This document shows, piece after piece, positions 1 through 64,000 of a stretch of DNA of 64,000 nucleotides. A program made the position numbers and the translations under genes. The first letter of the stretch is position 1; the number at the start of each line of letters is the position of its first letter. Origin of the DNA: Litoreibacter meonggei (GTDB taxonomy: Bacteria > Pseudomonadota > Alphaproteobacteria > Rhodobacterales > Rhodobacteraceae); contig NZ_RCCE01000003.1 of NCBI RefSeq assembly GCF_003663885.1, positions 62,001 to 126,000 on the forward strand, in the 5' to 3' direction. The notes under the pieces were generated by a model. That model was not told where the DNA came from, did no database searches, and saw only the letters and a list, made by a program, of their open reading frames with translations.

Positions 1-1
1 T

Positions 2-949
2 CTCTTGCTGTTGGCGGATCGGCTGAACCCAGATGCGCCACTCACTCAACGCCTGTTTAGCTGGCGTGGTGACCTCAGCCCGCACGGTGATTCCGTGCCG
101 CTTCGCCTCGCGGGTGCTTTACACGCTCATGTCCTGCGCGCGCCCGATAGCGAGCTTGCCCGCGCCTATCCGCCCCATGAGGTGAGCAACGAGAAACTTT
201 GGGGCGCAATCAACCAAACTCTAAGTGCGGAGGCAGAATTCCTCGACGCCTTTCTCAACAGCCCGCCGCAGACCAACGAGGTCCGCCGCAGCGCTGCCGC
301 CCTGCCCGCGGCCTTGGTTGTGGCTGACCATTTCGGCCTGCCCCTGACCTTGTCGGAGCTAGGGGCGAGCGCAGGGTTGAACCTGACGTTTGATCGCTAT
401 GCCGTGCAGATAGGTGGTCAAAGCTACGGCGCGCTTGACCCCGCACTAACCCTCACGCCCGATTGGACTGGCCCGCCACCCCCTGCGGTCCCGCTGACTG
501 TCATAGATCGGCGCGGCGTCGACCTGAACCCTCTGACCGCGCCAGAAGATGCACAGCGTTTGCGCGCTTACCTATGGGCGGACCAGCCCGAGCGACGCGT
601 ACTGACCAACGCAGCACTCGCCTTGCCACGCCCTCAGATAGACCGTGCCGACGCGGCGGATTGGTTGGAGGAACGCCTCTCACAAATCCATACCGGCAGC
701 ACGCATTTTCTGTTCCACACCATCGCGTGGCAGTATTTTCCCGACGCGGTTCAAGCCCGCTGCGAAACCGCTATTCAAGCCGCCGCAGATCATGCCACGC
801 CTGATGCCCCGCTAGCTTGGTTCTCGATGGAATCCGACAATGGCGCAGGCGGCGAGGGGGCCAAGCTGACCTTGCGGCTTTGGCCCGGAGCGTTAGTCTT
901 GGACTTAGGACGTGCGGATTTTCACGGGCGCTGGATCAACTGGAGCTAG
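2..949 (+). CDS. DUF2332 family protein (5' end outside window)
   Basis: About 315 codons are open from the window edge to the TAG at 947-949. The first possible start seen is a TTG at 5, and family members are usually a little longer, so the true start probably lies upstream. The product resembles DUF2332 proteins, soluble proteins of unknown function. Recognisable parts are a central ELGASAGLNL segment (a glycine-rich motif reminiscent of SAM-binding folds), an FLFHTIAWQY stretch and a WFSMESDN stretch near the C-terminus. The DUF2237 gene starts 3 nt after the stop, so the two are probably co-transcribed. No function can be assigned from sequence alone. Confidence 0.75.
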   Translation, partial: LLLLADRLNPDAPLTQRLFSWRGDLSPHGDSVPLRLAGALHAHVLRAPDSELARAYPPHEVSNEKLWGAINQTLSAEAEFLDAFLNSPPQTNEVRRSAAALPAALVVADHFGLPLTLSELGASAGLNLTFDRYAVQIGGQSYGALDPALTLTPDWTGPPPPAVPLTVIDRRGVDLNPLTAPEDAQRLRAYLWADQPERRVLTNAALALPRPQIDRADAADWLEERLSQIHTGSTHFLFHTIAWQYFPDAVQARCETAIQAAADHATPDAPLAWFSMESDNGAGGEGAKLTLRLWPGALVLDLGRADFHGRWINWS

Positions 950-952
950 ATC

Positions 953-1330
953 ATGGAACGCGAGCCATCTCTCAACGTGCTAGGCGACGAGCTGCAAAGC
1001 TGCTCCCACGATCCCGTCACCGGGTTCTTCCGCAACGGGTGCTGCGACACGGGGCCGATGGATCAAGGCAGCCATACGGTCTGCGCGATCATGACGGCTG
1101 AGTTCCTCGCCTTCTCCAAATACTTAGGTAACGACCTGTCCACCCCGCGCCCGGAACACGGCTTCGCCGGATTGAACCCCGGTGACCAATGGTGCCTATG
1201 CGCTGCTCGGTTCTTGCAAGCCGATGACGAAGGTGCCGCGCCAAAGGTGCGGCTTGCGTCCACACACCAGCGTGCGCTTGATGTTGTGCCACTTAAGGCG
1301 CTCATTAAAAATGCGCTGGACGCGAACTGA
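953..1330 (+). CDS. DUF2237 family protein
   Basis: This 125-residue soluble protein matches the DUF2237 family throughout: NVLG near the N-terminus, then D-P-x-T-G-F-x-R-x-GCC-x-TGP, GSHTVCAIMT, GNDLSTPRPE and GDxWCLCAARF. Several cysteines are conserved (the GCC pair and WCLC), which suggests metal or redox chemistry, but no reaction is known. The length is normal. The ATG lies 3 nt after the DUF2332 stop, so it is probably translationally coupled. A hairpin just downstream probably ends this transcript and the converging trpB transcript. Confidence 0.85.
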   Translation: MEREPSLNVLGDELQSCSHDPVTGFFRNGCCDTGPMDQGSHTVCAIMTAEFLAFSKYLGNDLSTPRPEHGFAGLNPGDQWCLCAARFLQADDEGAAPKVRLASTHQRALDVVPLKALIKNALDAN

Positions 1331-1341
1331 GAGCACCACAC

Positions 1342-1370
1342 AAAAAAGGCGCCTCAACGTGCGCCTCTTT
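1342..1370. terminator. Bidirectional intrinsic terminator between DUF2237 and trpB
   Basis: A 6-bp stem (AGGCGC at 1347-1352 with GCGCCT at 1361-1366) encloses an 8-nt loop. Six A residues precede it on the plus strand, giving a U-run for transcripts coming from trpB. CTTT follows it for transcripts from DUF2237. It sits between two convergent genes, as expected for a shared terminator. Confidence 0.6.
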
Positions 1371-1390
1371 CCTGACAATATGAAAGCCTG

Positions 1391-2623
1391 CTAGGCGAAT
1401 TCGCCCATCTCGAAGTCCAACGCACGGGCGACGGTGAAGATGTCTTTGTCGCCGCGTCCGCACATGTTCATGCAGATGATATGATCCTTTGGCAGATCAG
1501 GCGCGATTTTCATCACATGGGCCAGCGCGTGGGATGGCTCAAGTGCGGGTATGATCCCTTCCAATGAACAGCACAGCTGGAACGCTTCGAGCGCTTCCTT
1601 GTCGGTGATTGCCACATATTGCGCGCGGCCAATCTCGTGCAACCACGAATGCTCCGGCCCGATGCCCGGATAGTCCAGACCGGCGGAAATCGAGAACCCT
1701 TCAAGGATTTGCCCGTCATCGTCTTGCAGCAGATAGGTGCGGTTGCCATGCAACACGCCGGGGCGGCCACCCGTGAGCGACGCGCAATGCTCCATCTTGG
1801 CGTTCACGCCCTTACCGCCAGCTTCGACACCAATGATCTCGACGTCCTTGTCATCAAGAAACGGAAAGAACAGGCCCATCGCGTTGGAGCCACCACCGAT
1901 TGCAGCAACCAACGTATCGGGCAGACGTCCTTCGGCCTCCATCAACTGCACTTTGGCTTCGTTGCCGATGATGGCTTGGAAGTCGCGGACCATGGCAGGG
2001 TACGGATGTGGGCCGGCGACCGTGCCGATGCAATAAAACGTGTCGCGCACGTTGGTCACCCAGTCGCGCATCGCGTCGTTCATCGCATCTTTCAGCGTGC
2101 CGCGGCCGGACGTCACAGACACCACCTCGGCACCCAGCAAGCGCATACGGAACACGTTGGGGGCCTGACGTTCCACGTCATGCGCGCCCATATAGACGAC
2201 GCATTTCAGGCCGAACTTGGCACAAACAGTCGCGGTGGCCACGCCGTGCTGGCCCGCACCGGTTTCCGCGATGATGCGGGTTTTGCCCATGCGGCGGGCA
2301 AGGATGATCTGGCCCAGCACGTTGTTGATCTTGTGCGCACCGGTATGGTTCAGCTCGTCACGCTTGAGGTAGATCTTTGCGCCGCCCAAATGCTCGGACA
2401 GGCGCTCGGCGTGGTACATCGGCGACGGGCGGCCCACGTAATGCTTCCACAGGAAATCCATTTCGTCCCAGAACGATTTGTCGGTTTTGGCGTGCTCGTA
2501 TTGCTCTTCCAGTTCAAGGATCAGCGGCATCAGCGTTTCGGACACAAAGCGCCCGCCAAAATCACCAAAGCGGCCCTTTTCGTCAGGGCCGGTCTTGTAG
2601 CTGTTCAGCAGATCATCAGGCAT
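1391..2623 (-). CDS. trpB: Tryptophan synthase beta chain
   Basis: This cytoplasmic PLP enzyme condenses indole with L-serine to form L-tryptophan, working as an alpha2-beta2 complex with TrpA. The 410-aa product has normal length. It shows the [15 protein letters not shown]-terminus, the PLP-lysine motif HTGAHKINN, the ETGAGQHG loop, the phosphate-binding GGGSNAMG loop and the C-terminal CGRGDKD. The frame stays open to about 2785, but homology begins at MPDDLLN and GGGAG precedes this ATG at about 9 nt, so 2623 is the start. It follows trpF and a small gene on the same strand. No trpA is visible downstream within the window. Confidence 0.96.
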
Positions 2624-2691
2624 TTTGGAACACTCCCGTTGCAACTCTGTTGATGTAGCCCGTGATCCGGTCGGGGTAAAGCGCAAGGCCG

Positions 2692-3000
2692 TCAGAGTTT
2701 CGTCGAAACTCTGTGTCCAAATCCTCGTCGAGGATTTGGCATCAAACACTCTTGGAGTGTTTGAACCTGCCCTGACGTGACCCAAACCTGATCGGCATTA
2801 CAAAAAATCACCACTTGCCCTGCATTCTCAACCGCTGTGTATCCACGGCGGGCGAGTTCTTCGTAGAACCGCCTTCGCCCGACCATGCGTTCCATATCGC
2901 GGACCTTGCGGCGAACAATGCCACCATCGAGGGCGGCCTTGGCCTTGAACAGGTGCCGAAACCAAACTTCGGGCGTCATCGGAGGTACAGCGTGCATCAT
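2692..3000 (-). CDS. Small conserved Rhodobacterales protein between trpF and trpB, with a repeat-encoded tail
   Basis: This 102-residue product is encoded between trpF and trpB. I recognise the [13 protein letters not shown]...[13 protein letters not shown]...[13 protein letters not shown] core as a small protein that accompanies trpF in roseobacters. It is sometimes labelled an anthranilate-isomerase-associated protein, although it lacks the TIM-barrel enzyme; its function is unknown. ATG 3000 is preceded by AGGA at 8 nt; two Met codons are adjacent. The last 23 or so residues are read through a block of three palindromes (2694-2763) and do not look like the family, so the original stop may have been lost when those palindromes arrived. 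Confidence 0.65.
2694..2763. repeat. Three consecutive near-perfect palindromes
   Basis: Three inverted repeats lie head to tail in 70 bp. The first (2694-2712) has AGAGTTTCG arms around one T. The second (2717-2739) has CCAAATCCTCG arms around one T. The third (2743-2763) has CAAACACTC arms around TTG. All arms pair perfectly. The block overlaps the 3' end of the small gene and lies 71 nt before the trpB start. It resembles a mosaic palindromic intergenic element rather than a terminator, as no U-tract follows it in the direction of trp transcription. Confidence 0.8.
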
Positions 3001-3036
3001 ATGCCGATCCTGACACCGCAATGGTAAAAACCGAGT

Positions 3037-3678
3037 TTATTCCGCCTTTGCTGCCAAGCAAAAATCCCTGATCAGGGTCGCGTCCTTCACCCCTGGCGCG
3101 CTTTCCACGCCAGAGGACACATCGACCTGCTTGGCCCCCGTCAGACGGATCGCCTCCGCCACGTTGTCTGGCGTTAACCCGCCAGCAAGCATCCACGGAA
3201 CAGACCAGCGACGGCCCGCGATCAGACGCCAGTCAAAGGCCAACCCGTTGCCCCCCGGCAGATCAGCACCCTTCGGCGGCTTGGCATCGACCAAAATCTG
3301 GTCAGCCACACGCATGTAATCCTCCAGCACCGCCAGATCGCCTTCATCGGCGATCCCGACCGCTTTCATCACCGGCAGGCCAAAACGGTCGCGCACCTCT
3401 GCCACACGCTCAGGGGTCTCCGAGCCATGAAGTTGCAGCATGTCCAGCGGCACCTGATCCAGCAAAGCGTCCAGCGCCGCATTATCCGCGTTGACGGTCA
3501 GCGCCACCTTGGCAAGGCCCAGCGGCACCTCCGTGGCAAGCGCGCGTGCGGCGTCCAAGCTCAGATGCCGAGGAGATTTTTCGAAGAACACGAACCCCAC
3601 ATAGGCCGCACCTGCCGCCGCACAGGCGGCCACATCAGCGGGGCGGCCCAAGCCGCAGATTTTGATACGGGTTGTCAT
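3037..3678 (-). CDS. trpF: Phosphoribosylanthranilate isomerase
   Basis: TrpF catalyses the Amadori rearrangement of phosphoribosylanthranilate to CdRP in tryptophan synthesis. The 213-aa product is a single TIM barrel of normal length. The N-terminal KICGL motif carries the catalytic cysteine (about Cys8), and the family also has VGFVF, QLHG, the catalytic-aspartate strand LVDAKPP, the phosphate-binding [10 protein letters not shown] and VDVSSGVE. It lies 9 nt downstream of the LapA-domain gene and upstream of the small gene and trpB, so the unit probably reads LapA-trpF-small-trpB. Confidence 0.95.
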
Positions 3679-3687
3679 GCGATAGAC

Positions 3688-4047
3688 CTAGCGCGCGGCA
3701 GCGCTGTCGTCGAGCAAAGCCAGAACTTCGTCCTTGCCTTCATTCGACTTGCGTTTGAGGCCTTTGACCTCGCGCTCCAGCTTTTCTTTCTCACGCTTTT
3801 GCAGGCGGGCGTCGGCGCGGTGTTTGTGTTCGCGAAACCATTCCCAAACGAAACCGATCAGCAGGCCGACGATGATGCCGCCAAAGATCACGACGAACAG
3901 GGGCAGGTCATAAGACAGGGGCTGCCCCAGATAGGCCGCCATTTCTTCGGGCAGCAGTTTGATCGTGACCATGCCGCGGTTGGCAAGGGCGACCAGAATC
4001 AAGGAGAGGCCGACGACGGCCATAAACACATAGCGAATGTAGCGCAT
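3688..4047 (-). CDS. LapA-domain (DUF1049) inner-membrane protein
   Basis: This 119-residue protein has two predicted membrane segments: about residues 4-25 (YVFMAVVGLSLILVALAN) and 48-68 (LPLFVVIFGGIIVGLLIGFVW). A basic, charged cytoplasmic helix of coiled-coil character follows (EKEKLEREVKGLKRKSNE). This is the lipopolysaccharide assembly protein A architecture; in E. coli LapA works with LapB to control LpxC turnover. In alphaproteobacteria the gene commonly sits between ihfB and trpF, as here. It starts 5 nt after ihfB ends, so co-transcription is likely. Function is inferred from family only. Confidence 0.8.
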   Translation of the reverse strand: MRYIRYVFMAVVGLSLILVALANRGMVTIKLLPEEMAAYLGQPLSYDLPLFVVIFGGIIVGLLIGFVWEWFREHKHRADARLQKREKEKLEREVKGLKRKSNEGKDEVLALLDDSAAAR

Positions 4048-4052
4048 TTAGT

Positions 4053-4340
4053 TCAGCTTTCGTTTCCGTTGAGCCGATCTCGTAGCAGCTTGCCGGTCTT
4101 GAAGAAAGGCACATGCTTCTCTTCGACATGGACACTTTCGCCCGTGCGCGGGTTACGGCCTGTGCGCGCATCGCGCTTCTTGACCGAGAATGCCCCGAAG
4201 CCACGCAACTCGACACGGTTGCCCGAGGCCACGGCCTCAACAATTTCTTCGAAGATGGTGTTCACGATGCGCTCTACATCCCGTTGGTACAGGTGCGGGT
4301 TTTCATCGGCGATCTTTTGGATCAGCTCAGAGCGTATCAT
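4053..4340 (-). CDS. ihfB: Integration host factor subunit beta
   Basis: IHF-beta pairs with IhfA to bend DNA at specific sites in recombination, replication and transcription. The 95-aa product has the complete HU/IHF fold with the DNA-contacting arm GRNPRTGE and the [13 protein letters not shown]-terminus. MIRSEL at 4340 is chosen because GGGGAGGA precedes it at 7 nt; a TTG one codon upstream is less likely. A TATAGT hexamer on the minus strand at 4397-4402 could be the -10 element of its own promoter. The order rpsA-ihfB is standard in Proteobacteria. Confidence 0.95.
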
Positions 4341-4573
4341 CAAATATCCTCCCCAGGACTTTGTTTGTGCAACGGGTGGCCACCGTGCTTCGGGGAACTA
4401 TAGGACAAATAATCCAACTGAGGGAAGCGTTTACAAGGGGCGCAGAACGGTCATGCGTGAGAAAATGGCGTGAAAAATACCGCTTGGCACCGCAAATTGC
4501 GCCTATGCGTCACATAAATGGGCGCAAGGCGCATGGCGTGGCGGATCGAATTCCAGTCGATTCGGAGGCTCTA

Positions 4574-4610
4574 CAAACGAAAACGGCCCCGCCAGTATTG
4601 GCAGGGCCGT
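4574..4610 (-). terminator. rpsA terminator
   Basis: An 11-bp stem with one G-U pair (4583-4593 with 4600-4610) and a 6-nt loop starts 22 nt past the rpsA stop. It is followed in the direction of transcription by TTTTCGTTTG. This is a strong intrinsic terminator. The remaining 4341-4573 spacer up to ihfB holds only a possible ihfB promoter. Confidence 0.85.
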
Positions 4611-4631
4611 CCTCAAACTTTATCGAGAAGA

Positions 4632-6311
4632 TTACTCGTCGTCGGACTTCAGAGCCGCGCCAAGGATATCACCCAAGGACGCGCCAGAGTCAGAGGAGCC
4701 ATACTGCTCGACTGCTTCTTTCTCTTCCGCGATCTCGCGTGCCTTGATGGACAGACCCAAACGGCGGGTCTTGGCGTCCACATTGGTCACACGTACGTCC
4801 AGCTTGTCTCCAACGCCGAAACGCTCGGGGCGTTGCTCGGCACGGTCACGCGACAGGTCGGAGCGGCGGATGAAGGATTTAGCACCCTCATATTCCACTT
4901 CGATGCCGCCCTCTTCGATCGAGGTAACTTCGACGGTGATAATGGAGCCGCGCTTGACGCCGTCCACAGCAGTGTCGAACGAGCCGTCCAGAGCTTTGAT
5001 CGAGAGCGAGATACGCTCTTTCTCAACGTCCACTTCGGTGACAACGGCCTTAACCATGTCGCCTTTGCGGAAGTCGCCCAATGCGTCTTCGCCACGGCCG
5101 TCCCATGTGATGTCGGACAGGTGAACCATGCCGTCGATGTCGTTGTCGAGACCAACGAACAGACCGAATTCGGTGATGTTCTTGACTTCGCCTTCGATCT
5201 CTTTGCCGACAGGGTTGTTCTCTGCGAACACTTCCCATGGGTTGCGCTGTGTCTGCTTGAGACCCAGGGAAACGCGACGCTTGGCGCTGTCGATTTCCAG
5301 AACCATGACTTCGACTTCTTGCGAAGTAGACACGATCTTGCCGGGGTGCACGTTCTTCTTGGTCCAGGACATCTCGGAGACGTGGACAAGACCTTCAACA
5401 CCGGGCTCCAGCTCAACAAATGCGCCGTAGTCGGTGATGTTGGTAACGCGGCCCTGATGCGTGGAATCCAGAGCGTATTTCGCGGCAACTTCGCCCCATG
5501 GATCGTCCTGCAGCTGTTTCATGCCGAGGGAGATACGGTGGGTCTCTTTGTTGATCTTGATGACCTGAACCTTGACGGTCTCGCCAATTGTCAGGATCTC
5601 GCGCGGGTCGTTGACGCGGCGCCATGCCATGTCGGTGACGTGCAGCAGGCCGTCTACGCCGCCAAGGTCGACGAATGCGCCGTACTCGGTGATGTTTTTG
5701 ACCACGCCGTCAACAGCCTGACCTTCGGTGAGGTTGCCGATGACTTCTGCACGCTGTTCAGCACGCGATTCTTCCAGAATGGCACGGCGCGACACAACGA
5801 TGTTGCCACGGCGACGGTCCATTTTCAGGATTTGGAACGGCTGCTTCAGACCCATCAGGGGACCAGCGTCGCGCACAGGGCGCACGTCGACTTGGGAGCC
5901 GGGGAGGAACGCAACCGCGCCGCCCAGATCCACGGTGAAGCCACCTTTGACGCGGCCAAAGATTGCGCCTTCGACGCGCTCTTCGTCTGCGTATGCTTTT
6001 TCCAGACGGTCCCAAGCTTCCTCGCGGCGCGCTTTGTCGCGGCTGATGGAGGCTTCGCCGCGGGCGTTCTCAACGCGGTCGAGGAAAACCTCAACTTCGT
6101 CGCCCACTTCGATTTTTGCGGATTCGCCTGGTTCTGCGAATTCTTTAAGATCGATACGGCCTTCCATTTTGTAGCCGATATCGATGATGGCCTGACCGGC
6201 TTCGATCGCCAGTACTTTGCCTTTGACAACCGAACCTTCGTCCGGTGTGTCCATTTCGAAGCTTTCGTTCAAGAGGGCTTCGAATTCGTCCATAGATGCA
6301 TTTGTAGCCAT
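4632..6311 (-). CDS. rpsA: 30S ribosomal protein S1
   Basis: S1 binds mRNA leaders and helps load them on the 30S subunit. The 559-aa acidic product carries six S1 (OB-fold) repeats from about residue 30 to 540; the typical ITEYGAFVDLGGVDGLLH and related VEGLVHVSEM signatures are easily seen. Length is normal for alphaproteobacterial S1. A long antisense frame covers the same bases but is a codon-bias shadow. cmk, which normally lies just upstream of rpsA, is about 9 kb away here at 15571-16191. The leader (6312 to about 6460) contains a terminator-like hairpin. Confidence 0.97.
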   Translation of the reverse strand: MATNASMDEFEALLNESFEMDTPDEGSVVKGKVLAIEAGQAIIDIGYKMEGRIDLKEFAEPGESAKIEVGDEVEVFLDRVENARGEASISRDKARREEAWDRLEKAYADEERVEGAIFGRVKGGFTVDLGGAVAFLPGSQVDVRPVRDAGPLMGLKQPFQILKMDRRRGNIVVSRRAILEESRAEQRAEVIGNLTEGQAVDGVVKNITEYGAFVDLGGVDGLLHVTDMAWRRVNDPREILTIGETVKVQVIKINKETHRISLGMKQLQDDPWGEVAAKYALDSTHQGRVTNITDYGAFVELEPGVEGLVHVSEMSWTKKNVHPGKIVSTSQEVEVMVLEIDSAKRRVSLGLKQTQRNPWEVFAENNPVGKEIEGEVKNITEFGLFVGLDNDIDGMVHLSDITWDGRGEDALGDFRKGDMVKAVVTEVDVEKERISLSIKALDGSFDTAVDGVKRGSIITVEVTSIEEGGIEVEYEGAKSFIRRSDLSRDRAEQRPERFGVGDKLDVRVTNVDAKTRRLGLSIKAREIAEEKEAVEQYGSSDSGASLGDILGAALKSDDE

Positions 6312-6408
6312 GTGGCGTGGGTTTCCTAATCTAATGTTTATGCGGGCCGAGCGGTTGTCTCCGCCGGTCTTTGGGTTTCAGTTGGTCTTCGGGTTTTCAA
6401 AACAAGAA

Positions 6409-6426
6409 GGGCCGGAAAACCGACCC
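6409..6426 (-). promoter_or_regulatory. Terminator-like hairpin in the rpsA leader
   Basis: Read on the minus strand, GGGTCGG-TTTT-CCGGCCC forms a 7-bp stem with one G-U pair, followed by the T-rich TTCTTGTTTTG. It lies about 100 nt upstream of the rpsA start, inside the leader predicted from the nearby promoter. It could act as an attenuator for S1 synthesis, or be the leftover terminator of a former upstream gene. Structure is seen; role is inferred. Confidence 0.45.
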
Positions 6427-6466
6427 TGCTCGCCCTGAGACTGTTCTCGCCCCTTAGACAGTCGCG

Positions 6467-6495
6467 CGTATAGCGTGGGTTGAGCGGGAGGGCAA
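6467..6495 (-). promoter_or_regulatory. Putative sigma70 promoter of rpsA
   Basis: On the minus strand TTGCCC (6490-6495) and TATACG (6467-6472) are separated by exactly 17 nt. They lie about 155 nt upstream of the rpsA ATG. Both hexamers are fair matches to the housekeeping consensus, and no other promoter-like pair is evident between here and the start. Confidence 0.5.
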
Positions 6496-6891
6496 GTCTG
6501 TAAGGGTTAGCACTATTGCATCGCGCCCAATCGAGGCTTGGGTGCAAAACGCACCCAGTAGCGGTGGTTCGGGCGTTTTGGGGGAGCAGTGCTCAGGCAT
6601 CCGAGGATTGACCTCGATGTTTTTTGGGCGGAACAACTTAAAACGCCCGTTCCCAATAGCGCAGTATGGTCCGCTTTGCGGGACAAACCAGACTTTGGTG
6701 TGCTTCCAACCAATGGCCGCTTTCACCGCACTGCATGTGCAGACTAGCGCGCCTTGGGCGGGGAGCGCACCCACACTACAGGTGCAAAGTTGCGAGGGCA
6801 GCAATGAAAAGCAGACTTCTGAAAGGTCGTCGGTTGGCTATGCAAGGATCTGTCGAGCCGAGAATGAGCCATCTGCGACCTACTGGATTCC
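6496..6891. other. Non-coding spacer between rpsA and accessory island 1
   Basis: No credible gene is seen in this 396-bp stretch: its short open frames show no recognisable homology or ribosome site. It holds a small perfect hairpin (TGGGTGC with GCACCCA, 6539-6557) and two diverged copies of the dispersed CAAAGCGGCC-type repeat, at 6667-6683 and 6711-6730, in the orientation opposite to the other copies. It marks the left edge of the insertion that separates rpsA from cmk. Confidence 0.6.
6667..6730 (-). repeat. Two diverged copies of the dispersed CAAAGCGGCC repeat
   Basis: On the minus strand the segments TCCCGCAAAGCGGACCA (6667-6683) and TGCGGTGAAAGCGGCCATTG (6711-6730) share the AAAGCGG(A/C)C core with the copies at 14778, 19458 and 26547. 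They lie left of accessory island 1. The match is partial. Confidence 0.4.
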
Positions 6892-7806
6892 CTACTTGAA
6901 TTCGTGAAAGTCGCTAGGGGCTTCAACAAATAGCATTTTGACCTTCTCAATAAAGGAGGTGACCAGTTGCGAATTTCCCGTTGCGCGACAGGCAATGTGC
7001 AGCTCGATCCGTTGATCGCCATTCTCGTAGGGCACGAAAGATACGCCTGGCGGCGCGATCTCTTTGACCCAAGCGGGCGCCAAGCCGATCCCCAGCCCAT
7101 GAGTGACAAATTGGAGCAGAGTGGACTTGTCGATCACTTCGCAAACGATGTTCGGTTGGCGGTTAATCGCGCGAAAACCGCTCCATAGCATTTCATGCAG
7201 GATCGGGCGGGCGTGTCGAGGATAGCCAACGATCGGCTCGTCGACAATGTCTTGAGCGCAAAGCATCTTGCGGCGGGAGAGTGGGTTGGCGTCAGACACA
7301 GCCACGACGACAGGCTGCGCGTGCAACAGCGTGCTCTCAAGAAAGTCATCGGTCGGTTGGCTGCGGACAAAGGCGATATCGGCGCGGTGGTTGAACAACT
7401 CCTGTGCGTGCTGATCCGACGACGAGATTTCCAGAATATGCAATGCGGCCTTCGGGAACTCTTTTCGGAACTCCACAAGTGCCACTGGAAGAACCATGGA
7501 TATCGCTTCGTCCACGCCGCTGATCCGCAGAAGCCGCATGCCCTCCTCAGATTTCTGCTTAGCGTTCGAAATCGAGCGATTCACATCCGCCAGTATCTTT
7601 TTGGCGTCGCGCAGAAAATCAGCTCCCGCTTGCGTTACGCTGACCTGCCGCGTTGTCCGAAAAAAGAGCGCCAGACCCAGCTCATGCTCCAGCGCTGAGA
7701 TCCGATCAGACAGAGCGGATTGACTAAGCCCCAAGCGTTCGCCAGCCTTTCGGAAGTGCAATTCTTCTGCGACGGCCACGAAACATTCCAATTGCCTAAG
7801 GTCCAA
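6892..7806 (-). CDS. LysR-family transcriptional regulator
   Basis: This 304-aa protein has the LysR arrangement. A winged helix-turn-helix lies at about residues 1-60 (MDLRQLECFVAVAEELHFRKAGERL, then LGLSQSALSDRISALEHELG). A periplasmic-binding-like effector domain spans about 90-295. LRQLxxFVAVAEELHFRKAGERL is typical of the BenM/CatM/CbbR side of the family, whose effectors are often aromatic or carboxylic acids. It lies 9 nt downstream of the LeuD-like gene, so it is the last gene of the hydrolase-LeuC-LeuD-LysR unit. It is a reasonable regulator of that unit and of the divergent TRAP genes; the effector is unknown. Confidence 0.88.
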   Translation of the reverse strand: MDLRQLECFVAVAEELHFRKAGERLGLSQSALSDRISALEHELGLALFFRTTRQVSVTQAGADFLRDAKKILADVNRSISNAKQKSEEGMRLLRISGVDEAISMVLPVALVEFRKEFPKAALHILEISSSDQHAQELFNHRADIAFVRSQPTDDFLESTLLHAQPVVVAVSDANPLSRRKMLCAQDIVDEPIVGYPRHARPILHEMLWSGFRAINRQPNIVCEVIDKSTLLQFVTHGLGIGLAPAWVKEIAPPGVSFVPYENGDQRIELHIACRATGNSQLVTSFIEKVKMLFVEAPSDFHEFK

Positions 7807-7815
7807 GTCGCTCTC

Positions 7816-8421
7816 CTATTTGATCACCCTGACACGCATCTTATCGGTCAAACCGGCCTCAAAGGCCCTGATGGTCTCCGCGTATTCCAGTGTATCGAGA
7901 GTATCATCGCCGCCCCGGATCAGCGCGTTTTGGGTTGCACCGTCAATTTGGAAGGGGACCGTGATATTGCTAGCAGTGATGGTACGCGTTTCGATGTTAA
8001 TGCAGAACTCCCCTCCGTCTGGATCGGCGGCGAGGGTCATTAACTGATCCCTGACCTCCGGCGTCACGATGGGCAGGGCCAGACCGTTCTTGCGGGCATT
8101 GTCGTAGAAGATCCCGGCGAACCCGGTGCCGATTGCCGCAGTGAAGCCCAGTTGCGCCATGCCCCAAACAGCGTGTTCGCGGCTGGAGCCGCAGCCGAAG
8201 TTGTCGCCTACGATCAAGATCGTGGCCTTGTTCCATGGTGTCTGGTTCAGGATGAAATCAGGGCGTGGCGCTCCTGCATCGTCAAAGCGCAGATCCGCAA
8301 ATGTGCCGTCGGCCAGACCTTCCCGCGTGATGGTGATCAAGAACCGTTTCGGCATGATCACGTCCGTGTCTACATTTGCCAACGGCAGCGGCGCGGCATG
8401 GCCTTTGATGGTCTTTGGCAT
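7816..8421 (-). CDS. leuD: LeuD-type dehydratase/isomerase small subunit
   Basis: The 201-aa product is the aconitase-swivel small subunit of the isopropylmalate isomerase family. It shows the VDTDVIMPKRFL start of the domain, NFGCGSSREHAVWG and a substrate-loop region GIFYDNARKNGLALP. It pairs with the LeuC-type gene whose stop lies just before its start. Gene context (hydrolase, LysR, TAXI-TRAP; no leuA or leuB) argues against leucine biosynthesis and for a catabolic paralogue acting on another hydroxy-diacid such as a citramalate or alkylmalate. That substrate is inference. The symbol reflects family only. Confidence 0.85.
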   Translation of the reverse strand: MPKTIKGHAAPLPLANVDTDVIMPKRFLITITREGLADGTFADLRFDDAGAPRPDFILNQTPWNKATILIVGDNFGCGSSREHAVWGMAQLGFTAAIGTGFAGIFYDNARKNGLALPIVTPEVRDQLMTLAADPDGGEFCINIETRTITASNITVPFQIDGATQNALIRGGDDTLDTLEYAETIRAFEAGLTDKMRVRVIK

Positions 8422-8422
8422 C

Positions 8423-9814
8423 TCAACCCTCCTCAGTGCGAAACGTGCGTACGTCGGCCAAATGGCCAGATATTGCAGCGGCGGCGACCATCGCGGGGCT
8501 CATCAGATGGGTCCGGGCGCCGCGTCCCTGCCGACCTTCAAAGTTGCGGTTAGTGGAAGAGGCCAACCGTTCCCCGTCCATCGCGATGTCGTCATTCATC
8601 GCAAGACACATGGAGCATCCACTTTCCGGTCGCCAATCGAACCCCGCTTCGCGAAACACCTGGTCCAGCCCCTCGGCCTCGGCCTGCATGCGCGTGAACG
8701 TGGAGCCTGGCACAACAATCGCGTTCACGCCCTCCGCCACCTTGCGCCCCTTCAGAACGCTAGCGGCAGCGCGTAAGTCCTCGATCCGGCTGTTCGTGCA
8801 CGACCCGATAAAGGCGCTGTCGATTGGGATGTCCTGCACCGATTGGCCCGCCACTAGCCCCATGTAGGTAAGCGCACGATCAAGCGCCGCTCGGGCCTTT
8901 GGTGTCATGTCGCGGGTCACAACCGGCACGGTGCCATCAATCGGCACGGATTGGTCGGGACTGGTGCCCCAACTGATCAACGGCGCAATTTGCGCGGCAT
9001 CAATATGGAATACCTTGTCGTATTTCGCACCGGGATCTGCGGACCATTCCTCGGTATCGAAATGTAGCAAGTCGCTATGAGCCCGGCCAGCCGCCATGCG
9101 GTACGCCGCGTCATCCGCGTCCATGAGTGCTGCGCGCGCACCCAATTCGACTGCCATATTGCAGATCGTCATGCGGCCCGCCATGCCCTGCGTCTTGATG
9201 GCGGAGCCCGCGAATTCCACAGCATAGCCATTGGCCCCACCGGCACCCACCACCTGCACCACCTTCATGATGATATCTTTCGCGGTAACGCCCGGCCCCA
9301 AGTCACCGTCCACGACTACCTGCATTGTTTTCAGACGCTTATAGCGAAGGGTTTGGGTGGCTAGGACATGCTCAACCTCAGACGTACCAATTCCAAACCC
9401 AAGCGCTCCATAGGCGCCATATGTCGTTGTGTGGCTGTCACCGCAGGCGATCAGCATACCGGGCACAACCAGTCCCTGTTCGGGCACGACCACATGCTCA
9501 ATCCCCTGGCGTTGATCGCCGAGACCGTAAAAAGCGATGCCGTGCTTTGAGCAATTAGCCTCAAGGTTTTCGATCAGAAGCTTGGAAGCATCGTCATGGG
9601 GGTCGCGCTGGCGCGTGGCATTGACGTGGTCGATCACCGCCAAATGCGCTTCGGGTCGCCAAACGTTCAATCCCTTCTGGTCCAGCCCTGAAAACGCCTG
9701 CGGGCTGGTGTATTCATTCATGATATGGAAATCGACATAGATCAGCATATCGCCGTCCGGCAGGTCACAGACTTTATGGGCATCAACCAGCTTATCGTAG
9801 AGCGTTCGGCTCAT
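8423..9814 (-). CDS. leuC: LeuC-type dehydratase/isomerase large subunit
   Basis: This 463-aa aconitase-superfamily protein carries the [4Fe-4S] ligands expected for LeuC: one Cys in GSCTNSR and two in CSMC, with the GDSHTTTYGA and GIGTSEVEHVLATQTL signatures. It should dehydrate and rehydrate a 2-hydroxy diacid together with the LeuD-type subunit. Its first 23 nt overlap the 3' end of the hydrolase gene, and its stop is separated from the leuD-like start by 1 nt, so all are one operon. No leuA or leuB is nearby. Candidates are isopropylmalate, citramalate or dimethylmalate; sequence alone does not decide. Confidence 0.85.
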   Translation of the reverse strand: MSRTLYDKLVDAHKVCDLPDGDMLIYVDFHIMNEYTSPQAFSGLDQKGLNVWRPEAHLAVIDHVNATRQRDPHDDASKLLIENLEANCSKHGIAFYGLGDQRQGIEHVVVPEQGLVVPGMLIACGDSHTTTYGAYGALGFGIGTSEVEHVLATQTLRYKRLKTMQVVVDGDLGPGVTAKDIIMKVVQVVGAGGANGYAVEFAGSAIKTQGMAGRMTICNMAVELGARAALMDADDAAYRMAAGRAHSDLLHFDTEEWSADPGAKYDKVFHIDAAQIAPLISWGTSPDQSVPIDGTVPVVTRDMTPKARAALDRALTYMGLVAGQSVQDIPIDSAFIGSCTNSRIEDLRAAASVLKGRKVAEGVNAIVVPGSTFTRMQAEAEGLDQVFREAGFDWRPESGCSMCLAMNDDIAMDGERLASSTNRNFEGRQGRGARTHLMSPAMVAAAAISGHLADVRTFRTEEG

Positions 9815-10715
9815 TGCGCGGCCTCCTGTTTTGACATATGGGGGTGAAAAATGCGATCATGTGTGCCAGAATTTCGTCCGGAATTTCTTCAGCCATGTAG
9901 TGTGTCGCGTCGACTTCGGTGCAGGTCACGTTTTCTGCCCGTTCGGCCCAAAGGGCCGCAGCATCGAAGCAGCGCCCGATGACCCCGTGTTTAGCCCAAA
10001 TTGCTTTCAACGGCATCGCCAGCTTTCGGCTGCCGTCTTCATCGTCATGGCGCAAGTCGATTGTTGCTGCGGCCCGATAATCCTCGCATGTGGCATGAAT
10101 CGTGGCGGGATCGCGAAAGGCATCCAGATATTCGGCAAGGGCGGCGTCCGAGAACGGATTATCGCCACCGGCCTGATTGAAGCACTTCAGCTTCCAGTAG
10201 CTTTCGGGATTTTCGCCGATCATGGTCTCGGGGATCGGGTAGTCTTGGATCAGGAAAAACCAATGCCAGTAAGCCTTCGCAAACGCATCGGATGTGTTGG
10301 CATACATCTCGCGCGTGGGCGCGATGTCGAGGAATACCATCGATTTGACCCGTTCGCCATGGTCCAGCCCCAACCGGTGGCAGACCCGTGCGCCCCGATC
10401 GTGGGCGCCAACATGGAACCGCTCATGACCCAGTTCGCTCATCACGGCAGCGATATCGCTTGCCATGGCACGTTTAGAATAGGGCGAGTGCTGGGCATCT
10501 GAGGGTGGCTTGTCTGACCTCCCATAGCCTCTTAAATCTGGACAAATCACTTGAAAGTTCTTGGCCAGCTCAGGTGCCAATTGATGCCACATCGCGGAGG
10601 TCTGTGGATAACCATGGACCAATACCAAGGGCTCTGCCCCAAGCGGACCCGCACGACGTACGAAGATTTTGGCGCCATTGCCGGCGATCATTTCTTCGGT
10701 GAAGCCTTCAAACAT
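9792..10715 (-). CDS. Alpha/beta hydrolase of the fluoroacetate (haloacetate) dehalogenase type
   Basis: This 307-aa alpha/beta hydrolase keeps all residues that define fluoroacetate dehalogenases. The nucleophile is Asp106 in HDRGAR, with Arg107 and Arg110 to bind the carboxylate. The halide pocket is His151-Trp152 plus Tyr213 in CEDYRA. Asp130 and His272 (THYMAEE) complete the relay. These align with D110, R111, R114, H155, W156, D134 and H280 of the Rhodopseudomonas enzyme. It is first in the minus-strand unit with LeuC/LeuD-like subunits and LysR, and divergent from a TAXI-TRAP transporter. AAGGGGA precedes ATG 10715. The real substrate may be a non-halogenated carboxylate; related family members also hydrolyse other bonds. 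Confidence 0.82.
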   Translation of the reverse strand: MFEGFTEEMIAGNGAKIFVRRAGPLGAEPLVLVHGYPQTSAMWHQLAPELAKNFQVICPDLRGYGRSDKPPSDAQHSPYSKRAMASDIAAVMSELGHERFHVGAHDRGARVCHRLGLDHGERVKSMVFLDIAPTREMYANTSDAFAKAYWHWFFLIQDYPIPETMIGENPESYWKLKCFNQAGGDNPFSDAALAEYLDAFRDPATIHATCEDYRAAATIDLRHDDEDGSRKLAMPLKAIWAKHGVIGRCFDAAALWAERAENVTCTEVDATHYMAEEIPDEILAHMIAFFTPICQNRRPRNEPNALR

Positions 10716-10741
10716 CTACATCCCCTTGCAACAGATCTTTA

Positions 10742-10768
10742 TGCAGTATTTCAGATTTATTGCAGTAT
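10742..10768. promoter_or_regulatory. Direct repeats in the divergent hydrolase/TRAP promoter
   Basis: TGCAGTAT occurs at 10742-10749 and again at 10761-10768, 19 nt apart start to start (about two helical turns). The site lies in the 174-bp spacer between two divergent starts. Same-face direct repeats fit a regulator site, for which the operon's LysR protein is the obvious candidate. Binding is inference. Confidence 0.4.
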
Positions 10769-10889
10769 ATTAATCGGAAAAACTGAACAGTTTTCGCGAA
10801 TAATGCACCCGCCCCAAATCGCTATTCTTTGTACCAATGGACCTCTCGCTAGGTTCAGAATCACTTTTGGAACGAAGAGGGAGGTCTTC

Positions 10890-11885
10890 ATGACAAAGAC
10901 TATATTGACTGTAAGCGCGTTGAGCCTGATGGCCAGTGCAACACTGGCGCTGGCCGACGGCCACCAGGACCGGACCGGATGGCCCGAGAGCTTTACGCTT
11001 GGCACAGCATCGCAGGGCGGCACCTATTTTGCCTATGGCTCAGGTTGGGCTAACCTTGTGGCCGAAGAGCTAGGCATTTCCGGTGGTGGTGAAATCACTG
11101 GCGGCCCAATGCAAAACATGGCACTGGTTCACACCGGAGAGATCGCCTTTGGCCTGACAACCCTCGGGCCCGCGTTCGAGTCGTTGACCGGCAATAACCC
11201 AATCGCGCCCGGCCTGCAGATGACCAATGCCTGCGCGATGTTTCCCATGTACCAAACGCCATTCTCGATCACGACATTGAGTTCGTCGGGCATCACATCA
11301 GTGGCCGATATCCCCGCGGGGTCGCGGATCGGGTTTGGCCCAGCGGGTTCCACGTCGGACACCTATTTCCCTAGAATGATGGAAACGCTTGGTGTCGACT
11401 TCGAGCGCCGCAACGGTGGCTGGTCGGATCTGGGTGGTCAGTTGCAAGATGGTCTTCTGGACGTGATCGCTTTCGCTGCTGGTGTACCCGTTCCGGCGGT
11501 TAGCCAACTCGAGGTACAGGCCGATATCAATATCATTGAGTTCACCGAAGACGAACAGGCCCAGATCCTGGAAACCTACCCGGTGGCCCCATTCCAGATT
11601 TCGGCGGATAGTTATTCCACCATCGATGCAGATGTACGTTCGGTGTCGATGTGGAATTTCGCCATTGCCAATTGCGAATTGCCGGAGAGCTTTGTTTATG
11701 CGGTGGTCGACGTGATTATGTCCGACAATGAGCGGATGGTGAATATCCACCGCGCCTCGCGATCGACGATCCCTGAAAACTACGACCGCAACAATGTTCT
11801 GATGTGGCACCCGGGCGCCGCCCGCTGGTTCACCGAGAATGCAGGCGCCATGATCGATGACGGGATGATCCACCAAGACATGTAA
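10890..11885 (+). CDS. TRAP transporter solute receptor, TAXI family
   Basis: This 331-aa exported protein has a Sec signal peptide (about residues 1-23, ending ATLALA-DG). The TAXI hallmarks follow: FTLGTASQGGTYFAYG, then GLTTLGPAFE and SRIGFGPAGSTSDTYFPRM. It is the periplasmic ligand-binding part of a tripartite ATP-independent transporter; the fused permease follows 114 nt downstream. ATG 10890 is chosen because GGGAGG precedes it by 6 nt and the signal peptide begins there; the frame stays open upstream. TAXI receptors usually bind organic acids or amino acids; the ligand here is unknown but is probably the substrate of the divergent hydrolase/LeuCD operon. Confidence 0.9.
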   Translation: MTKTILTVSALSLMASATLALADGHQDRTGWPESFTLGTASQGGTYFAYGSGWANLVAEELGISGGGEITGGPMQNMALVHTGEIAFGLTTLGPAFESLTGNNPIAPGLQMTNACAMFPMYQTPFSITTLSSSGITSVADIPAGSRIGFGPAGSTSDTYFPRMMETLGVDFERRNGGWSDLGGQLQDGLLDVIAFAAGVPVPAVSQLEVQADINIIEFTEDEQAQILETYPVAPFQISADSYSTIDADVRSVSMWNFAIANCELPESFVYAVVDVIMSDNERMVNIHRASRSTIPENYDRNNVLMWHPGAARWFTENAGAMIDDGMIHQDM

Positions 11886-11999
11886 CGGGCAGCTGCCCCT
11901 AGCATTACGCTGTCGCGCTCGTTTCGTTCGGGCGCGGCGGCATCCATTCAATGGGATCTGCACCTGGGCGAGGACGCCTTGAGCGCAAACGGAGGGATC

Positions 12000-14264
12000 A
12001 TGACAGATCAAACTGCAAATCAGGAGGATATCGTCCTAGCCGAGGGCGTGGATGAAGAACCGGTTGAGCGGAACAGACGACTTTTTTCAGGTAATAATCT
12101 GATCGTCTTCGCATCGCTGGCAACCTTATATGCCGCTTTTCACATGCTTGCACTAAACGGTGTCTCGATCAGCGCATGGACAGGCATTGAACTGCCGTTC
12201 TTGCCGCAGTTTCCGGTAGAGACCTGGAGTTTCCGCATCGTGCACATCGCAGGTGCTCTGGCACTTGGTTTTCTATTGTTCAATGCAAGGCTCTTCTCTG
12301 ATGAAGACGTCTCTGCAACACCACTTCTTTCGAAAGCAGGCTATCTGCTCTTCATTCCTGCGGCGATCTCCCTCTATACCGTTTTTGGCTTCATGCAGCT
12401 GGTGAATTCCGGCACGCTGCCGGTAATGGGCGGGTTGACCTCTTGGGCCGCTTTCCCAGGGACCGAGATCTACCAGACTGAGATTGCCTGGTTTGGCGTA
12501 CCGCTTCTGATCGCCGCACTTGGGGCCATCGCTCTGGGATGGTTTGAAAAGGCACCGCGTGACAGGTTTGCCACCGCGGACCTAGTCATGGCGCTTTGCA
12601 GTCTGATCGTCGCATTCTACCTCATCACGGTTTATTCGACGGCCGCGCGTAATTCGGTGGGCACGCCTTTTGTTCCTGTCGGAGTGGCTTTCGCGGCGAC
12701 GGCAGGGGCTGGATTAATCCTGGAATTGACCCGCCGCGTCGCAGGCTTGGCGCTTGTGATCATTGCCGGAGTCTTTTTGGTCTACACATTCACGGCCCAT
12801 CTGATGCCCGGCATATTGGCGGTATCGAACGCCTACACCTGGCAGCGTTTCTTTGGCCACGTATATTCCGACGCAGGTATCATTGGGCCAACCACGGCCG
12901 TGTCATCTACCTACATCATCCTCTTCATTATTTTCGCGGCGTTTTTGCAGGCCTCGAAAGTGGGCGACTACTTCGTGAACTTTGCCTTCGCTGCTGCCGG
13001 TCGTGCACGCGGCGGCCCGGCAAAGGTGGCAATCTTTGCCTCGGGCCTTATGGGGATGATCAATGGCACCTCGGCGGGCAATGTTGTGGCCACAGGGTCG
13101 CTAACAATCCCTCTAATGAAGAAAGTGGGCTATAAAGGTCGCACAGCAGGCGCAATTGAGGCCGCCGCCTCGACGGGTGGCCAAATCATGCCGCCCATCA
13201 TGGGGGCCGGCGCATTCATCATGGCCGAAATCACCGGCATTCCCTATCAGGAAATTGCGATTGCCGCGATCATTCCAGCGATCCTCTACTTCGCGTCGAT
13301 CTATTTCATGGTGGACCTTGAGGCCGCCAAACTGGGCATGACCGGAATGAACGAGGACGAGATTCCGAAGTTCAAGAAACTCGTGCGCCAGGTCTATTTG
13401 TTCATCCCGATCCTGATCCTGATATTCGCGCTTTTCTTGGGGTACTCGGTTATTCGCGCAGGCACATTGGCGACAGTTTCGGCTGCAATGGTATCCTGGC
13501 TAACGCCCCATAGAATGGGTGTCCGATCGATCCTGAAAGCCTTTGAACTGGCCGGGGTCATGTCGGTTCAGATCATCACGGTCTGCGCTTGTGCAGGCAT
13601 CATCGTGGGCGTGATCAGTTTGACTGGCGTCGGCGCCCGTTTCTCGTCAATGCTGCTCGGTATTGCGGACGCAAGCCAACTGCTCGCACTCATCTTTGCA
13701 ATGTGCATTGCGATCCTGTTGGGCATGGGTATGCCGACAACTGCAGCTTACGCTGTGGCGGCATCGGTGGTCGCACCAGGCCTTGTTAATCTCGGTATCC
13801 CAATGCTGACGGCCCATTTCTTCGTCTTCTACTTCGCGGTTGTCTCAGCGATCACACCACCCGTAGCTTTGGCGAGTTACGCTGCGGCGGGCATTTCAGG
13901 ATCTAACCCGATGGCCACTTCGGTCACGTCATTCAAGATCGGCATCTCCGCCTTCGTCGTGCCGTTTATGTTCTTCTACAATTCCGCCATTCTGATGGAC
14001 GGAACTTGGCTTGAGATCATGCAGGCAAGCGGCACCGCCCTTGTTGGAGTGTTTTTGTTGTCTTCGGGCATCCAAGGCTGGTTTGTAGGCGGGCGCATTG
14101 CGTGGTTCCTACGGGTGGGCCTTGTCGTCGCCGCACTGTTTTTGATCGAAGGCGGTTTCATCACCGACCTCATCGGTCTGGGGGGCACGGCCCTGGTCGT
14201 CTTTGTCCAGAAAATCATCAGACCATCGCCAAATCTACAATTTGAGGTCCGCGGTTCCGATTAG
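12000..14264 (+). CDS. TRAP transporter fused 4TM/12TM permease
   Basis: This 754-aa polytopic membrane protein fuses the small DctQ-like and large DctM-like TRAP subunits, as usual for TAXI systems. The N-terminal 50 residues are acidic and cytoplasmic. Hydrophobic helices then run to the C-terminus, with the DctM signatures GGPAKVAIFASGLMGMINGTS, EAAASTGGQIMPPIMGAGAF and GMGMPTTAAYAVAA. It uses an ion gradient, typically sodium, to import the ligand delivered by the receptor. ATG 12000 lies 3 nt after GGAGGG; a TTG at 11979 is an alternative. The pair probably forms one transcript. Confidence 0.92.
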   Translation: MTDQTANQEDIVLAEGVDEEPVERNRRLFSGNNLIVFASLATLYAAFHMLALNGVSISAWTGIELPFLPQFPVETWSFRIVHIAGALALGFLLFNARLFSDEDVSATPLLSKAGYLLFIPAAISLYTVFGFMQLVNSGTLPVMGGLTSWAAFPGTEIYQTEIAWFGVPLLIAALGAIALGWFEKAPRDRFATADLVMALCSLIVAFYLITVYSTAARNSVGTPFVPVGVAFAATAGAGLILELTRRVAGLALVIIAGVFLVYTFTAHLMPGILAVSNAYTWQRFFGHVYSDAGIIGPTTAVSSTYIILFIIFAAFLQASKVGDYFVNFAFAAAGRARGGPAKVAIFASGLMGMINGTSAGNVVATGSLTIPLMKKVGYKGRTAGAIEAAASTGGQIMPPIMGAGAFIMAEITGIPYQEIAIAAIIPAILYFASIYFMVDLEAAKLGMTGMNEDEIPKFKKLVRQVYLFIPILILIFALFLGYSVIRAGTLATVSAAMVSWLTPHRMGVRSILKAFELAGVMSVQIITVCACAGIIVGVISLTGVGARFSSMLLGIADASQLLALIFAMCIAILLGMGMPTTAAYAVAASVVAPGLVNLGIPMLTAHFFVFYFAVVSAITPPVALASYAAAGISGSNPMATSVTSFKIGISAFVVPFMFFYNSAILMDGTWLEIMQASGTALVGVFLLSSGIQGWFVGGRIAWFLRVGLVVAALFLIEGGFITDLIGLGGTALVVFVQKIIRPSPNLQFEVRGSD

Positions 14265-14270
14265 CAAAAG

Positions 14271-14303
14271 GTGCAGACGGCTGAGGCGATTGGTTGTCTG
14301 CAC
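14271..14303 (+). repeat. Inverted repeat after the TRAP permease
   Basis: GTGCAGAC (14271-14278) and GTCTGCAC (14296-14303) pair perfectly over 8 bp with a 17-nt loop, 7 nt after the permease stop. No U-run follows, so it may stabilise the 3' end rather than terminate transcription. Confidence 0.4.
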
Positions 14304-14421
14304 GAAGGCCCTTCAATCGCGAGCGTCAAGGTCACAATTGGCGTTCGCGCCGCATCAAGTACCCTTAGGTCTAAGGTTACCCCACGTTGAAATCTATGAC
14401 CGTAAAGGACCATGTCAGGAT

Positions 14422-14604
14422 ATGTGCAGAATTTTCGGGGCTATAAATGATAGGTCGGTGGGCGAGGACAAACTACTGCGAGCTTCAGAGGCTATGTTCA
14501 GCGGCGGCCCTGATAGTCAATGGATAGAACAAGGCGATGGTTGGTCCGTCGGCACCAATCGCCTTGCAATTCAAGGGATCGATGGAGGAAATCTCTGCGG
14601 GTAA
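14422..14604 (+). pseudogene. Truncated asparagine synthetase (AsnB) N-terminus
   Basis: From ATG 14422 the frame reads MCRIFGAI, then SEAMFSGGPD, NRLAIQGIDGGN, and ends at TAA 14602-14604. This is the start of a class II glutamine amidotransferase of the AsnB type: the Cys2 nucleophile, GGPD and the RLAI-x-x-x-x-GG motif are in order. Only about 57 of roughly 600 residues remain. The sequence then changes at about 14580-14592 into LysR-derived sequence in another frame. It is a gene remnant, not a functional enzyme. Confidence 0.7.
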
Positions 14605-14743
14605 ATTAGTGCAGTTACTACCTGATTGGAGCTTGCCTGAACAACCTATGGCCTTGATCTATCATCGTGACCGGTACAGGCCGCAAAGGCTAACAAAATT
14701 CATCGATTTCGTGAAGTCAGTTTTTAGGAGCCAACTCGCATAG
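14581..14743 (+). pseudogene. Remnant of a LysR regulator C-terminus
   Basis: In a different frame from the AsnB remnant, the segment ending at TAG 14743 reads EEISAGKLVQLLPDW, YHRDRYRPQRLTKFIDFV. This is the last 45 or so residues of a LysR effector domain: the SGKLVxLLPDW strand and final FIDFV helix are characteristic. Nothing of the DNA-binding part is present. It abuts the AsnB fragment, so the two are joined debris from deletions or recombination. Confidence 0.65.
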
Positions 14744-14924
14744 CCGACATTTGAGGAATCTGCAGCATCAGTCACATTGGGCTCGAAGCCGCCATTCGCG
14801 CGTAGCCTCTTTGAATACCCCAACGCCCACTGCTACCCCAATTGACCTAACGCAACGACCAGGCACGCCAGTGCGTGTAAACTCAGGGGAGCACTTCAAA
14901 CGAAACCCAGTAGGAGATGGCACC
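14744..14924. other. Spacer between gene remnants and the UspA gene
   Basis: A 181-bp non-coding stretch holding one copy of the dispersed repeat (14778-14800) and, by position, the promoter for the UspA gene. No gene is seen. Confidence 0.5.
14778..14800 (+). repeat. Dispersed repeat copy, right of island 1
   Basis: The segment contains GGGCTCGAAGCCGCCATTCG. It differs at only a few positions from the copies at 19458-19480 and 26547-26569, and lies at the right side of accessory island 1, just after the gene remnants. Confidence 0.65.
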
Positions 14925-15332
14925 ATGTACAAAAACATCCTCGTTCCGGTCGTTTTCGATAAAGACCACGAAACTCAGGCATCCTATGCCGTCGCGCGTG
15001 CGCTGGCCGATAAGGATGCAAAATTCACGGTGGCGCATGTGATAGAGGACATTCCGGACTACGTCACATCCTCTATTCCGCGCGACGTTCTGGCCTCGAC
15101 GCGCCGCGAGGCCGAGGCTTCTCTGGCTCAGGCGGCCAAGGATCTTTCAGGTGCAGCGCCGAAGATGATTTCCGGTCACGCGGGGCGCTCCATCGTCGAC
15201 TACGCCAACGATAATGACATCGACTGCATCGTGCTGGCATCGCACAGACCGGGGTTCAGCGACCTGTTTTTGGGCTCCACCGCCGCCAGAGTGGTCCGCC
15301 ATGCAAAATGCGCCGTTCATGTGATCCGGTAG
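14925..15332 (+). CDS. Universal stress protein (UspA family)
   Basis: This 135-aa cytoplasmic protein is a single Usp domain: MYKNILVPVVFD at the N-terminus and the ATP-binding type C-terminus SHRPGFSDLFLGSTAARVVRHAKCAVHVIR (the G-2x-G-9x-G(S/T) pattern is recognisable). ATG 14925 has GGAG at about 10 nt; the open frame extends upstream without homology. Small Usp proteins often accompany TRAP transporters and may respond to transport or energy state (cf. TeaD), so this may belong with the upstream TRAP genes even though debris now separates them. Confidence 0.9.
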   Translation: MYKNILVPVVFDKDHETQASYAVARALADKDAKFTVAHVIEDIPDYVTSSIPRDVLASTRREAEASLAQAAKDLSGAAPKMISGHAGRSIVDYANDNDIDCIVLASHRPGFSDLFLGSTAARVVRHAKCAVHVIR

Positions 15333-15570
15333 CAAAGGCACCGAACGCTGCCACCACCAAGCCTTAACGCGTCCGCCCTATACCCTGTCCTCGGTTAACC
15401 AAACGTGTGGCGCTCTTAACGCTACGCATTCGATCTGTGGTCCATGGCTCCGCGCAAGGAGTTTCCCGCGACCGCCGGCAGTATAGGGGACAGTAAACCC
15501 CGAAGGGATGCAGGGTAACGCCTGTAACAAAGATGACCGCAGCCCGAAATGGGCGGCCGCCTATCTATTA
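15333..15570. other. Structured spacer between the convergent UspA and cmk genes
   Basis: No coding sequence is seen in these 238 bp. The stretch includes the 8-nt complementary pair CCCTATAC (about 15377-15384) and GTATAGGG, enclosing about 100 nt, and a GGTTAACC palindrome. It could encode a structured RNA or be the scar of the event that separated cmk from rpsA. It did not convincingly match 6S RNA, tmRNA, SRP RNA or RNase P RNA. Confidence 0.4.
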
Positions 15571-16191
15571 TCAGTCTGAGACATCTTTCAGCCGCGCCCG
15601 AACTTCTCGGGCCGCGGCCGCAACTGCGTCGTCTATGCTCATGTCCGATGTATCAATCACCACCGCATCCGCCGCCGCCGCCAGTGGGGCCGCCTCGCGG
15701 TCACGATCCCGCGCATCGCGTTCCTGCAAATCGCGCAGCACACCCTCGCGTGTAACCTCGTGGCCGTTGCCGGAGAGTTCCAGATAGCGCCGCTCCGCCC
15801 GCACCTCGTCAGACGCCGTGACAAAGAGCTTCACATCCGCATCAGGGCAAATCACCGTTCCGATGTCGCGCCCGTCCAGAACCGCGCCGCCGTCGCGGCG
15901 GGCAAAGTCGCGCTGGAACTGCACCAAGGCTTCGCGCACGTCCGGGATCGCCGCAACCTTGGAGGCCGCTTGCGCCACAGCCGTGGTGCGCAGATCATCG
16001 CGGTCCATGTCTGTGGGTTTCAGAGCCTTCGCCGCCTCGACCGGATCAGCGCCGTCGATCACCCGCGCGCCGGTGGCGCGATAGAGCAGCCCTGTGTCCA
16101 GATGGGCGAAGCCGAATTCCTCAGCCACGCGCTTGGACAGGGTCCCCTTCCCGGCGGCTGCCGGACCGTCGATTGCGACTGTGAATTTCAT
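15571..16191 (-). CDS. cmk: Cytidylate kinase
   Basis: This 206-aa kinase phosphorylates CMP and dCMP with ATP. The P-loop is [11 protein letters not shown] at the N-terminus, followed by [10 protein letters not shown], the [16 protein letters not shown] substrate and Mg site and the arginine-rich lid RDxxREAAPL. ATG 16191 is chosen because the family begins [10 protein letters not shown]; the frame is open further upstream. Its start overlaps the stop of the GFA-family gene in an ATGA. cmk normally precedes rpsA, but here its downstream side faces island 1. Confidence 0.95.
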
Positions 16192-16589
16192 CGTACTTGT
16201 GTCGTCAAATTGGGGTCGTCGGCATCCGCACAAGGCAGACCGTCAGAGATGTCGTAGTAATCGCCCTTGTCGGCGCAGTAGATGTGGCCTGCAAGTGCAA
16301 GTCCTGTGTCGCCGTCGATTGACCCTGCGGAGATCGACAGGTTCACACCCGCCCCATCCCAAAACATCTGCGAACCGCAGGTGCCACAAAACCCGCGTCG
16401 CGCGGTGGAGGAAGAAACGTACCACGTGACGTCGCCCATGATTTCGATGTCATCGCGCGCTGCGGATGTCGCCGCCACATGATGCCCGCTAGACTTGCTG
16501 CATTGCTTGCAATGGCACGCGATGACCGGGCGCATAGGCCCGCTGACAGTGTAGGTGATTTGGCCGCACAAACAGCTACCGTTGCGCAT
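16188..16589 (-). CDS. GFA-family zinc protein
   Basis: The 133-aa protein is a GFA (glutathione-dependent formaldehyde-activating) fold protein. The zinc ligands are visible: C-L-C-G near the N-terminus, CHCKQC and CGTCGSQMF. Most members are not formaldehyde enzymes, so the reaction is unknown. It overlaps cmk by 4 nt (ATGA), indicating translational coupling, and belongs to the aroA-hypothetical-GFA-cmk unit. Confidence 0.88.
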
Positions 16590-16615
16590 GGAAAACCTCC
16601 GTTGAAGGGTGATAT

Positions 16616-17197
16616 TCAGACACCGAAGGCAATCGGCTCGCTCATCGCGACATGCTCGCCCTTTGCGACGCGTGCTGCCAGCGCGCTTGGCTTGGCGTCG
16701 AAGTCATAGGCGTCGTCGGCGTGCAGTTCGGAATCCATCAGCCCCTCGACCGAGGTAATGGTCGCCCCGCCCTGCTCCGCATCGCTGAGCATAATGCGCA
16801 AGCCTTGGATGGCGTTGTCGGCCTTCACGCCCACTAGCGCCACTTGGCCACCACCGCTTTTCACCGCCAACTCGACAAGCGCCATTTTGCAGCCACTTTC
16901 GGGCAAGGCCGCTGGCAGCGCACCGGGATAGGGGTCGCCTGCAATTAGGCGGCCGGGCTGAATGTCCATCGCTTTCACGGGGCCAAGGTTGATCGGGGCG
17001 TCGAAATCGCCCTCCTCGAAGTCGTCAAGCAAGGCTGCGCGGCGCAGCAACAAGAGCTTGGTGTCGTCTTGATCGAACGCCAGCATGAGTGTCGCCAGAA
17101 ACTGCGCCATGCTGTCGGAATGTCCAACAAAAATACGGGAATTGGCGTCCAACTCCCCTTCGCCGCCGGTCACGACGCTTGCAAAATACTTCTGCAT
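16616..17197 (-). CDS. Conserved hypothetical protein between aroA and cmk
   Basis: I do not recognise a characterised family for this 193-aa acidic protein. No signal peptide or membrane segment is evident. Features are MQKYFASVVTGG at the start, a GHSDSMAQFLATLMLAFDQDD segment and mixed alpha/beta character. ATG 17197 (GAGG 4 nt upstream) avoids overlapping aroA, which ends 5 nt before it; a TTG at 17206 is possible. Its tight spacing within the aroA-cmk unit and codon usage like its neighbours indicate a real gene. Confidence 0.7.
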   Translation of the reverse strand: MQKYFASVVTGGEGELDANSRIFVGHSDSMAQFLATLMLAFDQDDTKLLLLRRAALLDDFEEGDFDAPINLGPVKAMDIQPGRLIAGDPYPGALPAALPESGCKMALVELAVKSGGGQVALVGVKADNAIQGLRIMLSDAEQGGATITSVEGLMDSELHADDAYDFDAKPSALAARVAKGEHVAMSEPIAFGV

Positions 17198-17202
17198 AAT
17201 CC

Positions 17203-18549
17203 TCAATCCCTTGTAATATTCGCGCCCAAATCGCGCATCAAATCCTCAAAAATCGGGAAGGACGTGGCAATCGGCCCCCCGTCGTCAATATGCACGGGCT
17301 TCTGCGTTCCCAGCCCCAGCACCATGAACGACATCGCAATCCGGTGATCCAGATGGGTGGCACAGGTGCCGCCGCCCGGCACCCCGCCCGCGCCCATACC
17401 GTGCACGATGAAGGTATCCTCGTCTTCCTCGACTGTCACCCCGCAGGCTTCCAGCCCGCGCGCCATGGCGTCGATGCGGTCGCTTTCCTTGACGCGCAAT
17501 TCCTTGACGCCGCGCATGATTGTCTTGCCGGTGGCGAAGGCCGCGACGACCGACAGCACCGGATACTCGTCGATCATCGACGCTGCGCGCTCTGGCGGCA
17601 CCTCGATGCCCTGCATGTTGTCGGAGAACTTGGCCCGCAGGTCCGCCACAGGCTCGCCGCCTTCTTCGCGCATGTTCTCGAATGTCAGGTCCGCGCCCAT
17701 GTCTTGCAACGTGGTGAACAGCCCCGCGCGGGTCGGGTTCAAGCCGATCCCCGGCACCAGCACGTCAGAGCCTTGGGCGACGATCCCCGCACAGACAGGG
17801 AATGCGGCGGAGGATGGATCGCGCGGCACGGTGATGGTTTGTGGCTTCAATTCGGGTTGGCCTTGCAGCGTGATCACGCGGCCTTCCTTGGTGTCGTCCA
17901 CGCTCAGGGTCGCGCCGAAGCCCGCCAACATGCGCTCCGAATGGTCGCGGGTGGCTTCTTTCTCGATCACCACGGTCTCGCCCGCCGCGTTCAGGCCTGC
18001 CAGCAGCACCGCAGATTTCACCTGCGCCGAGGGCATCGGCACGGTGTAGCGCACAGGTGCCGCATGTTCCGCGCCCACCAGTGTCATCGGCAAACGGCCT
18101 TGTTTGCGCCCGTAGCTTTGGGTGCCAAATAGAGCCAGCGGATCGGTGATCCGTCCCATGGGACGACCATTGAGCGAAGCGTCACCTGTGAAAGTCGCAG
18201 TGATCGGCGAGGTCGCCATCGCCCCCATGATCAACCGAACGCCAGTGCCGGAGTTGCCGCAGTCGATCACATGATCCGGCTCGGAAAAGCCGCCGACGCC
18301 GACGCCATGCACCGACCAATTGCCGCCGCCGTGGTTGACCACTTCGGCCCCGAAGGACTGCATCGCGCGGCCCGTGTCCAGCACGTCTTGCCCCTCCAGC
18401 AGGCCGGAGACCTTGGTCTCCCCCACAGCCATCGCGCCCAAAATCAGCGAGCGGTGGGAGATGGATTTGTCCCCCGGCACATGCGCCTCGCCGGACAATG
18501 CGCCGCCAGCGCGTGAGGTCATTGGAATGGGGTCACCGTGGCCGGACAT
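17203..18549 (-). CDS. aroA: EPSP synthase (3-phosphoshikimate 1-carboxyvinyltransferase), class II
   Basis: AroA transfers the enolpyruvyl group of PEP to shikimate-3-phosphate in the shikimate pathway. The 448-aa protein has all four signatures used to define class II EPSP synthases: GDKS (residues about 26-29), SAQVK, RDHSE and NPTR. Overall similarity to the CP4 enzyme is obvious ([27 protein letters not shown]). At the position of Ala100 in CP4, which confers glyphosate insensitivity, this protein has Gly101 (GNSGTG). It heads the aroA-hypothetical-GFA-cmk unit. Confidence 0.96.
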
Positions 18550-18753
18550 AGGGCAATTCTCTCTGGTCAGTCAAAAGCCCTGACGTGATAGCCCAGTGGT
18601 GCGGAAGGGTCCATCGTCGTTTGTGGTGGGGTGGTGATGGCTTACTTGAACCAACCCCCCTGCACCATCTGGGGCGAAGGGAAGCTATGCGGACAATCCA
18701 GCCGCTCGGTAAAAACTAGTAGTCAAGTTTGCAGGACGCGCTACTGATAGGGT
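18550..18753. other. Divergent promoter spacer between aroA and the small hydrolase
   Basis: 204 bp without a gene, becoming AT-richer toward the hydrolase. It must hold both divergent promoters; no clear operator is seen. Confidence 0.4.
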
Positions 18754-19431
18754 ATGAAGATACTGATTTTACCCGGCCTAGATGGCACAGTTGCACTCCT
18801 ATCAGAAATCGTAGAATTGCTAGACTCTAAGCATGAAGTGACTGCCGTTCGATACCAGCCAGACGTGTTCTGCTACCAAGACCTTGAGACGAGAGTCGAA
18901 GCGCTCTTGCCTGCCGACGAATACATCATTGTCGCAGAGTCTTTTTCCGGCCCACTGGCCGCAATGATTTCCGCTAAGAAACCCAATGGACTGCGAGGCC
19001 TCGCGTTCGTTGCGACGTTTGCAACGACGCCGATAAAGGTACCAGCGTTCCTAACTTACCTCGTTGATATTGCTCCAACTAAGTCCCGTCTGCTGATACG
19101 ACTGGCTCAACCCTTCCTAATGGGAAGGTGGGCGACACCAAAGTTTACTACGGAGTTCCAACAAGTGATGTGCGCGGTTCCAGCATCGACAATAGCAGGA
19201 CGGTTACGAGAAGTTCTGAAGGTCAATGTCGTTAAACAGCTAAACGGTATAGAAGTTCCAACCATCTATTTAGCCGCAAAAAATGACAGATTGGTTCCGT
19301 CAAGAATGGCATCAGATTTCTGCCAGTCTCCACATACAGTGTTTGAGATTGAAGGGCCGCATTTCTTACTTCAGGCAAACGCAACAGATGCTGCCAAGTG
19401 TATATTAGATTTTGCTGCTCGGTTCGACTAA
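18754..19431 (+). CDS. Small alpha/beta hydrolase
   Basis: This 225-aa protein has a minimal alpha/beta hydrolase fold: LPGLDGT oxyanion region at the N-terminus, a nucleophile elbow AESFSGP (Ser in E-S-F), an acid in KNDRLVPS and the catalytic His in EGPHFLLQ. There is no lid domain or signal peptide. The substrate is unknown; esterase or thioesterase activity is plausible. Base composition is visibly more AT-rich than the flanking aroA and sulfatase genes, suggesting separate acquisition. A dispersed-repeat copy lies 27 nt after its stop. Confidence 0.75.
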   Translation: MKILILPGLDGTVALLSEIVELLDSKHEVTAVRYQPDVFCYQDLETRVEALLPADEYIIVAESFSGPLAAMISAKKPNGLRGLAFVATFATTPIKVPAFLTYLVDIAPTKSRLLIRLAQPFLMGRWATPKFTTEFQQVMCAVPASTIAGRLREVLKVNVVKQLNGIEVPTIYLAAKNDRLVPSRMASDFCQSPHTVFEIEGPHFLLQANATDAAKCILDFAARFD

Positions 19432-19457
19432 ATCCACTTCAGCACGTTTGGTAGGTC

Positions 19458-19480
19458 TGGGCTCAAAGCGGCCGTTCGCG
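19458..19480 (+). repeat. Dispersed repeat copy, left of island 2
   Basis: Contains GGGCTCAAAGCGGCCGTTCG. A near-identical copy lies at 26547-26569, so the pair brackets the FGE-sulfatase-TRAP-ROK cluster in direct orientation. Confidence 0.65.
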
Positions 19481-19578
19481 GCGCTCTGAACCAGCGTCTA
19501 CTCAGTGGTATAAGCTGCCGCTCATCAGGGGCCAGAAATACCAGCTTGCTGAAAACCACAATGTCACTGCTGATTGAA

Positions 19579-20514
19579 TTAGACCGCGTCATACACCAAG
19601 CGAAAACCCGTATGTGATGTTGAGGTGTCCTGTGAGCCGCTGTTTCGGGCCGCGATGCGGTATCGGTAGCAATAGCTGCGATGGCACAGGAACGATCCTC
19701 CTTTGCTAAGTTTGAACCCTTTTTTCCCAGCATGGGCTGCGATCACGTCTTTCTTGAGGGACCGGACTTTGAACAATTCGGACGTAAGTTCCCAGACATT
19801 ACCAACCATATTGTAAAGACCGTAGGCATTGGGCGCGAAGCTGCGGGCGGGTGCGGTTCCGGTGTATCCATCAAACGCCAGATCTTGATGCGGAAACCGG
19901 CCTTGCCAGATGTTGCAGGGTTGGAAGTCTGTGTCGTCAGGCTCTTGATCGCCCCATGGGAACGGAACATCGCCCAAGCCACCGCGCGCCGCGTGCTCCC
20001 ATTCGGCTTCGGTGGGCAAGCGACCACCGGCCCACCCCGCGAAGGCCACCGCATCGTTCCACGAGACGTGGACCACTGGGTGATCGTCCATCAGGTGATC
20101 TGCGGTGTCTGGTCCAAATAAATCACGCCAATTGGCGCCCTGGATCATCCGCCACCAAGGCGCATCTGCGACGGCGTGACTGGGGGGTGTTCCTTTTGGC
20201 AAAAGGCCCTGAAACACCAAGGAGTCGCCAAAACGCTCGGCATCCGTGACGTACCCCGTGTCGGCCACAAAATCGCGGAACTGTGCGTTGGTGACAGTGG
20301 TCGCGTCCATGCGAAACGCGGGCATTTTCTTTTTGCGCAATGGCCCTTCGCCATCGACGGGAAAGAACGGGTGATCTGTACCTAGCAACGCGCGCCCACT
20401 TGGAATTTTTACCACCTCAGCATGGTCACGCACAACATGCTGCCCAAGAGGCAATGCCTCGCGCTCGGGCGTCGTTCCAGCCGTTTCTCGGCTTGGAGTG
20501 CAGCAGGGTTTCAT
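19579..20514 (-). CDS. Formylglycine-generating enzyme (sulfatase-activating)
   Basis: FGE oxidises the active-site Cys of type I sulfatases to formylglycine. The 311-aa protein has the whole FGE-sulfatase domain, and crucially the copper-binding cysteine pair Cys277 and Cys282 in GGSFLCHRSYCYRYR. This matches true FGEs (Cys336/Cys341 in the human enzyme) rather than the many FGE-like proteins without it. Other landmarks are PVVHVSWNDAVAFAGWAGGRLPTEAEWEHAARGG and GNVWELTS. It is last in the operon, 69 nt downstream of the sulfatase it should activate. The ribosome site at 20514 is weak. Confidence 0.93.
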   Translation of the reverse strand: MKPCCTPSRETAGTTPEREALPLGQHVVRDHAEVVKIPSGRALLGTDHPFFPVDGEGPLRKKKMPAFRMDATTVTNAQFRDFVADTGYVTDAERFGDSLVFQGLLPKGTPPSHAVADAPWWRMIQGANWRDLFGPDTADHLMDDHPVVHVSWNDAVAFAGWAGGRLPTEAEWEHAARGGLGDVPFPWGDQEPDDTDFQPCNIWQGRFPHQDLAFDGYTGTAPARSFAPNAYGLYNMVGNVWELTSELFKVRSLKKDVIAAHAGKKGFKLSKGGSFLCHRSYCYRYRIAARNSGSQDTSTSHTGFRLVYDAV

Positions 20515-20583
20515 CGCGCCAACAGGGTCCGTTTCATGGATATACTGCGCGCATTAAACATCTCAAGCCCCCAGCAATCCAGC

Positions 20584-22146
20584 CTACTTCTTGCTTTGCC
20601 TTGGATGCTGCGGAGGCGTGACAGGCACATACGGATAGCGCCCACGCTGTTTGGTGGCGGTGGTGCTGGGATCGTTGCCGCCCCGCACATAGACCTTGGA
20701 CGGATCGTATCTAGGCCCGAAATCCCATGACGGGAAGCGCCCGTGCTTCATTGCGTCGTGAACAAACAGGCGTTTGCGCTGTGACGCGCGGATACGCTGG
20801 TCCAGATCGTCCTCGTCCCAACGCTGCTGCATTTCGGCAAACATCGCGTTCAGGTCGTCGCGGTAAGTGGGATCATCTGCCAAATTGGTCAGCTCAAGGG
20901 GGTCAGCCGCAAGATCAAAGAGCATTTTCGGATCAGTGCGGCTGTGAACCAGTTTCAGGTTGCCCTTGATCATGATCATCGCAGGCGCATATAGCCCTTC
21001 GCCGTTGAACTCGATGAAAACCTTATCCTCTGCGCTGCCCCGCGCGGGCAGATCGAGCAAGCTGCGACCGTCATAGGGCGCTGCATAGCTGTCAAACGTG
21101 CCGTCACTGGCGATGTCGGTGAAGGTCGGCAACAAGTCCACGAGCGAGGCCAAGGCGTCTTCGCGGTGGCCTGCTTTCAACTTTGGACCCTGCGCAATAA
21201 GCGGCACGCGCACCGAGGCTTCAAAGGGGTTGAACTTGAACCACATGCCGCGCTCGCCCAGCATTTCGCCGTGGTCGGACGTGATGAAGATGTAGGTGTT
21301 GTCCAACTCGCCGATGCTTTTAAGCGTCTCAACCAGACCGCCGATCATCTCGTCAAAATGCGTGCACATGGCGAAATAGCCGCGCCGCGCGTTGTACAAT
21401 TGCTCTGGCGTAATATCGAATTCGTCCTGACGGATGGTCAGGTAATAGCGTTGCGCCCACGGGTCGCGATCCTCGTAGGGGATGTGGGCGACTTCCGGCT
21501 CCGGGATGTCGACGCCCTCATACATGTCCCAGTATTTCTTGCCCGCAACGAACGGATTGTGCGGCTGGGTGAAGGACACATGCAGCATGAAGGGCTGGTC
21601 ATCGGTGGAGCGCGCGTGGTTGTACATTTCTTGTTTTGCGGCGGCGAAGACCTCCTCGTCGTAGTCTATCTGGAGGTTCCGTTCGCAATGCCCTGCCTCA
21701 ACCACACTGAGAAGGCTCATCACCGAAGGGGCATAAGGCTCGTCGGTCTGGTCCCAGTCGGCGGTCCACGCGAAATCGGACGGGTAAATGTCTGTTGTCA
21801 CGCGCTCCTCGAAGCCGTGAAGCTGGTCTGGGCCGACGAAGTGCATCTTGCCGGACAAAGTTGTTTTGTAGCCTAACGTGCGCAGGTAATGCGCGAAGGT
21901 CGGCTCGGATGGCAAAAACTCGGCGCCATTGTCAAAGACGCCCACATCAGATGGCAACCGCCCCGTCATCATCGAGGCCCGCGACGGGCCGCAGACCGGA
22001 TTGTTGCAATAGCTGTTGGTAAATGTCGTGCCATTTTGCGCAATCTTGTCGATGTTTGGCGTGATCGCATAAGGCTTGCCGTAGGCGGACAGGCAAAGGG
22101 CGGTCATTTGGTCGGCTTGGATGACAAGAATATTCGGGCGGGACAT
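20584..22146 (-). CDS. betC: Choline-sulfatase-type type I sulfatase
   Basis: This 520-aa cytoplasmic sulfatase probably releases sulfate from choline-O-sulfate. The maturation motif is CGPSR with Cys52 (C-x-P-S-R), the site of formylglycine formation. BetC-like stretches include YCNNPVCGPSRASMMTGRLPS, LSGKMHFVGPDQLHGFEER, FITSDHGEMLGERGMW and a C-terminal choline-sulfatase extension. ATG 22146 (MSRPNILVIQ) is chosen because homology starts there and AAGGA precedes it by 8 nt. The neighbouring FGE, TAXI-TRAP system and ROK regulator suggest a dedicated sulfate-ester uptake and hydrolysis unit. A sulfated sugar or other ester remains possible because no betA, betB or betI is present. Confidence 0.88.
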   Translation of the reverse strand: MSRPNILVIQADQMTALCLSAYGKPYAITPNIDKIAQNGTTFTNSYCNNPVCGPSRASMMTGRLPSDVGVFDNGAEFLPSEPTFAHYLRTLGYKTTLSGKMHFVGPDQLHGFEERVTTDIYPSDFAWTADWDQTDEPYAPSVMSLLSVVEAGHCERNLQIDYDEEVFAAAKQEMYNHARSTDDQPFMLHVSFTQPHNPFVAGKKYWDMYEGVDIPEPEVAHIPYEDRDPWAQRYYLTIRQDEFDITPEQLYNARRGYFAMCTHFDEMIGGLVETLKSIGELDNTYIFITSDHGEMLGERGMWFKFNPFEASVRVPLIAQGPKLKAGHREDALASLVDLLPTFTDIASDGTFDSYAAPYDGRSLLDLPARGSAEDKVFIEFNGEGLYAPAMIMIKGNLKLVHSRTDPKMLFDLAADPLELTNLADDPTYRDDLNAMFAEMQQRWDEDDLDQRIRASQRKRLFVHDAMKHGRFPSWDFGPRYDPSKVYVRGGNDPSTTATKQRGRYPYVPVTPPQHPRQSKK

Positions 22147-22170
22147 GGCAGGATCCTTGATGTGGAAAGT

Positions 22171-22205
22171 CCCACCCAAGCCGCCAACGTGACGGCCCGG
22201 GTGGG
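22171..22205 (-). repeat. Hairpin between TAXI receptor and sulfatase genes
   Basis: CCCACCC (22171-22177) and GGGTGGG (22199-22205) pair over 7 bp, with an inner GCCG/CGGC stem. There is no U-run. It may protect the receptor mRNA and set a higher receptor level than the downstream enzymes, a common arrangement in transporter operons. Confidence 0.4.
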
Positions 22206-22219
22206 CGGGAGAGACGGTT

Positions 22220-23194
22220 TTATCCGCCTGTTCTTGCAACGAATTCCTCAATGCCGGGCACATTGATTTCGCGGTAGTAGCGCAGCGCGCCTGGGTGCAA
22301 TGGCGAGCCAAAGCCGTTCAGGATCGTGTCAGCCGACATTTTGCCAAATGCGGGGTGAACACCAGCAAGGGCTTCGAGATTTTCAAAGACGGCTTTGGTC
22401 ATCTGGTAGACGCGCTCTTCTGGCACATCGGCGGAAATCACCAAGCCATTCGCCAAGCCGAAGGTGGGCGTGTCAGCGGTGACATCCTCGTAAGTGCCGC
22501 CGGGGATGGACAAGCGGAAATACGGTGGGTAGTCGGCGCGCAGCGCGTCAAAGAAGTCGTCTTCGACGGGGATCAGTTTCAGATCACGTTGCGCGTTCAG
22601 CTTGATCACTGGGGCCAGCGGGAAGGACCCATTCCAAAGTGCCGCGTCGATATTGCCATCGCTCAGCATGTCGACCATGTCGCCAAGGCGCACGCGGAAC
22701 GGCTCGAAATCCTCGCCTGCGATTTTGGCCATCAACACGTTTGCGTCCAACATCGACACGCCACCGGGCTGGCCCATGCCGACGCGCTTGCCTTTCAGAT
22801 CAGCAACCGAATTCACCGGCCCGCCTTCAAGCGCGATAATGTGCATCGCAACCGGTGCGATGGACATCCAAGCCATGATCTTGCCCGGCTCGGTGCCCTC
22901 ATAATTTCCGGTGCCAGCCCATGCCTCGTAGGCCGACAGCGAGGTCGCCATGGAGGCTTCCAACTCGCCGCCCTGCATCAAGGCAATATTGGCGACGTAG
23001 CCTTTGGTTTCTTCCGCCGTGGCTTGTACGCCTTCGACGTTCTTGTTGATCACGTCCGCGATGCCAGCCGACCATGTGTAGGCCGTGCATGTGACTGGAC
23101 AGGAGCCGATTGACAGGAAGTCAGCGGCTTGGGTCAGGGTTGGTGTTGCAAGCGTCGCCATCGCGAACATTGCGGTCTTAAAGTCGAGTTTCAT
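22220..23194 (-). CDS. TRAP transporter solute receptor, TAXI family
   Basis: This 324-aa exported receptor has a signal peptide (residues about 1-23, ending TLTQAAD). The TAXI fold follows, with motifs FLSIGSCPVTCTAYTWSAGIADVIN, LKGKRVGMGQPGGVSMLDA and DAALWNGSFPL. The SCPVTC cysteine pair in the first ligand loop is unusual compared with the more common GTGGTYYP-type loop. ATG 23194 is supported by GGGAGA 8 nt upstream and by the signal peptide. It lies 11 nt after the fused permease and upstream of the sulfatase, so its ligand is plausibly the sulfated substrate. Confidence 0.88.
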   Translation of the reverse strand: MKLDFKTAMFAMATLATPTLTQAADFLSIGSCPVTCTAYTWSAGIADVINKNVEGVQATAEETKGYVANIALMQGGELEASMATSLSAYEAWAGTGNYEGTEPGKIMAWMSIAPVAMHIIALEGGPVNSVADLKGKRVGMGQPGGVSMLDANVLMAKIAGEDFEPFRVRLGDMVDMLSDGNIDAALWNGSFPLAPVIKLNAQRDLKLIPVEDDFFDALRADYPPYFRLSIPGGTYEDVTADTPTFGLANGLVISADVPEERVYQMTKAVFENLEALAGVHPAFGKMSADTILNGFGSPLHPGALRYYREINVPGIEEFVARTGG

Positions 23195-23205
23195 TGGTCG
23201 TCTCC

Positions 23206-25140
23206 CTATTGTGTTTGGTCCGGCGGGTTTTGCCCCGCCACGTTTTCTGGTTCTGCTGATTGAGAGGCGCGGCGTGTCGTCCAAACGACGAGTCCCGCGA
23301 GTATGGCAAAGGCGGCAAGGTCGACGCGCCAATCGGAGTTCATGAACAAGATCGCAGTTGCCGCGAAAAGCAGCCGCTCGATGACGTTCAGTCGTCCGGT
23401 GAAGTGGCCGAGCATTGCGGCACTCGCGCAAATGCCACCGACGATGGCCGTCACAAACGACATGCCCATCTGCACCCATGTCACGTCGATCCCTAAGATT
23501 GCTGGGTCGTAGACAAAGAAATACGGCACTGCGAACGCCGCCATACCGAACTGGCAGGCCAGCACCGCGATCTTAAGCGGATTGCCGTTCGCGATGGACG
23601 CAGCGGCGTAGGCAGCAAGTGCAACGGGCGGCGTGATGGAGGACAGCATCGCTGAATACAGCACGAACAGGTGCGCGGCCAACAGGCTGACCCCAAGGTT
23701 CACCAAAGCCGGTGCCACCAATGTCGCCACCAAGATGTAGGCCGCAGCCGTCGGCAAACCCATGCCAAGGATCAGGCAGGTCAGCATGGTCAAAACCAGC
23801 GCCAATGGCAGCGAGCCGCCAGACAGTGCCACAACAAGCGTCGAGAACTTCAACCCGATCCCCGTCAGCGTGATGATCCCAATGATCACCCCCGCAGCGG
23901 CGCAGGCCAAAGCTACCGGAATGACTGCGTTTGCGGCAGCGACACAGGTGTCTACGATACGGCGTGGTGTCAGGGCCGTGGACTTATTGAGGTAGCTGAC
24001 CAAGGACGACGCCACGATGGCCCAGAAGGACGACAGCATGATGGAATAGCCGTTGAGTAGCATGCTGACAAACACGGGCAGCGGGATCAGCAGATACGAA
24101 TTCCGCAGGATCAAGCCCCAGTCCGTCACCGAGTCCGCGTCGCGCAGGATTGGGATTTTCCGCTTGGCGGCCTCGAAATGGACCATCGCCAACAGCACGG
24201 CATAGAAGATCACCGCAGGCAGGAATGCGGCCTTGGCAATGGTGAGGTAGGAGGTCTCTGTGAACTCCGCCATGATAAACGCCGCGGCCCCCATGACAGG
24301 TGGCATCAGCTGCCCGCCGGTCGAGGCGACAGCCTCAATCGCGCCCGCCGCTTCCTTGCGGTAGCCGCTTTTGCGCATCAGCGGGATCGAAATCGGGCCC
24401 GTTGTAAGCACATTGGCCACCGCCGTCCCCGAGATCATTCCCATCAAGCTGGACCCGACCACCGCCGCCTTCGCTGGCCCGCCGCGCATCCGTCCTGTCA
24501 GGGCCGTCGCGAAATCCATCAACACCTGTCCCGCTCCGGTTTTCTCAAGCAAGGCACCCAGAACCACCACACCCGTCACGAAAGTCGCACTGACCCCCAG
24601 CGGCGTGCCAAATATCCCGCCGCCCCCAAGATAAACCTGCGACGCGACGCGTTTGAGCGAATAGCCCCGATGGGCCAGCGGATCAGGCAAGTAAGCGCCA
24701 AAAAGTCCGTAGAGGATGAACAGGCTCGCCAGCAGCACAATCGGCAACCCAATCGTGCGGCGGCACGCATCAAAAAGCGCAATAACGAGCATCGTGCCAA
24801 AAACAATCTCGTATTGGGTGATCGCCCCGTAACGGTTGTTTATGGCCTCAAAGTTGAAAAACTGATGGCCAGTCGCGATCAAGGCGCCGATCAGGGCAAT
24901 GACAATCCACCCTCGCCGCAGCCAAATACCAGCCCCTGTCGCAGCGTCGTCTTCAGCATCCAATGTCGCCCGAAAAGCCGTCGCAAACACAAGGATCATC
25001 ACAAGCAAAAGATGCGCGCTGCGCTGAATGCCGTCGGGAAAGACACCGAAATAAGCCGTGTGTAGCGTCAGACCAACCAAAAGAACCGCAGCGCCTGCAA
25101 TGACGCCAGATAACAGCTTGAATGGCATCGGCTTACCCAT
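23206..25140 (-). CDS. TRAP transporter fused permease (TAXI-associated)
   Basis: This 644-aa polytopic membrane protein fuses the DctQ-like and DctM-like parts. Signatures include GGPAKAAVVGSSLMGMISGTAVANV, EAVASTGGQLMPPVMGAAAF and LGMGLPTAAAYI, typical of TAXI permeases. The last 25 residues are hydrophilic. ATG 25140 overlaps the 3' end of the ROK regulator by 8 nt, with GGAG close upstream. With the receptor it forms a complete secondary transporter, second in the ROK-permease-receptor-sulfatase-FGE operon. Confidence 0.92.
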   Translation of the reverse strand: MGKPMPFKLLSGVIAGAAVLLVGLTLHTAYFGVFPDGIQRSAHLLLVMILVFATAFRATLDAEDDAATGAGIWLRRGWIVIALIGALIATGHQFFNFEAINNRYGAITQYEIVFGTMLVIALFDACRRTIGLPIVLLASLFILYGLFGAYLPDPLAHRGYSLKRVASQVYLGGGGIFGTPLGVSATFVTGVVVLGALLEKTGAGQVLMDFATALTGRMRGGPAKAAVVGSSLMGMISGTAVANVLTTGPISIPLMRKSGYRKEAAGAIEAVASTGGQLMPPVMGAAAFIMAEFTETSYLTIAKAAFLPAVIFYAVLLAMVHFEAAKRKIPILRDADSVTDWGLILRNSYLLIPLPVFVSMLLNGYSIMLSSFWAIVASSLVSYLNKSTALTPRRIVDTCVAAANAVIPVALACAAAGVIIGIITLTGIGLKFSTLVVALSGGSLPLALVLTMLTCLILGMGLPTAAAYILVATLVAPALVNLGVSLLAAHLFVLYSAMLSSITPPVALAAYAAASIANGNPLKIAVLACQFGMAAFAVPYFFVYDPAILGIDVTWVQMGMSFVTAIVGGICASAAMLGHFTGRLNVIERLLFAATAILFMNSDWRVDLAAFAILAGLVVWTTRRASQSAEPENVAGQNPPDQTQ

Positions 25141-26392
25141 GGGTTACTCCATGCGCCTGCTCCGGGGCATCTGCGAAGCGGTCATAATCCAGCCGGTCCG
25201 AGTAGCAAAACGCGTGCAACGCCAGCAATGCGGCGGCATCCACCGAGGAAATGGTGCCCTTCACCAATTGGAACGAGCCCTGAGGGTCATAGTCAAAATG
25301 GCGCTCAAGCGTGCCCTTAACGGACGCAAAGTAAGTCTCGTTCGTGCCAAGGTAACCACTCAGGATAATCATTTTCGGCCCAAGCAGCTTGGCAGTGCTG
25401 TCCAGCGCAGGCGCAAGTTTCTCACCTGCCTCTGCAACAAATTCAGCCGCGTCCGGATCATCCAACGCATCAAGCAGCGAGGCCGCGTAAAACGACAGCT
25501 TCGAGGTGTCAAAAGCGCGGTGCTCCAGCTTGCCCAACTGCGACAACAGCCCAAAGCCCGTTGCGGACAGGTTCAGGCAATCATGCCGCCCACACACACA
25601 GGTCAGTGGCCGTTCTTCCGCGCGAAAATGGCCCAAGAGGCCAGAGATACCGGAATCGCCACGCACCAAACGGTTGTCGGACACCACGCCTGCGCCAACA
25701 AACGTCGCAGCGTGAATGAGTGTAAAATCCGCCACATCACGCGCGCCGCCGAACCGCATCTCTGCAATGGCCAGCGCATTCGAGATGTTCTCGATCTCGA
25801 TTGGCAAATCAATGATCTTCTGGATTTCACGGCAGAACTGGCCACCATCATTGGCCCAGCCGAAATAGTCAGATGTCACGATTTCGGCACGGTCCGGCAG
25901 CGTCCTGCCAGACAGCGCCACCCCGATCCCCACAATCCGGTTAACATCAATCTCAGATACTTCTATCAAGTCACGCAACGCCTCGGCATAGACCCGAGCG
26001 GCGTCAACGACATCACCAAGTGGAACATTCTCGGGGCGGCTGCTTGCGCACAGCTTCCCGTCCGCGTCGCAAATCGACACTTCCGAGTGATAAGCAGAAA
26101 CGGTGATGCCAACGGCAAACAGGCCGTCTTTCACAATGTGAAGGCCTGTTTTAGGGCGACCGACGTGCTTCTTCTTTTCTTTGGCTTTGTCGGTTGCACT
26201 CGACTCTTGAATGATCCCAGCGGCCAGCAATTCCCTAACGATACGGGTTGCGGCCATTTCCGAGAACCCACACATCCGAGCAAGTTCCGCCCGCGAGATG
26301 CCCGGCTCTGCCTGAACCCGCGATAGGATCATACCGCGATGCGTCTTCCGTAAACTTGCAGGCGTAGCGCTTGAGCGTAACTTAATAACCAT
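25133..26392 (-). CDS. ROK-family transcriptional regulator
   Basis: This 419-aa protein has an N-terminal winged helix (about residues 10-70; SRAELARMCGFSEMAATRIVRELLAAG) and a ROK sugar-kinase-like domain with the zinc motif C-x-C-G-x-x-x-C (CVCGRHDC) and the GHFRAEE His region. This is the NagC/XylR regulator design, which usually senses sugars or phosphosugars. It is first in the operon and overlaps the permease gene, so it probably controls its own unit. A sugar-sensing family here is a hint that the transported compound could be a sulfated sugar rather than choline sulfate. Confidence 0.88.
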   Translation of the reverse strand: MVIKLRSSATPASLRKTHRGMILSRVQAEPGISRAELARMCGFSEMAATRIVRELLAAGIIQESSATDKAKEKKKHVGRPKTGLHIVKDGLFAVGITVSAYHSEVSICDADGKLCASSRPENVPLGDVVDAARVYAEALRDLIEVSEIDVNRIVGIGVALSGRTLPDRAEIVTSDYFGWANDGGQFCREIQKIIDLPIEIENISNALAIAEMRFGGARDVADFTLIHAATFVGAGVVSDNRLVRGDSGISGLLGHFRAEERPLTCVCGRHDCLNLSATGFGLLSQLGKLEHRAFDTSKLSFYAASLLDALDDPDAAEFVAEAGEKLAPALDSTAKLLGPKMIILSGYLGTNETYFASVKGTLERHFDYDPQGSFQLVKGTISSVDAAALLALHAFCYSDRLDYDRFADAPEQAHGVTHG

Positions 26393-26590
26393 CTGTTAGT
26401 TAATAATAGGGCTCACATGATTCGATCAAGACTTTCCTGTCTGAAGCCGTCCCGACTATCTCTTCAATGTAAGAGGCTGCGCCGAGTATCGAGGTATCCG
26501 ATTTCACAATAGAGGACATTCGACACTCCGCAGCACTCATGCGGTTTGGGCTCAAAGCCGCCATTCGCAGCATGCAGGTAAAGGTCGTAC
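26393..26590. other. Spacer upstream of the ROK operon
   Basis: 198 bp without a gene. It should carry the promoter of the ROK-TRAP-sulfatase operon (minus strand) and holds a dispersed-repeat copy. No clear terminator is seen for phoH transcripts entering from 26591. Confidence 0.45.
26547..26569 (+). repeat. Dispersed repeat copy, right of island 2
   Basis: Contains GGGCTCAAAGCCGCCATTCG, differing in only two positions from the core of the copy at 19458-19480 and in the same orientation. Confidence 0.65.
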
Positions 26591-27598
26591 CTACACCTTA
26601 GCGTCCGCCGCCTCGTAGGCCTCGATAATGCGGGCGACCAGCGGGTGGCGGACCACGTCTTTGGCGGTGAAGTAGCTGAAGGACACGCCTTTGACGCCCT
26701 TGATCAAAGTCTCCGCCTCGCGCAGGCCGGACTGGACACCGCGGGGCAGATCGACCTGCGAGCGGTCCCCTGTGATCACCATGCGAGACCCCTGCCCCAG
26801 ACGGGTCAGGAACATTTTCATCTGCATGGTCGTGGCGTTCTGCGCCTCGTCCAGCACCACGAAAGCGTTGGACAGGGTGCGGCCCCGCATGAAGGCCAGG
26901 GGGGCGATCTCGATGCGCTTTTCCTCGATCAATTTGGCGGTCTGCTTGCCCGGCAGGAAATCCCCCAAGGCGTCATAAAGAGGCTGCATGTAAGGGTCGA
27001 CCTTGTCCTTCATGTCGCCGGGCAGGAAGCCCAGACGCTCCCCTGCTTCCACGGCGGGGCGGGACAGGATAATTTTATCGACCTTGCCGGTGATGAACAA
27101 AGATACGCCTACGGCCACGGCCAGATAGGTTTTGCCGGTGCCGGCAGGGCCGATGCCGAAGGCCAGTTCGTTGTTGAACAGGGCGTTGACGTATTCTTTT
27201 TGCGCCTGCGTGCGCGGCTCGACGGTTTTCTTGCGGGTCTTGATCTCGACGCCCGCGTTGAACATCTCGATCTGATCGCCGTCGCGAATGCCGGTGTTGT
27301 CGGCGGAGCGGCCCATGCGGATTTCCGCCTCGATATCCGCCATCTCGACCGAGCGTCCACCTTCAAGCCGGATATACAGCGCCTTGATTACGTCAGCGGC
27401 CTTCTCGGCGGCTTCGCCCATCACCGCAAGCTGATTACCACGGCGCACGATTTGCACGCCAAGCACCTGTTCGACTTGGGCAAGGTTGCGGTCGAACTCT
27501 CCACACAGGTCTATCAGTAACCGGTTGTCGGGAAACTCCAGAAGGATTTCAGACGGGGCGACATCCGTGGGGGTCACGGTCAGATCACTGATGGTCAA
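26591..27598 (-). CDS. phoH: PhoH family protein (YbeZ type)
   Basis: The 335-aa cytoplasmic P-loop ATPase has an N-terminal KH-like region and a PhoH domain with Walker A GPAGTGKTYLAVA, the RPAVEAGERLGFLPGD motif, Walker B VVLDEAQN and sensor TGDRSQVDLP. YbeZ-type PhoH acts with the RNase YbeY in rRNA maturation in other bacteria. It usually sits in miaB-phoH-ybeY-lnt order. Here miaB is about 1.3 kb upstream but no ybeY follows within the window; the ROK/sulfatase island occupies that position. A strong terminator lies upstream, so phoH needs its own promoter in the 27599-27690 spacer. Confidence 0.93.
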   Translation of the reverse strand: MTISDLTVTPTDVAPSEILLEFPDNRLLIDLCGEFDRNLAQVEQVLGVQIVRRGNQLAVMGEAAEKAADVIKALYIRLEGGRSVEMADIEAEIRMGRSADNTGIRDGDQIEMFNAGVEIKTRKKTVEPRTQAQKEYVNALFNNELAFGIGPAGTGKTYLAVAVGVSLFITGKVDKIILSRPAVEAGERLGFLPGDMKDKVDPYMQPLYDALGDFLPGKQTAKLIEEKRIEIAPLAFMRGRTLSNAFVVLDEAQNATTMQMKMFLTRLGQGSRMVITGDRSQVDLPRGVQSGLREAETLIKGVKGVSFSYFTAKDVVRHPLVARIIEAYEAADAKV

Positions 27599-27690
27599 CG
27601 AGCTCTCCTGCGTTGGGGCTTAAGGCAAGGGTGCATGAGGGGGCACGGGGGTGCAAGGGGTGGCTTGCATGTTTCGCAGGATTGAGACGA

Positions 27691-27718
27691 AAAAGGCTGC
27701 CCCTGCGGGCAGCCTTTT
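27691..27718. terminator. Strong intrinsic terminator after the lipoprotein gene
   Basis: A 12-bp perfect stem (AAAAGGCTGCCC at 27691-27702 with its complement at 27707-27718) closes a 4-nt loop and is flanked by A and T runs on both sides. It lies 26 nt past the lipoprotein stop on the minus strand. Confidence 0.88.
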
Positions 27719-27743
27719 CCAAACTTGCGTAAATGCGGTTCAC

Positions 27744-28064
27744 CTAGATCGGGTCGCGCACATCGTCGGAGCCGCGGTAGTTGCCAGTCGCGTAGCCGGG
27801 AGGGGCTGCACCGGAACACACAGGCTTGCCCTTGCGGTCCAGGCGGGCGGACAGGTAGCCCTCGATGCCGTCATCAATGATCCAGTGGTCGCACCCGCGT
27901 GGGTCGACCCAGATACCGGCTTCCAGCTGGCTCAGATCCTTACTGCCACGGCCAAAAATGCCGCTGCCATAGTCGCGTGTCTTGTCGCCGTTGTTGTTTT
28001 CACCGGTACACGCGGTCATTGCGCCCAAGGCTGCGACGGCGATGATTGTCTTGCTCAGTTTCAT
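27744..28064 (-). CDS. Small lipoprotein with an IWVDP-GC-HW-DDG motif
   Basis: This 106-aa protein starts with a lipoprotein signal (MKLSKTIIAVAALGAMTAC; lipobox Cys about residue 19), so the mature protein is membrane-anchored in the periplasm. Its middle carries IWVDP-x-GC-x-HW, DDG-x-EG and KGKPVC. The same block occurs in the adjacent OmpA-family protein, so the two share a small domain with two Cys and an invariant HW pair. It lies 12 nt downstream of the OmpA-family gene in the same operon. Function unknown; envelope role inferred. Confidence 0.75.
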   Translation of the reverse strand: MKLSKTIIAVAALGAMTACTGENNNGDKTRDYGSGIFGRGSKDLSQLEAGIWVDPRGCDHWIIDDGIEGYLSARLDRKGKPVCSGAAPPGYATGNYRGSDDVRDPI

Positions 28065-28076
28065 GTCATCGTTCCC

Positions 28077-28715
28077 TTAGCGGATGCACTTGATTTCAAC
28101 ACGGCGGTTCGCCGCCATGCCGCGCGCGGTGCGGTTGGATGCCTTCGGCACCCGCTCGCCATAGCCGCGCGTCGATGTGACCCGAGCCCCGACCGAGCGT
28201 GCGACCTGCGCAACCGCATTGGCGCGGCGCTGAGACAAGTTCAGGTTGTAAGCATCGCTGGCACGGCTGTCGGTGTGACCTTCAATCGCGTAGGCTGTGG
28301 CGCCCCCAGATTGGAAGAACTTCTGCAAACGCTTCTTGTTGGCACCGCTGATGCTCGCTTGATTGGTGGCGAATAGCTGGTCCGAGTTCATTACCGCGCA
28401 GGTATTGCCGCGACGACAAACAGGAATGCCCTGACGGGTCACGTGCGGCGTCATGAACCCCTCAAACCCATCATCCATAACCCAGTGCTCGCACCCATCG
28501 GGGTCTACCCAGATGGTCGGAATGTAGCGTTCGGCGCGAACCGTGTTGCGACGGACAATCTTGCCATTGGCTACGTCACCTTGGCTAAAACCATCTTCGG
28601 TATAGACATATTTTTGCTGCGCCGAGGCGTCAGTTGCCGACAACGTCAAAGCGGACACCAAAACGGCAAATCCCCCCAACGCGCTTCGCAGGATTTTTGA
28701 AAGATTGAGTGTCAC
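28077..28715 (-). CDS. OmpA-family peptidoglycan-binding protein with an IWVDP-GC-HW-DDG domain
   Basis: The 212-aa product has a signal peptide (cleavage after TDASA, about residue 29), then the motif block IWVDP-x-GC-x-HW-x-x-DDG-x-EG with PVC, and then a C-terminal OmpA/MotB domain with GHTDSRASDAYNLNLSQRRANAV and NRRVEIKC. The OmpA domain should bind peptidoglycan. GTG 28715 is chosen because GAGG precedes it and the signal peptide starts there; the frame opens further upstream without a better start. The paralogous motif in the next gene suggests the two act together in the envelope. Confidence 0.8.
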   Translation of the reverse strand: MTLNLSKILRSALGGFAVLVSALTLSATDASAQQKYVYTEDGFSQGDVANGKIVRRNTVRAERYIPTIWVDPDGCEHWVMDDGFEGFMTPHVTRQGIPVCRRGNTCAVMNSDQLFATNQASISGANKKRLQKFFQSGGATAYAIEGHTDSRASDAYNLNLSQRRANAVAQVARSVGARVTSTRGYGERVPKASNRTARGMAANRRVEIKCIR

Positions 28716-28847
28716 TGCCCTCGTCCTTATGCGTGTTAATCGTAAATCTAGTGCCACGGCCTCTAGGCCAGCCGCAGGTGAGTTCACCTATATCTGTGCG
28801 AGACTAGCAAACTTGAGTATAAATTAAAGCGCTTTTTACCATATATA

Positions 28848-28864
28848 GTTGCCGGATCGGCAAC
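28848..28864. promoter_or_regulatory. 7-bp inverted repeat upstream of the OmpA-family gene
   Basis: GTTGCCG and CGGCAAC flank a 3-nt centre, 42 nt past the miaB stop and about 130 nt upstream of the OmpA-family start. It could be an operator for that gene or a U-poor terminator of miaB; an AT-rich stretch follows on the minus strand. Confidence 0.35.
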
Positions 28865-28905
28865 AGTGCCACTGTTTGACCGCAGATTATCTGAAGTCTG
28901 GAACC

Positions 28906-30234
28906 CTACCCGCGAGACGAAAGCAGCACACCTTTGAGCGAATTCGTCACGCTAGACTCGATTAGCACCCGCTGCACGGAGCCGATCATATGCTCTGGCG
29001 CGTCGCAATGGACTGCGTGCAAGTAGTCTGATTTTCCAACGAGTTGCCCGTCGAGACGCCCCTTTTTCTCGAACAAGACGCCGACCTCGCGGCCGACCAT
29101 GCTGCGCTGTGCTGCGTATTGCTGCTCGGTCAGCAACGCCTGAAGGCGCTGCAAGCGTTCAGATGCAATGTCGTCGGCTACGGCCTCTTTTTCAGCAGCG
29201 GGTGTGCCGGGGCGGGCGGAATATTTGAACGAGTAGGCCTGCCCGTAGTTTACCTTACGGACCAGATCCAGCGTGGCCTCAAAATCTTCCTCGGTCTCGC
29301 CGGGGAAGCCGACGATGAAGTCGCCGGACAACAGCAAGTCGGGACGCGCGGCGCGAATGCGGTCGATCAGCTTGATGTAGCTGGCGGCGGTATGTTTGCG
29401 GTTCATCGCCTTGAGGATTTTGTCGGACCCTGACTGCACGGGAAGATGCAGGTAAGGCATCAGCTTGTCGCAGGTGCCATGTGCATCGATCAGCGCATCT
29501 TCCATATCGTTGGGGTGCGAGGTGGTGAAGCGGATACGTTTCAGCCCCTCGATGTCGTTCAGAGCCCAGATCAGACGGGCGAGACCCCATGTGCCGTCCG
29601 CGCCCTCGCCGTGATAGGCGTTGACGTTCTGGCCCAGCAGGGTGATCTCGCGCACGCCGCGTTCCACTAGATTGCGGGCCTCGGCGATCAGGCGTTCGGG
29701 CGGGCGGGAGACTTCCGCGCCGCGGGTATAGGGCACCACGCAGAAGGCGCAGAACTTGTCGCAACCTTCCTGCACCGTCAGGAACGCCGACGGGCGGGCC
29801 TTGCTTTCACGTTTGGGCAAATGGTCGAACTTGTCCTCTTCGGGGAAGTCGGTGTCGAGGGCTTGCTCGCCCTTGTTCACCTTCTCCATCAGGTCTGGCA
29901 GCCGGTGATACGTTTGCGGGCCGACCACCAGATCGACCATCGGCTGACGGCGCATGATCTCGCCCCCTTCGGCCTGTGCCACGCAACCGGCGACGCCGAT
30001 TTTCAGATCGGGATTTTCCTCCTTCAAGGGACGCATGCGCCCCAGATCGGAATAGAGCTTTTCGGCGGCCTTCTCGCGGATGTGGCAAGTGTTGAGCAGG
30101 ATCATATCCGCGTCACCGATAGCCTCGGTCGTTTCATAGCCGTCTGCGCCCAAAGCTTCGGCCATGCGTTCGCTGTCATAGACGTTCATCTGGCAGCCAT
30201 AGGTCTTGATATAGAGCTTCTTAGCGTTCGACAT
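28906..30234 (-). CDS. miaB: tRNA-2-methylthio-N6-dimethylallyladenosine synthase
   Basis: MiaB is a radical-SAM methylthiotransferase that converts i6A37 to ms2i6A37 in tRNA. The 442-aa protein has the N-terminal cluster domain ([25 protein letters not shown]), the radical-SAM triad [10 protein letters not shown] (C-x3-C-x2-C) with VPYTRG, and a C-terminal TRAM domain (about 375-440). All six cluster cysteines are present and the length is normal. It is upstream of the OmpA/lipoprotein pair and phoH on the same strand. Confidence 0.97.
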
Positions 30235-30348
30235 GATACACCTGCGGGGTAAGGGTTGAGGCGGGGCATAACGCAGCCTGTGCGATCTTGCAATTCAAGG
30301 CGGTATGACAGAGTTTAGCGGCGAGCGAAGAAGGAAAGAACAACAGGC

Positions 30349-31209
30349 ATGCGGCACAGCTCTCTCAGCGCGTTTTTGAGCGTCGCACCGACACAGCTTT
30401 CGCCCAAGGGGCCGTTCGCGCTTGTCTTTATCGAGGATGATGCTGAGGTCGAAAGCACCATCGCACATGTGCAAAAGATGGGCTTCCGTGACGTTTTGGC
30501 ATTTGCAGCCGGTGATCTGCTGCCAAACGACCGCGAAGGCCTGCACCTGATTGAAACCAACGTGCACGAGTTGGACGCCTTTGCCACGATTACTACTGAA
30601 GTAATCAAGCTCTTTCCCGATGTCTGGATGCACTACTGCTTCAATGCGGAATACATGTTCTTCCCGTTCTGCGAGACCAGAAATGTGCGCGAATTGATTG
30701 CGTTCAACATTGAGGAACGGCGCCACACTGTGATGACCTATGTGGTTGACCTGTACTCAAAAGACCTTGGAAAACACCCGAATGCCGTATCGCTTGAGCA
30801 AGCGTATCTGGACAAGTCCGGCTATTATGCGTTGGCGCGATTTACCGAGGACGGGAAACCGCTGGAACGGCAGCTCGACTTCTTTGGCGGGCTGCGCTGG
30901 CGGTTCGAGGAACATATCCCATGGGCGCGCCGTCGCATTGATCGTGTCGGGCTGTTTCATGCTGTAAAAGGTCTTCAACTGCGCGGCGATCACACCTTCA
31001 ACCTAGAAGAATACAACACCTATTGCTGCCCTTGGCACCACAACATTTCTGCCACGATCTGCTCGTTCCGCACGGCCAAGGCGCTGGTTTCCAACCCGGG
31101 CTCCATGTACGCGATCCCGCATTTCTGGTGGAAGAACTCAGCCAAGTTTGAATGGAATTCGAACCAATTGCTGGAGCTGGGACTAATGGAACCGGGGCAG
31201 TGGTTCTAG
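30349..31209 (+). CDS. Glycosyltransferase-like protein (GT2-type, Rhodobacterales)
   Basis: This 286-aa soluble protein resembles roseobacter proteins labelled glycosyltransferase family 2. Supporting stretches are FALVFIEDDAEVESTIAHVQKMGFRDVLAF (a GT-A-like start), HYCFNAEYMFFPFCE in place of the usual DADEF motif, and a C-terminal YNTYCCPWHHN...FWWKNSAKFEWN. A classic DxD metal site is not obvious, so activity is uncertain. It stands alone, divergent from miaB, with a hairpin terminator after it. Confidence 0.65.
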   Translation: MRHSSLSAFLSVAPTQLSPKGPFALVFIEDDAEVESTIAHVQKMGFRDVLAFAAGDLLPNDREGLHLIETNVHELDAFATITTEVIKLFPDVWMHYCFNAEYMFFPFCETRNVRELIAFNIEERRHTVMTYVVDLYSKDLGKHPNAVSLEQAYLDKSGYYALARFTEDGKPLERQLDFFGGLRWRFEEHIPWARRRIDRVGLFHAVKGLQLRGDHTFNLEEYNTYCCPWHHNISATICSFRTAKALVSNPGSMYAIPHFWWKNSAKFEWNSNQLLELGLMEPGQWF

Positions 31210-31218
31210 GTGAGAAAC

Positions 31219-31240
31219 GCCCCCCGCAACGGCGGGAGGC
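31219..31240. terminator. Hairpin between convergent glycosyltransferase and Hsp20 genes
   Basis: GCCCCCCGC (31219-31227) pairs with GCGGGAGGC (31232-31240) with one mismatch (G-U in the minus direction) over a 4-nt loop. ATTCTATT follows on the plus side and GTTTCT on the minus side. Probably a shared terminator. Confidence 0.55.
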
Positions 31241-31260
31241 ATTCTATTCAGACGAGTGGC

Positions 31261-31710
31261 TTATGCCTCTAGCACTTTAGGTTCGGATGCCTTGCCAATC
31301 TGAATTTGGCGGGGCTTCAGCGCCTCAGGCACCTCGCGCACCAGATCAATGTGAAGCATCCCATCCGCATGGTTTGCCGATGTCACGCGGACATGGTCGG
31401 CCAAATGGAAGCGCTTCTCGAAGGCGCGGGTGGCGATGCCACGGTGGAGGTAGGTCTTGTCCTCGCCGTCGTCGGCTTTCTTGGCCGACACGATCAGCGC
31501 GTTTTCACGCTGCTCGACCGTCAGGTCAGCCTCGGAGAAGCCTGCAACAGCGACCGAGATGCGGTAGGAATCGTCGCCGATTTTTTCGATGTTATAGGGC
31601 GGATAGGTGGAGGTTGTGACTTCAGACGACATAACACGGTCCATCAGGTCGGCGACCTGATCAAAACCTACAGTGGCGCGGTGAAGGGGGGCAAAATCAT
31701 AAGCTCGCAT
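31261..31710 (-). CDS. Hsp20/alpha-crystallin small heat-shock protein
   Basis: The 149-aa chaperone holds unfolding proteins for refolding. It has the alpha-crystallin domain from about residue 35 to 130 (YNIEKIGDDSYRISVAVAGFSEADLTVEQRENALIVSAKK; RGIATRAFEKRFHLADHV; DGMLHIDLVREVPE) and a C-terminal tail with PRQIQIG. ATG 31710 (MRAYDFAPLHRATVGFD, the IbpA-type start) has AAGGA upstream; two Met codons further upstream are less likely. It is a single-gene transcript. A heat-shock element was not identified in the 141-bp spacer. Confidence 0.93.
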   Translation of the reverse strand: MRAYDFAPLHRATVGFDQVADLMDRVMSSEVTTSTYPPYNIEKIGDDSYRISVAVAGFSEADLTVEQRENALIVSAKKADDGEDKTYLHRGIATRAFEKRFHLADHVRVTSANHADGMLHIDLVREVPEALKPRQIQIGKASEPKVLEA

Positions 31711-31851
31711 GGTTTTCATCCTTATCAAAAGCAATGTTAACGTTCCGGGCCTTCCACATGGACAGGCCCCGATTTGCAGTTACCGAACCCCATTCGGGCA
31801 TCCGGTGATATTGATTTGGGAAAGGATGTTCAGGGTTTCAAGACCCTGCGT

Positions 31852-32658
31852 TTACGGTTTGATAAACAACGCGCCAGAAGGTTGAATGCCCATCTGCAAC
31901 GCCACGCGGGACGCGCCTGTGTCCTCGCGGCGGAACACGCCATCATTGAGTTCAATTTCGTTTAGAAGCGTGGACAGGCGTTGATCGAGGCCCACACCAA
32001 GCGCCACTTTTTGCGACCGCCATTCGGCCTTCGCAGAGACCACCGACAAAATCACCGGCTCCCCGTTCTGGATGGCAAAGATCGGCGCGCCCGATGCGCC
32101 AAAATCCACATCGCATGACGTGACATACACACCGGGATCACGGGCGAGTACGTTGCAGGTTTCTTGGATGGAGGGGGAATTTGCGCGGTTTTTGGCGTAA
32201 GAGATCACCTGAACCTCCTGCCCACGCTCGACTTCAACGGCCGTCTCGAACGGGCGGATGGACGGGTTCTTGATCGGTTGATCCAATTGGATCAACGCCA
32301 AATCAGACGAAACTTTGTCGACATTGTTACGGCCCTTGAAGACGTAATCGGGATGGATCACCGAGCGTTTCGCCCCGCGATAGGCCGAAGCACGGCCATG
32401 TTGCCAGCCCGCGAGAAACTCTATCTCGGTATCGACAGTACGCTGCCCCGCGCTGTCAAAGAAACAGTGCGCAGCCGTCAGAACCAGATCAGGCGCGATC
32501 AGCGTGCCGGTGCAAAACCCGGACGTGCCCAGATTGATCCGGCCCACACCTTGCCATGCTTTGGTCGCGTCGAGCGAGGTTAGCGTCTTGAGAACACCTT
32601 CCGCCTGCGCCGACGTGGTCAGCAGAACTGCCGTGATTAGTGTTGCCAGAATTCGCAT
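31852..32658 (-). CDS. Secreted trypsin-like serine protease
   Basis: This 268-aa protein has a Sec signal peptide (ending TTSAQA, about residue 20) and a chymotrypsin-fold domain with the full triad: His in LTAAHCFF, Asp in SSDLALIQL and Ser in DFGASGAPI. Cysteine pairs that could form disulfides flank these sites. It should act in the periplasm or outside the cell; the natural substrate is unknown. ATG 32658 is preferred over the TTG immediately upstream. Confidence 0.88.
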   Translation of the reverse strand: MRILATLITAVLLTTSAQAEGVLKTLTSLDATKAWQGVGRINLGTSGFCTGTLIAPDLVLTAAHCFFDSAGQRTVDTEIEFLAGWQHGRASAYRGAKRSVIHPDYVFKGRNNVDKVSSDLALIQLDQPIKNPSIRPFETAVEVERGQEVQVISYAKNRANSPSIQETCNVLARDPGVYVTSCDVDFGASGAPIFAIQNGEPVILSVVSAKAEWRSQKVALGVGLDQRLSTLLNEIELNDGVFRREDTGASRVALQMGIQPSGALFIKP

Positions 32659-32742
32659 CAATCGCCCCGATATGCCCGTTTTGACCCTGATTAGAAAACA
32701 GTTAGGGCAAAAATGCGGCTAAGAGTGGTTCTTTTTGGCCCG

Positions 32743-33663
32743 TTAGGCCAGCACAGCCAGTGACACCAAGGTCAGCAGACTTGTCCAGACCACGATCTGC
32801 GCAATCGCGTCACTGCGGATATTATGCAGCAGTGCCAGACTGAACCCCATCGCGCCAGCGGGACCGGCCGACGCCATCAGGAATTGCGAGTTGCGCTCCC
32901 AGCCGTCGCCGTCGAACCTGCCCATTGTGGCGAAGACAGCCCACAGCAGCATTGGAAACGCGAAGAGCTTGATCAGCGTGAAGCTGATGACCACGCGATC
33001 CCATGCGAATTTGGTTTTCGACAACACCACTCCCAACGCGAACAATGCCACGGGGGCCGCCCCTGCCCCGTTGAATTGTACGAAAGTTTTGATCGGTCCG
33101 GGGATCGGAAATTGCGTCAGTCCGACGAAGACACCGCAAGCAATACCGACAATCAAAGGCGTTCGGATTAGTGACATGAAAACGGCGCGAGGCTGGGCCT
33201 TGCCCATACCGATCCATTGCAGCGCGATCATGGCCCCCGCAAAGGTCACGATAGAGTCGACCGTTACGACCGATGTCACCGGAAGCACGCCGTCGGGGCC
33301 GTAGAGCAGGATCGAGATTGGCAGCACGTAGAGCGCGTTGTTCACAAAGATGCAGCAAAACGCGAGCAGGACGGATTCCGCTGGATCGCGGTGAAACGCA
33401 TAGCGCGCAAGTAGGAAAGCACCGGTGAAGATCACCACTTCGACGACAGCATACAGCACAACCTCGCCCAGCGGGAACTGCGCCATGGGGGCCGTTGCGA
33501 TCAGGTTGAACACGAAAATCGGCAACAGCACCGTCATGGCGAAGCGATTGATCACCCGCGCGTCAGCGAGGCTGACCCAGCCCGCGCGACCCGCGACGAA
33601 CCCACCCGCCATGATCGCGAAGACCGGCAAGATCGGGTTGAAAAGAACCGTTAGAACATCCAT
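32743..33663 (-). CDS. AEC-family permease
   Basis: The 306-aa inner-membrane protein has about 10 hydrophobic helices and the AEC (auxin efflux carrier) profile: NPILPVFAIMAGGFVAGR at the N-terminus, INRFAMTVLLPIFVFNLI, and the C-terminal SAGPAGAMGFSLALLHN. Bacterial members carry small carboxylates such as malate or malonate. Its start overlaps the glcF stop (TGATG), placing it as the fourth gene of the glycolate oxidase operon. That makes it a candidate for glycolate or lactate transport, which is inference from context. Confidence 0.85.
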   Translation of the reverse strand: MDVLTVLFNPILPVFAIMAGGFVAGRAGWVSLADARVINRFAMTVLLPIFVFNLIATAPMAQFPLGEVVLYAVVEVVIFTGAFLLARYAFHRDPAESVLLAFCCIFVNNALYVLPISILLYGPDGVLPVTSVVTVDSIVTFAGAMIALQWIGMGKAQPRAVFMSLIRTPLIVGIACGVFVGLTQFPIPGPIKTFVQFNGAGAAPVALFALGVVLSKTKFAWDRVVISFTLIKLFAFPMLLWAVFATMGRFDGDGWERNSQFLMASAGPAGAMGFSLALLHNIRSDAIAQIVVWTSLLTLVSLAVLA

Positions 33664-34994
33664 CAGCGCAGAACGGGAATGCCCATCGGGCGGGTGCCGC
33701 CGTTTTCCGCCGCCAGCATGGCGGACGGTTTCGGGCCACCTGTGGCCCAGTCCAGAAGCTCGACCGTGTGGACGATCGGTATTTCGGTGCCGGAGCCGAT
33801 TTGCATCATGCAGCCGATATTGCCGGCGGCGATGATGTCGGGATTTCTGGCCTCCAGCGTTTGCACCTTGCGATCTTTCAGCTGCTTGGAAATCTCCGGC
33901 TGCATCAGGTTATACGTCCCCGCCGAGCCGCAGCACAAATGCGGGTCTTTCGGCTCCAGCACCGTAAAGCCCGCACGTTTGAGCAGGTCTTTCGGGTAGG
34001 TCTTGATCTGCTGGCCATGCTGCAGCGAACAGGCTGCGTGGTAGGCGACTTTCAACTCCTGATCCGCGCCTTGCGGCAGGTCCAGCTTCATCAGCACCTC
34101 CGAGACGTCCATGGCGATTTTCGACACCGCGTCGGCCTCTTTGGCCAGCGGCTCGTTGCGGAACATATGGCCGTAATCCTTCACCGTCGTGCCGCAGCCG
34201 GAGGTATTGATGACGATGGCGTCCAAACCCTTGCCCCTCATCTCCGCATCCCACGCGCGGATGTTCTTGGCGGCGGTGGCGTGGCTTTCGGAGGTTTTGC
34301 CCATGTGGTGGGTCAGCGCCCCGCAGCAGCCAGCCCCCTCGGCCACCACGACTTCGCAGCCCAGACGGGTCAGCAGGCGGATGGTGGCATCGTTAATATC
34401 GGTGTTGAGCGCCTTTTGCGCGCAGCCGGTCATCAGCGCCACGCGCATTTTCTTCGGCGCTTCGGGCGCAAAGGTCTGCGGGTCGTCATTGCGCGACACC
34501 GGCGGGATGGTTTTCGGGGCCATTTCCAGCATCGCCCTGAGCCTCGCATCCGGCATGAAGCGGGCAAAGGGCCTGCCGATTTTTGCGCCTAATAAGGCCA
34601 GACGGAAGCGGTTCGGATAGGGCAAAATCCGCGCCAATACCCATCGCAACGCGCGGTCGGTCAAGGGGCGGTTGTAATGCTCCTCGATATACTCGCGCGC
34701 ATGGTCGACCAGATGCATGTAGTGCACACCCGACGGGCAAGTCGTCATACAGGCAAGGCAGGACAGGCAGCGGTCGACATGCTTGACCGTCTTGGCATCC
34801 GGCTTGCGGTCGTTCTCCAGCATGTCCTTGATCAGGTAAATGCGGCCTCTGGGGCTATCCAATTCGTCGCCAAGGATCTGATAGGTGGGACATGTCGCAG
34901 TGCAAAAGCCGCAATGCACACAGGTGCGCAACACCTGTTCGGAGCGGGCGGTGGCAGGGTCTTTGAGTTGCTCGGGGGTGAAGTTGGTTTGCAT
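33663..34994 (-). CDS. glcF: Glycolate oxidase iron-sulfur subunit
   Basis: GlcF passes electrons from GlcD/GlcE to the quinone pool during oxidation of glycolate to glyoxylate. The 443-aa protein has two [4Fe-4S] sites near the N-terminus (CVHCGFCTATCP and CLSCLACMTTCP) and two CCG domains with the CCG motif at GCCGALTHH and CCGSAGTYN. Length is normal. It follows glcE with a 3-nt gap and overlaps the AEC gene by 3 nt. Confidence 0.95.
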   Translation of the reverse strand: MQTNFTPEQLKDPATARSEQVLRTCVHCGFCTATCPTYQILGDELDSPRGRIYLIKDMLENDRKPDAKTVKHVDRCLSCLACMTTCPSGVHYMHLVDHAREYIEEHYNRPLTDRALRWVLARILPYPNRFRLALLGAKIGRPFARFMPDARLRAMLEMAPKTIPPVSRNDDPQTFAPEAPKKMRVALMTGCAQKALNTDINDATIRLLTRLGCEVVVAEGAGCCGALTHHMGKTSESHATAAKNIRAWDAEMRGKGLDAIVINTSGCGTTVKDYGHMFRNEPLAKEADAVSKIAMDVSEVLMKLDLPQGADQELKVAYHAACSLQHGQQIKTYPKDLLKRAGFTVLEPKDPHLCCGSAGTYNLMQPEISKQLKDRKVQTLEARNPDIIAAGNIGCMMQIGSGTEIPIVHTVELLDWATGGPKPSAMLAAENGGTRPMGIPVLR

Positions 34995-34997
34995 GGT

Positions 34998-36095
34998 TTA
35001 CCCCATCAGTCCGGTGTTCAAAATGCCGCGCGGATCGAACTGCGCGCGCAGGCCGTTGGAGATCATGGCAAGGGCTGCGGGCTCTGGATGAAATGTCGGC
35101 GCGCTACCCCGTAGACAGGTCGCATGGCCCGCGATGCCGCCCAGCGCAGCGCGAATGTCCGCGCCTTCAGGTACGACGGCCCAAATCAACCCGCCGCCCC
35201 AATCGAGCGACAGCTTTGCGCCGTCGGGCAACTGCTTGACCACGTCCGGCGCGTCGCTTGGTTTCACCGAAATGCGCCACAAATCGCCATCGGTCCCTGC
35301 GAAATGCGTCACGTCGCGGGTGGCGGCCCACAGGTCGCGGGACGCGTCGCCATGCAGCTCTTCCATATCACCGAACCCGTCCAGAAGGGCGCGGAGCTGC
35401 GTCATGCGATACGTTACAGACGCCTCAAAACCCTCTAAGCGGAGTGTTGTCTGACCTGTTTCAGGAAAATGCGCAGCCGCCGAGATTTCGAACGGGGAAC
35501 CCAAGGCCATCGACATCGCCTCCACGGCGCGGGTCACATCCAAGCCGTTCAACACCAGTGTCGCGGTGGCCTCGATGCCCGGCAACACCTTGAAGCCCAC
35601 CTCGGACATAACACCCAATGTGCCATGGGATCCTGCCATGAGCTTCACCAAATCATAGCCGGTGACGTTCTTCATCACGCGCCCGCCATTCTTGATGACA
35701 GTCCCCTGCCCGTCCACATAGCGCACGCCGATCAGGCTGTCGCGGCAGGCCCCCGCTTGAATGCGGCGCGGGCCGGAGGCGTTGGTGGCCACAACGCCGC
35801 CAATCGTCGGCTCCCCCTTGCTACCCAGCAACGCGCGGTGATCCATCGGCTCGAACGGCAGCCGTTGATTTTCCTTGGCCAACGCCGCCTCGATCACCGC
35901 TACAGGCGTGCCCGCCTTCGCTACCAGCGTCAAAGCGCCCGGCTCGTATAGTTCGATACCGGACAAGCCGGTCGTGGACAGCACCTCGCCTTCCGCCTGC
36001 CCAATGGGCCGCGTGCCGCCGCCTTGAATGCGCAAGGGGCCTTTTGCGCCTGCGACCGCTTCGGCCAGCGCTGCTTCACTGTCAGGTGTCATCAT
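34998..36095 (-). CDS. glcE: Glycolate oxidase FAD-binding subunit
   Basis: The 365-aa product is the shorter FAD-binding (FAD_binding_4) subunit. It has LRIQGGGTRPIG, the GSKGEPTIGGVVATNASGPRRIQAG stretch and GAHGTLG-like GSHGTLGVMSEVGFKVLP. It forms the catalytic complex with GlcD and GlcF. Two adjacent ATG codons begin the frame. It is the second gene of the operon, 63 nt after glcD with a terminator-like hairpin in the gap. Confidence 0.94.
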   Translation of the reverse strand: MMTPDSEAALAEAVAGAKGPLRIQGGGTRPIGQAEGEVLSTTGLSGIELYEPGALTLVAKAGTPVAVIEAALAKENQRLPFEPMDHRALLGSKGEPTIGGVVATNASGPRRIQAGACRDSLIGVRYVDGQGTVIKNGGRVMKNVTGYDLVKLMAGSHGTLGVMSEVGFKVLPGIEATATLVLNGLDVTRAVEAMSMALGSPFEISAAAHFPETGQTTLRLEGFEASVTYRMTQLRALLDGFGDMEELHGDASRDLWAATRDVTHFAGTDGDLWRISVKPSDAPDVVKQLPDGAKLSLDWGGGLIWAVVPEGADIRAALGGIAGHATCLRGSAPTFHPEPAALAMISNGLRAQFDPRGILNTGLMG

Positions 36096-36130
36096 GTCGG
36101 GTCAACTTCTTCAAAAGCGTTTCATCTTGG

Positions 36131-36153
36131 CAAAAATATTCCCCCCGGAGGGG
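36131..36153 (-). terminator. Weak hairpin with U-run between glcD and glcE
   Basis: Read on the minus strand, CCCC-TCC-GGGG forms a short GC stem followed by GGAATATTTTTG. It resembles the short CCTCC-type terminators common in this bacterial group. It sits in the 63-nt glcD-glcE gap, so it could attenuate expression of glcEF rather than fully terminate. Confidence 0.4.
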
Positions 36154-36158
36154 CGGTT

Positions 36159-37592
36159 TCAGCCTGCGCGTCGGGTCTCGGTTACGCTCAGCGGGAAGAC
36201 CTTGGCGGGGTTCAGCAGCCATTTCGGATCAAACACATCCTTGACCTTCATCTGCGCCTCCATGTCTTCGGGCGCAAACTGATCGAACATCAGATCGCGT
36301 TTCTCGATGCCCACGCCATGCTCGCCGGTCAGACAACCGCCGACTTCCACGCAAAGCCGCAAAATGTCGGCGCCCATTGCCTCACACAGCTCCAGATCAC
36401 CTTCCTTGTTGGCGTCAAACAGGATCAGCGGATGCATGTTGCCGTCACCCGCGTGGAACACGTTTCCGACATCCAGTCCGTATTGCTTGGACAACTCACC
36501 GATGCGTTTGAGCACATAAGGAAGCTCTGACACCGGAATTGTGCCATCAAGGCACATGTAGTCGTTGATCTGCCCCATCGCCCCGAAAGCGGATTTGCGG
36601 CCCAGCCATATCTTGGCGCTTTCCTCGGCCGAGGTGCTTTCGCGCAGCTCAACCGGATTGTGACGACGCGCGATTTCCATGATCTTGCCCAACTGCTCGT
36701 CGATCTCGCCCGGGGAGCCTTCGACCTCCACGATCAGCAGCGCCTCGCAATCCGGGTAGCCTGCACCTGCGAACGCCTCGGTGGCACGAATAACCGGACG
36801 GTCCATGAATTCAATCGCGACCGGCAAAACGCCCGCCTTGATGATATCAGCGACGCACGCGCCCGCGACCTCGTTATCGTCAAAGCCCATCAGCACGGGC
36901 CGCGCACCTTCAGGCTTGCGCAGGATGCGTAAGGTGGCTTCGGTCACCACGCCCATTTGACCCTCGGAACCACAGGTCAGGCCCAGCAGATCGTAGCCGC
37001 CTGAATCCAGATGCGCGCCGCCAATCTCGACGATTGTGCCATCCATCTGCACCATGGTCACGCCCAGCAGGTTGTTGGTGGTCACACCGTATTTCAGGCA
37101 ATGCGCCCCGCCGGAATTCATCGCGATATTGCCCGCAATGGCGCAGGCTAGCTGCGAGGATGGATCGGGCGCGTAAAAGAAATCGTTTTCTTCGACCGCG
37201 CCTGTCACCGACAGGTTGGTGCGGCCGCTTTGGACACGGATGTAGCGGTCATCATAGTTGGTTTCGAGAACGTCATTGAGTTTGGCGACCCCGAGGATCA
37301 CGCAATCTGCTGTGGGCAGCGCGCCCCCTGCCAGTGATGTACCAGAGCCGCGCGGGACCACGGGGACGCCTTCCTCAAAGCAAATCTTCAGAACGGCTGC
37401 GACCTCTTCGGTCGACGCGGGCAGCACCGCGCAAAGGGGCGGGCATTTATAGGCCGTCAAGGCATCGCACTCGTAGGCACGGGTTTGGACCTCGTCATGG
37501 ATGACCGCCTCAAACGGCAACACGGATTGCAGGCGCTCTACCAGCTTTGCCTTCATAGCCATGATTTTCACATCTGGAGCAGGCATTTCCAT
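36159..37592 (-). CDS. glcD: Glycolate oxidase subunit GlcD
   Basis: GlcD is the main FAD-linked catalytic subunit oxidising glycolate (and often D-lactate). The 477-aa protein has FAD_binding_4 motifs VVPRGSGTSLAGGALP, IAGNIAMNSGGAHCLKYGVT and GSEGQMGVVTEATLRI, and the C-terminal FAD-oxidase domain with NVFHAGDGNMHP and LTGEHGVGIEKRD. AGGAGG lies 8 nt before ATG 37592. A long inverted-repeat operator lies just upstream, nearly identical to one before the GntR regulator at 60333. Confidence 0.96.
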   Translation of the reverse strand: MEMPAPDVKIMAMKAKLVERLQSVLPFEAVIHDEVQTRAYECDALTAYKCPPLCAVLPASTEEVAAVLKICFEEGVPVVPRGSGTSLAGGALPTADCVILGVAKLNDVLETNYDDRYIRVQSGRTNLSVTGAVEENDFFYAPDPSSQLACAIAGNIAMNSGGAHCLKYGVTTNNLLGVTMVQMDGTIVEIGGAHLDSGGYDLLGLTCGSEGQMGVVTEATLRILRKPEGARPVLMGFDDNEVAGACVADIIKAGVLPVAIEFMDRPVIRATEAFAGAGYPDCEALLIVEVEGSPGEIDEQLGKIMEIARRHNPVELRESTSAEESAKIWLGRKSAFGAMGQINDYMCLDGTIPVSELPYVLKRIGELSKQYGLDVGNVFHAGDGNMHPLILFDANKEGDLELCEAMGADILRLCVEVGGCLTGEHGVGIEKRDLMFDQFAPEDMEAQMKVKDVFDPKWLLNPAKVFPLSVTETRRAG

Positions 37593-37616
37593 CGGTTATC
37601 CTCCTGTAGTCACGCC

Positions 37617-37641
37617 AATTGGTAAAAACATATTACCAATT
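37617..37641. promoter_or_regulatory. Inverted-repeat operator before glcD (GntR/FadR type)
   Basis: Nine-base arms (AATTGGTAA and TTACCAATT) flank a 7-nt centre, 25 nt upstream of the glcD start and 43 nt upstream of the divergent DUF599 start. The core TGGT-N11-ACCA matches GntR/FadR-type half-sites. On the minus strand it agrees in 21 of 25 positions with 60294-60318 upstream of the GntR gene. Confidence 0.75.
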
Positions 37642-37684
37642 TAGCCATATAGCAAGTCTTATGAATCGCGAGTAGCATTGCCCG

Positions 37685-38407
37685 ATGACTATACTCGACC
37701 GCCTGTCCCTACTGACACTTCTCGATGCCGGCGCGCTTGCGCTGGTCGTATTTTGCTGGATTGTCATGAGCTGGTGGATCGAGCATCCAAGTGCGCGCCA
37801 CCCGTCGGTTACCGTTATCATGGTGGAATATCGCCGCGAATGGATGCGTCAGTTGGTGACCCGCGATCCGCGAATCTTCGATGCTGCGATTCTGACCAAT
37901 CTGCGACAAGGCACAGCATTTTTCGCCTCAGGCTGCATGATCGCCATTGGCGGCGTGTTGGCAATGATTGGCAATGCCGAGCAAATCCAGATGGTGGCGT
38001 CGGATCTCACGTCGGAATCCGTTCCCAGCATCGTTTGGCAGATGAAACTCCTGGTTGTGGCGCTCTTTCTGACCCACGGATTTTTGAAATTCGTATGGGC
38101 CAACCGCCTGTTCGGCTATTGCGCAGTGGTTATGGCCGCCGTGCCGAATGATATGACCGAGCCGACTGCCTACCCGCGCGCCGCCCAAGCAGGTGAGATC
38201 AACATTCGCGCCGCATGGAACTTCAACCGCGGGTTGCGAGCCATCTACTACTCGCTCAGCACACTTGTGTGGCTTTTGGGACCCATCCCCTTGATTATCG
38301 CCACAGCCGCAGTCACATTCATCATCTGGCAGCGCGAATTTTCGTCGTTGCCACGTACTATTCTGGAAGACGGCCCAGCTATGCCAGCCGCCACCAAGGA
38401 GACCTGA
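37685..38407 (+). CDS. DUF599 family membrane protein
   Basis: This 240-aa inner-membrane protein has four or so hydrophobic segments (about residues 10-30, 75-97, 115-135, 190-225) and the DUF599 signatures MRQLVTRDPRIFDAAILTNLRQGTAFFAS and FKFVWANRLFGYCAVVMAAVP-like text. The family has no known function. It begins the DUF599-secreted protein-metallopeptidase unit and is divergent from glcD; the glc operator lies in the shared promoter region. Upstream ribosome site is weak. Confidence 0.85.
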   Translation: MTILDRLSLLTLLDAGALALVVFCWIVMSWWIEHPSARHPSVTVIMVEYRREWMRQLVTRDPRIFDAAILTNLRQGTAFFASGCMIAIGGVLAMIGNAEQIQMVASDLTSESVPSIVWQMKLLVVALFLTHGFLKFVWANRLFGYCAVVMAAVPNDMTEPTAYPRAAQAGEINIRAAWNFNRGLRAIYYSLSTLVWLLGPIPLIIATAAVTFIIWQREFSSLPRTILEDGPAMPAATKET

Positions 38408-38410
38408 ACC

Positions 38411-38770
38411 ATGAGACCTCTATACGTTTCCGCATTTGCGGCGTTTGTTCTCGCCTCGCCTGTTCTGGCGGACCAAGCACAGGTCAAACGTGTCACTGCG
38501 CGTCAGGCCGGCGGGGGCTGGACCTTTGACGTCACCATCAGCCATCCGGATACCGGCTGGGACCACTATGCCGACGGTTGGTCCGTAAGCACACCCGACG
38601 GCACCGAGTTGGGGTTTCGCAAACTGGCCCACCCACACGAGACCGAGCAACCGTTCACCCGGTCTTTGTCCGGTGTGACTGTGCCAAGCGGCGTCAACGA
38701 GGTGATCATCCGCGCCCGTGACAGCGTGCATGGCTGGTCGGATCAGGCTTATACCGTAAAACTTAAATGA
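38411..38770 (+). CDS. Small periplasmic protein, function unknown
   Basis: A 119-aa protein with a clear signal peptide (MRPLYVSAFAAFVLASPVLA-DQ) and a beta-rich mature part (WTFDVTISHPDTGWDHYADGWSV, a C-terminal YTVKLK). I do not recognise a characterised family. AAGGAGA precedes the ATG at 7 nt. It lies 3 nt after DUF599 and overlaps the metallopeptidase start in an ATGA, so it is translated with them. Confidence 0.75.
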   Translation: MRPLYVSAFAAFVLASPVLADQAQVKRVTARQAGGGWTFDVTISHPDTGWDHYADGWSVSTPDGTELGFRKLAHPHETEQPFTRSLSGVTVPSGVNEVIIRARDSVHGWSDQAYTVKLK

Positions 38771-39482
38771 AGTGGCCCCTTGCGGCAGCACTATGCCTGC
38801 CCCAGCCTGCTCTCGCGGATCAAACCGCATTCGTAGAAGCCAATCTTCTGTCGATATTCTACCATGAAATGGGTCACGCCGTGATCGACCTCATGGAGGT
38901 TCCGATCTACGGCCAGGAGGAAGACGCCGCCGACACCATGGCGGTGTTGCTGATTGATGCGCTGTATGAAGAAGACGCCGCACAAGCCATCGCTTACGAC
39001 AGCGCGTTTGGCTACATCAATGACCCCGATGGGATAGAAGATGTCCCCTACTGGGATTTGCACGGCCCGGATGAGCAGCGCTACTACAACCATGTTTGCC
39101 TATTCTACGGGGCAGACATCCACGCGCGGGAAGAACTGGCAGACGACCTTGGACTGCCACCAGAGCGCGCTGAAAGCTGCGAAGACGAATACGAGCAGGC
39201 CATCGCAAGCTGGGGCAAATATTTGAAGAGATCGACGGCGGCGGTGAGAGCTTCACCTTAGCCCCAAGCAACGGGGACGAGCCTGCCGCGATCCGCTCGC
39301 TTATGGAAACCGAAGTCGCTGCGATTAACAAAGACTTCATCCTGCCCCAGCCTGTGGAAGTGCGCATAGAGCGCTGCGACGAGGCCAACGCCTTTTATGA
39401 CCCCGAGAGTGTCTCCATCACCTTATGCACGGAATTTGTGGGCCATCTCGAGGATTTGTACCAGACGCTCGAACTGCCCTAA
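38767..39482 (+). pseudogene. DUF4344 metallopeptidase-like gene with a frameshift
   Basis: The first frame (to a stop at 39261) gives a signal peptide and a zinc-protease-like HEMGHAVIDLM motif with the downstream EEDAADTMAVLL acid, the DUF4344 pattern, up to SWGKYL. The family C-terminus (IFEEIDGGGESFTLAP, DEANAFYDPESVSITLCTEFVGHL) continues in another frame to TAA 39482. One missing base in the G-run at 39212-39215 would join the two frames as a protein of about 238 residues. So this is a recent frameshift, a programmed shift or an assembly error. The 3' end overlaps the convergent gene by 4 bp. Confidence 0.8.
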
Positions 39483-41542
39483 CGGCGGCCTTCTCGCAGC
39501 CACGCGCCTACGGTCAGCACCATTGCCAGCAACAAGAACAACCAAGGCGAGACCAAGGGCGTCACCGTCACGTTTGTCGTGAGGTACGCGTTGCGGGGGG
39601 TCAGGCCGATCCAGCCACGGCCCGCCGCGTTACGCCCCTCGCCGACCATGCGCAGGTTGGGGATACCGTCCTCCAGCCGCAGAATGCCACCACGGGTCGC
39701 ATCGACCAAATCTTCCAGCTTGTCACCGGACGCAATCGTCTCGATGAATTCGCGTGGGGCAGCTGGCCCCAAGGCGACGACGCTTTCCTGATCGCCTTCC
39801 TTCAGGCGATAGAGACCGGGTTCCGGCCCCTCAAACGTCGCGGTAAAGCGACCGGGACTGGTCTCCTCAAGCGGCAGCATTGTGACGGTTCCGTCTGGCG
39901 CAGTGATTTCCAACTCGCCGATTTCGAGTTCCAAAGTGCGGCGCGTGAGGCTCATAGTCTGGCCTTCGGCAATCGCGGTCAGGGCCTCCTCTTCAAGGTC
40001 GGGTTCCTTCATCATCCAATGCGCAAGGCGGCGCAGCAATTCGAGTTGCGGCCCGCCGCCCTCGAACCCGCGATGCCACAGCCACGCCTGATCCGACGCC
40101 ATCAGCGCGATGCGCCCCTCGCCCACGCGGTCCAGCGTCAGCAGCGGGCGCTCTTCGATGCCGGTCATAACGGTCTGGCCTTGAAGCGGCTTTACCTCGA
40201 TCTGCCGCATCCAGCGACCCCAACCGGGGATGCCGTCGACGGTCGGATTGGGTGCGAATTTCTCCAAGCCTTCGGTGACGGGATGGCGTGCACCAAGCTC
40301 GGAAATCAGCGGCGTGAAGCCCTGATCCAGCACCCGCGCGGTCGGCTCGGCTGGCATGATGTCCCCCAAGGGCGAGCGGTAGATGCTGTCGGCAGAGGCG
40401 AAATCGGGACCAGCGGCAACCAGCACGGCACCGCCTTTTTCCACGTATTGACGGATGCTGTCAAAATAGAGCGCGGGCAGGATGCCACGGCGTTTGTAGC
40501 GGTCGAAGATGATCAGGTCGAACTCGTCGACCTTCTCTAGAAACAACTCGCGGGTCGGGAAGGCGATCAGGGATAATTCGGACACCGGCACGCCGTCCTG
40601 CTTTTCGGGCGGGCGCAGGATGGTGAAGTGGACGAGGTCCACGGCGCTGTCGGATTTCAGCAGGTTGCGCCACGTGCGCTCGCCTGCGTGCGGCTCGCCG
40701 GAAACCAAGAGCACGCGCAGGCGGTCGCGGACGCCGTTGATCTGCACGACGGCGGAGTTGTTGCGGTCGGTCAGCTCGGTCTCGTCAGCGGCGACGTTGA
40801 ATTGCAGCACGTTCATACCGCCGTGTGGCAACGTCAGGGGCAGTTGCAGATCCTCGCCCGTGGGGACTTGAAATGTCTGCGCCTCCGCCCCGTCGATGAC
40901 GATAGACAGGCTAGCTTGTTCTGGGATGTCACGCGGCGCCGCACCTTGGTCCTCTATGCGCAGAGTAAGGGTGATTTCCTCGTCGAGAATGGCGAAGGCA
41001 GGGGCGTTCTTGACGATCAGGCGGCGGTCCCAGTCGGTGCTGCGACCCGTGAGCAGCGTATGCAGCGGGGCCTCCAGCGTGGGCGCACGCTGAGCGTCGT
41101 GCAATTGACCATCGGTCAGAAGGATAGTGCCCGCGATGCGCGATTTCGGCTCCTCGGAGAGGGTGTCTTTGAGGGCAGTCATCAGCTCTGTGCCCGCGTC
41201 GCCCTGCCCGTCCGGCACGGTGACCGTGCGCAACTCCATCCCGCGCGAGGTGAGGTCGGTGGTCAGCGCCTCCACCGCTTGCGCGGTCTGGCTTTCGCGG
41301 TCGGACAGGCGTTGCGAGGCGCTTTCATCGACAACCATCACCACGATGTCGGACAACGGATCGCGCTCCTCGTCCTGCAAGGACGGGTTTGCGAGGGCCA
41401 GCAGCAGCACCGCCATTGCGGGGGCGCGAAGCCACCAGCCGCCCAAGCCGCGCCAGATGGCGAGGATGGCGAAAAGCGCTGCGATCGCGGCGGCAACGTA
41501 GAGGGCGGGCCATGGCACAAGAGGGGAGAAAATCACGTCCAT
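39479..41542 (-). CDS. Membrane protein with GATase1-like domain, MoxR cluster
   Basis: This 687-aa protein has two N-terminal membrane helices (about residues 8-60), a long periplasmic region and a C-terminal helix (about 660-680). The start resembles VWA-like modules (IVVMVVDESASQRLSD). The middle (RVLLVSGEPHAGERTWRNLL, FDLIIFDRYKRRGILP, GGAVLVAAGPDFAS) looks like a glutamine-amidotransferase-like domain without a clear catalytic triad. Such proteins end MoxR-DUF58-DUF4159 clusters in alphaproteobacteria. ATG 41542 follows the upstream stop by 1 nt; the open frame starts earlier. Function unknown. Confidence 0.8.
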   Translation of the reverse strand: MDVIFSPLVPWPALYVAAAIAALFAILAIWRGLGGWWLRAPAMAVLLLALANPSLQDEERDPLSDIVVMVVDESASQRLSDRESQTAQAVEALTTDLTSRGMELRTVTVPDGQGDAGTELMTALKDTLSEEPKSRIAGTILLTDGQLHDAQRAPTLEAPLHTLLTGRSTDWDRRLIVKNAPAFAILDEEITLTLRIEDQGAAPRDIPEQASLSIVIDGAEAQTFQVPTGEDLQLPLTLPHGGMNVLQFNVAADETELTDRNNSAVVQINGVRDRLRVLLVSGEPHAGERTWRNLLKSDSAVDLVHFTILRPPEKQDGVPVSELSLIAFPTRELFLEKVDEFDLIIFDRYKRRGILPALYFDSIRQYVEKGGAVLVAAGPDFASADSIYRSPLGDIMPAEPTARVLDQGFTPLISELGARHPVTEGLEKFAPNPTVDGIPGWGRWMRQIEVKPLQGQTVMTGIEERPLLTLDRVGEGRIALMASDQAWLWHRGFEGGGPQLELLRRLAHWMMKEPDLEEEALTAIAEGQTMSLTRRTLELEIGELEITAPDGTVTMLPLEETSPGRFTATFEGPEPGLYRLKEGDQESVVALGPAAPREFIETIASGDKLEDLVDATRGGILRLEDGIPNLRMVGEGRNAAGRGWIGLTPRNAYLTTNVTVTPLVSPWLFLLLAMVLTVGAWLREGRR

Positions 41543-41543
41543 C

Positions 41544-44288
41544 TCAGTTCCCCAACCTTTCCAAAAGGGCAGGAACATGGACCTGATCGGATTTGTAATT
41601 GCCGGTCAGCACATGCATCACCACGTTGACGCCAAAGCGGATGGCCAACTCGCGCTGACGCTCTCCGGCGAAACCTCGGCCCACCGGATAGCGGGGATTG
41701 CCGCGGTCGTCGCGCGCCCATGCAGCGGCCCAGTCGTTGCCGCCAATCAGCACAGGGGTCACGCCGTCGTTGAGGTCGCGGAAGGGCAAACCGTCGACGA
41801 CCTCCGCATCGGCTGGGGCGGCCTCGACCCAGATATCGCGGGAGGTGAAGCGACCGGGGAAGTCTTGCAGCAGGTAGAATGTGCGGGTCAGGACATGGTC
41901 TTGCGGGATCGGCTCAAGTGCTGGAATGTCCAACGGCGCGGCCAAAGCCTGCAACTTGCGTCCTTGCGGGGTAGACGTTCCGAAGCCCCCGATATTGCCG
42001 TCGCGGGTGTCGAACAGGATCATCCCGCCGGTGCGCAGGTAGCGGTTCAACTTGGCGTAGGCGTCTGGCGACGGGGTGGGCTGGCTTTCGGTGATCGGCC
42101 AGTACAGGATGGGGAAGAAGGCAAGCTCGTCCGTTTCCAGATCGACGGCGATGGGGTCCGCAGGTTCGACCGAGGTGCGACGGAACAAGCTAACCGACAG
42201 GCCTTTCAGCCCTTCGTTCGAAAGGCGATCCAGCCCCCTGTCGCCGGTTTTGACATAGGCCAAGGCGACCTCGGAGGTGGCTTTCAGCGCGCGGGCGTCG
42301 TCTTGAGCGCGGGATTGTTGCGGCAGTGTTGAAACTGCAATTAGGACCAGCGCGGTGGTGGCCGCGCCGCGCAGTTTGCCGGACAGCGCCAGTGACGCGA
42401 TAATGTCGATCAGCAGCAACGCAAGCGCCAACGACAGGAGCGCGCCCATTAGCGGGGTTTCCTGTGCGACGACGATGCCCTCGACTTTGGTGCCAGCGGG
42501 CCATGCGGAGGGCGCGAGCGATGCTTCGGCAGGTAGGACGTTCAGCGCGATGCGGCGATCCTCGCCTGCATAAAGACCGGGCGGCAAGTCAGGGCCGATG
42601 GGGTCTTCGGCGATGACCTCTCCCGCCACACCTGCCAGATTGCCCGCGTCACGGACCACGCCGAACGCGTCCAGCGTTTCTTCGGGGACCCATGTTGTGC
42701 CTGCCAGATCCTCGGCGGCGACTTCAGCTGGGCGGGTGGAGATTGCGAGGCGCTCCAGCATTTGCACGAACAAACCGGACAACGGCAGGGTGGACCATTC
42801 GGCGTTGGCGGTGACGTGGAACAGGATGATCTGCCCGTCGCCCAACGGCTTGCGGGTGACCAGCGGCGTGCCATCGGTCAGCGACGCGATGGTGCGCTCG
42901 GCCAGATCGGGGTCAGGCTGCGCCATCACTTGCGAGCTGACTTGAACGTCATCGGGAATGTTCAGGCCGAAGAACGGACTGTCGCGGGTGAACGCGCGCA
43001 GGGCTTTCGGCTCGCCCCATGACATGGCCCCACCGATGCTGCGGCCGCCCGCGCGCAGGCGCACAGGCATCAGCGGGTCGTTGCTTTCGATGTCAGCGGC
43101 GGCGGTGCGGGGGCCTGCGAAGCGGACCAGCATGCCGCCCTCGTCGGTCCAGTCCAGAAGGTCGTCGCGCTCGGCGCCGGAAACGGTGGCGATATCGGCC
43201 AACACCAGCACGTCAGGACTGGCGAGCAACATGTCCTGCAACGCGCCTTCGATCAGGTCGGCGGTCGGTACCAGCGCCTTGTTGAGATAGTAAAGCGGCG
43301 ACAGCAGGTCCTGCGCCTCTTGATCGTTGCGGGCTGACAGAAGCCCCACTTCACGGCGTTTCAGGGCGTCGTCGGTGAGCGTCACAGCACCTGCGGAACG
43401 GGCGCCTTGCACCTCGAACCGGTTGACGCGGTTGCGCAGTTCAGTGGGCAGATCGAGCAGGATTTCCGCCTGATCCGCACCGATGGTGAAGGAGGCGGTG
43501 GCGGTGGCCAATTCCTGCTCCGTCCCGTTCGGGTCGGGGCCGATGGCGGATATGGTGATGTCGCGGGCGTTGGCGGCAGGGCTGCGCAACGCGGTGACCG
43601 AGATGCGACCGTCTTTGAACACGGCGGGTGTCAGGGCGTAGACGGGGCGCGGGGTCTCGATGACGGTGACTGTGCCGTTGTCGTTGAACGTCGCCAGCAG
43701 GTCGGCTCGGCTGTCTCGGGCGAGGCCATCCGAGAACCAGATCGTCTCAAACGCGGTGTCGCCAAGGCGGGTTTGCCAGACGGCGAGCGTGTCCGCATCC
43801 GGCTCCCATGCGCGGGGTTGAACCCCAGCGAGCGTTGCGGCGACGGTGTCTGCGGACTGGAAGGTTAGCTCGCCTGCGGGCGGGTCGGACAGCACGGCGA
43901 TGGCGGCGGGACGGCCTTCGCGAGCGGCTTCGGCCAGCAGTTCCTCGACGCGGGCAGTGCGGGCGGGCCAGTCGCGGGCGCTGGCCCAAGAGCCGTCCAT
44001 TGCGATCAACAGCGGGCCGGACCCTGCGCGGTCTTCTTCGGGGTTCAGGACGGGGCCTGCGAAGCCGATGATAAACGCCGCGACGGCGAGCATACGCAGC
44101 AGCAGCAACCACCACGGGGTCGTGTCGGTTTGGGTCTCGTCGTCGTTCAGGCCCAGCAGCAGCGCGATGCCCGGAAAGCGGCGCTTGATCGGTGCAGGCG
44201 GCACCGCGCGCAGCAGCCACCACAGGATCGGCAGGATCGCGAGGGCAGCCAGCAAAATTGGCGTAGTGAAGGCGAGGTTGGCGATCAT
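41544..44288 (-). CDS. BatA/DUF4159 double-domain membrane protein
   Basis: The 914-aa protein begins with the aerotolerance-regulator N-terminal domain (LAFTTPILLAALAILPILWWLLRAVPPAP, the two-helix Bat motif). It has a VWA-like region, a further membrane segment at about 655-690, and ends in a DUF4159 domain (ILYWPITESQPTPSPDAYAKLNRYLRTGGMILFDTRDG). ATG 44288 (MIANLAF) overlaps the DUF58 stop in ATGA; the frame opens further upstream. It should be an inner-membrane, periplasm-facing component working with the MoxR ATPase. Specific role unknown. Confidence 0.87.
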   Translation of the reverse strand: MIANLAFTTPILLAALAILPILWWLLRAVPPAPIKRRFPGIALLLGLNDDETQTDTTPWWLLLLRMLAVAAFIIGFAGPVLNPEEDRAGSGPLLIAMDGSWASARDWPARTARVEELLAEAAREGRPAAIAVLSDPPAGELTFQSADTVAATLAGVQPRAWEPDADTLAVWQTRLGDTAFETIWFSDGLARDSRADLLATFNDNGTVTVIETPRPVYALTPAVFKDGRISVTALRSPAANARDITISAIGPDPNGTEQELATATASFTIGADQAEILLDLPTELRNRVNRFEVQGARSAGAVTLTDDALKRREVGLLSARNDQEAQDLLSPLYYLNKALVPTADLIEGALQDMLLASPDVLVLADIATVSGAERDDLLDWTDEGGMLVRFAGPRTAAADIESNDPLMPVRLRAGGRSIGGAMSWGEPKALRAFTRDSPFFGLNIPDDVQVSSQVMAQPDPDLAERTIASLTDGTPLVTRKPLGDGQIILFHVTANAEWSTLPLSGLFVQMLERLAISTRPAEVAAEDLAGTTWVPEETLDAFGVVRDAGNLAGVAGEVIAEDPIGPDLPPGLYAGEDRRIALNVLPAEASLAPSAWPAGTKVEGIVVAQETPLMGALLSLALALLLIDIIASLALSGKLRGAATTALVLIAVSTLPQQSRAQDDARALKATSEVALAYVKTGDRGLDRLSNEGLKGLSVSLFRRTSVEPADPIAVDLETDELAFFPILYWPITESQPTPSPDAYAKLNRYLRTGGMILFDTRDGNIGGFGTSTPQGRKLQALAAPLDIPALEPIPQDHVLTRTFYLLQDFPGRFTSRDIWVEAAPADAEVVDGLPFRDLNDGVTPVLIGGNDWAAAWARDDRGNPRYPVGRGFAGERQRELAIRFGVNVVMHVLTGNYKSDQVHVPALLERLGN

Positions 44289-45190
44289 GATGCCCCCCGC
44301 TCCAGCGATTGGTAGAGCCACAGCAGCGCCTTGACCGCCGGATCATTGGTGTGATGGCACATGTAGCGCCAGCCGGTTTTGCGGGCCAAGTCCTGCAATT
44401 GCGCTTTGCGCGCGGCGAGGCGGTCAAGGTAGGCGTCGCGCAGGGAATTAGCCTTCAAGGTCTCGAACTTAATCGCACCCGACATGCTCTCGAACACGGT
44501 GCGGCCGTCATAGGGGAACGCTTCCTCGTCGGGATCGAGTATTTGGACCAACGCACCGCGTACACCGTGATCGGTGGCGGAGGTCAACGCTTCCGCGACC
44601 TTGGACGGGTCGCCCAGAAAGTCGGAGATGAACACCGCGCGCGAACCAGCAGGCAGGATGCGGGCGTTGGGCGTGCCGTAGTCGGCCTCGCCCTGCGCGT
44701 TCATCAAATGGCGGGCGACGCGGGTAAGTTGCTCCTCGCCCCTGCGCGGCGGGGTGCCGCGATCCGCAAGGCCGAAACGCTCGCCGCCCTTGTTCAACAG
44801 CACGCAGAGCGCCATGGCAATGACGCGGGCGCGGTGGCCTTTGGCGGGGCGGTCCTTGCCGCCTGTGAACGACATCGACATAGCGTCGTCGACCCAAAGC
44901 ATCACCGATTGTGCGGCTTGCCATTCCTTCTGGCGTACAAAAGTCGCGTCGGAGCGACCGGAACGGCGCCAGTCAATATCACGCAGCCCGTCGCCATGTT
45001 GCGAGGGGCGGTATTGCCAGAACTCGTCGCCCATGCCCGCGCGTTTGCGGCCATGCTCCCCCAAAAGAACCGTCGACGCCAAATGGTCCGCCTGCGCCAG
45101 AAGCGCGGGGAACGCGCTGGCATGCGCCTCAGCACGGTGCCGGAGGCTGGCGGGTGTGGACGCCGGATCGTTGGGGGAAGGCTGGGTCAC
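44285..45190 (-). CDS. DUF58 domain protein of the MoxR cluster
   Basis: This 301-aa soluble protein shows the DUF58 signature RPSQHGDGLRDIDWRRSGRSD with the following VRQKEWQ, and a VWA-like fold (VMLWVDDAMSMSF). DUF58 proteins are the standard partners of MoxR AAA+ ATPases and are thought to be adaptors. Four-base ATGA overlaps join it to moxR upstream and to the BatA/DUF4159 gene downstream. Confidence 0.9.
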   Translation of the reverse strand: MTQPSPNDPASTPASLRHRAEAHASAFPALLAQADHLASTVLLGEHGRKRAGMGDEFWQYRPSQHGDGLRDIDWRRSGRSDATFVRQKEWQAAQSVMLWVDDAMSMSFTGGKDRPAKGHRARVIAMALCVLLNKGGERFGLADRGTPPRRGEEQLTRVARHLMNAQGEADYGTPNARILPAGSRAVFISDFLGDPSKVAEALTSATDHGVRGALVQILDPDEEAFPYDGRTVFESMSGAIKFETLKANSLRDAYLDRLAARKAQLQDLARKTGWRYMCHHTNDPAVKALLWLYQSLERGAS

Positions 45191-46194
45191 GCGGCGGCTT
45201 TCCGTTGACCTGTTTGGGCAGCAACATCCGCGATGACGTCAGACAAAACGCGGCCTTCGGCGCGGGCGGCGAAGCTGAGGGCCATGCGGTGCGACAGGAC
45301 CGGATCGGCCAGTGCCAGCACGTCGTCGGAGGATGGCGCAAGGCGACCTTGCAGCAAAGCGCGGGCGCGGACGGTGAGCATTAAAGCTTGCGCAGCGCGG
45401 GGACCGGGGCCCCATGAGACGGTTTCGCGGACAAGGTCAGTGGCTTCCGCCTCGTCAGGGCGGCAGGCGCGGACGAGGTCGAGGATGTGTTCGACCACCG
45501 CGTCGCCCACCGGCATGCGGCGCACGAGGGTTTGCGCGGCGATCAACTCCTCGCCGGTGAACACGGCGGTCGATTTGGCGGATGCGATGCCTGTGGTGGC
45601 CAGCAGGATATCGCGTTCTGTGGCACGGTCGGGATAGTCGACGTTGATTTGCAATAGGAAACGGTCAAGCTGGGCCTCTGGCAACGGATAGGTACCTTCC
45701 TGTTCCAGCGGATTCTGGGTCGCCAGAACATGGAACGGCGCGGGCAAGGCGTGGTCGGTACCTGCCACGGTGACGGAGCGTTCCTGCATCGCCTGCAACA
45801 ATGCGGACTGTGTGCGAGGCGAGGCGCGGTTGATCTCGTCGGCCATCAGCAGTTGCGCAAAAATCGGGCCTTCGATGTAGCGGAAAGCGCGGGTGCCGTC
45901 GTCGGCGGTCTCCAACACCTCGGAGCCGATGATATCGGCGGGCATCAGGTCGGGCGTGAACTGCACACGGTTGGCACTTAGGCCCATCACGGTGGACAGC
46001 GTGTCCACCAGCAGCGTTTTGCCCAAGCCCGGCAGGCCCATCAGCAACGCATGACCACCGGACAGCATGGCGACCAGCGAAAGGTCCACCACATCTTGCT
46101 GGCCGATGATCTGCTGCCCGATACTTGCGCGGGCCGCATCAAGCTTCTCCACGAGGGTTTCAATATCTTTTACCATTTCTTGCGCGTCGGCCAT
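45187..46194 (-). CDS. moxR: MoxR family AAA+ ATPase
   Basis: The 335-aa ATPase has Walker A GLPGLGKTLL, Walker B LLMADEINRASPRTQSALLQAM, sensor motif ATQNPLEQEGTYPLPEAQLDRF and the C-terminal lid. MoxR ATPases act as chaperones for assembly or metal insertion of enzyme complexes together with VWA proteins. It is the first gene of a four-gene overlapping minus-strand operon. The 66-bp spacer to DUF1285 carries both divergent promoters. Confidence 0.94.
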   Translation of the reverse strand: MADAQEMVKDIETLVEKLDAARASIGQQIIGQQDVVDLSLVAMLSGGHALLMGLPGLGKTLLVDTLSTVMGLSANRVQFTPDLMPADIIGSEVLETADDGTRAFRYIEGPIFAQLLMADEINRASPRTQSALLQAMQERSVTVAGTDHALPAPFHVLATQNPLEQEGTYPLPEAQLDRFLLQINVDYPDRATERDILLATTGIASAKSTAVFTGEELIAAQTLVRRMPVGDAVVEHILDLVRACRPDEAEATDLVRETVSWGPGPRAAQALMLTVRARALLQGRLAPSSDDVLALADPVLSHRMALSFAARAEGRVLSDVIADVAAQTGQRKAAA

Positions 46195-46260
46195 GTGACA
46201 ACTCCCTCGGGGCGGCTATACTCAATGTAGGTATAAAGGCAGATATGACGGAATAAGAGA

Positions 46261-46848
46261 ATGGCAAAAGAAACCGATGCACAAAAGGTTGAGGTGCCTT
46301 CGGCGGAAAGCATCGCAGCCGCTGCGCAAGAAGGTGCCAAAGGCGGAATGCCGCCAGTAGACAAGTGGAACCCGCCGTTCTGCGGCGATCTGGATATGCG
46401 CATCGCGCGGGACGGGACGTGGTTCTATTTGGGGACGCCCATCGGACGGCCGGGCTTGGTGAAGCTGTTTTCGTCTATCATTCGCAAGGACGGGGATGAT
46501 TACTTCCTTGTGACCCCCGTCGAGAAGGTCGGCATCACGGTGGATGACGCGCCCTTCGTGGCGCTGGATTTCAACGTCACCGAAGAGGCTGAGGACCAAA
46601 AGCTGCATTTCGAGACCCATGTGGGCGACACCTTCGTCGCCGGACCTGAGCATTCGATCCGCGTGGCCTATGATGATGACGGGGAGCCGTCACCTTATGT
46701 GCTGGTGCGGCGCAATCTGGAGGCGTTGATTGATCGCAAAAGCTTCTATCGGCTGGTTGATCTGGGCGTTCATCGCGATGGTTGGTTCGGCGTGTGGTCG
46801 GACGGTGAATTTTTCCCGATAATCCGCTCCGAGGCGCTGGAAACCTAG
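46261..46848 (+). CDS. DUF1285 family protein
   Basis: The 195-aa cytoplasmic protein matches DUF1285: PPFCGDLDMRIARDGTWFYLGTPIGRPGLVKLFSSIIRKDGDDYFLVTPVEKVGI and the C-terminal DRKSFYRLVDLGV...WFGVWSDGEFFPI. The family has no known reaction. In alphaproteobacteria it is normally next to moxR, as here, but divergently oriented. RBS is modest (AAGAGA directly upstream). Confidence 0.9.
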   Translation: MAKETDAQKVEVPSAESIAAAAQEGAKGGMPPVDKWNPPFCGDLDMRIARDGTWFYLGTPIGRPGLVKLFSSIIRKDGDDYFLVTPVEKVGITVDDAPFVALDFNVTEEAEDQKLHFETHVGDTFVAGPEHSIRVAYDDDGEPSPYVLVRRNLEALIDRKSFYRLVDLGVHRDGWFGVWSDGEFFPIIRSEALET

Positions 46849-47005
46849 TCACACACGTGTGATCGCGCATATCCTTACCCTGCGTTTCAAAGGCTTACGG
46901 GCCTTAACGCGCACAGGCGCACACTGGACGTGCGTTTGCACGCTATTTCGACGCGCGCCAGCCAGCTACTGTTTTCAATATATACACCTCGCCAAAGGCC
47001 CCACT
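46849..47005. other. Spacer between DUF1285 and DUF2798 genes
   Basis: 157 bp without a supported gene. A short CACACGTGTG palindrome lies just past the DUF1285 stop. The downstream reading frame is open through the spacer, but the DUF2798 homology begins only at 47006. Confidence 0.4.
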
Positions 47006-47281
47006 ATGACCCGCTCCCTGTTGGCTCATTTGCTTTTCAGCGCCGTTACGTCGGCTTTGATGTCCTCGCTGGTCTGCGGGGTCGCGACCTATCGCATGGT
47101 TGGCGCGTCCGCTGCCTTCATGCATGTCTGGTCAGGAGCATGGTTTTTCGCGTGGCCAATCGCGTTTGTCGTGCTTGTCAGCATAGGGCCATTGGTGCGG
47201 AAAACTGTGTATCGCGGCTGCAAATGCCCGATGGCCGTGCCAGTGGATCAGGCAGAGGAACCGAACCGCATCACCCGCTAA
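47006..47281 (+). CDS. DUF2798 small membrane protein
   Basis: A 91-aa inner-membrane protein with two helices (about residues 8-30 and 42-65; LLFSAVTSALMSSLVCGVATY and WSGAWFFAWPIAFVVLVSIGPLVR), the DUF2798 pattern with the PIAFPxxxxxxPxxR-like end. The C-terminal tail has two Cys (GCKCP). Function unknown. ATG 47006 is the start of homology. Its 3' end overlaps the convergent GNAT gene by 11 bp. Confidence 0.75.
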   Translation: MTRSLLAHLLFSAVTSALMSSLVCGVATYRMVGASAAFMHVWSGAWFFAWPIAFVVLVSIGPLVRKTVYRGCKCPMAVPVDQAEEPNRITR

Positions 47282-47780
47282 ACGCGGGATGGAATCGCAC
47301 CTCTCCCACCGGGTCCGGCCCTGCGAAGCGCAGCACTTGGATGAAGCGACTTTGCTCACCCTGATAAGTCAACGCAGGGGTGTTTACGAAACCGAAGCGG
47401 CTGTAATAGTTCGGGTCACCCGCCAGCACGCAACCTTGTGCGCCGTCGCGCTGCAAATGGGCGAGGCCGTCTTGAATGAGCTGACTGCCAATCCCGTGCC
47501 CTTGGCGATCTGCCCGCACGGCAATCGGGCCAAGCGCGAACCACCCCGGAAGCGCCCCAACCGCCGCGGGTGAGAACGCGACATGACCGACGATTTCACC
47601 GTGCTCTGTTGCGACGGTGGACAGCGTCAATGCCGAGGCCGTCCGCAATGCGTCAATCAGTGCGCCTTCCGTTCCGTCGCTGAAAGCCTTCGGGCGAAAT
47701 GCCTCCTCGGTCAGGATGCGGATGGTTTGCGCGTCATCGGACCGCTCAGGCCGCAAGGTTACGTCTGCAAGCCCGCTCAA
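47271..47780 (-). CDS. GNAT family N-acetyltransferase (YhbS-like)
   Basis: The 169-aa enzyme has a GNAT fold: VTLRPERSDDAQTIRILTEEAF, the beta4 strand LGPIAVRADRQGHGIGSQLI with the acetyl-CoA pyrophosphate loop (Q/R-x-x-G-x-G/A), and the LAGDPNYYSRFGF motif typical of YhbS-like members. The start is TTG 47780, whose TTGA overlaps the polA stop, with GAGG just upstream. The substrate is unknown. It is probably translated by coupling to polA. Confidence 0.82.
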   Translation of the reverse strand: MSGLADVTLRPERSDDAQTIRILTEEAFRPKAFSDGTEGALIDALRTASALTLSTVATEHGEIVGHVAFSPAAVGALPGWFALGPIAVRADRQGHGIGSQLIQDGLAHLQRDGAQGCVLAGDPNYYSRFGFVNTPALTYQGEQSRFIQVLRFAGPDPVGEVRFHPAFSG

Positions 47781-50563
47781 TGCGCCTCGGCCCAGTTCGC
47801 GCCCTGCCCCGCATCAACGACCAGCGGCACGTCGAACTTCACCGCAGGGTCAGAGGCGTTTTCCATGATACCGCGCACGACTTCGATGGTTTGATCGACC
47901 GCACCTTCCGGCACCTCGAAGATCAGTTCGTCATGCACCTGTAGCAGCATTTTGCAGGGCAAATCCTTGATCGCGTCCGGCATCTGGATCATTGCACGAC
48001 GGATCACGTCAGCCGCAGTGCCTTGTATCGGCGCGTTGATCGCCGCGCGCTTGGAGAAGCCCGCACCCGGTCCCTTGGCGTTGATTTCCGGCGTGTTGAT
48101 TTTGCGACCGAACAGCGTCTGGACGTAGCCGTGGTCTTTGGCGAACTGGATGGTCTCGTCCATATAGGTGCGAATGCCGGGGAAGCGCTCGAAGTAGCGG
48201 TCGATGAAGCCCTGCGCCTCGGCCCGCGGGATGCGCAGGTTGCGGGCCAGCCCGAAGCCGGAGATGCCGTAGATCACCCCGAAATTGATCGCCTTGGCCT
48301 TGCGGCGCACGTCTGGGGTCATCTCGTCCAGTGGCACGTCGAACATCTCCGACGCGGTCATCGCGTGGATGTCTTGGCCGTCTTTGAAGGCCTGTTTCAG
48401 CGCATCGATGCCCGCGACATGGGCGAGGATGCGCAGTTCGATCTGGGAATAGTCGAGCGAAACAAGCACATTGCCCTGCTCGGCCACGAACGCCTCGCGG
48501 ATGCGGCGGCCTTCCTCGGAGCGGACGGGGATGTTTTGCAGGTTCGGGTCGGTCGAGGCGAGACGGCCGGTATTGGCCCCCGCGATAGAATAGCTTGTGT
48601 GGACCCTGCCGGTGTCGGCGTTGATGTGGGTTTGCAGCGCGTCGGTGTAGGTCGATTTCAGCTTCGAGAGCTGCCGCCAGTCCAGTACCTTGCCCGGCAG
48701 CTCGTGCTCGGTCGCAAGGTCTTCGAGGATATCGACGCCGGTGGAATAGGCCCCCGTCTTGCCCTTTTTGCCGCCTGGAAGTTCCAGCTTATCGAACAGG
48801 ATCTCACCCAGCTGCTTGGGCGAGCCTACGTTGAAGTCCTGCCCTGCAAGTTCGTGAATCTCGGCCTCAAGCCCCGCCATTTTCTGCGCGAACGCGTTGG
48901 ACATTCGGCTGAGCGTGTCGCGGTCGACTTTGACGCCGTTCCGCTCCATCTGCGCCAGCACGGGAACCAAGGGGCGCTCCAGCGTCTCATAGACTGTGGT
49001 GACGCCCTTCTCGTGCAGTTGCGGCTTCAATACCTGCCACAGGCGTAAGGTGATATCGGCGTCTTCGGCAGCGTAAGGCGTCGCCTCGTCAATCGGTACG
49101 CGGTCAAATGTGATCTGGCTTTTGCCCGTGCCCAGCAGCGATTTGATCGGGATCGGCGTGTGGCCAAGATAGCGCTCCGACAGCGCGTCCATGCCGTGAT
49201 TGTGCAGGCCCGCGTGCTGCGCGTAACTGATCAGCATGGTATCGTCGAACGGTGCCACGTTCACACCGTAGCGGTGGAAAATCTTGGCGTCGTATTTCAT
49301 GTTCTGACCGATTTTGAGGATGCTTTCGTCCTCCAGCATCGGCTTGAGCAGGTCGAGCGCCTCTTGCAGCGGCATCTGCCCTTCCGCAGGTGCGTCAGAG
49401 CCGAACAGGTCGTCGCTGCCGTCTTTGTGGGCCAGCGGGATGTAGCAGGCATGACCCGCGTTCACGCAGAGCGAAATGCCGACGAGATCGACGATCATTT
49501 CGTTCAGGCCGGTGGTTTCGGTGTCGACGGCGACATGGCCATGCTCGTAAGTCAGGTCGATCCACTTTTGCAGGGCGCCCGCGTCGCGCACGGTTTCGTA
49601 GGTCGCGTCCTTCAGATCGGGCATTTCCGGCGCGTCAGCGGCGGGCGGGGCGACGTCTTCGATGACAGGGGCTTCCGCGCCGAGTTTTTCAGCAATGCGC
49701 TTGGACAGCGTGCGGAATTCCATTTCAGCGAGGAAGCTCAGCAGTCTGTCAGGATCAGGCTCGCGGACCTCCAGATCGTCGATCGAGAATGTCAGCGGTG
49801 TGTTTTCGTCCAACTGCACGAGGCGTTTGGACAGCTCGATCTGCGCGCGGTGCTCGATCAGGGTTTGGCGGCGCTTGGGTTGTTTGATTTCCTCGGCACG
49901 GTCGAGCAGTTCTTCCAGCGTGCCGTATTCGTTGATCAACAGCGCCGCCGTCTTGACGCCAATGCCCGGCGCACCCGGCACGTTGTCGACGCTGTCGCCG
50001 GCAAGTGCCTGCACATCGACCACACGGTTCGGGCCGACACCGAATTTCTCCTCGACGCCCTCGACGTCGATCACTTTGTTCTTCATGGCGTCGAGCATTT
50101 CGACGCCGCCGCCGACCAGCTGCATCAAGTCCTTATCGCTGGAAATGATGGTGCAGCGGCCACCGAGTTCGCGCGCTTGCACGGCCAGCGTCGCAATGAT
50201 GTCGTCGGCTTCGTAGCCTTCCATCTCCTCACAAGCGATGTTGAAGGCAATCGTCGCTTCGCGGGTCAGCGGCATCTGCGGGCGCAAATCCTCGGGCATG
50301 GCCTCGCGGTTGGCTTTGTAGAGGTCGTACATATCGTTGCGGAACGTATGCGATCCCTTGTCGAAAATCACCGCCACATGGGTCGGCGCGTCGGAGCCGT
50401 TGTTACCCTCGACATAGCGCTGGAGCATGTTGCAAAAGCCCGCGACCGCCCCGATGGGCAACCCGTCGGATTTACGCGTGAGCGGTGGCAGGGCATGGTA
50501 GGCGCGGAAGATGAAGGCAGAGCCGTCGATCAGGTGCAGATGGCAGCCCTTGCCAAACGCCAC
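47777..50563 (-). CDS. polA: DNA polymerase I
   Basis: The 928-aa PolA has three domains: a 5'-3' exonuclease (residues about 5-290, GSAFIFRAYHALPPL, SSDKDLMQLV), a 3'-5' exonuclease (about 325-520) with metal residues intact (VAVDTETTGLN), and the family A polymerase (about 550-928) with LASTDPNLQNIPVR, LVSLDYSQIELRILAH and LLQVHDELIFE. It should be fully active in Okazaki-fragment maturation and repair. The start is GTG 50563, overlapping the TAG of the zinc-finger gene by one base; GAGGG lies 10 nt upstream. Confidence 0.96.
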   Translation of the reverse strand: MAFGKGCHLHLIDGSAFIFRAYHALPPLTRKSDGLPIGAVAGFCNMLQRYVEGNNGSDAPTHVAVIFDKGSHTFRNDMYDLYKANREAMPEDLRPQMPLTREATIAFNIACEEMEGYEADDIIATLAVQARELGGRCTIISSDKDLMQLVGGGVEMLDAMKNKVIDVEGVEEKFGVGPNRVVDVQALAGDSVDNVPGAPGIGVKTAALLINEYGTLEELLDRAEEIKQPKRRQTLIEHRAQIELSKRLVQLDENTPLTFSIDDLEVREPDPDRLLSFLAEMEFRTLSKRIAEKLGAEAPVIEDVAPPAADAPEMPDLKDATYETVRDAGALQKWIDLTYEHGHVAVDTETTGLNEMIVDLVGISLCVNAGHACYIPLAHKDGSDDLFGSDAPAEGQMPLQEALDLLKPMLEDESILKIGQNMKYDAKIFHRYGVNVAPFDDTMLISYAQHAGLHNHGMDALSERYLGHTPIPIKSLLGTGKSQITFDRVPIDEATPYAAEDADITLRLWQVLKPQLHEKGVTTVYETLERPLVPVLAQMERNGVKVDRDTLSRMSNAFAQKMAGLEAEIHELAGQDFNVGSPKQLGEILFDKLELPGGKKGKTGAYSTGVDILEDLATEHELPGKVLDWRQLSKLKSTYTDALQTHINADTGRVHTSYSIAGANTGRLASTDPNLQNIPVRSEEGRRIREAFVAEQGNVLVSLDYSQIELRILAHVAGIDALKQAFKDGQDIHAMTASEMFDVPLDEMTPDVRRKAKAINFGVIYGISGFGLARNLRIPRAEAQGFIDRYFERFPGIRTYMDETIQFAKDHGYVQTLFGRKINTPEINAKGPGAGFSKRAAINAPIQGTAADVIRRAMIQMPDAIKDLPCKMLLQVHDELIFEVPEGAVDQTIEVVRGIMENASDPAVKFDVPLVVDAGQGANWAEAH

Positions 50564-50742
50564 TAGACCTTGCCCTCAAAATCCTTGTGGACGATCTTTT
50601 TGTCGCAATAGGGGCATTCCACGAAGCCGGTATCGGCAGGGATTTGCAGCCAGACGCGCGGGTGGCCCAATGCCCCTTCGCCGCCGTCACACGCGATGCG
50701 CATGGTGTCCACAATTTCGATCTCAGGGGCAGCAGTGGCCAT
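50563..50742 (-). CDS. Small zinc-finger protein (zf-CHCC / NDUFS6-like)
   Basis: A 59-codon gene translating to [20 protein letters not shown], then [25 protein letters not shown] and ending FEGKV. The Cys-(x)-His-(x)-Cys-x-x-Cys pattern (RIACDG, GHPRV, ECPYC) is the zf-CHCC zinc site found in complex I subunit NDUFS6 and in short alphaproteobacterial homologues. Its TAG overlaps the polA GTG by one base, so the two genes are coupled. It is below the usual length cut-off and easily missed. Confidence 0.88.
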
Positions 50743-50837
50743 GGTGTATCGTCCCGTTTCAAGAGTAAATCAGAGGCCGCAATCATAACGCCCTCGCTCG
50801 CCCCTACAAGTGCCGAAAATCGTCGGCTAAACGTCTG

Positions 50838-51920
50838 CTAAACGTCTGCTGGAGTGGCCTCGTTGCCCGACGGAACGCCGCACGCACCACAGAATTTGTA
50901 GAAGGAGTTTTCACGCTCGCCGCAATTGGTGCATTTGCTGAATAGGCAAAACCCGCAGTGGACACAAAAATCCACGTTAGTTTCAGGCTGACCCTCACCT
51001 TTGCGGGGTTTCTTGGCGCTGAATTGCCGGTCGCAGCTGGGACACACGCCGTCCGAGATTTTCTTCACAGCGGTCTCATACTCGATCAGTTTACGCTTCT
51101 CGGTTTCAGGTCTTTTTTCCTCGTTCTTTTTGTTCTGCAGATACCGCGTCATGGCTTTGATCGAAAAATGCGCAAAAAGCAGGGCCAGAAGTATCCCCAC
51201 AATGTATCTGACATATCCCCCGTAAGACGGCAGGTAGGGAACCAGTTCTACAAAGAATGCGAAGAGCGAGAACAGGATAAAGCTGCGGTAAATCGGCCAG
51301 TAGCTAGAACCGCGCTTCTTTAGGATCATCCATCCGGAGATCAAAAGCAGGGGCAAGGTGAGCGCCAGCCGAAGCATGAACACCTTCAAAACCTCGAATT
51401 TCCGCGCCTTTTCATACGGGGCATTGGCGTCATTCAGGATTTGACTGCGCTGCGACTGAAGGTCTTGCAACGCGCGGTTTGTTTTAACTGCTTCCTGCTC
51501 AAGCGCTTCTACCGTTCTTTGAGCTTTGCGTTCTTCTAGCTTGAGTAATTCAATGGCTTCGACCCGCTCGATGACCTGAGCATTCTGATTGCTTGATTCA
51601 GTTGCTGATCGCGTTTTAATCCAATTCTCGAAATTTGCGCGTTGGTTTTGATAGTCCAGAGTGCTGGAGTTGAGCAGGAAACGCGCGTCTTCGATGTCAT
51701 TTTTGTTGTTACGCAGCGCGTCCTTAAGCGTCTCGATTTCAGTCTCGGTTGCTTCAAGCTGCGTCGAGTTTACAAATTCGCTCTTTGCGATCCGCTTTCC
51801 CGCCGTCGGGACGTCGGACATGATTAGCCCACCAAGTTGAATAAGCAGGGCCGCGATCACAATTGACAGCAACCACATTGCCAAACTGTACCAAAAGAGG
51901 GGTCGGCGTACGGCTTTCAT
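50838..51920 (-). CDS. Membrane protein with coiled coil and C-terminal zinc ribbons, function unknown
   Basis: I do not recognise a named family for this 360-aa protein. It shows, in order: one membrane helix (about 10-33), a long extracytoplasmic coiled coil (about 40-170; ATETEIETLKDALRNNKNDIEDA), two or three membrane helices (about 178-250), and a cytoplasmic C-terminus with three Cys-x-x-Cys pairs (CPSC, CVHC, and CTNC/CGAC) suggesting zinc ribbons. Base composition is lower in GC than in neighbouring polA. It may be a sensor or envelope stress component; this is speculation. Confidence 0.7.
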   Translation of the reverse strand: MKAVRRPLFWYSLAMWLLSIVIAALLIQLGGLIMSDVPTAGKRIAKSEFVNSTQLEATETEIETLKDALRNNKNDIEDARFLLNSSTLDYQNQRANFENWIKTRSATESSNQNAQVIERVEAIELLKLEERKAQRTVEALEQEAVKTNRALQDLQSQRSQILNDANAPYEKARKFEVLKVFMLRLALTLPLLLISGWMILKKRGSSYWPIYRSFILFSLFAFFVELVPYLPSYGGYVRYIVGILLALLFAHFSIKAMTRYLQNKKNEEKRPETEKRKLIEYETAVKKISDGVCPSCDRQFSAKKPRKGEGQPETNVDFCVHCGFCLFSKCTNCGERENSFYKFCGACGVPSGNEATPADV

Positions 51921-52048
51921 TTCTCATCCAACGTTTTGTCTGTGAAGTGCTCCATGGCTACCGAAACAGCAAGGGGCTTGCAACAGACGTCCACGGCGCC
52001 GGGCACCAGCGCGATAGATGGGAGACCCCGGACACCAATTCACGTGCG

Positions 52049-52420
52049 TCAATCGACCTTCGACAGCATCCGCCCAAGAGGACGACCGCCAATGATGTGC
52101 ACATGCAGGTGCGGCACCTCTTGCACGCCGTGCACGCCGGTGTTGGCGATAGCACGGAAACCGTCCTCGCTAACGCCCTCAAGACGGCAAACTTCGCCTA
52201 TTGCGCGCATGAAGCCCACCAACTCGGCCTCGGACGCCTCTTGGGTGAAATGGTCCATGGACACGTAAGACCCCTTCGGGATCACCAGCACATGACTGGG
52301 TGCCGCTGGAGAGATGTCGCGGAATGCCAAGGCGTGATCGCTCTCGAACACTGTGTCGTTAGGGATTTCGCCGCGCAGGATTTTGGCGAAGATGTTTTGG
52401 TCGTCATAAGTGTAGGCCAT
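52049..52420 (-). CDS. HIT family nucleotide-binding protein
   Basis: The 123-aa protein is a HINT-type histidine triad protein: IFAKILRGEIPNDTVFESDHALAFRDISPAAPSHVLVIPK at the N-terminus and the catalytic triad motif HLHVHIIGG near the C-terminus. HINT proteins hydrolyse nucleoside phosphoramidates and related bonds. It follows the glycosyltransferase gene by 5 nt on the same strand. The region from 51921 to 52048 downstream holds no gene. Confidence 0.93.
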   Translation of the reverse strand: MAYTYDDQNIFAKILRGEIPNDTVFESDHALAFRDISPAAPSHVLVIPKGSYVSMDHFTQEASEAELVGFMRAIGEVCRLEGVSEDGFRAIANTGVHGVQEVPHLHVHIIGGRPLGRMLSKVD

Positions 52421-52425
52421 GGGCG

Positions 52426-54003
52426 TTAGTCCTCAAACAGATAGTCAATGTTCAGTATTTCATGGGCCGTGTCCTCGGTCACGTCTAGGAACGCCATCAA
52501 CGGAGCCACGTTATCGCGGCGCGGCACGTTTTCGGATATTTTGAAATAGTTGGGGAAGTCCGCATCCTTGATCTGGTCACTTTCGTACAGGAAATTCTGG
52601 CGCACGGTGGGCAACAGCCGGTCGATTGTGTCTTGCGGCGTCATTTCACCTGCCAATCCGACACGCTTGGCATGGCCCAGCAGGTATTCATCCTCGAACC
52701 TGCAGTCAATTTCCAGCAGGCGGGTGGTTGAGTTGTCGGCGAACAAGTCCGTTAGCAAGTCCAGATTGGACGGATCAAGGCAGATTACCATGCGGTTCTG
52801 CTCGTAGTGGTCATAGAGCAATCGCATCAGCGCACGGCGGTGCCGTGTGCGTTTATCTAGTGTAGTCTGGATGCCGCCCAAATCAGGCAGAACCGCGCCC
52901 TCTTCGTCAAAAAGATACTCCGCCCCTTTCAACTCGGTATGTTCCAGAACGCGGCTCAGAAGGCGCTTGGCGACGTGCCATTTTTTGCAAGCAATAACCA
53001 TCAGTTCGCGTTCGCGACCAAGCGAGCTTTCCCGTTCCCAGAAGCGCGGCGCGAACCGGCGGCCGATCCTGCCACGCCCTGTCAGGAACTTGAACAGCGT
53101 CTGCCCCTCGTTCGAGGTTTGGAAATCCATCCGCTCCGACGCATAGAGATCACCTAGCCGCTCTTTTAGCTCAAGCGCGTCGGGGGACGCCTTGCGGGCG
53201 AACAGAAACTCTTGGCTAAGCAGCAGATCATAGTGGTCGTTGTAGAAGGTGACCGGCATCCCGTAATCGGTGAACATCAGGAAGGTTAGGGTGCGGGTTT
53301 TGATCTCTGCGGATGGAACCAGATGGCGCACCACCGTCTGAAAGAAGGTCTCGTCGGGGATCCACGTGGTCTTGAAAAACCGCATCACGTCCGGCCTGTC
53401 GCGGGTAAAATCCAGCACCCATTCGACTGTACGCCGTCGCAAGCACCACCATTGCGACCCGATCATCATTTGCAGGTCAGCGGGTATATCGCGCTTTAGT
53501 CCAAGCTTCTTTTGCAGCTCATAGGAGGTGTAGAACAGCCATTTTCGCGCCCGTTCGTTGAACCAATGGCGATAGATCAGCCGGTCAGCCTTCATACCCG
53601 TCTTGATCCAATCGGACGCAAAAAAGTCGAAACTTTCGATGTAATCGACATCCTCCGCATCGAGCGCCTCATGGGCGTAGGTGGCAGATTTGATCGCCAT
53701 GCAATCGCCTGACAGCATGTAGAAATGCGTGGCCCGCGGGAACTCGTCGACCGCTGCGCGCATCGCGTGCAAGGTGGCCTGCACCAAAGACCATTCGCCC
53801 CAACCACATTTGATGCGCTTTTTGGCGAAGGCGACGTTGGGATTATCATCCAGCGCTTCGCGAATTTTCTTGTAGGCAACGGGGTCTGCGGTGGCATCGA
53901 AATGGATCGCCATGCAATCGCCAGCCGCGGTCAGACGTTCAGCTTGATCAATAATCGCACCGGGGTCTTTATGACACAGCAGAATGAAGGCGATTTTTGC
54001 CAT
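52426..54003 (-). CDS. Core-2/I-branching-type glycosyltransferase with DUF5928 domain
   Basis: The N-terminal half of this 525-aa protein resembles GT14 beta-1,6-N-acetylglucosaminyltransferases: KIAFILLCHKDP, MAIHFDATAD, WGEWSLVQATLHAMRAA, HFYMLSGDCMAIKS and GSQWWCLRRRTVEWVLDF. The C-terminal 200 residues are the DUF5928 extension found in Rhodobacterales. No signal peptide or membrane helix is obvious, so it acts at the cytoplasmic face. It is divergent from a sulfotransferase gene across a 157-bp spacer, suggesting synthesis of a sulfated surface glycan. Confidence 0.85.
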   Translation of the reverse strand: MAKIAFILLCHKDPGAIIDQAERLTAAGDCMAIHFDATADPVAYKKIREALDDNPNVAFAKKRIKCGWGEWSLVQATLHAMRAAVDEFPRATHFYMLSGDCMAIKSATYAHEALDAEDVDYIESFDFFASDWIKTGMKADRLIYRHWFNERARKWLFYTSYELQKKLGLKRDIPADLQMMIGSQWWCLRRRTVEWVLDFTRDRPDVMRFFKTTWIPDETFFQTVVRHLVPSAEIKTRTLTFLMFTDYGMPVTFYNDHYDLLLSQEFLFARKASPDALELKERLGDLYASERMDFQTSNEGQTLFKFLTGRGRIGRRFAPRFWERESSLGRERELMVIACKKWHVAKRLLSRVLEHTELKGAEYLFDEEGAVLPDLGGIQTTLDKRTRHRRALMRLLYDHYEQNRMVICLDPSNLDLLTDLFADNSTTRLLEIDCRFEDEYLLGHAKRVGLAGEMTPQDTIDRLLPTVRQNFLYESDQIKDADFPNYFKISENVPRRDNVAPLMAFLDVTEDTAHEILNIDYLFED

Positions 54004-54160
54004 CTGGAATTTGACCCCGGACCTGTCTTAAAACTGTTTTAGGTTTTGCCTACATAACCTTAGCTTCTGTTGCTTAAACAGTCTGAGATTGTATTTTTAG
54101 GCTCAATCGTGGCTAAAACGTAAACAATAGGCCATTTGGTTCAAGAACGAGGGCGGTAGT

Positions 54161-54979
54161 ATGGGGTTTCCAGGAACCTGGATGACGGAAAGCGAAAGTA
54201 TGGTGTACCGCGTGGTGCCCAAATGCGCCTGCTCGTCCATCGGCCAAATCATGTACTATTCCGACCACGGCGAATTCTTCGACGGTGACATCCATGATGC
54301 CACCGGAAAGCTGCACAAATGGGCGATTGAAAAAAGCCAACCGAAGATCGAGAAGAACGTCACCTCCCACAAAAGCTATTCGTTCACCTGCGTGCGCAAT
54401 CCGTATGGGCGCATCCTGTCGTCATTCTTCGACAAGATTTGCGGCATCCAACGCAACGGCAAACGCTATCGCGGCAATCTGGTCCCGTTGCTTGTGCAGA
54501 AATACGGCATTGAGGTCGGTGACCCGGAAACTGGCTTCGAATTCGACCAAATCGAGTCCTTCCGCCGCTTCTTGCTGTTCGCCCGCGACACCATCCGCTG
54601 GCGTCGCCCGATGGACCCTGACATTCATTGGTCAGCCCAGTCGGGCCACATCTCGACCTTCATTGTGAATGGCGGGCGCTACGACAACATCTTCTTTACC
54701 GAGAAGTTCAACGACGGCATGCAATCGGTGATGGATGCGGTGGACACCAAACACAAGGTGGATGTCGCGACGATCCCGCGCTTCAACGAAAGCGAAGGGC
54801 ACGGCCCCAAGCGCGCGCACCCGATCGAGGATTATTTCGACGACCTGTCGATGCATCTGGTCTACGAAATCTACAAGCGCGATTTCAATCTGTTCAAATA
54901 TGACTTCGACAACCCGGGCAACAAAATGCCCATCGGGGAAATTGATCTGGACGAGGTGCACGCCAAACTGGGTGACTAG
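54161..54979 (+). CDS. Sulfotransferase family 2 protein
   Basis: The 272-aa protein has both PAPS-binding elements: the 5'-phosphosulfate loop in YRVVPKCACSSIGQIMYY and the 3'-phosphate motif in FTCVRNPYGRILSSFFDKI. This pattern belongs to the sulfotransferase_2 group, which includes carbohydrate sulfotransferases. It should transfer sulfate from PAPS to a glycan hydroxyl. GAGGG precedes ATG 54161. It is divergent from a GT14-type glycosyltransferase, the probable maker of its acceptor. No membrane anchor is seen. Confidence 0.85.
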   Translation: MGFPGTWMTESESMVYRVVPKCACSSIGQIMYYSDHGEFFDGDIHDATGKLHKWAIEKSQPKIEKNVTSHKSYSFTCVRNPYGRILSSFFDKICGIQRNGKRYRGNLVPLLVQKYGIEVGDPETGFEFDQIESFRRFLLFARDTIRWRRPMDPDIHWSAQSGHISTFIVNGGRYDNIFFTEKFNDGMQSVMDAVDTKHKVDVATIPRFNESEGHGPKRAHPIEDYFDDLSMHLVYEIYKRDFNLFKYDFDNPGNKMPIGEIDLDEVHAKLGD

Positions 54980-55066
54980 CCTCGCATCCGGTTAAAGCCG
55001 TGCCCATGTTATCGCCGCCAATGACGAAGGTGAGGCCCCCGTTCTGACAAAATCGAATACCCAAAC

Positions 55067-55096
55067 TAAAACGGCCGCGCTATGTGCGCGGCCGTT
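55067..55096 (-). terminator. Terminator of the VPLPA-CTERM gene
   Basis: An 11-bp perfect stem (AACGGCCGCGC at 55070-55080 with its complement at 55086-55096) and a 5-nt loop are followed on the minus strand by TTTTAGTTT. It lies 24 nt past the stop of the VPLPA-CTERM gene and would also stall transcripts from the sulfotransferase side. Confidence 0.85.
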
Positions 55097-55120
55097 AAAA
55101 AGTGTTTCGAGAAGCCTAGC

Positions 55121-55810
55121 TTAAGCTGATTTTTTCTTACGACGCATCAGGCCAAACGCACCAAGTGCGGTCAACACAAGAGGCAATCCAGCTGGAACCG
55201 GTACAGTCGAAGGTGCCGCCGTGATGACACGGATCCAATCGCCAGGCTCGGATACGTTCATTTCGAGCGTAAGTACGCTGCCGGCGAAACTAAAGCCGTC
55301 ATCGTTTGTTCCGCTGCCGTTAGTACCTTCCAAGCCGCGGGCACTGAGCGATGTGCCGTTGCCAGTCTCGTAGGTCGTCCCAGCGGCGCCCAGTTCGGCA
55401 GAACTGGCGATTTCCATCGTGCCATTTCTGTCTGCCATCACGCCAATGATGGCATCCGAGAACGTCCAGGTCACGCCGCCATGCTTCGTGACACCGTTAC
55501 CTGCGGTGTTCAGAAAAATCATATGACTGCTGATGCGCGTGCCAGCCGCAAGGATTTGCGTGGCAAGGCTGTTGTCTAGATAGCTGTAAGACGACGCAGT
55601 AACGATGTTTTGCTGTTCGTTAAAACCTTGCTGCGCATTATTCGCCGTACCGTCCTCCAGCACATCAACTGGAGCAGTAATAATGGACGCAAAGGTGCCC
55701 CCTTCAGTACCTGTGGACAGTCCGCTACTTACACCGATTATCGCGGCCGACGCCATAGTCGGTAGCGCCAACGCAAGTGCGGATGCTGTTAAAATTTGTG
55801 TGAGTTTCAA
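55121..55810 (-). CDS. VPLPA-CTERM sorting-domain exported protein
   Basis: This 229-aa protein has an N-terminal signal peptide (MKLTQILTASALALALPTMASAA) and a C-terminal sorting tail: VPVPAGLPLVLTALGAFGLMRRKKKSA, with the VPLPA-like motif, a hydrophobic helix and a basic end. Such proteins are processed by an exosortase-type system, typically with exopolysaccharide production. The middle is Thr/Ser/Gly-rich and low in Cys. The start is TTG 55810, preceded by AAGGGGA; an in-frame stop just upstream excludes a longer start. A perfect 22-bp palindrome lies about 97 nt upstream. Confidence 0.85.
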   Translation of the reverse strand: MKLTQILTASALALALPTMASAAIIGVSSGLSTGTEGGTFASIITAPVDVLEDGTANNAQQGFNEQQNIVTASSYSYLDNSLATQILAAGTRISSHMIFLNTAGNGVTKHGGVTWTFSDAIIGVMADRNGTMEIASSAELGAAGTTYETGNGTSLSARGLEGTNGSGTNDDGFSFAGSVLTLEMNVSEPGDWIRVITAAPSTVPVPAGLPLVLTALGAFGLMRRKKKSA

Positions 55811-55906
55811 TTTATTCCCCTTAATTCAATCACTGTCTACAAGATGCCAGTATAAACGAAGCGTTGCCAAATAGCAACGATCGCGTCGGGAACGAGGAAA
55901 GCCGTT

Positions 55907-55928
55907 AGCTTTTTGTTAACAAAAAGCT
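55907..55928. promoter_or_regulatory. Perfect 22-bp palindrome upstream of the VPLPA-CTERM gene
   Basis: Eleven-base arms (AGCTTTTTGTT and its exact complement) meet without a spacer around GTTAAC. It lies 97 nt upstream of the TTG start and 88 nt past the kinase gene. Lack of a loop argues against a terminator and for a dimeric-regulator site. Confidence 0.55.
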
Positions 55929-56016
55929 TTCTGAAATCGCGTTTAGGTCACCCAAAAAGCCCATAGTAAGAGATCGCTCGCGAACTGCGGTCCGATTCTT
56001 TCAAAAATGCCAGGCT

Positions 56017-57012
56017 TTAGATTATTCGCTGGTCTTTAAAGAGCGCACGCAAATCAGCCTCTGGCCGTGCGCCGATGTGTGAAATCACCTCGGACGCTGC
56101 GACGCAGCCCATGCGACCACTGGTTTCCAAGTCGTGACCGTTGGTCAGCGCCCAGAGAAACGCCCCCGCGAACAAATCACCTGCTCCGGTTGCATCCACA
56201 ATCTGCACTGGCATTGCGGGCACATGCCAACGCTGGCCGTGGGACAAAACATGCGCGCCGTCTTCGCCGTCGGTACAGGCCACGATCTCGACCTCGGAAG
56301 CAGCCATTGCCAGCGCCGTGTCGAAGTCTTCTGTCTCGTACATCGACAGCATTTCTGCGCGGTTGCAGAACAGAAGGTCGACGTGGTTTTGGATCAATCC
56401 GCGGAACGCATCGCGATGACGGCCAACGCAAAACGGGTCCGACAAGGTGAGCGACACCCGTCCACCAGCGCCGGTGCACGCAGCGATTGCCTTGTCGAAT
56501 GCCGCCACGGATTGCGGGCCGTCAAAGCGGTAACCTTCCAGATAAATCCACTCGGCCTGCGCCATTTGATCCTCGTCGATGTCCTCTGGGCCAAGGAATT
56601 CGGTCACGCCAAGGTAGGTGTTCATCGACCGCTCCCCATCCGGCGTGACCAGCACAATGCAACGGCCGGTCTCGGCCTCGTGTGAAGCAGGCGCCAAAGG
56701 TGTCTCATAGACCGCACCCTGCGCACGCAGGTCATGTGCAAAGATCGCGCCAAGCTGGTCGTCCTTGACCTTGCCGACATACGCTGTGGAGCCGCCCAAA
56801 TGGGCAATACCTGCGATGGTGTTGGCCGCAGAACCACCAGAGATTTCCTTGGCGGGACCGATAAGGTCGTACAACTCCACACCGCGCGCGCGGTCGGTCA
56901 ACTGCATGATGCCCTTGTCGATACCGTTATCGGACAAAAACGCGTCAGTGGTGGATGCCAACACATCAACCATTGCGTTGCCGATGCCGACAACTTGGAA
57001 TTTCTTAGTCAT
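56017..57012 (-). CDS. PfkB-family kinase (adenosine kinase type)
   Basis: The 331-aa kinase has the PfkB fold: VGIGNAMVDVLA, GGSAANTIAGIAHLGGSTAYVGKVKDD and the catalytic DATGAGDLFAGAFLWAL with the general base Asp. It most resembles alphaproteobacterial proteins annotated as adenosine kinase; a ribokinase-like sugar substrate is possible. ATG 57012 (MTKKFQVVG) has GAGGA 9 nt upstream and overlaps the nth stop by 8 nt. The frame opens slightly further upstream. Confidence 0.87.
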   Translation of the reverse strand: MTKKFQVVGIGNAMVDVLASTTDAFLSDNGIDKGIMQLTDRARGVELYDLIGPAKEISGGSAANTIAGIAHLGGSTAYVGKVKDDQLGAIFAHDLRAQGAVYETPLAPASHEAETGRCIVLVTPDGERSMNTYLGVTEFLGPEDIDEDQMAQAEWIYLEGYRFDGPQSVAAFDKAIAACTGAGGRVSLTLSDPFCVGRHRDAFRGLIQNHVDLLFCNRAEMLSMYETEDFDTALAMAASEVEIVACTDGEDGAHVLSHGQRWHVPAMPVQIVDATGAGDLFAGAFLWALTNGHDLETSGRMGCVAASEVISHIGARPEADLRALFKDQRII

Positions 57013-57661
57013 AAACTTTGTCCTCAGAGGTGCAGAGATCACGGATGATACAGTTGGCGCAGACCGGCTTGCGGGCTTTGCACACGTAGCGCCCGTGCAA
57101 GATCAGCCAATGGTGCGCGTGGTGTTGGAATTCGACGGGGATGTTGTCCTCGATGGCGCGCTCGACGACGTCCACATTTTTGCCCGGACAGATGCCGGTG
57201 CGATTACCGACGCGGAAGATATGCGTGTCCACGGCCTGCGCCGGATAGTGCCACCACATGTTCAGCACCACATTCGCGGTCTTGCGGCCCACGCCCGGCA
57301 GCGAGACCAAAGCGGCGCGCGATGACGGGACCACCCCGCCGTAATCATCCACCAGAATTTGGCTCAGTTTGATGACGTTCTTGGCCTTATTGCGATAGAG
57401 GCCGATAGTCTTGATGTGCTCGATCACCCCGTCGAGGCCAAGGGCCAACATCTTTTCCGGGGTGTCGGCAATCTCGAACAGTTTCTTTGTGGCTTTGTTG
57501 ACACCGATGTCCGTCGCCTGCGCCGACAGTGCCACCGCGACAACCAAAGTATATGCGTTGACGTGGTCCAACTCGCCCTTTGGTTCAGGATCAGACGCGG
57601 CAAAGCGCGTAAAAATCTCGTGTATGGTGTGATAGTCGAGCTGTTTGGCAGGCTTGGTCAT
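57005..57661 (-). CDS. nth: Endonuclease III
   Basis: Nth is a bifunctional base-excision glycosylase/AP lyase for oxidised pyrimidines. The 218-aa protein has the helix-hairpin-helix LPGVGRKTANVVL with the catalytic Lys, the catalytic Asp in VDTHIFRV and the C-terminal [4Fe-4S] ligands in C-x6-C-x2-C-x5-C spacing (CKARKPVCANCIIRDLC). ATG 57661 fits family length; an in-frame ATG at 57718 or 57721 would add about 20 residues. The ribosome site is weak at both. It is divergent from the MGMT fusion, placing two DNA-repair genes at one promoter region. Confidence 0.95.
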   Translation of the reverse strand: MTKPAKQLDYHTIHEIFTRFAASDPEPKGELDHVNAYTLVVAVALSAQATDIGVNKATKKLFEIADTPEKMLALGLDGVIEHIKTIGLYRNKAKNVIKLSQILVDDYGGVVPSSRAALVSLPGVGRKTANVVLNMWWHYPAQAVDTHIFRVGNRTGICPGKNVDVVERAIEDNIPVEFQHHAHHWLILHGRYVCKARKPVCANCIIRDLCTSEDKVYD

Positions 57662-57777
57662 ATGCGCGGTATGCCCCGTCACCCCATCAGGGGCAAGGAT
57701 TTCCCTCTGTTGTTTCATCATGGCGAAAGCGCAAAAAACGGGTCGATACGGTGGGGTTTGCGGCATAGGTTGGATGT

Positions 57778-58665
57778 ATGGAACATAGAACAGCACATAT
57801 CGCCAATCATGACCACGCCGCCGGTGCTGAAGGCAGCTATCACTACGGGCTGGTGAAACGCGCCATTGAGGCGATTGACCAGCACAAAGATGGCCCACTG
57901 TCGCTGGAGCAACTGGCGCAAAGCATGCAGATGAGCCCTGCGCATTTTCAACGCGTCTTTAGCAAATGGGCGGGTGTGTCGCCCGGGCGGTTGCAACAAT
58001 ATCTGCGTCTTGGACATGCGAAAGCATTGCTGGAAGAGCGGTTCACCATGTTGGAGACATCGGACTCCGTTGGTCTGTCGGGGAGCGGGCGATTGCATGA
58101 TCTGTTCGTCAAATGGGAGGCCATGAGCCCCGGCGAGTTTGCCCGCAAGGGCGAAGGTCTGACGATCTACTGGGGCTGGTTCGAAAGCCCGTTTGGTCCG
58201 GCCTTGGTGATGGGCACCGAGAAAGGGATTTGCGGCATCGGGTTCGGTGCGGAAACGGGCGAAGAGGCCGCGATGACGGATTTGGTCGGGCGCTGGCCGA
58301 ACGCCACCTATGTGGAAGACCCGACGATGTTGCGCCCTTGGGTGCTGGCCGCTTTTGGCGCGGATGCGGCGGGAACCGAACATGCGCCGCTTTATCTGAT
58401 TGGCGCACCCTTCCAGATCAAGGTTTGGGAGGCTTTGTTGGCGGTGCCAACGGGGCATGTCACCACCTATTCAGAGATCGCCAATACCGTAGGCCATAAG
58501 AAAGCAGTGCGCGCAGTGGGTACTGCCGTGGGGCGCAACCCGATAAGCTGGCTGATCCCGTGCCACCGCGCATTGCGCAAGTCTGGCGGGTTGGGTGGCT
58601 ACCATTGGGGCCTGCCTGTGAAGCGCGCCATGCTGGCCTATGAAGCGGCGAAAACCGGCTTGTGA
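57778..58665 (+). CDS. AraC-type HTH fused to methylated-DNA-protein cysteine methyltransferase
   Basis: The 295-aa protein has an AraC helix-turn-helix (about residues 25-115; LSLEQLAQSMQMSPAHFQRVFSKWAGVSPGRLQQYLRL) followed by the O6-alkylguanine methyltransferase domain (about 130-292) with the acceptor motif ISWLIPCHRALRKSGGLGGYHWG (Cys in PCHR). It lacks the N-terminal zinc/Cys domain of Ada that senses methyl-phosphotriesters. So it could repair O6-methylguanine, but whether it also activates transcription is unclear. Divergent from nth. Confidence 0.92.
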   Translation: MEHRTAHIANHDHAAGAEGSYHYGLVKRAIEAIDQHKDGPLSLEQLAQSMQMSPAHFQRVFSKWAGVSPGRLQQYLRLGHAKALLEERFTMLETSDSVGLSGSGRLHDLFVKWEAMSPGEFARKGEGLTIYWGWFESPFGPALVMGTEKGICGIGFGAETGEEAAMTDLVGRWPNATYVEDPTMLRPWVLAAFGADAAGTEHAPLYLIGAPFQIKVWEALLAVPTGHVTTYSEIANTVGHKKAVRAVGTAVGRNPISWLIPCHRALRKSGGLGGYHWGLPVKRAMLAYEAAKTGL

Positions 58666-58707
58666 TTTGGCGGTATTCCGCTGAATTTCGCTGTGTTTCA
58701 AAGACGT

Positions 58708-58739
58708 GACTACTGCGGCGGGAACCCGCCGGATTAGTC
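58708..58739 (+). terminator. GC-rich hairpin downstream of the MGMT fusion
   Basis: CGGCGGG and CCCGCCG pair around AA, and GACTA/TAGTC extends the stem across a small internal loop. GTTTCGG follows. It lies 43 nt past the stop and about 90 nt before the next start, so it is a probable terminator, less likely a leader element. Confidence 0.5.
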
Positions 58740-58824
58740 GTTTCGGCCTCTTGAAAGGCTTTCCGCGACGCCTCACCTTATGGGCAAGCGCCGCGCTGTC
58801 GCGGCTCAACGAGGAATTGAAACG

Positions 58825-59460
58825 ATGAAACTTACTCTGCTTGCCCTGCCCGCTGCGGCCCTGATTTTGGCCGGTTGCGATGCGACCACTCCCAACCAGC
58901 GCACCAAGAACGGTGCACTGATTGGCGCTGCGATCGGTGGTGCTTTGGGCGCAAACTCTACTTCCGACAACAAGCTTGAGCGCGGCATCATCGGTGCCGC
59001 TGTTGGTGGTGCGGTCGGCGGTGCCATTGGCAACAGCTTGGACAAACAGGCCGAAGAGTTGCGCGGTGATCTTGGCAATGACAACGTAGGCGTGGTCAAC
59101 ACCGGCTCCGAACTTCGTGTGACGCTGCCGCAAGACCTGCTTTTCGCCACGGATAGCACAAACTTGCGTCCTGACCTGCGGGCCGATTTGCGTGCCGTTG
59201 CCAACAATCTGAACGACTACCCCAACAGCGAAGTCATCATTGTCGGCCACACCGACAGCACGGGTGACGCGACTTACAACCAGAACCTGTCCGAACGCCG
59301 CGCGCAGGCTGTTTCTTACGTTTTGCGCGATGCTGGCGTTTCGAGTTCCCGCCTGCGCACAATCGGTCGTGGGGAAAGCCAACCGATTGCGTCGAACGAT
59401 AGCAATTCCGGTCGCGCCCAGAACCGTCGGGTCGAAATCATCATTCGCCCCTACTCCTAA
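58825..59460 (+). CDS. Glycine-zipper OmpA-family lipoprotein (copy 1)
   Basis: This 211-aa protein has a lipoprotein signal (LLALPAAALILAGC), a glycine-zipper segment (NGALIGAAIGGALGANS and IIGAAVGGAVGGAIGNSLDKQ) and a C-terminal OmpA/MotB peptidoglycan-binding domain (DLLFATDSTNLRPDLRADL, GHTDSTGDATYNQNLSERRAQAV, NRRVEIIIRP). It probably links the outer membrane to the cell wall. ATG 58825 has GAGGA about 10 nt upstream. A close paralogue with the same domain order follows at 59586. Confidence 0.9.
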   Translation: MKLTLLALPAAALILAGCDATTPNQRTKNGALIGAAIGGALGANSTSDNKLERGIIGAAVGGAVGGAIGNSLDKQAEELRGDLGNDNVGVVNTGSELRVTLPQDLLFATDSTNLRPDLRADLRAVANNLNDYPNSEVIIVGHTDSTGDATYNQNLSERRAQAVSYVLRDAGVSSSRLRTIGRGESQPIASNDSNSGRAQNRRVEIIIRPYS

Positions 59461-59467
59461 ACCAGCG

Positions 59468-59492
59468 GGCCGGCGGCATGTTTCCGCCGGCC
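59468..59492 (+). terminator. Strong hairpin between the two OmpA-family paralogues
   Basis: GGCCGGCGG (59468-59476) and CCGCCGGCC (59484-59492) form a perfect 9-bp stem with a 7-nt loop, 7 nt after the first stop. The U-run is poor (TACGCTTCC), so it may be a weak terminator or an mRNA-stability hairpin. Confidence 0.5.
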
Positions 59493-59585
59493 TACGCTTC
59501 CCCCTTAACAGACGCATCGATTTGGCCTAATATCTGCCCATAACCCACGCCGCAAAGGCGGGACCCATATACCGAGGCAGGTACC

Positions 59586-60230
59586 ATGACGATCAAACCT
59601 ATCGCGGCCCTTGTGGCTGCCACGCTTGCTGTCAGTGCGTGTACAACCGACAGCGTTTCCCAAGCCAACAAATCGCAAACCGGCGCCATTATTGGCGGGG
59701 CCCTTGGTGGGCTTATCGGTGCGTCTAGTAACGACGACAAGCTGCTCAAAGGCATCGTTGGCGCTGGCATCGGCGCCGCTGCTGGTGGCGTGATTGGCCA
59801 CCAGTTGGACAAGCAGGCCGAAGATTTGCGCCGCGACATCCCGAACGAGAACATCGACATCGTGAACACCGGCGAGGAGCTGCGGGTCACCATGCCGCAA
59901 GACTTGCTGTTTGCGGTGAACAGTTCTGATTTGCGCTATGATTTGCAGGCTGACCTGCGCGCCTTGGCTGGCAACTTGCGCGACTATCCGGACACGACGG
60001 TCAATATTGTCGGGCATACCGATGATACGGGCTCTGACGGCTACAATTACGAGCTGTCGGAGCGTCGTGCGCAGGCCGTTGCCTTCACGCTGGAAGACGC
60101 GGGCGTCACCCCATCGCGCATCCGGTCCTACGGGCAGGGCGAGACACGCCCCGTGGCATCCAACGTGACCGAGGAGGGCCGCGCCCAGAACCGCCGCGTC
60201 GATATCGTCATCCGGCCAAACGCGGCTTAA
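59586..60230 (+). CDS. Glycine-zipper OmpA-family lipoprotein (copy 2)
   Basis: A 214-aa paralogue of the preceding gene with the same order: lipobox (LAVSAC), glycine zipper (IIGGALGGLIGASS; VGAGIGAAAGGVIGHQLDKQAEDLRRD) and OmpA domain (DLLFAVNSSDLRYDLQADL, GHTDDTGSDGYNYELSERRAQAV, NRRVDIVIRP). The two products are similar over nearly their whole length, so this is a tandem duplication that has since diverged. A strong terminator follows it. Confidence 0.9.
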   Translation: MTIKPIAALVAATLAVSACTTDSVSQANKSQTGAIIGGALGGLIGASSNDDKLLKGIVGAGIGAAAGGVIGHQLDKQAEDLRRDIPNENIDIVNTGEELRVTMPQDLLFAVNSSDLRYDLQADLRALAGNLRDYPDTTVNIVGHTDDTGSDGYNYELSERRAQAVAFTLEDAGVTPSRIRSYGQGETRPVASNVTEEGRAQNRRVDIVIRPNAA

Positions 60231-60248
60231 TCCGGTTTAGAACTAATC

Positions 60249-60278
60249 AAAACGGCCCCCAAGTCGGGGCCGTTTTTT
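60249..60278 (+). terminator. Intrinsic terminator after OmpA-family copy 2
   Basis: An 11-bp stem (AAAACGGCCCC with GGGGCCGTTTT) and 6-nt loop end in six T residues, 18 nt past the stop. Confidence 0.9.
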
Positions 60279-60293
60279 GTTGTCTAACGCGAT

Positions 60294-60318
60294 GAGTGGT
60301 CATATATTTTTACCAATT
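60294..60318. promoter_or_regulatory. GntR-type operator before the FadR-family regulator gene
   Basis: TGGT (60297-60300) and ACCA (60312-60315) are separated by 11 nt, and the 25-base window agrees in 21 positions with the operator before glcD (37617-37641, minus strand). It ends 14 nt before the regulator's ATG, fitting autoregulation. Confidence 0.7.
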
Positions 60319-60332
60319 AGCGGGGTGAGACA

Positions 60333-61103
60333 ATGCCATTCAAGAAGATCGAGGCCGAGAAACTCTCCAACGCCGTTGTGCGCCAGATCGAGTTGCTGAT
60401 CTTACGCGGCATCCTCAAACCGGGGGAGCGGCTGCCCTCCGAGCGCGAACTGGCGGAGAAGCTTGGTGTCTCGCGCCCGTCCTTGCGCGAAGCCGTTGCA
60501 AACCTGCAAGACCGCGGGCTTCTGGCGACCAAAGCGGGGGCTGGAATTTACGTGGCCGAAGTGGTCGGCGCGGCGTTTTCGGATGCCTTGGTGCAGCTGT
60601 TCGCGGATCACGACGAAGCGGTCTTTGACTACATTTCCTTCCGCCGCGATCTGGAAGGGTTGGCCGCCGCCCGCGCCGCGCGGCTGGGATCGGACACCGA
60701 CCTGAAGGTCGTCGACACCATCTACCGCAAGATGGAAGCCGCGCATTCCAAACGGAACCCCGCCGAAGAGGCGCAACTGGACGCCGAGTTCCACCTTGCG
60801 ATCATCGAGGCCAGCCACAACGTCATCATGCTGCACATGATGCGGGCGATGTTCCAGATGCTGCGCGAAGGCGTCTTCTATAACCGTCAGATGATGTTCA
60901 AGCAGCGCATCACCCGTGACACACTGCTTGAGCAGCATCGCGCAATCAACACGGCGTTGCTTGCCCGTGACGAGGACGGTGCCCGTGCCGCCGTGGAGGC
61001 GCATCTGAACTACGTTGAAGACAGCCTGAAAGACAGTCTCAAGGCGGAGCATAACGAGACAATCGCCAAGCTCCGGCTGGAGCACGAAAACGCTAGGTCT
61101 TAA
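60333..61103 (+). CDS. FadR/GntR-family transcriptional regulator (GlcC/LldR-like)
   Basis: The 256-aa regulator has an N-terminal winged helix (about residues 8-75; LKPGERLPSERELAEKLGVSRPSLREAVANLQDRGLL) and a C-terminal FCD ligand domain (about 95-235) with the metal-binding His pattern (DAEFHLAIIEASHN, EQHRAINTALLARD, EAHLNYVE). FCD members often sense glycolate, lactate or other hydroxy-acids. The operator just upstream nearly matches the one before glcD, so it is a strong candidate for the glc repressor/activator although it lies 23 kb away. It is convergent with the enolase-superfamily gene (11-bp overlap). Confidence 0.88.
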   Translation: MPFKKIEAEKLSNAVVRQIELLILRGILKPGERLPSERELAEKLGVSRPSLREAVANLQDRGLLATKAGAGIYVAEVVGAAFSDALVQLFADHDEAVFDYISFRRDLEGLAAARAARLGSDTDLKVVDTIYRKMEAAHSKRNPAEEAQLDAEFHLAIIEASHNVIMLHMMRAMFQMLREGVFYNRQMMFKQRITRDTLLEQHRAINTALLARDEDGARAAVEAHLNYVEDSLKDSLKAEHNETIAKLRLEHENARS

Positions 61104-62322
61104 GCGGCGCACCACCGGCAAAGGAATTGCCATTTTGGTAGTCACACGGCTCTTCCTGCATCTGAAGATGAAGGCCCGTTCCTGTGAACGGGTTTGCGCG
61201 CGCTAGATCCTCGTCCAGCGTAATGCCTAGACCCGGTGTTTCCGGTGGTGTGATGTAGCCGTTTTCAACCTTGATTGCCCCTCCGATCAAGTCAGCGTGG
61301 AAATCCGTCTCGATGGTTTCGCACATCAGCAGGTTGGGGATGGAGGTTGCCAGATGGATATTCGCGGCCCACTCGACCGGACCTGCGTATAAATGCGGGG
61401 CCATTTCGGCGTTGAAAACCTCGGCCAGTCCGGCCAGCTTCTTCATCTCCCAAATGCCACCAGCGCGGCCCAGTGCCGGTTGCAGGATTTTCACCCCGCC
61501 CGTGCGCAGCAAGGTTGCAAACTCCGCTTTGGTGGTAAGGCGCTCACCCGCGGCAATCGGGATGCGTACGGCTTTGGCGACCTCGGCGAACTCCAACGGG
61601 TTATCCGGCGGCAGTGGTTCTTCGAACCAAAGGGGTGAGTATGGTTCAATCGCCTGCCCCAACCGGATCGCTCCGGATGTGTTGAACTGACCGTGTGTGC
61701 CGAACAGCAGGTCGGCACGGTCGCCCACGGCCTCGCGGATCGCCTTGCAGAACGCCACAGACATGGTGATGTCGAACATCGCGGGTTGGTGGCCGGAATG
61801 GATCGTATAGGGGCCAGCGGGGTCGAATTTTACCGCCGTGTAGCCGCGATCAACGGCGTCTAACGCTGCTTCGGCGGCCATCTCAGGCGACGTCCAGAAC
61901 TCCGTCAGATCGTGATGCGGCAGCGGGTAAAGATACGTATAGGCCCGAATTTTCGGGTTCATCTTGCCGCCCAGCATTGCCCAAACGGGACGATCCCGCG
62001 CTTTGCCAAGGATATCCCAGCAGGCCATTTCCAAGCCGGAAAACGCCCCCATAACAGTCGGATCAGGGCGTTGCGTAAAGCCGGAGGAATAGACGCGTCG
62101 GAACATCAGCTCGATATTTTCGGGGTTTTCGCCTTCGATATGGCGCGCGAAGACATCTTCGATCACGGCGCTCATGGCATCGGGGCCGACGGCGGAGGCG
62201 TAGACCTCCCCGATCCCTTCGATCCCGCAAGCGGTCGTCAGCTTCACGAATATCCAATACTGCCCGCCCCAGCCCGGTGCGGGGGGCGATGTTACGATGA
62301 TCTGCAGGTTCTGGAGTTTCAT
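61093..62322 (-). CDS. Enolase-superfamily (mandelate racemase/muconate lactonizing type) enzyme
   Basis: This 409-aa protein has the capping domain and TIM barrel of the mandelate-racemase group, whose members dehydrate or racemise acid sugars by abstracting a proton alpha to a carboxylate. Seen: Lys in AVKFDPAG (about K165), LWFEEPLPPDNP (E234/E235), AAGERLTTKAEF (E260) and a His in MAPHLYAGPVEW (H310). Where dehydratases such as galactonate dehydratase have Asp (DFHGR) as first metal ligand, this reads GTHGQF. ATG 62322 overlaps the dehydrogenase stop (ATGA). Substrate unknown; an acid sugar is likely. Confidence 0.88.
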   Translation of the reverse strand: MKLQNLQIIVTSPPAPGWGGQYWIFVKLTTACGIEGIGEVYASAVGPDAMSAVIEDVFARHIEGENPENIELMFRRVYSSGFTQRPDPTVMGAFSGLEMACWDILGKARDRPVWAMLGGKMNPKIRAYTYLYPLPHHDLTEFWTSPEMAAEAALDAVDRGYTAVKFDPAGPYTIHSGHQPAMFDITMSVAFCKAIREAVGDRADLLFGTHGQFNTSGAIRLGQAIEPYSPLWFEEPLPPDNPLEFAEVAKAVRIPIAAGERLTTKAEFATLLRTGGVKILQPALGRAGGIWEMKKLAGLAEVFNAEMAPHLYAGPVEWAANIHLATSIPNLLMCETIETDFHADLIGGAIKVENGYITPPETPGLGITLDEDLARANPFTGTGLHLQMQEEPCDYQNGNSFAGGAPLKT

Positions 62323-63407
62323 TTGAACACAATCACGTTGCGACGTGCAGCGCCTGAGCGCGTGTCGGCAATGGCCTCGTTGATCTGATCCAGACGCCAG
62401 CGCCCCGACACCAATTCGTCGAGCTTCAGACGTCCTTGTCCGTACAGGTCTACCAGCCACGGAATGTCGCGTTTCAAAACCACATCACCCATTTTGGTCC
62501 CTTTCATGCCTTGCGCCATGGCGCCAAAAATAACTGGCTCATAGGTCGCCTTGTCACCCGAATGGGGCATTCCGACCAGATACATGTTGCCGCCAGAGCC
62601 TAGGAACCGCGGCGCGGATTCGAACGCAGGGATCGAGCCGACCGTGACCATGACGGCATCGGCCATGCGACCACCGGTAATCTCGGCCACTTTCTTCCAT
62701 GGCTTGGGATCGGTCGCCAGCACACCGTCCGTCGCGCCGAACTCCTTCGCTGCTTCCAGCTTTTCAGGAACCATATCAATCGCGATAATCCGTGCAGCAC
62801 CCGAGATTGCGGCACCTTGGATAGCGTTCAGGCCAACGCCGCCCGCCCCGATCACCACAACCGTTTGACCTGGCCGCACCTTTGCCGTGTTCACCACCGC
62901 GCCAACGCCCGTGACGACCCCGCAAGACAACAACGACGCGGCGTCCATCGGGATGGTGTCAGGGATGCGCGCGATCTGGCTTTGGTCAACCACCGCGCGT
63001 TCCGCAAACGCCCCGCAGGCCAGCCCGTGCTCCAACGCGCTTCCGTCGGGCATGGAGAGCGGGCCAGCCATCCGGTCATAGGGCGTCGCGCATTGCGTCG
63101 GCACGCCGGACGCGCAGGGTGTGCAGGTCGCGCAGGAGCGGATCAGGGTGACCAAGACCGCGTCGCCGATGGACAAGCCCGTGACGCCGGCGCCCAAGGC
63201 GGCCACGCGACCGGCAGCCTCATGGCCGTATACTGCGGGCAAGTCACCGCCCCATCCACCATCCAGATAGGAGATGTCGGAGAAGCAAATCGCGCAGGCT
63301 TCAAGGTCAACCTCCACCTCGCCCGCCTGCGGTGCACGAAGTTCCACCTCCTCGATGCTCAGAGGTGCACCGAATTCGTGGCACACGGCGGCTTTGATTT
63401 TGGTCAT
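62319..63407 (-). CDS. Zinc-dependent alcohol dehydrogenase (class III-like MDR)
   Basis: The 362-aa dehydrogenase has both zinc sites: catalytic Cys41 and His62-Glu63 (GHEAAG), and structural Cys92, Cys95, Cys98 and Cys106 (CATCTPCASGVPTQC). The NAD-binding Rossmann motif is VVIGAGGVGLNAIQGA. ATG 63407 (MTKIKAAVCHEFG) is chosen by homology and GAGGG upstream. It overlaps the enolase-superfamily gene by 4 nt, so both act in one pathway, plausibly oxidation and dehydration of a sugar acid or alcohol; inference. Confidence 0.9.
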   Translation of the reverse strand: MTKIKAAVCHEFGAPLSIEEVELRAPQAGEVEVDLEACAICFSDISYLDGGWGGDLPAVYGHEAAGRVAALGAGVTGLSIGDAVLVTLIRSCATCTPCASGVPTQCATPYDRMAGPLSMPDGSALEHGLACGAFAERAVVDQSQIARIPDTIPMDAASLLSCGVVTGVGAVVNTAKVRPGQTVVVIGAGGVGLNAIQGAAISGAARIIAIDMVPEKLEAAKEFGATDGVLATDPKPWKKVAEITGGRMADAVMVTVGSIPAFESAPRFLGSGGNMYLVGMPHSGDKATYEPVIFGAMAQGMKGTKMGDVVLKRDIPWLVDLYGQGRLKLDELVSGRWRLDQINEAIADTRSGAARRNVIVFK

Positions 63408-63535
63408 GGCTCGGCCCTCGCAGAATGTTGTGTTTGAACACAACCCGCGAAGCTGGCACATCGCAAGGGCGATATGCAATATTTCTGCCACGGGCCTGCA
63501 TTTTCGCCCCCAACACGGATCATGAGGCCGTCACT

Positions 63536-64000
63536 GTGAAACTAGACCTTGGACACATCACCCTGAACGTAGTTGAGGACGGTGACCCGTCCGGCGCGCT
63601 TGTTGTGTTCTCCAACTCGCTCGGGACGTCGCTGGAGTTGTGGGACAAAGTGATTCCCCTGCTCCCGCAAAATCTGCGGCTAATCCGCTACGACATGCGC
63701 GGCCACGGGGCGTCGGATGTGCCGGATGCGCCCTATTCCATGGGGATGCTGATACGCGACGCCGAGGCATTGCTGGACCACCTGAAGGTGCGCGACTGCG
63801 TGTTCGTCGGGCTGTCGGTTGGCGGCATGATCGCGCAAGGTTTGGCTACGAAAAGGCTGGACCAGATACGCGCCATGGTGCTGTCCAACAGCGCCGCCAA
63901 AATGGGACATCCCCAGATGTGGAAGGACCGCATTGCGGCTGTTGAGCAAGGCGGGATCGAGAGCATCGCCGACGATGTTATGGAACGCTGGTTCTCGCGT
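63536..64000 (+). CDS. pcaD: 3-oxoadipate enol-lactonase-like hydrolase (3' end outside window)
   Basis: The first 155 codons of an alpha/beta hydrolase are present and remain open at the window edge. FSNSLGTSLELWD, RYDMRGHGASD, the nucleophile elbow GLSVGGMIAQGLA and LSNSAAK match PcaD, which hydrolyses 3-oxoadipate enol-lactone in the protocatechuate branch of the beta-ketoadipate pathway. The start is GTG 63536 with GAGG 9 nt upstream; the nearest ATG runs into a stop. The catalytic Asp and His lie beyond the window, so the call is by family resemblance. Confidence 0.82.
   Translation, partial: MKLDLGHITLNVVEDGDPSGALVVFSNSLGTSLELWDKVIPLLPQNLRLIRYDMRGHGASDVPDAPYSMGMLIRDAEALLDHLKVRDCVFVGLSVGGMIAQGLATKRLDQIRAMVLSNSAAKMGHPQMWKDRIAAVEQGGIESIADDVMERWFSR

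What the first reader, a model, noticed from the sequence alone, without database searches (positions are those of the whole stretch)
19579..26392. Self-contained sulfate-ester uptake and hydrolysis operon
In order ROK regulator, TRAP permease, TAXI receptor, type I sulfatase (choline-sulfatase-like, CGPSR) and a true FGE with its Cys pair: transport, cleavage, enzyme activation and control in one overlapping unit. Characterised choline sulfate systems use other transporters and lie with bet genes. A TAXI-TRAP system for a sulfate ester under a sugar-sensing type regulator appears undescribed.
Basis: partly seen in the sequence, partly recalled or inferred. Interest (0 to 1): 0.75.

Follow-up and report, generated by a model that had tools for sequence, protein, structure and literature searches.

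The report
TAXI-TRAP import cassette with sulfatase
Five adjacent genes in a marine bacterium look like a kit for importing a small sulfated molecule and cutting off its sulfate; the cutting enzyme would be labelled a choline sulfatase but lacks most of the residues that grip choline, so the real target is probably some other compound.

Summary
The five genes are there, in the stated order and strand, with intact active-site motifs. The cassette is conserved: TRAP, TAXI and sulfatase stand together in 22 of 22 relatives at 79% identity or more (in L079 the TAXI has an in-frame stop), while 0 of 31 loci of other choline-sulfatase-like genes hold such a TAXI. The sulfatase passes NCBI's choline-sulfatase cut-off, but the choline clamp WWYHN reads PSVMS in all 22 and the window, with catalytic residues, Trp129 and Glu386 kept. 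The same genome has a separate betI-betC-betB-betA set. The receptor has lost the glutamate contacts of VcGluP. I therefore hold choline-O-sulfate to be an unlikely substrate. Larger versions carry two to five sulfatases, often with GMC dehydrogenase, aldehyde dehydrogenase and an acid-sugar-dehydratase-like enzyme, which points, weakly, to a sulfated sugar, polyol or sugar acid; 7 of 8 genomes without the type-B set lack a close GMC. Two single-contig relatives carry these Cys-type sulfatases but no Cys-pair FGE and no anSME was found. No substrate is shown. New variant of a known kind.

The parts
25133..26392 (-). ROK-family transcriptional regulator, 419 aa
   Evidence: sugar-site Asp and Glu replaced in the window and 19 of 19 readable relatives
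23206..25140 (-). fused TRAP permease, 644 aa; overlaps ROK by 8 nt
   Evidence: TIGR02123 610 bits, Pfam DctM 285 bits
22220..23194 (-). TAXI-type substrate receptor, 324 aa; glutamate contacts of VcGluP replaced
   Evidence: TIGR02122 245 bits; contact residues
20584..22146 (-). type I (formylglycine) sulfatase of the choline-sulfatase family, 520 aa
   Evidence: TIGR03417 589 bits; nearest solved structures are S. meliloti choline sulfatase, 42% identity, TM 0.86 for the model
21979..21993 (-). CGPSR formylglycine motif, sulfatase residues 52-56
   Evidence: coordinates by arithmetic from the start codon
21715..21729 (-). PSVMS, sulfatase residues 140-144, in place of the choline clamp WWYHN
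   Evidence: coordinates by arithmetic
19579..20514 (-). formylglycine-generating enzyme, 311 aa; only Cys-pair FGE found in the genome
   Evidence: Pfam PF03781 246 bits
19669..19686 (-). FGE active-site cysteine pair (C277, C282)
   Evidence: coordinates by arithmetic
26382..26406 (-). imperfect inverted repeat TTATTAAC-N9-GTTATTAA over the ROK start codon, candidate operator
   Evidence: one match, 0 expected in shuffles; conserved block
26400..26429 (-). candidate promoter TTGATC-N18-TATTAA; no Shine-Dalgarno-like run before ATG by eye, possibly leaderless
   Evidence: same hexamer places in type A and type B relatives; positions by hand count; not returned by the consensus scan

Best explanation
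The five genes form a catabolic cassette that seems to pass between genomes. The TAXI receptor binds a small organosulfate other than choline-O-sulfate in the periplasm; the fused TRAP permease imports it intact; the FGE turns Cys52 of the sulfatase into formylglycine; the cytosolic sulfatase releases sulfate and an alcohol; the ROK protein controls the cassette from a promoter/operator over its own start codon. The window version is one form of a larger system that, elsewhere, carries further sulfatases and a GMC dehydrogenase / aldehyde dehydrogenase / enolase-superfamily module. Shown by sequence: gene content, order, conservation, motifs, loss of the choline clamp, loss of the glutamate contacts. 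Inferred: transport of a sulfate ester, cytosolic hydrolysis, non-choline substrate, regulation, transfer.
For: Families and order. TRAP+TAXI+SULF in 22 of 22 loci at 79% or more, in records named as Rhodobacterales genera, Ahrensia, Pelagibius and Granulosicoccus; TAXI in 0 of 31 other choline-sulfatase-like loci. In another alphaproteobacterial order TAXI relatives occur in 11 of 136 genomes; in all 11 stretches TAXI stands by TRAP and/or sulfatase genes: SULF seen in 9, SULF2 type in 9, SULF3 type in 10; two are short contigs (L179, L184). Clamp WWYHN is PSVMS in 22 of 22 plus the window and PSRMS in the 9 of 9 SULF genes of the other order. Catalytic residues kept in 22 of 22. Thirteen TAXI pocket letters are the same in the window and the 4 relatives at 64-68%. 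The genome's own bet set can handle choline-O-sulfate. Tree with pocket columns left out: PSVMS on one side of a branch (SH-aLRT 95), WYHN likewise (97). AlphaFold model nearest to S. meliloti choline sulfatase.
Against: No substrate, transcript or growth data. Trp129 and Glu386 are kept: Trp129 is one half of the choline clamp (PMC9063841) and residue 386 matters for choline-O-sulfate by mutation (PMC5870055; PMC9063841 disputes direct binding), so a cationic substrate is not excluded. The clamp loop is modelled with low confidence (residues 136-142). No Cys-pair FGE follows SULF in 15 of 22 loci; ROK is absent in L071 and L077 and partial in L063 and L070; TAXI in L079 has an in-frame stop. 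The tree tool warned that the long PSVMS branch meets the outgroup. At 49-54% identity the TAXI pocket differs at four to six of thirteen sites in the 5 relatives read.
Confidence: 0.7

Rival explanations
1. It is a second choline-O-sulfate system: the sulfatase cleaves choline-O-sulfate and the TAXI-TRAP imports it.
For: TIGR03417 equivalog cut-off passed (589 vs 433) and Choline_sulf_C domain present; Trp129, Tyr123 and Glu386 kept; fold nearest to S. meliloti choline sulfatase.
Against: W142-W143-Y144-H145-N146 replaced in the window and 22 of 22; tail residue D500 also differs there, in a poorly aligned part. His145 and Trp129 clamp choline in crystal structures (PMC9063841, abstract and passages). 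The genome already has BetC with WWYHN beside BetA, BetB and BetI.
Confidence: 0.1
2. A specific form of the best explanation, not exclusive of it: the substrate is a small sulfated sugar, polyol or sugar acid, sometimes with several sulfates, removed by SULF, SULF2 and SULF3; the desulfated product is oxidised by the GMC and aldehyde dehydrogenases and dehydrated by the MR/MLE enzyme.
For: 12 of 22 loci carry SULF2 and GMC. The MR/MLE protein of L071 shows KLK, the acidic ligand positions and an Asp and His as in mandelate-racemase-type enzymes (alignment; residue roles recalled); those of L063 and L071 score best with talarate/galactarate dehydratase, below cut-off. The ALDH of L063 scores best with ketoglutaric semialdehyde dehydrogenase, below cut-off. 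L063 and Granulosicoccus G198 add a DctP-type TRAP to the module; DctP receptors mostly take organic acids (PMC11574862, passages). Related islands occur in another order.
Against: Of 8 genomes without the type-B set beside the cassette, a close GMC (70%) was found in 1 and an MR/MLE at 53-54% in 3, one of them the window's own beside a different transporter. No NCBIfam cut-off is passed among the rows shown for GMC, ALDH or MR/MLE. The ALDH is a remnant in the two loci I read (L072, L080). The ROK sugar-site acids are lost.
Confidence: 0.35
3. A sulfur-scavenging system: the substrate is an aryl or alkyl sulfate and the cell wants only the sulfate.
For: The window cassette has no catabolic enzymes; S. 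meliloti choline sulfatase also cleaves an aryl sulfate (PMC5870055, abstract and passages); a SulP-like gene, named by eye, lies next to G125's FGE (L040; same record as L067).
Against: Marine bacteria are not usually sulfate-limited (recalled); catabolic genes linked in type B and the other order.
Confidence: 0.2
4. The transporter and the sulfatase are unrelated neighbours.
For: Gaps of 73 and 69 nt; no transcript data.
Against: Linkage kept in 22 of 22 close loci with varied flanks and in the other order with changed gene order.
Confidence: 0.05

Closest known systems
Choline sulfatase BetC, SulfAtlas S1_12 (S. meliloti, EC 3.1.6.6; PMC5066984, PMC5870055, PMC9063841, passages)
   Same: Fold, formylglycine motif, catalytic residues, Choline_sulf_C domain
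   Different: Choline clamp WWYHN is PSVMS, not with bet genes, not beside BetI
TAXI-TRAP transporters (VcGluP for glutamate; orthophthalate system of Azoarcus; PMC11574862, passages)
   Same: TAXI receptor family with a TRAP permease
   Different: Glutamate contacts replaced; linked to sulfatases
bet operon of Roseobacters (PMC4744692, PMC10132767, passages)
   Same: Sulfatase; in type B also a GMC and an aldehyde dehydrogenase, as betA and betB
   Different: Different transporter, regulator and pocket; GMC and ALDH of L063 miss the betA and BADH cut-offs
NagC/Mlc-type ROK regulators
   Same: Winged HTH plus ROK domain, zinc-type Cys motif
   Different: Sugar-site Asp and Glu replaced (roles recalled)
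Formylglycine-generating enzyme (SUMF1)
   Same: Full domain and Cys pair
   Different: N-terminal CCxP motif, not examined further

Membership tests
Choline sulfatase (BetC, S1_12) | Score over TIGR03417 cut-off | tested here: met
   589 vs 433
Choline sulfatase (BetC, S1_12) | Catalytic set D14 C54 N75 K102 H104 H201 D296 H297 K309 | tested here: met
Choline sulfatase (BetC, S1_12) | Choline clamp W129 plus WYHN (H145, N146) | tested here: not met
   W129 kept; WWYHN is PSVMS in the window and 22 of 22
Choline sulfatase (BetC, S1_12) | Hydrolysis of choline-O-sulfate | not testable with these tools
   needs an enzyme assay
Choline sulfatase (BetC, S1_12) | Linkage to bet genes (usual, not strictly defining) | tested here: not met
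   the bet set is at G000:C2
TAXI-TRAP transporter | TAXI receptor and fused permease adjacent, both over cut-off | tested here: met
Glutamate TAXI (VcGluP type) | Y45, S75, Q93 and further contacts | tested here: not met
   A, Y, T in the window and 22 of 22
Formylglycine-generating enzyme | FGE domain and active-site Cys pair | tested here: met
Sugar-responsive ROK regulator | Sugar-site Asp and the Glu of ExGH (recalled) | tested here: not met
   replaced in the window and 19 of 19 readable relatives
Sugar-responsive ROK regulator | Zinc-type CxC-x4-C motif (recalled) | tested here: met
Sugar-responsive ROK regulator | Effector is a sugar | not testable with these tools
   needs binding assays

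The most novel reading that the evidence does not exclude
A TAXI-TRAP-fed pathway for multiply sulfated small sugars or sugar acids, with SULF, SULF2 and SULF3 each removing a different sulfate in the cytosol, spread by transfer through marine Alphaproteobacteria and Granulosicoccus; and, in one order, sulfatases of this island are matured by an unknown third formylglycine system.
Probability: 0.25. Interest if true: 0.8.

Novelty: new variant of a known kind. Interest (0 to 1): 0.58.

Why it matters
It gives the TAXI-TRAP family, of which few members have a known ligand (PMC11574862, passages), a candidate ligand class: small organosulfates. It shows that NCBI's choline-sulfatase model passes proteins with other pocket types, so annotation-based counts of choline-O-sulfate use in the sea may be too high. 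It offers a compact testable system for turnover of an unidentified marine sulfate ester. Relatives with Cys-type sulfatases but no recognised maturase make the question of a third formylglycine-forming system directly testable.

Tried and rejected
Choline-O-sulfate as substrate: held unlikely on the pocket. Glutamate as TAXI ligand: rejected on contacts. Sugar sensing by ROK in the classic site: made unlikely. Promoter-like and terminator-like consensus hits did not exceed shuffles (3 against 2.9; 10 against 8.0), so I rely on comparison. The TAXI structure model was poor (pLDDT 52) and not used. The sulfatase model only confirmed the fold. Searching 8 genomes without the type-B set for the GMC and MR/MLE genes gave mostly misses (L073 was not held and not searched). 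The N75/K102 differences in SULF3 were not interpreted, since that alignment is distant. The tetronate genes near L060's cassette were not taken as part, since the window has other neighbours. Limits of the counts: the genome scan used two peptide patterns only, so relatives without them, such as the PSRMS sulfatases of the other order, were missed, and 22 is a lower bound. Loci L095-L102 (24-31% identical) were not used in any count or control. Rows dropped: L011 and L013 from the tree (L011 repeats L067; L013 is a fragment); L060, L062, L080, L086 as near-duplicates in the promoter count, where L070 had no usable anchor. The rows were lined up on the string ATGGTTA, so those seven bases are conserved by construction; one search gives 0.93 for the eight bases before it. 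L086 was in the list by mistake and is left out of the count of 31. The output was cut; one search repeats that check for the same loci, for the listed queries only.
Full report
WHAT IS THERE. The minus strand of window 19579-26392 holds ROK (25133-26392), fused TRAP permease (23206-25140), TAXI receptor (22220-23194), sulfatase (20584-22146) and FGE (19579-20514). ROK and TRAP overlap by 8 nt; the other gaps are 11, 73 and 69 nt. The FGE is the only Cys-pair FGE found in the genome: the second PF03781 protein lacks the pair and no anSME was found. The genome's other matches to the choline-sulfatase model are a canonical BetC at C2 (889 bits) and a more distant sulfatase at C4, returned in two pieces. 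BetC lies with BetB, BetA and BetI, each over an NCBIfam cut-off.

CONSERVATION. A scan of the genome collection with an alignment of four orthologs, by two peptide patterns, returned 43 loci; 22 (L060-L080, L086) are at 79% identity or more, the next at 62% over part and below. TRAP, TAXI and SULF stand together in that order in 22 of 22; in L079 the TAXI has an in-frame stop at codon 35. ROK is full in 18, partial in L063 and L070, absent in L071 and L077. An FGE match follows SULF in 8; 7 have the Cys pair (L060, L063, L064, L065, L067, L068, L069) and in L073's 43% homolog the motif was not found. Eleven loci (L070-L072, L074-L080, L086) are what I call type B, with GMC, ALDH or an ALDH remnant, and SULF2 upstream; L063 has FGE and these genes downstream; L061, L062, L066 and L073 have neither a Cys-pair FGE nor SULF2 in the DNA held. 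Two further genomes, G055 and G184, are type B. A sample of 394 genomes of the family gave 7 with a TAXI at E 1e-80 or better, the window's own included; 385 of the class gave 3, the window's own and G055 included. Records named Granulosicoccus (Gammaproteobacteria), Pelagibius (Rhodospirillales) and Ahrensia (Hyphomicrobiales) are among the 22. The 92% sulfatase identity of Granulosicoccus suggests transfer, but these are records of uncultured isolates or MAGs in part, so misassigned contigs are not excluded. As a control, in 31 loci of other choline-sulfatase-like genes no such TAXI and no such FGE was found; some of these stretches are short (5.8 to 21.5 kb).

THE POCKET. S. meliloti choline sulfatase holds choline between Trp129 and His145, in a GW-X13-WYHN hairpin, with Asn146-Asp500 as a gate (PMC9063841, abstract and passages). 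Glu386 matters for choline-O-sulfate and not for the aryl sulfate (PMC5870055, abstract and passages); PMC9063841 disputes that it binds the quaternary group. In the window and 22 of 22 relatives the catalytic set, Trp129, Tyr123 and Glu386 are kept, but W142-N146 read PSVMS. SULF2 reads PS[AGV]T[GA] with Ile at 386 in 12 of 12. Other members of the family read KWYHN, PTNLT, PSGYN, EGATD, TDAGG and more. With the pocket columns left out, the WYHN, PSVMS and SULF2 groups each form one side of a branch (SH-aLRT 97, 95, 99), with a long-branch warning for PSVMS. So the NCBI equivalog model passes proteins that lack the clamp: the window's (589 bits), L063 SULF2 (529), and two of G790 (605 and 566).

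THE RECEPTOR AND THE REGULATOR. VcGluP binds glutamate chiefly through Y45 and Q93, with S75 next (PMC11574862, passages). The window TAXI has A, T and Y there; H123, E125, D157, Y200 and M201 are also replaced, in the window and 22 of 22. The 4 relatives at 64-68% have the same thirteen pocket letters; 5 relatives at 49-54% differ at four to six. The ROK protein has lost the sugar-site Asp and the Glu of ExGH in the window and 19 of 19 relatives that could be read there, 18 full-length and L063's partial copy; L070's was too short (site roles recalled, aligned letters of other ROK proteins, where two Listeria ROK regulators also lack the Asp). Before the ROK start, the stretch about 50 to 98 bases upstream is unconserved (mean commonest-base fraction 0.39-0.46), while the eight bases before the start reach 0.93 in 16 de-duplicated loci (rows were lined up on ATGGTTA, so those bases are conserved by construction). 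The conserved block fits a TTGATC (window) or TTGACA (type B) hexamer and a TATTAA or TACAAA hexamer at the same places, with no Shine-Dalgarno-like run by eye, so a leaderless transcript is possible. The inverted repeat TTATTAAC-N9-GTTATTAA over the start codon occurs once in the window (0 expected with up to 3 mismatches); in the loci its exact form was found in 6 others. Part of this conservation lies in codons 1-4 and may be due to the protein.

THE LARGER ISLAND. L063 carries, near the cassette, a PhyH-like oxygenase, a DctP-type TRAP, a PanB-like protein, SULF3, MR/MLE, GMC, SULF2 and ALDH. In Granulosicoccus G198 a GMC (70%), ALDH, GntR, MR/MLE, DctP and PhyH set lies apart from the cassette. 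In another order of the class, G790 (one contig) has ALDH, GMC, GntR, MR/MLE, SULF2, SULF3, TAXI (65%), TRAP, ROK, SULF4, SULF (65%, pocket PSRMS), TauD and a further sulfatase at the edge of the stretch. Of 136 genomes of that order 11 have a TAXI at E 1e-60 or better. In the 11 stretches SULF is seen in 9, SULF2 in 9, SULF3 in 10 and ROK in 9; L179 and L184 are short contigs and SULF2 was not seen in L185. Two loci of the window's family pair a further sulfatase (pocket PTNLT) with TctC/TctA-like genes, named by eye, and one of them also with GMC and ROK. The recurring pattern is an uptake system plus one or more choline-sulfatase-family enzymes.

MECHANISM. Most likely the receptor catches a small organosulfate, the permease imports it, the FGE matures the sulfatase, and the sulfatase releases sulfate in the cytosol. 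Only the parts and their conservation are shown. The nature of the alcohol is open. Type B and the other order point to a sugar, polyol or sugar acid through GMC, ALDH and MR/MLE, but no NCBIfam cut-off is passed among the rows shown, and of 8 genomes without the type-B set beside the cassette a close GMC was found in 1 and an MR/MLE at 53-54% in 3. So this remains a lead at about one in three.

AN UNEXPECTED POINT. G790 and G914, each one contig rated 100% complete, have these Cys-type sulfatases, but their only PF03781 protein lacks the Cys pair, and no anSME was found in any of the 10 genomes searched, the window's own included (the control search rang in 12 of 14 known genomes, over the cut-off in 2). 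Of 9 TAXI-bearing genomes of that order searched for FGE, 7 lack a strong match and 2 have one of 240 bits or more, which serves as positive control; 5 of the 7 are incomplete. By contrast, of 24 genomes of the close group searched, 23 have a PF03781 match of 200 bits or more and one (L075's) has 132 at best. I recall that E. coli also makes formylglycine without either known enzyme; this was not looked up.

LITERATURE. Searches (2 of 2 papers listed; 15 of 32; 3 of 3; 10 of 269; 12 of 13; 7 of 7) listed no paper that, by title and start of abstract, describes a TAXI-TRAP with a sulfatase; passages of PMC9038784, PMC10132767 and PMC4744692 were read. The library holds open-licence papers only and most of the larger lists were not seen, so the absence is not proof.

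Noticed in passing
L186 (G790), L187 (G914): Single-contig genomes with several Cys-type sulfatases but no Cys-pair FGE and no anSME found: possible unknown formylglycine maturation.
   Followed up: partly
L007:6992-12288: Canonical betI-betC-betB-betA set in the same genome as the window, BetC with WWYHN.
   Followed up: yes
L014-L018, L020-L022, L024, L026, L027, L029, L030, L032, L034, L035, L039: A sister clade of choline-sulfatase-like enzymes with KWYHN (AWYHN in L024) pockets; at L049 (same gene as L021) it lies by a Rieske oxygenase (GbcA-like) and an L-carnitine-dehydrogenase-like gene, both below cut-off: perhaps another quaternary-ammonium sulfate.
   Followed up: no
L053:7571-15120 and L058:5559-11430: Further sulfatases of the family (pocket PTNLT) beside tripartite tricarboxylate (TctC/TctA-like, by eye) transporters; in L053 also GMC and ROK.
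   Followed up: no
L072:3600-4060, L080:3600-4060: The ALDH next to GMC/SULF2 is an in-frame remnant with a large internal deletion; short ALDH matches also in L076, L078, L079, L086.
   Followed up: partly
L079:8964-9935: The TAXI gene of this MAG has an in-frame stop at codon 35: broken gene or assembly error.
   Followed up: no
L042:7879-11069: In G184 the sulfatase is split by a transposase-like ORF (named by eye).
   Followed up: no
L060:341-3071: A 3-oxo-tetronate kinase gene (over cut-off) with aldolase-like and isomerase-like neighbours (by eye) near the Litoreibacter copy of the cassette.
   Followed up: no
19579-20514 (FGE N terminus): The window FGE and the 7 Cys-pair FGEs next to SULF share an N-terminal CCxP motif; role unknown.
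   Followed up: no
L061:398-1902, L062:13878-17574: Both Granulosicoccus copies lie near xanthine-dehydrogenase-like genes (by eye), on different sides, and L062 has a transposase-like ORF at 12730: possible mobility.
   Followed up: no
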